IMG/VR virus record: IMGVR_UViG_3300032331_000427
Location: 1-23,760 of that record
From: a virus
Reading direction: 5' to 3' (one strand)
DNA length: 23,760 bases
Shown: positions 1 through 23,760 of the stretch, piece after piece
Layout of the letters: the number at the start of each line of letters is the position of its first letter
How positions within the stretch are numbered: position 1 is the first letter of the stretch
Made by a program: the position numbers and the translations under genes
The notes under the pieces: generated by a model
The model's input: the letters and a program-made list of their open reading frames with translations, nothing else
Databases searched by the model: none
What the model was told of the DNA's origin: nothing

Positions 1-1949
1 CTGTCGATTGACTTGCTGTCACCCTTCAACTTGGAAAATGCCTCCTTCCACTCCGATACAGAGATCGTCTTGTGGCGCTCCTCACCCACGTTTGTCATAT
101 GCCCATTCTTCTTTATGGCATCGTGGATGGAGTCCAGCGCCGCCTGCTGGTTCTCCTGCAGCTTGCGTGGTTTGGCCTGGCGCTCGACTGCTTGCTGCTG
201 CATCTCCTGCTTCAGCGCCTCATCACTGGCCCTGACCGCCAGACTGATCTGGGCGTCGCTGATGCCTAATGCGCTGCTCTTGATCTCCACCTTCACCATC
301 TCAAAGCCTATCTTCAGCCCGTCCTGGCCGTCCTTCTGCTTGCTAATCGTGAGGATTCCTGATCCCGCTATCGGGCTGGACGGGTTGGGCGTTGCGTCAA
401 TCTTCATCAGTTCAAGCTGGGTGTCCACGGCTCCAAGTAGGCTGGAATGTCCCCGCAATCCTTTGGTGGCATCCTTACCACTATGATGCAAAACCATCAT
501 GGCGCAATTCAGCATCCGCTGAATCCGTCCCGCGTTGTGTATGAACGCTCCCATGTCCTCGGAGTTGTTCTCATTGCCACCGCCGAATGCTCTGGCTAAC
601 GTGTCAATCTGCACTAATTCGAAGTGGACGCCTGACTTCTCCATCAGGTCCTTGATCGAGGCGACTAATAGGTCGAAGTCCTCGGCACTCGATCTCATGT
701 TGATGGCTGCCCTGATGACGTAGATCTCGGCTCCAGCTTGCGTGCGGTTGTGCAGTTTGCAGGCTTTGATCCTGGCTCCGATGCCGCCGAATCCCTCTCC
801 GGCAATGTAAAGGACTGCGCCTGCAGCTTGCACATCCCGCCCCATCCACGGCCTGCCCGTTGCCACCGCCTCGGCAATGTCGAGTGCGACAAAGGACTTG
901 TATGACCCTGGTGGCCCGTACAGGGCGCAGAATGCTTTCTTTGGCAGCACGTTATCTATCAGCCACTCAACCGGCTCATCCTCAATGTCATCCCAAGCCT
1001 CAATGTTGAGCAGTTGCCGAGGGACTAGGATGGGTGGCTCTTCAGTTCTATCAAAGTTATCGTTGTCTACGGTAACTTCGGTAGTTTCCCGTGGAACAAT
1101 CCACTCGGGTGTCTTCACTTGGCTGATGTCAGTGATGACGGGCAGCGCCTTGGCAAGTTCTGCCAGCTTGGCCCTGTCCCCGCCGTCCGCAACCCACTCA
1201 TAGGCATCATCCCCGAGTTCGGGTAAGTTGAAGTCCAGGACTCGGACCGCTTTGGCAACTGGTAAGAGCGCTTCCACTACCCGCTTGGCGTACTTCCAAC
1301 CTGGCGCGTCGCAGTCTGGAACCACTATCACTACAGCGTTGGTGAAGTATTGCGTTATGTCTGCAGGCCAGTGCCCAGCACCAGCATGGGACGTAGTGGC
1401 AATGGCTCCTATGCTGACCAGGGCATCCGCTGCCTTCTCTCCTTCCACCAGGTAGATAGCGCGTCCGGCTTCCCTGGCGTTGATAAGTTCCGGCAGGCGG
1501 TAGGGCACTATCCGCGCACCTGTCATTGTTCCTTGGCGTCTTCCCGCGGCATCCACCTTGTGCAAGCTGTACGTCTTGCCTTTTTCCGAGTTCACCTTGA
1601 ACCGGCGCTTTACGAATAGGGTCTCGCCCGACTCGTCCTTGTACTCCCACTCCTGCTCCAGCGTTGGCATAGTCATCAATTCACCTTTGATAAGCGCGAG
1701 ACTGTACTCCTGGCGCTGGAGTGCTGGCAATAGGTTACGTTCCCTGACCGCGTCGAATACCGAGTGCTGGTCGCATCCACCGTGGCAATGGAACAGCAGC
1801 TTGCCATTGTCTTCCTTGATGCTGAGACTCGGGTTCTTGTCACCGTTGCCGCGTCCATGCCCAGCCACAGGGCAACTCGCAAGCCAGTTCCCGTTCACTT
1901 GCTTGGCGTTGCCTAGGGCTTTGGCTATGTGTTCTGTTGAGTCTTGCAT
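1..1949 (-). CDS. Primase-helicase (Toprim plus RepA-like AAA ATPase), 3' end cut by window edge
   Basis: One continuous minus-strand frame of 649 codons starts at ATG 1949 and is still open at base 1. It therefore lacks its C-terminus here. Seen in the translation: a CHC2-like zinc-binding region (C26-x4-H31 and C55-x3-C59), a Toprim signature (VEGEKAAD at 168-175, then PDCD with D212 and D214), and a RecA/RepA-type ATPase with Walker A GPPGSYKS (345-352), Walker B-like VQID (446-449) and a His motif LHHS (487-490). This order is known from phage primase-helicases that prime and unwind at the replication fork, and from plasmid RepA-like ATPases. The start lies 25 bp inside the methyltransferase gene, so the two are probably co-translated. 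Substitution of the usual Toprim PDND by PDCD is mild. Function is confident; the split between primase and helicase activity is inference. Confidence 0.9.
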   Translation of the reverse strand, partial: MQDSTEHIAKALGNAKQVNGNWLASCPVAGHGRGNGDKNPSLSIKEDNGKLLFHCHGGCDQHSVFDAVRERNLLPALQRQEYSLALIKGELMTMPTLEQEWEYKDESGETLFVKRRFKVNSEKGKTYSLHKVDAAGRRQGTMTGARIVPYRLPELINAREAGRAIYLVEGEKAADALVSIGAIATTSHAGAGHWPADITQYFTNAVVIVVPDCDAPGWKYAKRVVEALLPVAKAVRVLDFNLPELGDDAYEWVADGGDRAKLAELAKALPVITDISQVKTPEWIVPRETTEVTVDNDNFDRTEEPPILVPRQLLNIEAWDDIEDEPVEWLIDNVLPKKAFCALYGPPGSYKSFVALDIAEAVATGRPWMGRDVQAAGAVLYIAGEGFGGIGARIKACKLHNRTQAGAEIYVIRAAINMRSSAEDFDLLVASIKDLMEKSGVHFELVQIDTLARAFGGGNENNSEDMGAFIHNAGRIQRMLNCAMMVLHHSGKDATKGLRGHSSLLGAVDTQLELMKIDATPNPSSPIAGSGILTISKQKDGQDGLKIGFEMVKVEIKSSALGISDAQISLAVRASDEALKQEMQQQAVERQAKPRKLQENQQAALDSIHDAIKKNGHMTNVGEERHKTISVSEWKEAFSKLKGDSKSID

Positions 1950-3286
1950 ATCGCGTCCACCTCTTGAATTCTTTTGCCGATCCATGCCATCACAGGCACA
2001 GCCATTGAGTTGCCCAGCGCTTTGTATCGAGGCCCATCAGGGGTTGCCTTGCCCTTTGGCTGGATGTCGGTGTAATTGTCGCCAAAGCCTTGGAGACGTT
2101 CGCATTCAACAGGGGTCAAACGCCGTACTGCCATTGCGTTTCTGATGTAACTAGTTTGTTTCATGCCGGGTTGTGCCGCTAGAGCTCCTACATAGGGCAT
2201 TTCCCTCACTTCATCACGAGTGTTTTGTGCAAACGCCACCGCCATTGGATTCTTGGCTCCCAATGTCTGAGTCATGTCCACATCAGTCTGCGGGTTTGAC
2301 ATCTGCCCACTGAATGCAATGGGCTGCGCCACTCCATGCACACCTGTGGCATTCAGCGTGTACATTGGGCCATTCTCAGTAAACCCATCATGGTTGCCGC
2401 CATTCTCAGGCTTGCGTCCTATGATGTTCTCAGCAAGTGCAATGGGTTGCAATATCGCCGTACCTCCTTGATGCATTTCTGGATTGCTTGCAGATGCATC
2501 TAAAGTCTTCGATGCATGGGCATCAGTGACATGAATATCATCTTTTAATGCGCCTTTACCCGGCGAGATGTTGTAAGCAATGGGTTGCGCTGGCGTATCA
2601 GGAATGAAGAATGCCTCTGCATTGCCAATCATTTGATTGTTAACTTGCTTGGCTAATTCGCATCCAATTGTTGGACTACATTCAGCAATGCCTTTTCCAG
2701 CATGGATGGAAGAATTTTCCCCCTTTTCTCGGCTCGGCGCAGGATGCCCTTGCAGGCTGTGGCGCTCAAAAAGTACCGCTGCGGCAGGTCGCCAATCTCC
2801 AAGGTATCCGACAACGAACACACGTTTGCGCCGCTGTGCCACTCCGAAATACTGAGCGTCAAGCACCCTGTATGCGAACCCATACCCGAGGATTGCCAAC
2901 CCTCCGAGGAGGGAACCAAAGTCCCGTCCGTCAGCGGAGGACAAAACGCCGGGGACGTTCTCCCAGACCAACCAGTTGGGGCGATATCGTTGAGCAATGG
3001 CAAGAAAGGTAAGCATGAGGTTGCCACGAGGGTCATCCAATCCTTTTCTGAGTCCTGCGACTGAGAATGATTGGCATGGTGTTCCTCCAACGAAAACATC
3101 GACATCTGCATCAGGCCACTCCTTAAATTTGGTCATATCGCCCAAATTGGGCACGTCTGGGTAATGGTGCTGCAACACCTTGCAAGGGAACGGCTCAATC
3201 TCCGAATACGCCACCGATTCCCATCCCAATGGATGCCAGGCGACACTTGCCGCCTCAATCCCACTGCAAACTGATAGAAATTTCAT
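1925..3286 (-). CDS. dcm: DNA (cytosine-5-)-methyltransferase
   Basis: 453 residues with the canonical C5-MTase motifs in order: motif I FLSVCSGIEAAS (3-14), motif IV GGTPCQSFS (67-75) with catalytic Cys71, motif VI WENV (108-111), motif VIII QRRKR (151-155), and C-terminal motifs IX-X, RRLTPVECERLQGF (388-401) and YKALGNSMAVPV (421-432). The enzyme transfers methyl from SAM to cytosine C5. In phages this usually protects phage DNA from host restriction. No restriction endonuclease lies beside it, so it is an orphan MTase. The target-recognition region (about 195-385) is long and built of degenerate repeats (see findings). The start is fixed by motif I directly after Met1, although no Shine-Dalgarno precedes it and a terminator hairpin ends about 28 bp upstream. 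It overlaps the primase-helicase by 25 bp. Confidence 0.95.
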   Translation of the reverse strand: MKFLSVCSGIEAASVAWHPLGWESVAYSEIEPFPCKVLQHHYPDVPNLGDMTKFKEWPDADVDVFVGGTPCQSFSVAGLRKGLDDPRGNLMLTFLAIAQRYRPNWLVWENVPGVLSSADGRDFGSLLGGLAILGYGFAYRVLDAQYFGVAQRRKRVFVVGYLGDWRPAAAVLFERHSLQGHPAPSREKGENSSIHAGKGIAECSPTIGCELAKQVNNQMIGNAEAFFIPDTPAQPIAYNISPGKGALKDDIHVTDAHASKTLDASASNPEMHQGGTAILQPIALAENIIGRKPENGGNHDGFTENGPMYTLNATGVHGVAQPIAFSGQMSNPQTDVDMTQTLGAKNPMAVAFAQNTRDEVREMPYVGALAAQPGMKQTSYIRNAMAVRRLTPVECERLQGFGDNYTDIQPKGKATPDGPRYKALGNSMAVPVMAWIGKRIQEVDAICKTQQNT

Positions 3287-3305
3287 ACTTGTACTTTTTT
3301 AGAGG

Positions 3306-3337
3306 AAAAAAAAGCCGGTGGAGATCAACCCACCGGC
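3306..3337 (-). terminator. Rho-independent terminator after the SSB-like gene
   Basis: Reading the minus strand, an 8-bp perfect GC-rich stem (GCCGGTGG pairing with CCACCGGC, 3314-3337) closes an 8-nt loop and is followed by eight T residues (3306-3313). It begins about 15 bp after the stop codon of the SSB-like gene. It separates the upstream replication genes from the methyltransferase and primase-helicase. The latter two must therefore be reached by read-through, antitermination or a promoter inside the upstream gene, since only about 20 bp remain before the methyltransferase start. Confidence 0.85.
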
Positions 3338-3351
3338 GTACCGATTAACGG

Positions 3352-3927
3352 TTAAAAGAACTCTTCATCATCCATCACGGGTGCAGGCGCAGGCTTTGCC
3401 GCCTTGCGTACTGGCAATGGTGCTGGCTCCGGCTCAAACTCGTCACCGCCATCCGCGTTCATGCCAGCAGGACGCGCAACCCAACTCACCAATTTGAAGT
3501 TTGGCACTCGGGTGTTGCCCTTGCCAACCTTCTCGGCTGTGCTGTTAACGTACTCGATGACCGGCAGCTTACCGGTTTCACCTGACATTTTCATGCAATC
3601 GCTGTAGATTTTCTCAAATCCTTTACAAGGCCCGTAAGCATTCGCCGACCAATCAACCAGGCCGAGTTCCTTTGAGTACAGGGTCACGACAAACCCGCGC
3701 TTGTACCCCTCGCCTGGCGACTGAGACTTAGCGCCCAGAGTCTCGTCAGGCTGCCAGTCGCGTATACCAGCACCAATCAATAGCCAGCCGGTCTGGACGC
3801 TATCCAAGTCCATGACCACCTTCTTGAGTTGGATTTCCTCACCATCGCGGTTCGTCCAGGCGTTGGCCTGGGGAGCAAAGCGAATGTAGCTGTTTCCACT
3901 ACCGTTGTTGTTTGAAAGATTTAGCAT
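3352..3927 (-). CDS. Putative single-stranded DNA-binding protein with acidic C-terminal tail
   Basis: 191 residues. The N-terminal two-thirds looks like a compact beta-rich domain. It is followed by a Pro/Ala-rich flexible linker (about 160-183) and ends in the acidic-aromatic tail DDEEFF. A folded core, a flexible linker and an acidic tail with terminal Phe are the architecture of SSB proteins, including phage gp2.5-type proteins, where the tail recruits replication partners. I see no clear OB-fold sequence signature, so the assignment rests on architecture and on its position between a recombination nuclease and the primase-helicase. The start at 3927 has a good ribosome site (TAGGAAA, 6-7 nt spacing). 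A strong terminator follows directly. Confidence 0.65.
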   Translation of the reverse strand: MLNLSNNNGSGNSYIRFAPQANAWTNRDGEEIQLKKVVMDLDSVQTGWLLIGAGIRDWQPDETLGAKSQSPGEGYKRGFVVTLYSKELGLVDWSANAYGPCKGFEKIYSDCMKMSGETGKLPVIEYVNSTAEKVGKGNTRVPNFKLVSWVARPAGMNADGGDEFEPEPAPLPVRKAAKPAPAPVMDDEEFF

Positions 3928-3962
3928 TTCAGTTTCCTAAAGTTACGGGCTTGCGCCCAAAG

Positions 3963-5018
3963 TCAGATGTCGGAGGATTCCAACATCTTTGCCAGAGTCA
4001 GTCCAGAGGACACTTTCTCTGTCAAATCGTCGAGCAAGTGCTTGTCTGCCTTGCCCAGTAATTTCTCAGCTTGCGCTGGCGTGATCGGTTCGCTTTTGTA
4101 TAGCTTAGAAGTTTCAATCGGCAACTCGCTGATGTCGATGTCTGCTTTCCACTTGCGGATAGCGCGTTTCGGAACCAGGTTCCATCCTGGCACTGCAGCG
4201 CCATCCTCTAGGCGCTTGGTCGCCACCTTCTTCAGTTCCTCGTAGAAAGCCTCCACTAGTTCGCCCTGCTCCAACCAGGTAGCAATCTCGCTCTCGCTCA
4301 GTTCCTTCGTTGGAGCCAGCGGCAATGCGTAAGCCTTCTCCCGCAGGGCTGGGCAGTGTAGCTTGGCAACACAGTATTTGCACGCATCCTGTGACGGGGT
4401 AGGGTAGGCGTTGCCGTAGCTGATCTCGCCTATGGCCTTCATCAGATCCTTGCTGCGCCACTCGTTCAGTTCGGCCAGCGTCATCTGGTGAGTGCGGTTC
4501 ACGCCAACCTGGGGCTGGACAATCGTTAGGCGAATCGTCTGGAAATCTCCCAGCGCCTTCATCATTGCGAGTGCGTAAATCTTCAGTTGCGGCGAGTCAG
4601 CGTCAACGTAGTTGCGGCCCGTCTTCAAGTCCACGATCTCGATGATGCTGTCCTTCACGCTGTAGCCGACAACGTCGCACGTCCCTGATAGCTGTATCTG
4701 CATGGTGTTCAGCACCGTACCGTGTTGCTCCACCAGGACTCGGCCTAGCTCAGTCTCCAGGCGCTTTATAGTGTCCAGGTGCAACTGCGCGAACTCGGCG
4801 TTCTGCTCGGTGATGACGATACCCTCGACCATCTTGTTTATGTAGTTCTTCGGGTCATCCTCTGTCTGCCAGCACATCTCGGCCAAAGCGTGGATGGCAG
4901 TGCCTATCTGCGCAGCTTCACCGCTAGGAGAGTCAGGGATGCCGACTGACAGGTGGACACTTGCGGGGCACGCCATCCAGCGTGACGCTGCGCTCGGCCT
5001 TAGTTTGATACGTTCCAT
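3963..5018 (-). CDS. DUF2800-type PD-(D/E)XK nuclease with four-cysteine (Fe-S) signature
   Basis: 351 residues. The RecB/Cas4-type nuclease motifs are visible: His43 in GTAIHALAE, Asp115 in GTCDVV, Asp130-x-Lys132 in EIVDLKTGR, and the QLKIYA helix motif (Q144, Y148). Cys17 near the N-terminus and the CKYCVAKLHC cluster (C213, C216, C222) form the one-plus-three cysteine pattern that holds an iron-sulfur cluster in AddB and Cas4 nucleases. This is the layout of the phage DUF2800 family. The likely role is exonuclease processing of DNA ends in phage recombination or replication. The gene starts in a GA-rich ribosome site (GAGAGAGA) and overlaps the preceding small gene by 19 bp. It lies in a row with RuvC and SSB-like genes, which supports a recombination role. 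The substrate is not known. Confidence 0.85.
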   Translation of the reverse strand: MERIKLRPSAASRWMACPASVHLSVGIPDSPSGEAAQIGTAIHALAEMCWQTEDDPKNYINKMVEGIVITEQNAEFAQLHLDTIKRLETELGRVLVEQHGTVLNTMQIQLSGTCDVVGYSVKDSIIEIVDLKTGRNYVDADSPQLKIYALAMMKALGDFQTIRLTIVQPQVGVNRTHQMTLAELNEWRSKDLMKAIGEISYGNAYPTPSQDACKYCVAKLHCPALREKAYALPLAPTKELSESEIATWLEQGELVEAFYEELKKVATKRLEDGAAVPGWNLVPKRAIRKWKADIDISELPIETSKLYKSEPITPAQAEKLLGKADKHLLDDLTEKVSSGLTLAKMLESSDI

Positions 5019-5221
5019 TTTTCTCTCTCTCTTTCATGTTCGTCGCTGATGATGATGTAAGCCTGCTTGCGTACTTCGGCGGTGACCGCGTGCCCCAGGT
5101 CATCTGGGTCTAGCAGGCGCTTGAGTAGGACAGTCTTGTCTCTGGATGATTCGCGCTCTTTCTCCAACTGAGTCCCCAGCCAGATGATGTGTTCGCGCAT
5201 AGTGCGTAGTTGGTCAAGCAT
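5000..5221 (-). CDS. Small charged coiled-coil protein, unknown function
   Basis: 73 residues, very rich in Glu, Lys and Arg, with heptad-like spacing in the first half (LDQLRTMREHIIWLGTQLEK) and a basic/acidic C-terminal helix (EHEREREKW). No catalytic motif and no membrane segment. It overlaps the resolvase stop by 8 bp and the nuclease start by 19 bp, so it is almost certainly translated as part of this tight operon. The overlaps suggest a partner or accessory protein of the nuclease or resolvase, but that is inference from position only. Confidence 0.7.
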   Translation of the reverse strand: MLDQLRTMREHIIWLGTQLEKERESSRDKTVLLKRLLDPDDLGHAVTAEVRKQAYIIISDEHEREREKWNVSN

Positions 5222-5693
5222 GGCGTGTCAGATACCAGTAGGCGACTAAGGCAGCATCTGCGCGACCATCGTCCTTGGCACGCTTGAACAGATCGGCTTT
5301 GCTTGGAAAGAGTTCCATCGCCCTCATGCGCGACGCATCTTTCCCCGCTGCGCGGCCTACAGCCTTCGTCCAGGCGGCAGGGGTAACGTAGGTGCTTGGC
5401 ATCCGCAAAGCGGCTACAACGCCCTCTATGATGCCTGCCGATCTGCCAAAATTAAACATAGAACTCACGCCCTGGCCAGGCATAGCACCTACCTTCTCCA
5501 CGACAACGTGAGCGTTAGAAAATAGGGTTAAATAATTGCAGAGGCTCACCGCGCTGATGTGACGTTTCTTTGTCTTGCCAGAGTCCACCTCTAAGGTGGG
5601 CATATCAACAACTTCAACTAGGCTTTGCGTAGCCCAATCAAACACGCTAATGGCTCCGCTGATGCCTGGGTCGATGCCGATGACGAAACTCAT
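5214..5693 (-). CDS. RuvC-like Holliday junction resolvase
   Basis: 159 residues from the ATG at 5693. A longer frame reaches 5747, but the ATG at 5693 has a strong AAGGAG site 8 nt upstream and places the RuvC motif I, IGIDPGISG, at residues 5-13. RNase H-fold acidic residues are visible: Asp8 in motif I, Glu66 in VVVEKV, and Asp142/Asp146 in the C-terminal DDGRADAAL motif typical of phage RuvC proteins. These enzymes cut branched DNA, resolving recombination and replication intermediates before packaging. The length matches the family (about 150-180). The start codon overlaps the stop of the HTH gene, so translation is coupled to the regulator. Confidence 0.9.
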   Translation of the reverse strand: MSFVIGIDPGISGAISVFDWATQSLVEVVDMPTLEVDSGKTKKRHISAVSLCNYLTLFSNAHVVVEKVGAMPGQGVSSMFNFGRSAGIIEGVVAALRMPSTYVTPAAWTKAVGRAAGKDASRMRAMELFPSKADLFKRAKDDGRADAALVAYWYLTRHA

Positions 5694-5950
5694 TGCTGGC
5701 TCTCCTTCTGTAGCAGCGCCAGCCTGACTTCCACCAGGGTGTCGCAAGCCTCCTGCAGCTTGATGACTGCCGAGTACAGGGGAACGACCTTGCCGGTGCT
5801 CCAGCGCGAGACCTGGGCCTTGTCAATGCCTGCAGCGTAGGCGACATCGCTCAGAGTAAAGCCGGACCGTTCCGCTTTCTCGCGGATGGCTCGGATAGCA
5901 ATTTGTGTAGTGGATTCCATGATGGTATTGTCAACTCCTAAGTGACGCAT
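5690..5950 (-). CDS. XRE-family helix-turn-helix regulator
   Basis: Up to 86 residues. The centre carries a Cro/CI-type HTH: LSDVAYAAGIDKAQVSRWSTG, with the recognition helix KAQVSRW, followed by the usual VVPL turn. It is the first gene of the leftward replication operon and faces the rightward small-gene cassette, the classic place for a switch repressor that controls divergent promoters. Two starts are possible: ATG 5950 (86 aa, no ribosome site) or ATG 5920 (76 aa, TAGGAG about 14 nt upstream). The shorter form loses only unstructured residues and is somewhat better supported. Autoregulation through the inverted repeats at 5967-6030 is inference. Confidence 0.85.
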   Translation of the reverse strand: MRHLGVDNTIMESTTQIAIRAIREKAERSGFTLSDVAYAAGIDKAQVSRWSTGKVVPLYSAVIKLQEACDTLVEVRLALLQKESQQ

Positions 5951-6048
5951 TATGCATTCTTTTATCTAAGGGTTATCCCTAATCACTTCGCAACTGCTGT
6001 TGGTATCATTTATGAGATGATTACTTCATCAACAATCGGAGAAACCAA
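5951..6048 (+). promoter_or_regulatory. Divergent control region with short inverted repeats
   Basis: 98 bp between the divergent HTH regulator and the first gene of the rightward cassette. Visible elements are AGGG-ttat-CCCT (5969-5980), ATCAT-N7-ATGAT (6005-6021), overlapping GATGA-N5-TCATC (6016-6030), and a GCATTATGC palindrome (5947-5955) at the upstream start codon. A TATCAT hexamer (6004-6009) could serve as a rightward -10 box, with no convincing -35 box at the right distance. On the other strand TTGCGA (5985-5990) is a possible -35 for the regulator. The rightward ribosome site (CGGAGA, 6037-6042) is clear. That this is the regulatory switch is inferred from the arrangement. Confidence 0.55.
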
Positions 6049-6255
6049 ATGACTAAAGACTACTCAATCACCGTACAAGACCCAACTGGCCGCGTTGCTG
6101 TTATCAACGTCAATGGCGCAAGCATCGACGAAATGATTGCCACTGGTGAAACCCTTGATTACGCTAAAGAGTGCGTTGAGGGCAACGCTTATGAAGTTGC
6201 TATCCGCTGGGGCGAAATCGGCGCAGACGCTTTTCTTATTACCACTACCGTTTAA
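6049..6255 (+). CDS. Hypothetical protein, first gene of the rightward cassette
   Basis: 68 residues, acidic, with alternating hydrophobic residues suggesting a small beta-rich fold (YSITVQDPTGRVAVINVNG, then a helix and a final strand). No known motif, cysteine cluster or membrane segment. The start has a good ribosome site (CGGAGAAACCAA-ATG). As the first gene after the divergent control region it is likely the most strongly expressed of the cassette. Early-expressed small phage proteins in such positions often act on host proteins, but nothing in the sequence shows this. Confidence 0.75.
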   Translation: MTKDYSITVQDPTGRVAVINVNGASIDEMIATGETLDYAKECVEGNAYEVAIRWGEIGADAFLITTTV

Positions 6256-6273
6256 CCACTAGGAGACACCACA

Positions 6274-6573
6274 ATGAAACTCACAGACTACCAACGCAGC
6301 CAGCTAAAGGCTGCCGCCTGCTTCGGAGGCGACCAGATCGACAAGGTCGCCGCCAGCTTGCAGCGCGAGAATCCTGCCGCCTTTTGGCGCGAGTCGGAAT
6401 TGCACCAGCGCAACTTCTACCATGAGCCAAAGAGTTACGGGTCACCCGTACCCCACCGTTCCTATGTCCAGCGCCTTGTGGTTCGCCGCCGTGAGCAGGA
6501 CAATGAGCGCGACCAGGTGATGGCGCAGAACCACTACCTTCAGCAAACCTTTCAGATCGGAGTCGGAGCATGA
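6274..6573 (+). CDS. Hypothetical basic protein
   Basis: 99 residues, rich in Arg, Gln and His, with no recognisable domain. It starts with TAGGAG 10 nt upstream of ATG 6274. The middle (about residues 45-75) is strongly basic (SYVQRLVVRRREQDNERDQ), which could support nucleic-acid contact, but this is only composition. Its TGA stop overlaps the ATG of the following 28-residue membrane peptide, which starts the chain of ATGA couplings in this cassette. Confidence 0.7.
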   Translation: MKLTDYQRSQLKAAACFGGDQIDKVAASLQRENPAAFWRESELHQRNFYHEPKSYGSPVPHRSYVQRLVVRRREQDNERDQVMAQNHYLQQTFQIGVGA

Positions 6574-6656
6574 GAAAACTAATCCTTGACGCGGCACTCT
6601 CTGTCGCAATCCTCGCCGCACTGGCTTATGTAACTGTTCAATGGTGGCTCGCATGA
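6570..6656 (+). CDS. 28-residue single-span membrane peptide
   Basis: ATG 6570 to TGA 6656. The peptide begins MRKL, followed by an uninterrupted hydrophobic helix (about residues 5-23) and a short WW-containing end. The positive N-terminus suggests the N-terminus stays in the cytoplasm. The start overlaps the previous stop (ATGA) and has GGAG 7 nt upstream; its own stop overlaps ATG 6653 of the next gene. Correct coupling at both ends is the main reason to call such a short frame a gene. Function unknown; a small holin-like or membrane-protein-modulating peptide is possible. Confidence 0.6.
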   Translation: MRKLILDAALSVAILAALAYVTVQWWLA

Positions 6657-6898
6657 ACCCGCTAGAAATCGAGATCAAGCGCACCGTGTTCGCGCACCTT
6701 CCCGCGGTTGGCGACTTCGGCATTTTGTCACGCGGTGACCTGGCAACTGTCCTGCACACGGCCTGCACTGAGGCTGCACTCGCAGGCTGGGCGCGTGGCG
6801 CTGATTCTGTTCAGCGGCGCTTGGACCAGGAACTGGAGATCCTGCGCCAGGAGTTGAAGTCGATCCAGACCGAGTTGGCGTATGCCAAGGCGAATTAG
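6653..6898 (+). CDS. Hypothetical protein with C-terminal coiled coil
   Basis: 81 residues from ATG 6653. An in-frame ATG at 6641 would add four residues, but 6653 gives the ATGA overlap used throughout this cassette. The N-terminal half is a small mixed domain (FAHLPAVGDFGILSRGDLA, then an Ala-rich helix). The C-terminal half (about 45-78) has heptad leucines and charged residues (RRLDQELEILRQELKSIQTE), a probable coiled coil. No catalytic motif. Oligomerisation is likely; function is unknown. Confidence 0.7.
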   Translation: MNPLEIEIKRTVFAHLPAVGDFGILSRGDLATVLHTACTEAALAGWARGADSVQRRLDQELEILRQELKSIQTELAYAKAN

Positions 6899-7010
6899 CC
6901 TAGTCGTGCTGGCGCTCTGCGCCATGCTGTTTGTGTTTGACTCACCGGAGTACGAATCATGGATACAGATGATGAGATTGAGTCCTGGGCAAGCATTGTC
7001 CTGGGCCTGA
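6882..7010 (+). CDS. Possible 42-residue membrane or exported peptide
   Basis: ATG 6882 to TGA 7010, overlapping the end of the previous gene by 17 bp and the start of the next by 52 bp in other frames. It has a basic start (MPRR) and a hydrophobic stretch (about residues 5-19) that would form a signal anchor. The ribosome site is weak and the 52-bp overlap is larger than others in the cassette. It fills what would otherwise be a 60-bp gap, the only sizeable gap in the cassette. It may be chance. Confidence 0.35.
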   Translation: MPRRISLVVLALCAMLFVFDSPEYESWIQMMRLSPGQALSWA

Positions 7011-7144
7011 TAGCGACAGTGTTCTTCTTTATCGGCGTTGTTGCCGTCATAGTCTCAGCCTGCATGGCGTTTGGCTACTACACCTACCAACCTATGTGCG
7101 GCACTGTCGCCGCGCTGTTCACCCAGGAGTGCAAACTAGCATGA
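6959..7144 (+). CDS. Small membrane protein, unknown function
   Basis: 61 residues. An acidic N-terminus (MDTDDEIESW) precedes one long hydrophobic segment (about residues 12-40, possibly one long or two short spans), followed by a short polar tail containing two cysteines. GGAG lies 8 nt upstream of the ATG. The TGA stop overlaps the ATG at 7141 of the next gene. An acidic N-terminus with a hydrophobic span suggests an N-out orientation. Possible roles such as superinfection exclusion or membrane remodelling are speculation. Confidence 0.75.
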   Translation: MDTDDEIESWASIVLGLIATVFFFIGVVAVIVSACMAFGYYTYQPMCGTVAALFTQECKLA

Positions 7145-7353
7145 TCCATATCCTTTACATACCCGTCTTGCTCGTCTGCATGAACGGGAACTGCGAGTTC
7201 ATGCAATCGCTGACCTCCTACAAGTCAGAGCAGCAATGCCGCGCCTCGATAGACGTGCAAAAAGAAAATCTGCAAAAGATGGCGCTCAAAGGTGGTCAGA
7301 TGATCACGCTGATCGAGGGCACTTGCATCACATTGAAAGGTGGGATGCTATGA
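7141..7353 (+). CDS. Hypothetical cysteine-containing, possibly exported protein
   Basis: 70 residues from ATG 7141, chosen over an upstream in-frame start at 7096 because 7141 gives the ATGA overlap and has AGGAG 12 nt upstream. A short hydrophobic N-terminus (MIHILYIPVLLVCM) resembles a weak signal or anchor. Four cysteines (13, 18, 33, 62) could form disulfides if the protein is exported. The gene is flanked by a membrane-protein gene, consistent with an envelope location. No family recognised. Confidence 0.7.
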   Translation: MIHILYIPVLLVCMNGNCEFMQSLTSYKSEQQCRASIDVQKENLQKMALKGGQMITLIEGTCITLKGGML

Positions 7354-7859
7354 CCGGATACGATTCAAAGCGGCGCATGGCTGCGGACAAGTTGCACTGG
7401 TCAGACTGTGCGGTGCATAACGGGCCAGCTTACCCTGCGGGGCTGTGTGATTGCGGTGCGACAGAGCCGTGGAACGAAGATGAATGGCGCAGAAATAACT
7501 GGCGGTGTGGTCATGGTTGGTTGCGCGGGGAGCAATGCGAAATATGCAATGCACCACAGCCAGCGCAGGAGCCGGTGGCGCACTTGTGGGAATGTCTCGG
7601 CAGATGGTCTGCGTACCTTGTTGAAAATGGAAAGCAAGCAGACTGTGCGCCTCCATCATGGCTCGTTGACGCAATAAATAAGGCCACCACCCCACCCCTG
7701 CCAGAGCAGGAGCCTGACGCCCTGACCATTGCATACCAGTCTGGTTACTACGACGGCAAGCAGGCAGCGCTGGCTGGACGGGAATGGAACTTCTGCGAAC
7801 GCTGCGGTAAGCGCACAAACGATATCCACACTTGCACACCACCACAGGGGGACGCATGA
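7350..7859 (+). CDS. Multi-zinc-ribbon phage protein
   Basis: 169 residues from ATG 7350 (ATGA overlap; GGTGGG upstream). The same frame is open to 7236, but that part lies inside the previous gene. Three cysteine/histidine clusters are visible: C20/H23/C33/C35, C53/H55/C63/C66, and C149/C152/H160/C162. A Pro-rich linker (about 114-124) separates the first two from a YDGK-containing helix and the last cluster. The pattern points to zinc-stabilised knuckles used for protein or nucleic-acid contact; no enzymatic motif is seen. The neighbour encodes another zinc-ribbon protein. Confidence 0.75.
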   Translation: MTGYDSKRRMAADKLHWSDCAVHNGPAYPAGLCDCGATEPWNEDEWRRNNWRCGHGWLRGEQCEICNAPQPAQEPVAHLWECLGRWSAYLVENGKQADCAPPSWLVDAINKATTPPLPEQEPDALTIAYQSGYYDGKQAALAGREWNFCERCGKRTNDIHTCTPPQGDA

Positions 7860-8017
7860 TCTGCCCACAATGCAACGCCTGGACCCGAGTGCTGGAGACG
7901 CGGCACAAATACGACAATGAAACCTATCGCCGATATGAATGCGCTAACGGCCATCGGTTCTCGACGATGGAGAAAGTGAAAGTAGAACGTGCAGCCAACC
8001 CGCCTAAAGCAGATTGA
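7856..8017 (+). CDS. NrdR-like zinc-ribbon protein
   Basis: 53 residues from ATG 7856, overlapping the previous stop (ATGA). It resembles the N-terminal zinc ribbon of NrdR and of small phage zinc-finger activators: MICPQCN (C3, C6), LETR (13-16), RRYEC (C29), then GHRFSTME (H33 in place of the fourth cysteine). NrdR proteins continue with an ATP-cone that is absent here, so this is the DNA-binding knuckle alone. A role as a small transcription regulator is plausible from fold type but is not shown by the sequence. Confidence 0.75.
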   Translation: MICPQCNAWTRVLETRHKYDNETYRRYECANGHRFSTMEKVKVERAANPPKAD

Positions 8018-8357
8018 GCAGGCACTCAGGAAACGTCCAATGACTTGCAAAGAGTTGGCGGCTACGGTGTTCCTGTCTGAGCGTGCCACCGAGTACAACA
8101 TGAAGAAGATGCATGAGCGCGGCCAGGTCTACGTTGCAGGCTGGTCCCGCACCAAGGGGACAATTGCCAGGGTCTATGCCTGGGGGATAGGGACCAACGT
8201 CCCACGTCCTGCTGCTTACTCAGGGTATGAGCGAGTGCAGCGGGTGCGTGAGCGTGAGTCTCCAGAGGAGAAAGACTTCCGGCTGGCGCGTGAGCGTGGC
8301 AAGCGCAGGAAGATCAAGGTTGATCCGCTGATGGCGGCTTTTTATGGAGTGAAGTGA
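7989..8357 (+). CDS. Winged-helix-like DNA-binding protein
   Basis: 122 residues from GTG 7989, overlapping the previous gene by 29 bp. The N-terminus (about 5-60) reads as a winged helix: IEQALRKRPMTCKELAATVF, then a recognition-type helix (SERATEYNMKKMHERG) and a beta wing (VYVAGW...ARVYAWG). This is the pattern of MarR/ArsR-like folds and of several phage replication or regulatory proteins. The C-terminal part is strongly basic (RERGKRRKIKVD). GTG has no strong ribosome site; ATG 8040 is an alternative that would cut the first helix. The stop is directly adjacent to the stop of the convergent virion gene. Confidence 0.7.
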   Translation: MQPTRLKQIEQALRKRPMTCKELAATVFLSERATEYNMKKMHERGQVYVAGWSRTKGTIARVYAWGIGTNVPRPAAYSGYERVQRVRERESPEEKDFRLARERGKRRKIKVDPLMAAFYGVK

Positions 8358-9182
8358 TTACCGATAAAGCAAGCCGCGAGGTCTGTTGTAGTATCGTTTG
8401 TCGCCACCTTGAATTGGTACATCATACTTGTCAGACACTGGCGTGTACGGCGCTATGTCACGCGGGTCCAGCCTGGTCTGGCGCAACCCCGTCATGGCGT
8501 TGTAAGCCGCACGATCCTGCGGGGTAGTCAGGATGTTCTCGCGCACATAAGGGTCATCTGTCAGGCGCTTATTCTTTAGCTGCTCTAGTGCTGACAGAGT
8601 AGCGAACTGCTCGTCTATCATGTTCTGGTAATTCGGGTCCTGCATAAACTCAGGATCAAAATAAAACTCATTAGTCGGCAGACCAAAATTCTCTTGCAGA
8701 TACGGCGCGTTAGCGATCATCCTTTGCATCACTTGCGCTGAACTGGTGGGCGCTATCTCGTTCCACTTCTTGCTCATTGATCCAGGTGGACCTAGGTTCT
8801 GCTGAGATAGAACGTGCTCAATCTCATGCGCCCTACTGATGTCGGGTGTAGGGTCAATTGGGCTATAACGTATCAACTTGGGCGCAACAGAACCAGGCAA
8901 CCCAGAAGTAGCGGCGGCACTGCCTGGGCTAGTGAGAGGCATACCCTCGTCAAATGCCTCCAGCAGCGAGTACGTCCCTGCCATTGTGTACGGTTTTGCA
9001 CCAGGTATATCTTTTAGAGATATCCTATTCATGAATGACTTGTAAGGCTTTGGCTCTCTGTATTTTCCGGTGTAATCAGCAGGCAGTTTGTCTTGATCGG
9101 TTGCTCTCCAAATGTTGCCCTGCTGCTCAGGCGGCAACTTGAGGAAATCCTCAAAACTTAGGTAGTCGAGCAGTCCGGCCAT
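8358..9182 (-). CDS. Virion-region protein with an HExxH metalloprotease-like motif
   Basis: 274 residues, last gene of the leftward virion block, starting 3 bp after its upstream neighbour. Residues 117-126 read SRAHEIEHVL, with His119, Glu120 and His123 fitting the HExxH zinc-peptidase signature in a helix preceded by a small residue. A third ligand is not obvious; acidic residues follow at about 160-180. The N-terminus (MAGLLDYLSFEDFLKLPPEQQG) resembles short segments in neighbouring virion proteins. Known phage parallels are virion-borne enzymes that degrade peptidoglycan or process capsid proteins, but this family is not one I can name. The ribosome site is weak, so translation may depend on the preceding gene. 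Confidence 0.7.
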   Translation of the reverse strand: MAGLLDYLSFEDFLKLPPEQQGNIWRATDQDKLPADYTGKYREPKPYKSFMNRISLKDIPGAKPYTMAGTYSLLEAFDEGMPLTSPGSAAATSGLPGSVAPKLIRYSPIDPTPDISRAHEIEHVLSQQNLGPPGSMSKKWNEIAPTSSAQVMQRMIANAPYLQENFGLPTNEFYFDPEFMQDPNYQNMIDEQFATLSALEQLKNKRLTDDPYVRENILTTPQDRAAYNAMTGLRQTRLDPRDIAPYTPVSDKYDVPIQGGDKRYYNRPRGLLYR

Positions 9183-9185
9183 GAT

Positions 9186-11426
9186 TTAGTATCCCAAAAG
9201 TCCTGCCGCAGCAGGGTACATATCTCCACCAAAAGCGCCACCTGGTTGATTCAATTGCGTGTTCACTATCCCAAGGCTTTGCAGATACTGAGTCATTGGG
9301 TCAATCGGAGCGCCCATGTAGTTGAACAGTGGGTTCATAGTGTTACCATACAGTCTCTGCATTGTCGGAGACAGATAGGCTTTTGTTGCCAGTGCTGGCG
9401 TACCCAGGGCCAGCGCAGTGCCAAGGATAGGCTCTCCGGTCAGTGCAGTGCCACCGGCCATAGCAGCGCCTACCTTAGCTGGCATTGATGTCAGCAGGCC
9501 CATCATCCCTGTTCGTTCTGCTGTACCCGATGTAGGAACCTTAGACTTCAACGCTGACTGAGCCACTTGTGCCAAGTCTGTGAGAGTTGCAGCGCTCTCA
9601 GGGCCGAGGATCTGAGGCAGTGTAGTCGGTGATGCCTTGACATCTTTGATTAGGTTCCTACCAAATTTCGTGATGTCCATCTCGCCAGTTGGGAACATGG
9701 AGTTGAGTTGGATATCAGCCAATACTGCCTGCGCCAGTGACTGCTTTTCGGCATCAGTCATCAAAGGTAAGACCTTGTTCGCCAGGCTGTCCTGATTCGC
9801 AAGGATGTAATTCACCGCCGTCTTGTCGCCAGCAGCTTTAACCCTGTCGTTTAAGTCTTTGGCAGTGCCATAAGAACTGCGCAAGTCTTTCAGCTTAGTG
9901 ACCTGGTCATCCATTCCAGCGATCTTGAATGTCTGATCTCTCGCGTCATCAAGCGAATCACGCAATGACCTAAATGCAGTACCGATCTTTGTGCCTTTAT
10001 TTGTATAGGCTAAATCCCCAAAGAGTTGGCGCTGATCCTGGTAGTCGCTACCTGGAAGTGAACCTCTTTGCTGGTAACCTAAATATTCATACTCAGGGAT
10101 GCCACTGTCTACCAGTTGCTTTCTAACAATGGCCTGCGTTGCCTTGTAATTTGGGCTTAGTGGAGTCAATCCAGCATTGCTAAGTGCAGTGTCTACCTTT
10201 AATTTCAGTTCTTCGTTTGGCTTGCCAAAATAGAACTGCTCAAAACTCTCAAACAACGGGTCTTTCCGCATAGCAGGAGGTATAGATGCTAGAAGTTGTC
10301 GCGCCTTGAGAATGGACTGCTCAAAATTTGGTACTTGCTTTAGGTCGATATCAGTCTGTGAGGCGACCTGGCGTATTTGACTTCCGATGGTGTCAACATT
10401 CCGCGCAGCCGCTGACTTCACAGCACTGGCTCCAGAAGAGAAAGCAGCATCAGGTTGTGCTGGCATCCCACCAAACAGGTCAGCGACCTTGGTGATTATT
10501 CCCTGTGCGTAGTCCGACTGCTTACCGTAGCGTCTAGTGAACTGCCCAGCAGAGAAAGGTATGGTTCCAGCAGTAGCCTCAAAGATTTGCGCTGTCTTGC
10601 TTGTGCCAGCCTGACCAGGCGTCAGGGCAGTCTCACCCGTGAATCCGAGTTCTTTTGCCTTTGCTGCTATCTCAGCCGCACGCACTTCTGCATTAGTTTG
10701 TGGTTGGACTTGTCTTTGCCGCATCCCTGCTGCACCAACGCCCATTGCTGCAGCCATAGATGCCAGGGTTGACGCAACTGGTCCATAACCTTGTGCAAGT
10801 TCTGCAGCAGTCTGACCAGCAGCACCGGCAGGCACTGAGGTCACCATCTGCGCAACTGGGCGTTCTGCCATCTGAGTGCTGATTGCACGCGCTAGTGGCG
10901 CTGTAGCAGTCTTTGCCAATGTCTGCAAACCACCTAGCTGAGATGCTGTACTACCAAGCGCTCCAACTCCAGTCTGCAATGCACGCTGACCTGTGGTCTC
11001 TGCTTGTGGCACTCCCAACTGCGTCAGCAAATCCTGCGTTGCTTGTGACGGCATTACTCTTCGGCCATACTGACCACCAGTAACCATTTCGGCTCCAGCA
11101 GTGGCCGTATTTATCAGTGCCGTCAGTGCGTCAGCAGCTGGCAGTGCCAACCCACCCGCCAGCATACCTACAGGCCCGAATGGAGCGCCCATTGCAGCAC
11201 CGAGTAGTGGTGGAGCCAGACCGCGTACCGCTGCTCCTGTATAGCTTCCTTGCGGTTGTGTTGTTTGCTGTTGTACGTTTGGGTACGGTGCGCGTGGCTG
11301 CGGTCTTACCCTGGTGAGGACTTGCGCCGCTGCACCATCACCGTACACCTCGTCAAATTGAGGCGCAAGGTTAGGATTCTGAGATAGAAGATAGATGTCT
11401 TTTGTCGTTGGTTTTTTATCTGCCAT
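9186..11426 (-). CDS. Large internal virion / DNA-ejection-type protein
   Basis: 746 residues, rich in Ala, Gly, Gln and Thr. A glycine/alanine-rich hydrophobic region (about 63-112) and a second near the C-terminus (about 655-690) could insert into membrane. The middle (about 330-620) is mostly predicted helix with many polar residues. In podoviruses such long, low-complexity, partly membrane-active proteins beside other virion genes are commonly internal core or ejection proteins released into the cell envelope with the DNA. No enzymatic motif is seen. GGGAGA precedes the ATG, and 2 bp separate it from the upstream gene. The assignment is by position and composition. Confidence 0.7.
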   Translation of the reverse strand: MADKKPTTKDIYLLSQNPNLAPQFDEVYGDGAAAQVLTRVRPQPRAPYPNVQQQTTQPQGSYTGAAVRGLAPPLLGAAMGAPFGPVGMLAGGLALPAADALTALINTATAGAEMVTGGQYGRRVMPSQATQDLLTQLGVPQAETTGQRALQTGVGALGSTASQLGGLQTLAKTATAPLARAISTQMAERPVAQMVTSVPAGAAGQTAAELAQGYGPVASTLASMAAAMGVGAAGMRQRQVQPQTNAEVRAAEIAAKAKELGFTGETALTPGQAGTSKTAQIFEATAGTIPFSAGQFTRRYGKQSDYAQGIITKVADLFGGMPAQPDAAFSSGASAVKSAAARNVDTIGSQIRQVASQTDIDLKQVPNFEQSILKARQLLASIPPAMRKDPLFESFEQFYFGKPNEELKLKVDTALSNAGLTPLSPNYKATQAIVRKQLVDSGIPEYEYLGYQQRGSLPGSDYQDQRQLFGDLAYTNKGTKIGTAFRSLRDSLDDARDQTFKIAGMDDQVTKLKDLRSSYGTAKDLNDRVKAAGDKTAVNYILANQDSLANKVLPLMTDAEKQSLAQAVLADIQLNSMFPTGEMDITKFGRNLIKDVKASPTTLPQILGPESAATLTDLAQVAQSALKSKVPTSGTAERTGMMGLLTSMPAKVGAAMAGGTALTGEPILGTALALGTPALATKAYLSPTMQRLYGNTMNPLFNYMGAPIDPMTQYLQSLGIVNTQLNQPGGAFGGDMYPAAAGLLGY

Positions 11427-11428
11427 GA

Positions 11429-13426
11429 TTATCTCCCGAATGGATTAGACGGCACATACTGGAATCCTTTAAGACTCTTGTTGTTTGCATAGAAGTAGTT
11501 CTCTTGCTGCTGCGCAAAGTCTTTTTGCTTGATAGCCAAGTTCTGAATGTCTTTGAGTGCTGTGACTTTAGATTCTGCTGATACCCTTGGGTTAGCTAAA
11601 TCACCAACTGCCTTGTCGTATCGTTTTGCGTCAGCGTCTGATGTAGGACCACTAAATTTAGGAGTCTTCAAAGCCAACTGCTGCGAGAGTTGAGTGAGCC
11701 TATCGTTTGCCTCTTTAGCTTCTGTGGAAAAGCCTACTGCTCCAATCAGACCCTTAACACCAGATTCAACAACACCAGCGTATGCTTTGGAGATCAATGG
11801 CAACGCCGTTGCAGCAATAGATGCGCTATCTTCAGCAGATTTAGCCGCCGTAGCAATACTCTGAACAGTATCGAAATCCTTCTTCTGGATATACGACAGT
11901 TGCTCTGGCTTATTGGCTTCCATCTCTCTACGCAAGTCCAAGGACTGCTGTGCAATTTGAGCAGTCAATCGCTTACCTTCAGCAGATTGGTCAAGACCCT
12001 GCTGCCGTAGTGCAGCAAGTTGCTGTCTATTCGCTTCTATCCCAGCTTGGGTTTGCTGGAACTGTGCTGCTTGTTGTGCTCTTTGTGCTTCTGTACCAGC
12101 GGCAGTTTGAGCAAACTGTGCAGCAAGTTGCGCTCTTTGCCCTTCTATCCCAGCTTGAGTTTGCTGGAACTGCGTGGATGCCTGCAATCTCTCGCCAATT
12201 TGCCGGACTCTCTCATCAGCCTTTTCTGGATCCATCTGTCCGGATGAATAGCTTCTCTCGTATTGTTGAGCAATCTTTTTAATGCTGTCTGGCACTGTTG
12301 GGTCAGACGTAAACACACTAAATGGATTCTCTTGGGCTGCACCAGTACCGGTGAATCCAGCCCTGCGCAACTCTGGAACCAACTTAGCGATCTGCGAAAG
12401 ACTCTCCAGCGGGTTCTTGGATAGCATCGCCAAGACTTGCAGCTTATTGGGGTCAATAGTCAATTGCCGAGATGCGGGAATCACCTCTGCGCCAGGCATG
12501 ATGTTGCCCTCGTCATCTCTCACTACTCGCGCAGGGATGCCGTTGATGGTCATCTGCTCTGGAGTCAATGTGCTCTTAAATGCTTGCGGCAACAATTCCC
12601 GCATTTGTCTAGCTCTGGTAGTTTCCTCGTCTTGGAGTTCTTTAACGCGCTTGAACTCATCAAGCCTGCGTTTCATCTCTAGGCTCTGGAACATATTCTG
12701 CTGCGCAGCTTGGTATCCCTGCTGGCCTGCACCATACGCTTGACCAATAGCCTGGCCGAGTCCGATAGGTGTCCGGCTTGGTCCTGATGCCGCGAGCAGT
12801 TGCATGGCCGCTGCCATAGCGCCCTGGTTCTGCATCTGCGCTCTTTGCTCTGGCGTCGTGTACTCGTCCAGCGCGGAACTGCCACCAAACAAATCACCCA
12901 GCAGGCCGAGTGTGCGGCGTGGTGCTGCTCCAGCTTCTTGTGCTGGCTCTGCGCGATAGTTCGGATTGTCCTGCGCCATCCTGTCTTCAATGACAACAGG
13001 CTCTCTTGATCCACCAGGCATAAACCCTAGTTGATTTGGCGTCTTGAATCTTTCACCAGCGGCAGCAATCAATGCATCTTCCGTTTGGCTATACATTGGC
13101 TGCATTTCGCTTGTGTCAATCAGGCCAGCACCAGGAGTAAATCCCAAACCAGGTGCATTAGCCTTTAGGTTAACGCCTAGCGGATTAACTTGTTCTTTTG
13201 GATATATGAAAGGTGGCTTGATGCGCGAAATGTATTGCGGGTTTGACATCTGGTCAATGTAGACCGGTTGACCAGGCATACCCGTAATTTCGGGACGATT
13301 CATGCGCGTGAGAATATCTTGTATCGTAGGTCGATACTGCCGATTCAGAAAATATGGGCTGGTGTATGTACCAGGACCAGATAGCCCACCAAGGTAATAC
13401 TGGCTAGGGTCAAATTGTGTTGCCAT
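11429..13426 (-). CDS. Large Gln/Ala-rich coiled-coil virion protein
   Basis: 665 residues from ATG 13426 (MATQFDPSQYYLGG), which has AAGGGGA about 7 nt upstream. A longer frame to 13462 overlaps the previous gene more and lacks a good site. The N-terminal 200 residues are Pro/Asn-rich and probably extended. A segment near 180 (LGLLGDLFGG...TTPEQRAQ) resembles motifs in many podoviral internal proteins. The middle is Gln-rich coiled coil and holds three 18-residue repeats (QFQQTQAGIE...QLAA type, coded at 12011-12172). The C-terminal 150 residues are helical and charged. Likely an internal or ejection protein; no catalytic motif. Confidence 0.75.
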   Translation of the reverse strand: MATQFDPSQYYLGGLSGPGTYTSPYFLNRQYRPTIQDILTRMNRPEITGMPGQPVYIDQMSNPQYISRIKPPFIYPKEQVNPLGVNLKANAPGLGFTPGAGLIDTSEMQPMYSQTEDALIAAAGERFKTPNQLGFMPGGSREPVVIEDRMAQDNPNYRAEPAQEAGAAPRRTLGLLGDLFGGSSALDEYTTPEQRAQMQNQGAMAAAMQLLAASGPSRTPIGLGQAIGQAYGAGQQGYQAAQQNMFQSLEMKRRLDEFKRVKELQDEETTRARQMRELLPQAFKSTLTPEQMTINGIPARVVRDDEGNIMPGAEVIPASRQLTIDPNKLQVLAMLSKNPLESLSQIAKLVPELRRAGFTGTGAAQENPFSVFTSDPTVPDSIKKIAQQYERSYSSGQMDPEKADERVRQIGERLQASTQFQQTQAGIEGQRAQLAAQFAQTAAGTEAQRAQQAAQFQQTQAGIEANRQQLAALRQQGLDQSAEGKRLTAQIAQQSLDLRREMEANKPEQLSYIQKKDFDTVQSIATAAKSAEDSASIAATALPLISKAYAGVVESGVKGLIGAVGFSTEAKEANDRLTQLSQQLALKTPKFSGPTSDADAKRYDKAVGDLANPRVSAESKVTALKDIQNLAIKQKDFAQQQENYFYANNKSLKGFQYVPSNPFGR
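12011..12172 (-). repeat. Three tandem 54-bp repeats inside the coiled-coil gene
   Basis: Units at 12011-12064, 12065-12118 and 12119-12172, each exactly 54 bp. The outer two are very similar to each other; the middle is more diverged. They encode three 18-residue helical units of the form QFxQTxAGxExxRxQxAA. The exact period keeps the frame, so copy number can change without breaking the protein. The similarity of units 1 and 3 suggests recent duplication or conversion. Confidence 0.85.
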
Positions 13427-13436
13427 CTTGTTCCCC

Positions 13437-14180
13437 TTATCCAAAGTATCCAAGCAGACCACCTAGCGTAGCGCCAAGTCCACCGTAGCTTGCACCGCCC
13501 AACTGCTGACCGGCCAATGCCCCACCCAGAGCGCCTGACACCTGGTTCCGATAATACGGCTGCGTCTGTGTCATGCCGAGGTTTGGTAGCTGGGTGCTGA
13601 GTCCACCAGTGGCAATCTGCAGCTTCTCCAGGCCGATGTTGCGCAGGGCATCCAACTGAGCCTGCTCCAACTGCTGACGCGCACCGCCTAAGCCCATGAC
13701 CGCCTGGCCGCCAGAGATGTTTGCGCCCTTGGCGTACTGAGCCAACTGAGCAGCCTGGCCGTAACCCTGTGCGCGTAACTGAGCAGCAGTGTCAGCCGCC
13801 TGCTTGATGGCTGCAGCATTGGTTAGTGATTCCTGCACGCCCTGGCGAGATCCACCAAATGCGCGTGCAGCGGTAGCTGCCTGACGATCTCGCAATTGTT
13901 GAGTTTGCAATGCTCCACCAACATCAGCCAGTGAACGTTGCACCACCTCGTTCTCGTACGGGTTCATGAACTGCTGGATGGACTCGCCGGTAAACGGGGT
14001 CAATGCCTCATTCGTAACTTGCTGCTCTCCGGCCGTATACAAAGGGTTAAACCCTGCAAACTGTCGTGCTGGTAATGCACCAGCAACGCTCTGAGCCTGG
14101 CTGACATTGCGTAGATAAGCCGCCTTCAGATCAGGGTCAATGGATGTAGTTGCAGTAGTGCTGCCGCCGCCTTTAGACAT
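13437..14180 (-). CDS. Virion protein, conserved Gln/Gly-rich type
   Basis: 247 residues with a strong ribosome site (AAGGAGAAACGAT-ATG). The N-terminus MSKGGGSTTATTSIDPDLK is followed by a region with FMNPYENEVVQRSLADV (about 92-108), a sequence style I associate with conserved podovirus virion proteins. The middle is an Ala/Gln-rich helix with ARAFGGSRQG. The C-terminus is Gly-rich and hydrophobic, ending GGLLGYFG. It lies in the run of low-complexity virion genes and overlaps none of its neighbours. A structural role is well supported by context; the exact position in the particle is unknown. Confidence 0.75.
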   Translation of the reverse strand: MSKGGGSTTATTSIDPDLKAAYLRNVSQAQSVAGALPARQFAGFNPLYTAGEQQVTNEALTPFTGESIQQFMNPYENEVVQRSLADVGGALQTQQLRDRQAATAARAFGGSRQGVQESLTNAAAIKQAADTAAQLRAQGYGQAAQLAQYAKGANISGGQAVMGLGGARQQLEQAQLDALRNIGLEKLQIATGGLSTQLPNLGMTQTQPYYRNQVSGALGGALAGQQLGGASYGGLGATLGGLLGYFG

Positions 14181-14191
14181 ATCGTTTCTCC

Positions 14192-15223
14192 TTACATTTC
14201 GAGCAAGCCGCGCAGCTTGCCCTTTGAAATCTTGCCCGAGTTAATGGCATTCATCAACTCAATACCGTACTTCTTTACCGCCTTGTCATTAATGACGTAC
14301 TCGCCATCCTTGAGTGAGGCGTAGCCGTCATCAGGACCCATTGGATTCGGGCCTTGCAAGTGCATCATGGAGACATGACCGCCTTGCGCAAAGCCACCGC
14401 GTGTTCCTCGGTCACCGCCACCTGATGCGTCACCGTTATTACCACCAGTGGCTCTTCCTCCACCATCACCACCGCTGTATCCTCCACCGCCACCGCGACC
14501 TTCATTACTGTAGTTACTGGTGTCACCTTGCGCTGCTGCTTGTGCTGCTGCAGCCTCACTAGCGCGTGCTGCTGCAGAATCTGCTTCTGCTTGACGAATA
14601 GTTGCTGCTTGTTGAGTAGGATCAGAACTCATAGGGTTGGCTGTAAATCCTCCAGCTTCAGCATTCGCCGCTGCTATAGCAGCTTGATAAGCAGCTTGCT
14701 GCGGAGTTACTCCTAAAAATCCACCGCGATTCTCTCCAGGCGCTTGGACAAATCCAAATGATGCTGATGGGTCACTACCATACGCATCTGTATAACCCAT
14801 GTATCTGCCAGCAGTTGGGTCACCAGATCCACCATCAGGGTTAATTCCTTGCGCAATCAATTTCTGCCTAGCAACAAAATCAGGCATTGTTTTATTTTGC
14901 AATGCACCAGGCCATGTATATCCAAAAATATTCTGTCCAAGCTGTGTAACCTTTGAGAAGAATGGATTCTGTGCATAAAAATCTGCCTTCTCTGCATCAG
15001 TCTTAGCAGTCCACTCAGGGTTGTAATCTATTGGTCTACCGTTACCGCCACCCATAGCTGGCTGCGCCATGATGTCGGCGTATCGGTTAGCTGGTGCAGC
15101 ATATGCCTGGGGTTGCGCAACGTCATACCCGCCTGAGTAGCTTTCTGGGTAACCAAAGAACGAAAACGGCTGCGCCTGCTGGTACTGCGCCATCAGTTCA
15201 GCGTAACGGTTTCTTGTCGCCAT
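14192..15223 (-). CDS. Virion protein with glycine-rich spacer and conserved DGEYVIN C-terminal domain
   Basis: 343 residues; AAGGAG lies 8 nt before the ATG. The order is a Tyr/Gln-rich N-terminus with an NRYAE/DIMAQ motif occurring twice (about 5-12 and 46-53), a mixed middle, an Ala-rich helix (about 205-232), a glycine-rich spacer (about 236-285) and a C-terminal domain (about 288-343) with DDGYASLKDGEYVINDKAVKKYG. The last motif recurs at the ends of many phage virion proteins and is probably an assembly or targeting module. Its stop is 11 bp from the next gene. Exact role unknown. Confidence 0.75.
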   Translation of the reverse strand: MATRNRYAELMAQYQQAQPFSFFGYPESYSGGYDVAQPQAYAAPANRYADIMAQPAMGGGNGRPIDYNPEWTAKTDAEKADFYAQNPFFSKVTQLGQNIFGYTWPGALQNKTMPDFVARQKLIAQGINPDGGSGDPTAGRYMGYTDAYGSDPSASFGFVQAPGENRGGFLGVTPQQAAYQAAIAAANAEAGGFTANPMSSDPTQQAATIRQAEADSAAARASEAAAAQAAAQGDTSNYSNEGRGGGGGYSGGDGGGRATGGNNGDASGGGDRGTRGGFAQGGHVSMMHLQGPNPMGPDDGYASLKDGEYVINDKAVKKYGIELMNAINSGKISKGKLRGLLEM

Positions 15224-15583
15224 CTACAACTCCTTGCTAAGGATATGCCATCTAGGCTCATATCCCTCATCTGCTAAAAACGTCCTTGCCCAACCCTTAC
15301 GGCCAGCCAAGGTAACTCGCGTGCAACCAATCTGCCTGCCCCAAGCCTCGATGTGTGGTCGCATCCGCTTGAGTTCATCTAGGTCGCCGCCAGCAAGAAA
15401 ATAGTGCAGATTCTTGAGTCGCGGATAGACAATGATCTCTGTGATGACTGCGCTATTGATTCCAGGCCAAAGTTGGAATCTGTTCTCCTCTACACCCTGC
15501 GCAACATCTTGAAGAGTGTGGGTTCCTGCTGAGTATTCTAAGGCGGCTTCGATGTGTTGTGCCAGCCGCCAGAAATCCTCCAT
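15224..15583 (-). CDS. GNAT-like (acyltransferase-fold) phage protein
   Basis: 119 residues from ATG 15583, which overlaps the upstream stop by one base (TAATG) and has AGGGA upstream. A longer frame to 15634 lies inside the upstream gene. The strands and loops (SAVITEIIVYPRLKNLHYFLAGGDLDEL, then AWGRQIGCTRVTLAGRKGWARTFLADEGY) match small GNAT-fold proteins found in phage virion operons, ending in the usual GxxGW...GY pattern. Whether it acetylates anything is unclear; the acetyl-CoA loop is not canonical. Tight coupling to the stabilisation-type gene suggests it helps tail or head completion. Confidence 0.7.
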   Translation of the reverse strand: MEDFWRLAQHIEAALEYSAGTHTLQDVAQGVEENRFQLWPGINSAVITEIIVYPRLKNLHYFLAGGDLDELKRMRPHIEAWGRQIGCTRVTLAGRKGWARTFLADEGYEPRWHILSKEL

Positions 15584-17064
15584 TACCGTTTCCCTGCCGA
15601 CGTGGCCTCCAGCCGCATCACACCAACCCGCCAATCTTCTAGGACATTGCCGGTGACCTTCATCTTGACTGACCGGCCTGAGAACCTAGTATCGGTTGGA
15701 GCTTTGGCGCTGAACGGGCCATAACTGGATTCTGCTGATGTCGGATACATCCTGGCCGTGAATGAGATCAGGACCTCGCCCAGCGTCTGCTCGTCAGGGA
15801 TAACAGACCTCACGGCCATGACGTTGTCGCCGTTCCCAAGTTCAATCGGACCGGACTGCGCGTAGGGAGCCACAGAGTCATAGGTATAGCCGATCTCGTG
15901 GTCGTAAATGTAGCCGTCGGTGCTGACAAACATGGGGTTTGCAAATACGGCACGATCAGTTCCCGCTGTACGCGCCATCAGACCAAAATACCAAGTGCCT
16001 TCACGATAGTTATAGGTGATATATGAGTCATTTTCATTGGATGCCGTTGATGGGTAGAACCATGTCACCTCACCAAATTCAGAGTTATGTACGGCGTAGA
16101 CCTTGGACGCCTGAGACATATTTATATTATTGAATATGTAGTCTCCAACATCGCACTGCATGGGCTTCACAAACCCATCGTAGGACCAGAATCCAGACTT
16201 GCTCATCCACATAGCAGACGTGTCGATGGCCGCCACCGACTGCGCGGATATGACTCCGCACCCGCTGCCTATCTTCTCAAAACTGTAGACGTAGGGCAGT
16301 CCGATGTAGCTTGCGACGTGCGCGTCTACGTCTGTAAACAGGATGTTGACGCCGCGCACTCGCTTGCCGCACTTCAGAGCGCCAACAGTTGCAATCTCAA
16401 AGTCACCCGCCTGGTTGGTGGCCGCCGCCGTCCAGGTCGTATTGTTCTCCTGATCCGACCACTTCACTAGGCGCGGGTTGCCCGAAGCGCCCAAGGCGAA
16501 CATGATGCGCTCGCTGGTGACCATCAGAGCCGCACAACTTGTCGGGGCGTTGGTTATGGCGGCCGCCAGCGTAGGCGTAGCGAAACCCAACTGCCACTCG
16601 TACAGCTTTCCGTCTGTGCTGCTGCAGCCAACCAGGTACTCGCCCCAGGTGTCTAGGCTCCAGGTAGTTGCCGGTGTAGCCAGGCCGGTGTCGGGACGCT
16701 GAGTGCCGTAGGCGTAGTACCCATATGCTGCATTGCCGTATCCCGTTTTAATGACTGAACTGGCCTCCCCGACGGTGAATCCGGTTGGCGTGATGTCCTT
16801 CAAGACTCCGGCGGCAGACATAACGTACAGCTTTGAGTGAGTACCGGCTCCGATCCAGCGATCTCCACCGTTATCACGCCAAGTTATAAGACCTCGGCAC
16901 ATACCAGACATCTGAGAACTGGAATGCTTCTGCCACCCGCCAATGGGTCGCAGGGTATTCTCAAACCAGCGCACCAAGTTGGAGTCGTACCAGCGACCCA
17001 TTGACTGATATTCAGTCCCGTTGCGGTAGACGCCTGGGGGAATTTTTAAGGGGATGAGTGCCAT
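15583..17064 (-). CDS. Large beta-rich virion protein, P22 gp10-like stabilisation type
   Basis: 493 residues. The N-terminus (IPLKIPPGVYRNGTEYQSMGRWYDSNLVRW) and repeated Trp/Tyr/Gly-rich strands (ITWRDNGGDRWIGAG, LVGCSSTDGKLYEW, RLVKWSDQENNTTW) suggest a beta-propeller-like body. The segment RVRGVNILFTD...GLPYVYSFEKIGSGCG is typical of the phage packaged-DNA stabilisation or tail-accessory protein group related to P22 gp10. Such proteins plug the portal and join it to the tail tip. The gene lies among tail and ejection genes, which fits. The ribosome site is weak. The P22 gp10 link is by resemblance in style and order and would need a profile search. Confidence 0.65.
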   Translation of the reverse strand: MALIPLKIPPGVYRNGTEYQSMGRWYDSNLVRWFENTLRPIGGWQKHSSSQMSGMCRGLITWRDNGGDRWIGAGTHSKLYVMSAAGVLKDITPTGFTVGEASSVIKTGYGNAAYGYYAYGTQRPDTGLATPATTWSLDTWGEYLVGCSSTDGKLYEWQLGFATPTLAAAITNAPTSCAALMVTSERIMFALGASGNPRLVKWSDQENNTTWTAAATNQAGDFEIATVGALKCGKRVRGVNILFTDVDAHVASYIGLPYVYSFEKIGSGCGVISAQSVAAIDTSAMWMSKSGFWSYDGFVKPMQCDVGDYIFNNINMSQASKVYAVHNSEFGEVTWFYPSTASNENDSYITYNYREGTWYFGLMARTAGTDRAVFANPMFVSTDGYIYDHEIGYTYDSVAPYAQSGPIELGNGDNVMAVRSVIPDEQTLGEVLISFTARMYPTSAESSYGPFSAKAPTDTRFSGRSVKMKVTGNVLEDWRVGVMRLEATSAGKR

Positions 17065-17066
17065 GA

Positions 17067-17720
17067 TTACACCGATAGGTTGGAGACAAACGACAGTGTA
17101 ACGATGGCCGAAGGTACTGCTGGCCTGGTTGGAGAAGTGCCTGCCGGATACTGCTCAATCGTCACGCCGACATCGGTAGGCCTCCACATTATTTCTACAT
17201 AGTCGTTTGCGTTAAGGTTGACAAAGAAGTTCATTGCGGCAATTATGTGGAACGGGTCGCCAACGCCTTTTCTTGGTGCAAACCCAAACCTTGAGTTCGA
17301 CTTGTCAATGTTTGTTCCATTCTTTCTAAACCAAACGTCAACGTCTTGAGATGCGTTTGTCGTGTTCGTAAACTGGATAGAAAACTGTACGTTGTAGATT
17401 CCCGACTGCGATACGTTCAGCCTGGATGAGTTTGAGAGCGTGACGCCGTTGCTGAAGTCGGTTGTGTCAAACGTGATGGCGTAGGCTGTTGTGGTGTTAG
17501 CCGCTACCTGGTCTGTGGAGTCCTGGAACGCGCCGTGAGGGGCGTTGATGTACTTGCCTCCACGCGGTCCGAATAACGCTCCCAGGGCGTTTGTGACGCG
17601 GCTGGCGTAGTTTCCGATGTTGCTGAATGTCTGGCTAAAGTACAGGCGGTCATACACCTCGCCAGGGTTGCCGAGATTCGGCTGCGCTGGCGTTGTGATC
17701 TGGCCGCTGTAGTCGCTCAT
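17067..17720 (-). CDS. Virion protein with C1q/TNF-like jelly-roll domain
   Basis: 217 residues. After an N-terminal region (about 1-60) with PGEVYDRLYFSQTFSNIGNYASRV, the rest reads as an antiparallel beta domain: SRLNVSQSGIYNVQFSIQFTN, VDVWFRKNGTNIDKSNSR, FFVNLNANDYVEIMW. This alternation is the signature of C1q-like trimeric jelly-rolls found in phage tail fibres and head decorations. The gene overlaps the endolysin start/stop by 4 bp (ATGA). A receptor-binding or decoration role is plausible; the domain type is the better supported part. Confidence 0.75.
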   Translation of the reverse strand: MSDYSGQITTPAQPNLGNPGEVYDRLYFSQTFSNIGNYASRVTNALGALFGPRGGKYINAPHGAFQDSTDQVAANTTTAYAITFDTTDFSNGVTLSNSSRLNVSQSGIYNVQFSIQFTNTTNASQDVDVWFRKNGTNIDKSNSRFGFAPRKGVGDPFHIIAAMNFFVNLNANDYVEIMWRPTDVGVTIEQYPAGTSPTRPAVPSAIVTLSFVSNLSV

Positions 17721-18055
17721 ACGTTGCGTTCAAAGTGTGGGCAGTCCACCAGCGATCTGAAGTTCCCACCCCACCGATTTTTGGGGTACAGGCTCTCCCA
17801 GTACGCTCCAATCGGGGCCAAGATAGCTTTGTCCCAGATAATTTTCCCGTCCTTGAAGAAGTTCAAGTCCATCGCGCAACGCTTGAGGTGGATGCTGTTC
17901 ATGGTCTTAGACCGTCCCGTCTTGACGTAGATGGCCTGCTGCTCCGGCGTACGCGCCAACTCGCCACCAGTGACCATAAACCCCAGATCTGTGGCGTGCT
18001 GAATCAGCTTGCACATATCCAGCAGGAATGCTGCTTGTTCTTGACTAAGACTCAT
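17717..18055 (-). CDS. Endolysin, M15 (VanY-type) L-Ala-D-Glu / D-Ala peptidase
   Basis: 112 residues. Zinc peptidase M15 motifs are visible: SIHLKRCAMDLNF with His56 and Asp63, and DCPHFE with His107. GGELARTPEQQAIYVKTGRSKTMN before the first motif is typical of phage M15 endolysins. The enzyme cuts peptide links in peptidoglycan to release progeny. Length is that of the minimal catalytic domain, with no cell-wall-binding domain, as in T5-like endolysins of Gram-negative hosts. There is no signal peptide, so it depends on a holin; a holin gene lies directly upstream with a 4-bp overlap. AGGAG lies upstream of the ATG. Confidence 0.92.
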   Translation of the reverse strand: MSLSQEQAAFLLDMCKLIQHATDLGFMVTGGELARTPEQQAIYVKTGRSKTMNSIHLKRCAMDLNFFKDGKIIWDKAILAPIGAYWESLYPKNRWGGNFRSLVDCPHFERNV

Positions 18056-18564
18056 TTTGCGCTCCTCATTTCAGCCAGCTTCTCTACTGTACGGCCACCA
18101 AAATACGCACCCATAATTAGCATTCCCCAGTTACCCAGCAGGGTCACATAGGACTCGTTGGCGTTGAGGCCGTAGGCGCTCATCATGGCAAACAGAAAGT
18201 ACCCCATGAAAATAGCGATCAGGCTCATTGGCCGGATGTTCTTTGAGAGCCATGAATCCGAGTTCATGTCTGCCTGCCAGCGGTCTGTTACGTTATCCGC
18301 ATCACTTTGTGCGGCTTTGGCAAACAACTCCAACTCGGCCATCTCCAACTTGGCCTTCTCGATTCCCAACTCAATCAGACGCTCTTCATGGTGGAACTGC
18401 AACTCGCGCAGCTTCTCAACGTCTGCCGGTGTCGGGTTATCTGGAATCTTGACGCCCAGCGTGTTCTCGACCACCTCCTTGCCTTTGGCCTGGATAGCGG
18501 AAGAAAGCAGCCCCAGACCGCTTTCCGCAAGAGTACCGAGTAGTGCGCCAAGAATTGGAATCAT
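18052..18564 (-). CDS. Holin, GTA-type three-TM family
   Basis: 170 residues. A hydrophobic N-terminal helix (about 2-24), a charged coiled-coil middle (about 45-95) and two C-terminal membrane segments (about 112-133 and 139-157). The phrase SKNIRPM before the second span is characteristic of the 3TM holin family found in gene transfer agents and phages. Holins form pores that let the endolysin reach the wall; the endolysin gene follows with a 4-bp overlap. The start overlaps the previous stop by one base (TAATG), with GAGG 7 nt upstream. Length fits the family. Confidence 0.85.
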   Translation of the reverse strand: MIPILGALLGTLAESGLGLLSSAIQAKGKEVVENTLGVKIPDNPTPADVEKLRELQFHHEERLIELGIEKAKLEMAELELFAKAAQSDADNVTDRWQADMNSDSWLSKNIRPMSLIAIFMGYFLFAMMSAYGLNANESYVTLLGNWGMLIMGAYFGGRTVEKLAEMRSAK

Positions 18565-19051
18565 TAGAGACCTCTGTTAGTGATAACGTGAAACGTGATG
18601 CTGACCAGTGGGACAACGATAGCGGATGCTCCGGATATCCAGAGTGTGTTCATAATGATCGCAACCTTCATCTCTTTGTCCTTCTGCTTTCTTTCTGACT
18701 CTTCTCTTTCCATCGTGTTGCGCTCCTTAATCATCCTGGTGCGCTCTGCCATCATCTCTTCCCAGACCGGAGCATTGCCACTATAGAAGAGGATGTCCTT
18801 TAGCTCCTTCTCATGCTCTCGCAACGCTTTAGATGCCAGTGCGATCTGGAGAGCCTGAGAACTGATTTGTGCATCCGTCTTTCCTATGCTCGCAATCCTG
18901 GCTTTGCTGCTTGCTAGGTGAACTGTATCCGCTGCTTGATAAAAACCGCTGAATTCTTTGTATAGGCCGTGGATATCTTTACCAAGAGCAATGGCTTTTT
19001 TATGCCAGCGACAGCAGCTTGTGCCATAGCGAATGCGGTGAACGGGTCCAT
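18564..19051 (-). CDS. Lysis-region membrane protein, continuous only by -1 frameshift (or one lost base)
   Basis: ATG 19051 opens MDPFTAFAMAQAAVAGIKK. In the same frame this ends at TAG 18914-18916 as a 45-residue peptide. The -1 frame from 18995 continues AIALGKDIHGLYKEFSGFYQAADTV to the stop at 18564, giving a 162-residue protein with a charged helical middle, the motif APVWEEMMAERTRM, and one membrane span near the C-terminus. The join lies at A AAA AAG (18995-19001), the classic -1 slippery heptamer. The joined protein reads like a known phage family that starts MDPFTAFA, so the second frame is real coding sequence. Either programmed frameshifting makes two products, or one A is missing from the run. 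A TTG near 18824 is only a formal start. It lies upstream of the holin, overlapping it by one base. Confidence 0.8.
18995..19001 (-). other. Candidate -1 ribosomal slippery site A AAA AAG
   Basis: On the minus strand the heptamer is in the correct phase (zero frame ATA AAA AAG) so that both tRNAs can re-pair one base back. It lies exactly where the conserved protein must change frame. No strong upstream Shine-Dalgarno-like stimulator or downstream stem-loop is obvious by eye, which weakens the case for high-efficiency programmed shifting. Confidence 0.5.
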
Positions 19052-19218
19052 TACTTCTTATTCACCACCGCCCAGCGGCAGATGCGTCCGTCTTTGTCCA
19101 TAAACTCATTTGCTCTAAGCATCTTGTCCTCATCTTTCTTAGGGATACGACAAACTAAAACTATCTTTGTCTCAGTGCCAGGCCAAGGGCTTTCAGCCGA
19201 GGCAAGCAGAGAAATCAC
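19051..19218 (-). CDS. Small conserved-type protein with GTG start, lysis region
   Basis: 55 residues from GTG 19218, too short and with a non-ATG start. The GTG overlaps the upstream stop (GTGA), and its TAA overlaps the ATG of the frameshifted gene (TAATG). AAGG lies about 9 nt upstream. The protein reads ISLLASAESPWPGTETKIVLVCRIPKK, then a charged helix and GRICRWAVVNKK, with two cysteines and no membrane span. Tight coupling on both sides and a gene-like composition support it as real. I do not recognise a function. Confidence 0.75.
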   Translation of the reverse strand: MISLLASAESPWPGTETKIVLVCRIPKKDEDKMLRANEFMDKDGRICRWAVVNKK

Positions 19219-19448
19219 TTGTCGGCCTTGTTCTCTAGCTTGTCAAAGATTCGCTCCAAGGTTGCGTCGATCTTGTCGAACCGGCTTTCAATGTCTGTCT
19301 TGCTGACGTAGTTTTTAGGCAAGTCAATCTCAATCTGCTTGATGTCTTCCTTGAGCGTCTTGACCGAATCCCATATCTCTTTACACCACCACCCGACGGC
19401 GACCAGGATAGCGCCGCCGATAAAGTTGAACATTGGCTGGAATTCCAT
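19215..19448 (-). CDS. Membrane-anchored coiled-coil protein, lysis region
   Basis: 77 residues. One N-terminal membrane segment (about 8-24, FIGGAILVAVGWWC) is followed by a long charged coiled coil (KEIWDSVKTLKEDIKQIEIDLPKNYVSKTDIESRF...LERIFDKL). The phrase LPKNYVSKTD is typical of small phage proteins found near holins. The layout of one span plus coiled coil fits an i-spanin-like or XhlA-like accessory lysis protein; no partner o-spanin lipoprotein was found. It overlaps its upstream neighbour by one base and the GTG gene by 4 bp. Confidence 0.7.
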   Translation of the reverse strand: MEFQPMFNFIGGAILVAVGWWCKEIWDSVKTLKEDIKQIEIDLPKNYVSKTDIESRFDKIDATLERIFDKLENKADK

Positions 19449-19642
19449 TACGTCATCTCAAGTGCCGCAATGCGAGCAGTTAATGCGGCAATTATTTCAT
19501 CTTGTGTAGGTTGCGCTTGCTTGGCTGCTTGTTCAGCGTCCCATGCTGCTTTTGTAGCTTGCGCTTGCGCTAATTCTTCTGCTGATAACTCAACAGTTTT
19601 TTGCTCGCCAGTTTGGACGTTTACTTCAATTCTGTGTGTCAT
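19448..19642 (-). CDS. Small Ala/Gln-rich protein after the tail fibre, possible fibre accessory
   Basis: 64 residues. A short N-terminal beta part (THRIEVNVQTGEQKTVELS) is followed by an Ala/Gln/Glu-rich helix (AEELAQAQATKAAWDAEQAAKQ) and a C-terminal IIAALTARIAALE helix. Small proteins of this kind often follow tail-fibre genes and act as fibre-assembly chaperones or caps. The gene begins 5 bp after the fibre gene. The chaperone role is inference from position and composition. Confidence 0.6.
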   Translation of the reverse strand: MTHRIEVNVQTGEQKTVELSAEELAQAQATKAAWDAEQAAKQAQPTQDEIIAALTARIAALEMT

Positions 19643-19647
19643 GGTGT

Positions 19648-20565
19648 TTACTCGAAAAGGATGTTGATACTGCCAGCGTCAAAGGTGTCAGTTCCGTTGA
19701 CGGTGGTTATACGTACTCGGTCTAGTGTTGCGGATAATTGTTTTCTACCAATACCAATACTTTGAGAATTGTCATTCAAAGAATTGCACATACCAGTAGA
19801 CACCCATGTATTTGAAGTATCTTGTGAAACAATGGTGTATGCACCGTCCCATACCCTAGCACCAAAATTTACACCATGTATGATAAATCCAGTTGTAGCA
19901 TTTGAATTTGTTGTGTTAGATGTCCACGCGCCACTTGAATATGATGTTGTTTCTACGCCGCCCGAATCTCCTATTTGAATTTGTATAATAGAAGACCCGT
20001 TTGTACTTACACCGTTAAACATAACGGTAATGCGCTTTGCCGTTGATGGGATACTGGTGAAATCAATACTTGTACCGCTGGTAGATGCAACAGCAGTTCC
20101 AGAAGTGATAGATGCAGGCGTTGCCCATGTTGGAGCATTGCCAGAGCCTGCCGATGTCAATACCTGTCCAGATGTACCAGATGCACCTGTCAATGTCAGT
20201 GCAGTTGTGATATTGGCTGATGCAAGAGTTGGAGCAGTCAGCGTCTTGTTTGTTAGCGTATCTGTAGTCGCCTTTCCAACCAGCGTGTCTGTAGCCGCTG
20301 GTAGCGTAAGAGTTGTAGTTCCAGCAACAGCAGTCGCCTGCACCGTGGTAGTTCCTGACGTTGACCCTGCAAACTTAGTCGTACCAGCAAGTGTGATTGT
20401 CTTACCCGATCCCACATTGAGACCGACGCTGGTTCCATTGCCAGCCGCAGCAAACACCGCGTCAAGAGAGTCCAGATCAGTGTTGATCTTTGTGCCCCAA
20501 GTGTCGGTGCTTGCGCCGACCTCTGGCTTTGTAAGGAGTAGGTTTGTCGTTGTCGTATCAGCCAT
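19648..20565 (-). CDS. Tail fibre / tail-spike protein
   Basis: 305 residues, rich in Thr, Ser, Gly and Asn. The N-terminus ([38 protein letters not shown]) is the common attachment module of phage tail fibres, with the repeated strand pattern [33 protein letters not shown]. The C-terminal 140 residues form a distinct beta domain ([24 protein letters not shown]...[18 protein letters not shown]) that is likely the receptor-binding tip. AGAGGT precedes the ATG. A large open frame on the opposite strand (20030-20998) is a composition artefact. Confidence 0.85.
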
Positions 20566-20574
20566 GATGTACCT

Positions 20575-21330
20575 CTATGCGGCCACTTGCCACGTTGTTG
20601 CATTATCGGAGATATCTGCCCAAGTTTCACTGGTGTCAGATACCGGTGTCCAACTCTCAGACGTATCAGCAATGGCCGTCCACGTCTCTGATGTATCAGC
20701 TATCGCGCTCCATGACTCTGAAGTGTCAGGGATTGCGCCCCATCCAAAACCTATGGTTATCCCAACCGCGCCAGTTGCGCCATTACCCATTATCTCAATT
20801 GAGATGACATTTGCGACAGTGCCAACCGATCCTGTTCCGCTGACTCCCGTCACGTCCTGGAACGATATGACTTCAGCGGATACGGTTCCAACAGATCCAG
20901 TGGATGCGTTTCCGGTAACCGCTACAGACCTGGTGCTGGATACTGTTCCAGGTGAGAATGTCGCACTATTGCTGGCAGTGTCAATGGATGCGCTCTGAAT
21001 GACGCTTCCTACCGACAGGGTTGCAGCGTTACCTGTGACGGCAACCGTAGTGCTTTGCGCTACAGTGCCAATGGATACGCTGGATGCATTTCCAGTGATA
21101 GCGACCGAGTACGTTATCCCTATAGTACCTACATTGCCCGTGGCAGTTACGCCATCCTCTTGGATGGATCTTCCTACCAGCAAAGTTCCAGCGGATAGCG
21201 TAGACGCATTCCCGCTGATTCCTATGTTGCTCTTGCCATAGGCTCCATACCCGTAAGTTCCGGAGCCATAAGTGCCTGCAAGGATCGGGTACTTACCTGA
21301 CCCGTAGGCTCCAGAACCGTATGCAGCCAC
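20575..21330 (-). CDS. Repeat-rich tail protein (GNAS and DTSE-W repeats), GTG start
   Basis: 251 residues from GTG 21330, with AAGGAG 8 nt upstream. Three repeat zones are visible: a YGSG-type N-terminus (about 4-32), about six degenerate units of 19-20 residues with the core GNASTxSVGTV (about 38-185), and a C-terminal array of ten-residue units AIADTSESWT (about 198-247) ending VAA. Such beta-solenoid-like repeat proteins next to fibre genes are common in phage tails and are fast-evolving. No enzymatic motif. It is 9 bp upstream of the fibre gene, so the two are probably used together, for example as fibre stem and tip. Confidence 0.8.
   Translation of the reverse strand: MAAYGSGAYGSGKYPILAGTYGSGTYGYGAYGKSNIGISGNASTLSAGTLLVGRSIQEDGVTATGNVGTIGITYSVAITGNASSVSIGTVAQSTTVAVTGNAATLSVGSVIQSASIDTASNSATFSPGTVSSTRSVAVTGNASTGSVGTVSAEVISFQDVTGVSGTGSVGTVANVISIEIMGNGATGAVGITIGFGWGAIPDTSESWSAIADTSETWTAIADTSESWTPVSDTSETWADISDNATTWQVAA
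20621..20740 (-). repeat. Four tandem 30-bp repeats in the tail gene
   Basis: Units at 20621-20650, 20651-20680, 20681-20710 and 20711-20740, plus a degenerate unit at 20591-20620. Each codes for ten residues with a conserved DTSE-x-W core. Period and frame are exact; the bases differ between units, so the array is old or held by protein selection. There are no spacers, so it is not a CRISPR array. Confidence 0.85.
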
Positions 21331-21346
21331 GGCGCTGCTCCTTCAG

Positions 21347-21808
21347 TTACGCCAGCCGGATTAGGCCGGTGCTGGAGTCGTTAGTGGGCATGGTCAGAGT
21401 GAATGTGCCAGCGGTAACTGTCTGCGATCCAAATGTGTGGACGCTCACCGCCTTGTTGCTCTGAGTCGAGTTGTAGATCAGGACCGCATCAAACGCTGTG
21501 GATAGCGTGACGTTGCTGAAACTGATGGACGCGCTGGGCGTGATAAACGCCGTTGTGCTTGTGGATGACGGTGCAGTGCCAAAGGTGACCGTCACACCTC
21601 CAGCGGTGTAGCCACTACCAGTCACCTCGTTGGTGCTGCTGTAGGCCGTTGTAGATGCGTTGACGGTGGCGCTTGCTAGGTACAGCGCGGCCTTGAAAGT
21701 GTCAGCAGTGGATGCAGTATGCGCTGGCACTCCAGTACCATTAAATGCGTGTACGGCGTTGAGCAAGTCAACCTTGAACGATGTACACATTGCCTGAGTG
21801 TTCGCCAT
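21347..21808 (-). CDS. Conserved virion protein (MANTQAMCTSFK type)
   Basis: 153 residues, Thr/Ser/Ala-rich. The N-terminus MANTQAMCTSFKVDLLNAVHAF is followed by a beta-rich body (AALYLASATVNASTTAYSSTNEV, SGYTAGGVTVTFGTA, FDAVLIYNSTQSNKAVSVHTFG) ending GLIRLA. This is a recognisable small structural protein type in tailed phages, found between the adaptor and the tail-fibre genes. It is probably a head-tail joining or tail-decoration component. Start at ATG 21808 with GGATAAG upstream. Confidence 0.75.
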   Translation of the reverse strand: MANTQAMCTSFKVDLLNAVHAFNGTGVPAHTASTADTFKAALYLASATVNASTTAYSSTNEVTGSGYTAGGVTVTFGTAPSSTSTTAFITPSASISFSNVTLSTAFDAVLIYNSTQSNKAVSVHTFGSQTVTAGTFTLTMPTNDSSTGLIRLA

Positions 21809-21811
21809 GTC

Positions 21812-22003
21812 TTATCCAATCATTTGAGTTATGCCCTCGCTGAACACGTTGCGCTTCAGCACAACATGGACAGACCGATGCACCATTTCACCATTTAACC
21901 AGTACTCAGTGAACGAAATTGTTTCGTTTTCAGTCTCTTCGGAACCCTCGCGCTTTTCCAGCAGCGAATCTTCCATCTCACCCTTTGTCGTGGTCACTAT
22001 CAT
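21812..22003 (-). CDS. Small acidic hypothetical protein
   Basis: 63 residues. Acidic N-terminal half (GEMEDSLLEKREGSEETENE) and a short C-terminal part with alternating hydrophobic residues (EYWLNGEMVHRSVHVVL). Its ATG overlaps the adaptor stop (ATGA) and AAGGA lies upstream. No known motif. Position between the adaptor and a structural gene suggests an assembly role, without direct evidence. Confidence 0.65.
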   Translation of the reverse strand: MIVTTTKGEMEDSLLEKREGSEETENETISFTEYWLNGEMVHRSVHVVLKRNVFSEGITQMIG

Positions 22004-22623
22004 CCGAATGTCCTTGCTCTTGCCATCAGAGCGCCGCCCGTCATGGAGCCGCGCTCGTCAGCCAGGTTGAGTGCGTCGATGCCCTTCTGGTACAGGCCAG
22101 CCCATACCTGGATTCTCGCATCATCTTGGAGGTACGGCGCGGCCTGTAGCAACGAACCGTAAAGGTAAACATCGGGCGACATGGTCAGCAGCCAGTTGGT
22201 GGTGTTCGACGTGGATAGCTTGGTGAGTTTCGCGTAGTAGATCAACTCAGAAACGTAGGACGTGTCAGGTGTCGGTAGGACGCGAATCTGTCCACCAATC
22301 ACGCAAAAATACTTAGGTTGGCCGCTTGACGTGTAGCTGACTTGCAAGTCATCCAGTGCGTTGATGCTTTGGAATACCAGCGGGGTAATGGGGTTTGTGC
22401 CTGTCAGCTTGAACGATTTAGCCTCTAGGTAGTCATCAGGCAGTGCGCTGTACTCGGTATTTACAGTGGCATTGGCCCTGACAATCATCTGCCTGGTACG
22501 CAGATCACGCTCCATCTGAGATTCAGCTAGAGAGACAAAGTCGGTGATCGCAGACGTGAGATCGCTACGGTTGAGCCAGTCGGCGACCGAGGCCTTCAGT
22601 TCAGCGTAGGTGCTAAGTGCCAT
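22000..22623 (-). CDS. Head-tail adaptor (SU10-type)
   Basis: 207 residues. The N-terminus TYAELKASVADWLNRSDLTSAITDFVSLAESQMERDLR is the hallmark of the podovirus SU10-type adaptor family, with a helical core, a beta hairpin in the middle (GQIRVLPTP) and a C-terminal helical part (LYGSLLQAAPYLQDDARIQVWAGLYQKGIDAL). The adaptor sits below the portal and links head to tail. The gene lies near the head genes, 11 bp overlapping the glycosyltransferase, as expected. AAGGAAAAGG is upstream of the ATG. Confidence 0.85.
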   Translation of the reverse strand: MALSTYAELKASVADWLNRSDLTSAITDFVSLAESQMERDLRTRQMIVRANATVNTEYSALPDDYLEAKSFKLTGTNPITPLVFQSINALDDLQVSYTSSGQPKYFCVIGGQIRVLPTPDTSYVSELIYYAKLTKLSTSNTTNWLLTMSPDVYLYGSLLQAAPYLQDDARIQVWAGLYQKGIDALNLADERGSMTGGALMARARTFG

Positions 22624-23278
22624 GCTCTGCCTTTTCCTTCTCGATGTCGCGCATCATCCAGGTGTGATCGTGCTTGAATTCAAACGTCCCTATGTGGCCG
22701 ATCTCTTTGCTCACGTCGTGGTCTATGTAGATTTTATACCCTGCCGCCTGCGCCTTCCGGCAGAAGAATATGTCCTCACCGATGTAGCCGCGCTTGTCGG
22801 TGCGCCACGGCGTCTCAAACCAGGGTTCGGTGAGTTTCTCAAAGACGTTACGCTTGATTAGCATCACGCCCATTCCGATGCTTCCCACTTCCTCAATGCC
22901 GGTGGATTCCGGCATTGTGTAGACCAGTTTGCGCTCGCCATCAGGGCCATACTTCTGCGCAGTCGGGCCTGTAGGAATGCGTCGGCGTGCGCAGTTGGTC
23001 GCCACGATGTCCAGGTCATGCTTGAGCAGGCGCTCAATCATGTCCTGCGGGAACGTCATGTCGGAGTCAATGAATAGGATATGGGTGCAGCCCTCGGCCA
23101 TCGCATCCAGCGCCAGGTCAGCACGCTGGTTCTGTATCAGCGTGCCCTGCATGATTTTCAAACTCACTGCATCTGTCGTGTTCAGCGTGTGGTAGCAGAC
23201 CATATTCACCAGGCAATAGGTGAAATTGGCGTGGACCATGTCCCGCGCTGGGGTGCAGACTGCAATGTAGTTGTTCAT
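22613..23278 (-). CDS. GT-A-type glycosyltransferase-like protein in the head module
   Basis: 221 residues. The first half reads as a GT-A Rossmann fold: IAVCTPARDMVHANF, then RADLALDAMAEGCTHILFIDSDMTFPQDMIERLL with the DxD metal/sugar-nucleotide motif (FIDSDMTF, about 73-80). The second half includes GMGVMLIKRNVFEKL and GEDIFFCRKAQAAGYKIYID, typical of family-2-like transferases including those carried by phages. It sits between a head-side gene and the adaptor, so it may glycosylate virion proteins, or be an accessory gene riding in the late operon. Acceptor unknown. It overlaps the next gene by 11 bp. Confidence 0.85.
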   Translation of the reverse strand: MNNYIAVCTPARDMVHANFTYCLVNMVCYHTLNTTDAVSLKIMQGTLIQNQRADLALDAMAEGCTHILFIDSDMTFPQDMIERLLKHDLDIVATNCARRRIPTGPTAQKYGPDGERKLVYTMPESTGIEEVGSIGMGVMLIKRNVFEKLTEPWFETPWRTDKRGYIGEDIFFCRKAQAAGYKIYIDHDVSKEIGHIGTFEFKHDHTWMMRDIEKEKAEHGT

Positions 23279-23589
23279 ACTTGTCCAGGTCTCGTTCTGA
23301 AAAATCTGTTGTCCGGGTCATTGAGCCAGCGTTTCATGTACGCCTGATCTTCTAGCTTGCCCTCGGCCTTGAGTTTGTAGTAGACGCCTTCTGGAATGCT
23401 TGCGACGTGATGCCACTCGCCTTTCCAGTTTGCGCGCTCATTTACATGATTGAAATCGGCCTTGTTTGCTTCAACAACTGCTGTGACATCCTGCTGAGTC
23501 TGAATTGTTGCCTGGCCGGTTTCATCGTTGTAATGCCAAAAGCGGGTGATACCCGCTTCCTTGTTTTCGTCAAATACTTGATTGTTCAT
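23275..23589 (-). CDS. Conserved small protein following the capsid gene
   Basis: 104 residues, charged and aromatic. It contains ITRFWHYNDETGQATIQTQQDV (about 14-35), then KADFNHVNERANWKGEWHHVASIPEGVYYKLKAEG (about 44-78) and LNDPDNRFFRTRPGQV at the end. This string is characteristic of a phage protein family found directly after the capsid gene; the role is unknown. The ATG at 23589 has no Shine-Dalgarno and lies 5 bp after the T-run of the terminator. The stop overlaps the glycosyltransferase ATG by 4 bp. Confidence 0.7.
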   Translation of the reverse strand: MNNQVFDENKEAGITRFWHYNDETGQATIQTQQDVTAVVEANKADFNHVNERANWKGEWHHVASIPEGVYYKLKAEGKLEDQAYMKRWLNDPDNRFFRTRPGQV

Positions 23590-23594
23590 ACGTT

Positions 23595-23625
23595 AAAAAA
23601 AGGGACCAGGTTGCCCTGATCCCTT
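23595..23625 (-). terminator. Rho-independent terminator after the capsid gene
   Basis: On the minus strand an 11-bp stem with one G-T pair (AAGGGATCAGG with CCTGGTCCCTT) closes a GCAA tetraloop and is followed by seven T residues (23595-23601). It begins about 10 bp after the stop of the capsid fragment. It would limit transcription of the downstream genes relative to the capsid gene, a usual way to keep capsid protein most abundant. Confidence 0.9.
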
Positions 23626-23632
23626 CCATAAT

Positions 23633-23649
23633 TGATTACGAAGTAATCA
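23633..23649 (-). repeat. Perfect 7-bp inverted repeat over the capsid stop codon
   Basis: TGATTAC-N3-GTAATCA, spanning the TAA stop of the capsid fragment and lying just upstream of the terminator. It could form a small second hairpin in the mRNA end, for example to protect the transcript from 3' decay. It may be chance. Confidence 0.5.
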
Positions 23650-23760
23650 GGTCAGCAGCCAGGCCGTGAGCGTTCTCGGCCAGCACCTTGTGACCCCACT
23701 CCACCAGCAACATACGCTTCTCAGCGTCGCCGGTCTTAGCGAGTTCAATTTGCTGATAAG
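23636..23760 (-). CDS. Probable major capsid protein, C-terminal fragment
   Basis: 41 codons of a gene whose 5' part lies beyond the right edge. It reads YQQIELAKTGDAEKRMLL, then VEWGHKVLAENAHGLAADLITS and TAA. GDAEKR followed by a beta strand and an AHGxxxDLxTS end resembles the C-terminus of phage major capsid proteins. The strong terminator just after it and its place upstream of the adaptor support this. The fragment is too short for certainty. Confidence 0.6.
   Translation of the reverse strand, partial: YQQIELAKTGDAEKRMLLVEWGHKVLAENAHGLAADLITS

Follow-up and report, generated by a model that had tools for sequence, protein, structure and literature searches.

Why should a gene next to a holin-like gene in a tailed-phage lysis cassette be broken into two reading frames? 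The question is raised by a viral contig (IMG/VR record IMGVR_UViG_3300032331_000427), of which we analysed a stretch of 23,760 nucleotides, here called the window. On its minus strand a 45-codon ORF (18914..19051) opens at ATG 19051, which overlaps the stop of an upstream 55-aa ORF as TAATG, and closes at 18916-18914 (zero-frame product MDPFTAFAMAQAAVAGIKKPLLLVKISTAYTKNSAVFIKQRIQFT, 45 aa). The −1 frame (18564..18995) carries the same protein on from an A AAA AAG heptamer and adds 143 residues, comprising a helical region and a C-terminal transmembrane segment, before the stop TAA at 18566-18564. The joined −1 product is 162 aa long (19 + 143), its last codon ending at 18567. The sequence-only reading had already given these lengths and coordinates, which are exact, and had placed the heptamer at the change of frame; we locate it at 19001-18995, where the phase, ATA AAA AAG, is correct for −1 slippage. 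ORF-finder output for the −1 frame consists of just an 86-aa ORF from TTG 18824, and the full protein is missed by ordinary gene calling across a large group of environmental phages. Published assays in E. coli rank A_AAA_AAG, when accompanied by a stimulator, as one of the three heptamers that slip most efficiently (PMC4066793). We propose, with a probability of roughly 0.92 and judging from comparative sequence data, that a programmed −1 ribosomal frameshift at A AAA AAG makes the full protein; that slippage takes place on the ribosome, and at what rate, we infer.

Searching the IMG/VR viral contigs with the joined product returned 195 relatives, and of the best 80 loci, which come from about 52 different metagenome datasets, 79 carry the identical junction ATAAAAAAGC. 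Later searches, pooled, gave 110 distinct clade sequences; the junction is readable in 109 and ATAAAAAAGC is identical in 107 of them, although nucleotide differences within the clade have a median of 18% and a maximum of 30% (92 aligned sequences). A junction common to 107/109 distinct relatives is far beyond chance. Frameshifting members with intact upstream sequence start with ATG or GTG, at the window's position or one codon earlier. The comparison of homologues for a conserved six-A heptamer, which the sequence-only reading had suggested as a check, thus strongly favours programmed shifting. That reading had also set against it the loss of one A from a run of seven, whether as a sequencing or assembly error or as a recent inactivating deletion. 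One lost A does explain the split, since some in-frame outgroup members read ATA AAA AAA GCN. As an error or a recent mutation, however, such a loss is scarcely credible given the identical junction in 107/109 relatives from so many datasets; as the evolutionary origin of the split it may stand. Runs of 7-8 A are recorded elsewhere in the same contig (3306 and 23595), so A runs are not generally lost by assembly. A collection-wide DNA pattern scan of IMG/VR found no seven-A allele of the clade, and among the 102 stretches it matched there is no in-frame clade allele with a normal start. No relatives of the frameshift gene were found in bacterial genomes. Since the slip site and a matching RNA hairpin are kept in more than 100 related phages, the split frame very probably serves regulation and is no artefact of sequencing.

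Synonymous and nonsynonymous changes were counted by parsimony on the tree (92 aligned sequences). The heptamer codons (17-19, ATA AAA AAG) are invariant in all 92, with 0 synonymous changes against 23.8 expected, and the neighbouring codons use up to four synonyms; across divergent homologues the site is conserved beyond protein constraint, as would be looked for in −1 frameshifting. The nonsynonymous/synonymous ratio per site is about 0.06 overall, 0.09 for codons 2-16 and 0.06 for codons 20-140. These values, far below 1, indicate that both halves are under strong purifying selection, which is again at odds with an error or a recent deletion. The synonymous rate is lowered from the heptamer to about codon 55 (observed/expected about 0.3-0.8) and is higher afterwards. 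This reduction persists in 25 distinct sequences with a zero-frame stop at codon 20 (0.47 for codons 20-28 and 0.53 for codons 29-37), and because it is present where the zero frame has already ended, it points to an RNA signal rather than to overlapping coding.

The zero frame itself is 45 codons long in 75 relatives and 20 codons long in 30. The 45-residue peptide of the sequence-only reading is therefore right as the length of the ORF in the window, whereas the part beyond the heptamer does not hold across the relatives. Codons 20-45 of the zero frame were considered as a second coded peptide and rejected, since the frame is already closed at codon 20 in 30/105 relatives and most of the changes in it alter the amino acid. 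On these comparisons the short product would in essence be the N-terminal 19-20 residues, as the zero-frame tail past the heptamer is unconserved as protein. We also considered that the −1 frame might be started independently, as the second of two genes expressed without frameshifting, which would fit the 86-aa ORF from TTG 18824 that is all that ORF-finders give. Yet in nearly all relatives the first canonical −1 start either falls anywhere between residues 23 and 100 or does not exist, and no such start is common to them. Moreover, conservation along the gene is highest at residues 20-45, directly past the junction, a segment through which in-frame homologues run without interruption. An arrangement of two separate genes is thus extremely improbable, and a frameshifted single gene is preferred.

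The sequence-only reading saw no strong stimulatory hairpin. Folded one by one, however, most relatives show a long stem that starts 5 nt past the heptamer. In the window (minus strand) it has 15 pairs and a 28-nt loop; its 5′ arm lies at 18975..18989, its loop at 18947..18974 and its 3′ arm, with one bulged base, at 18931..18946, so that 18989-18975 pairs with 18946-18931. Among 56 distinct sequences 94% of the stem cells are paired, against 36-57% after sliding the partner by 1-3 columns. The pair formed by positions 8 and 62 after the heptamer (18987 with 18933) is C-G in 28 of these sequences, U-A in 25 and unpaired in 3. Its joint-change score of 0.75 is the highest among complementary column pairs in 240 nt, the next being 0.14, and the joint changes recur on 3-4 branches (4 when the two columns are left out of tree building). 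The compensatory evidence for the stem comes mainly from this single pair. On two of the branches with joint changes, nearby positions have changed in common as well, so that block recombination is only partly excluded as their cause. RNAalifold run on the alignment retains just the outer part of the stem. The 5-nt spacer lies within the range of about 5-9 nt at which a downstream structure is looked for, though the thermodynamic score is weak: stem stability is not unusual for these codons (mean z −0.76 versus synonymous-codon shuffles, not significant). In a small subclade (L346, L286 and L252, with L105 and L123 partly) the heptamer is kept and the stem is degraded.

Members of the clade form on average 14.2 of the 15 stem pairs; in-frame relatives form 8-12 and none folds into the stem. 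The stem-loop is thus clade-specific and was apparently acquired together with the split frame, and its position and pairing make a stimulatory effect on frameshifting probable. Upstream of the heptamer, inspection of the codon table of 92 sequences revealed no conserved AGGAG-type stretch of the kind a Shine-Dalgarno-like stimulator would have, and a search of Rfam gave no match. A 7-bp pseudoknot candidate was also seen, in which GCAGUUU (columns 46-52, 18949-18943) would pair with GGAUUGC (columns 97-103, 18898-18892), joining the loop and 3′ arm to codons 52-54. Both segments are nearly invariant; as a proven element the candidate was set aside, equally good helices being found elsewhere in the gene.

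The same full-length protein could in principle arise by transcriptional slippage, since an A added to the mRNA by RNA polymerase at the six-A run restores exactly the same frame. The run here, however, is six and is never longer in the clade, whereas in many bacteria, according to a published genome analysis, runs become prone to slippage at about nine A/T (PMC1088944). In addition, the codon phase, the stem 5 nt downstream and the surrounding synonymous constraint are together the signature of ribosomal slippage. Slippage by the polymerase is accordingly improbable, and we retain slippage by the ribosome.

How the split came about is suggested by the broader family, which is read in one frame: 75 distinct sequences at about 25-50% identity are continuous, and the relatives inspected at 54-67% identity also have a single frame, several of them reading ATT AAA AAA GCA or ATA AAA AAA GCT. 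The tree groups the frameshifting sequences in a single clade, from which the sampled outgroups are separate (node support 0.55, branch 0.30). The best reading of these data is that the frameshift is derived within one phage clade, and the most economical history would be that an ancestor lost an A once and its descendants kept the shortened run. Two sequences, L090 (on the same contig as L004) and L091, lack the heptamer and are nested within the frameshifting clade as a derived pair. Their junction reads ATC AAA AAG GCC, in frame with the remainder, and both have an extra T near the start (L090, 3001-3477; L091, 223-699: CCTTTTCG), so that these two contigs would need either a TTG start a few bases past the ATG or a +1 shift. 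Since nested contigs did without the site, the heptamer is not indispensable. The family thus offers a natural before-and-after set, in which the one-frame members lack the stem, one clade has both heptamer and stem, and two nested sequences have given the site up; because it spans all three states, the birth and loss of a programmed frameshift become directly testable. In some in-frame relatives (L425, L374, L392, L369 and L383) ATA AAA AAA GC places an in-phase A AAA AAA heptamer at the same position, which could itself slip and yield a truncated product.

This history also bears on whether the shift serves a purpose, a matter separate from its occurrence. In a ‘savior’ case, an ancestral loss of one A would have been tolerated as A AAA AAG slips anyway, and the short product would be waste with no regulatory benefit. 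The probable long A run of the in-frame ancestor, the unconserved zero-frame tail (45 or 20 codons) and the relatives that manage in frame (all outgroups, and L090/L091 at the junction) are consistent with such an origin. Reversion in a homopolymer should nevertheless be easy, and none of the 107 sequences shows it, on a tree that spans 5.7 substitutions per site; the clade-specific stem, moreover, was apparently gained along with the split. We therefore regard an accident that was merely tolerated as unlikely, while giving it appreciably more weight than slippage by the polymerase, and favour a frameshift that is of use to the phage.

What that use may be is suggested by the surroundings of the gene. 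It is the third of five consecutive minus-strand ORFs that overlap stop-to-start: a 77-aa small protein with an N-terminal hydrophobic segment (19215..19448; phrog_462), which is the first of the coupled run; a 55-aa ORF with a GTG start (19051..19218), joined by stop-start overlaps to both neighbours; the frameshift gene; the holin-like gene (18052..18564; phrog_3427, with a weak GTA_holin_3TM match); and an M15-type endolysin (17717..18055; phrog_465, Peptidase_M15_4), which overlaps the end of the holin-like gene. The ATG of the holin-like gene overlaps the −1 stop as TAATG, with an AGAGG Shine-Dalgarno-like site upstream. In about 87/93 relatives the overlap of the −1 stop with the start of the next gene (TAATG/TGATG) is kept, and a GAGG/AGGG Shine-Dalgarno-like site precedes that start. 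The overlapping lysis cassette is probably translationally coupled, and in the window zero-frame ribosomes would stop 350 nt short of the holin start.

The 162-aa product matches phrog_32327 (E 6.4e-10, residues 1-141). A search of PHROGs and Pfam gave it no lysis-family match that would make it a holin or spanin; the next gene has one. A model of the in-frame relative L503 (mean pLDDT 73) is all-helical, with four helices at 3-22, 27-57, 60-91 and 94-159, and there is one strongly hydrophobic stretch near the C-terminus, at about residues 130-157. At E <= 0.001 no solved structure resembles the L503 model, whose only matches are phage proteins that are themselves uncharacterised. A C-terminally membrane-anchored helical protein is the best reading, and its gene position suggests a role in lysis.

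We envisage that ribosomes would start at ATG 19051 and reach A AAA AAG, where most would continue in the zero frame and stop within one codon (in one lineage) or 26 codons (in the window's lineage). In a fraction, both Lys tRNAs would shift their pairing back by one base, with the aid of the stem-loop 5 nt downstream, and the product would be the 162-residue helical protein with its C-terminal membrane anchor. The likely purpose would be to keep the amount of full-length protein low and in fixed proportion to the ribosomes that enter, within the coupled cassette. Because the −1 stop overlaps the holin start, shifting ribosomes would be the sole ones from ATG 19051 to arrive there, and frameshifting could set the dose of the protein and also limit how many ribosomes enter the next gene; this metering may be partial, as that gene carries a ribosome-binding site of its own. 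More tentatively, the frameshift might be a lysis timer, its efficiency metering holin synthesis via coupling and the full-length membrane protein acting with the holin. The view of the sequence-only reading that dosage sets lysis time may hold here. We consider such a timer possible, at somewhat better odds than the ‘savior’ case and still on the doubtful side.

The programmed −1 frameshift, which is well supported by the sequence comparisons, would be a known type of recoding in a new gene and setting. E. coli dnaX uses a −1 frameshift at A AAA AAG with an internal Shine-Dalgarno and a downstream stem-loop. The phage gene resembles it in heptamer, direction and a stem-loop starting about 5 nt downstream, but here the shift would yield the longer protein rather than the shorter one, the loop is longer (28 nt) and an upstream Shine-Dalgarno-like stimulator is not visible. 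IS3/IS911-type transposases (A AAA AAG with a stem-loop or pseudoknot) share the heptamer, and in them too the shift fuses two frames into a long functional product; their protein is unrelated, however, and the phage gene sits in a tailed-phage lysis cassette. The G/GT tail assembly chaperones of lambda and other tailed phages likewise have a conserved −1 shift that yields two proteins in a ratio, the N-terminal one and a longer fusion, whereas the gene described here adjoins holin and endolysin, has continuous distant relatives and has a short product of just 20-46 aa. In RNA phage MS2 recoding is also tied to ribosome access to a lysis gene, but MS2 is a single-stranded RNA phage that relies on coat-gene frameshift/termination and reinitiation, and there is no homology.

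Well-established conserved frameshifts of tailed phages lie mainly in tail-chaperone and capsid genes, and one conserved in a lysis cassette would add a new step at which the timing of lysis is regulated. A recoding review (PMC5009743) describes tail chaperones of the lambda type and also cites T7 gene 10, the A2 capsid and the MS2 lysis gene; holins go unmentioned in the text covered. The literature searched, which takes in only a minority of subscription journals, gave no clear precedent for a lysis-cassette frameshift in tailed phages. Homologues among the closest known systems are the one-frame MIDP(F/I/V)TA... proteins of phrog_32327 (Roseobacter phages CRP-4, -9, -13, -345 and -603, and podovirus ctYwJ313). 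They are homologous (E 6e-10 to the PHROG) and have a C-terminal hydrophobic segment, and that of ctYwJ313 lies near holin and M15 peptidase genes as here; unlike the gene in the window, they have a single reading frame without A AAA AAG.

The gene that follows the frameshift gene is itself swapped among relatives, with products beginning MIPILGALLG, MEWLKTIAPT, MSEEKIQAM or MFDILTGGIF (window 18052-18564; L295, L133, L252). It is not always of the same holin type, and the stop-start overlap is mostly kept despite the swap.
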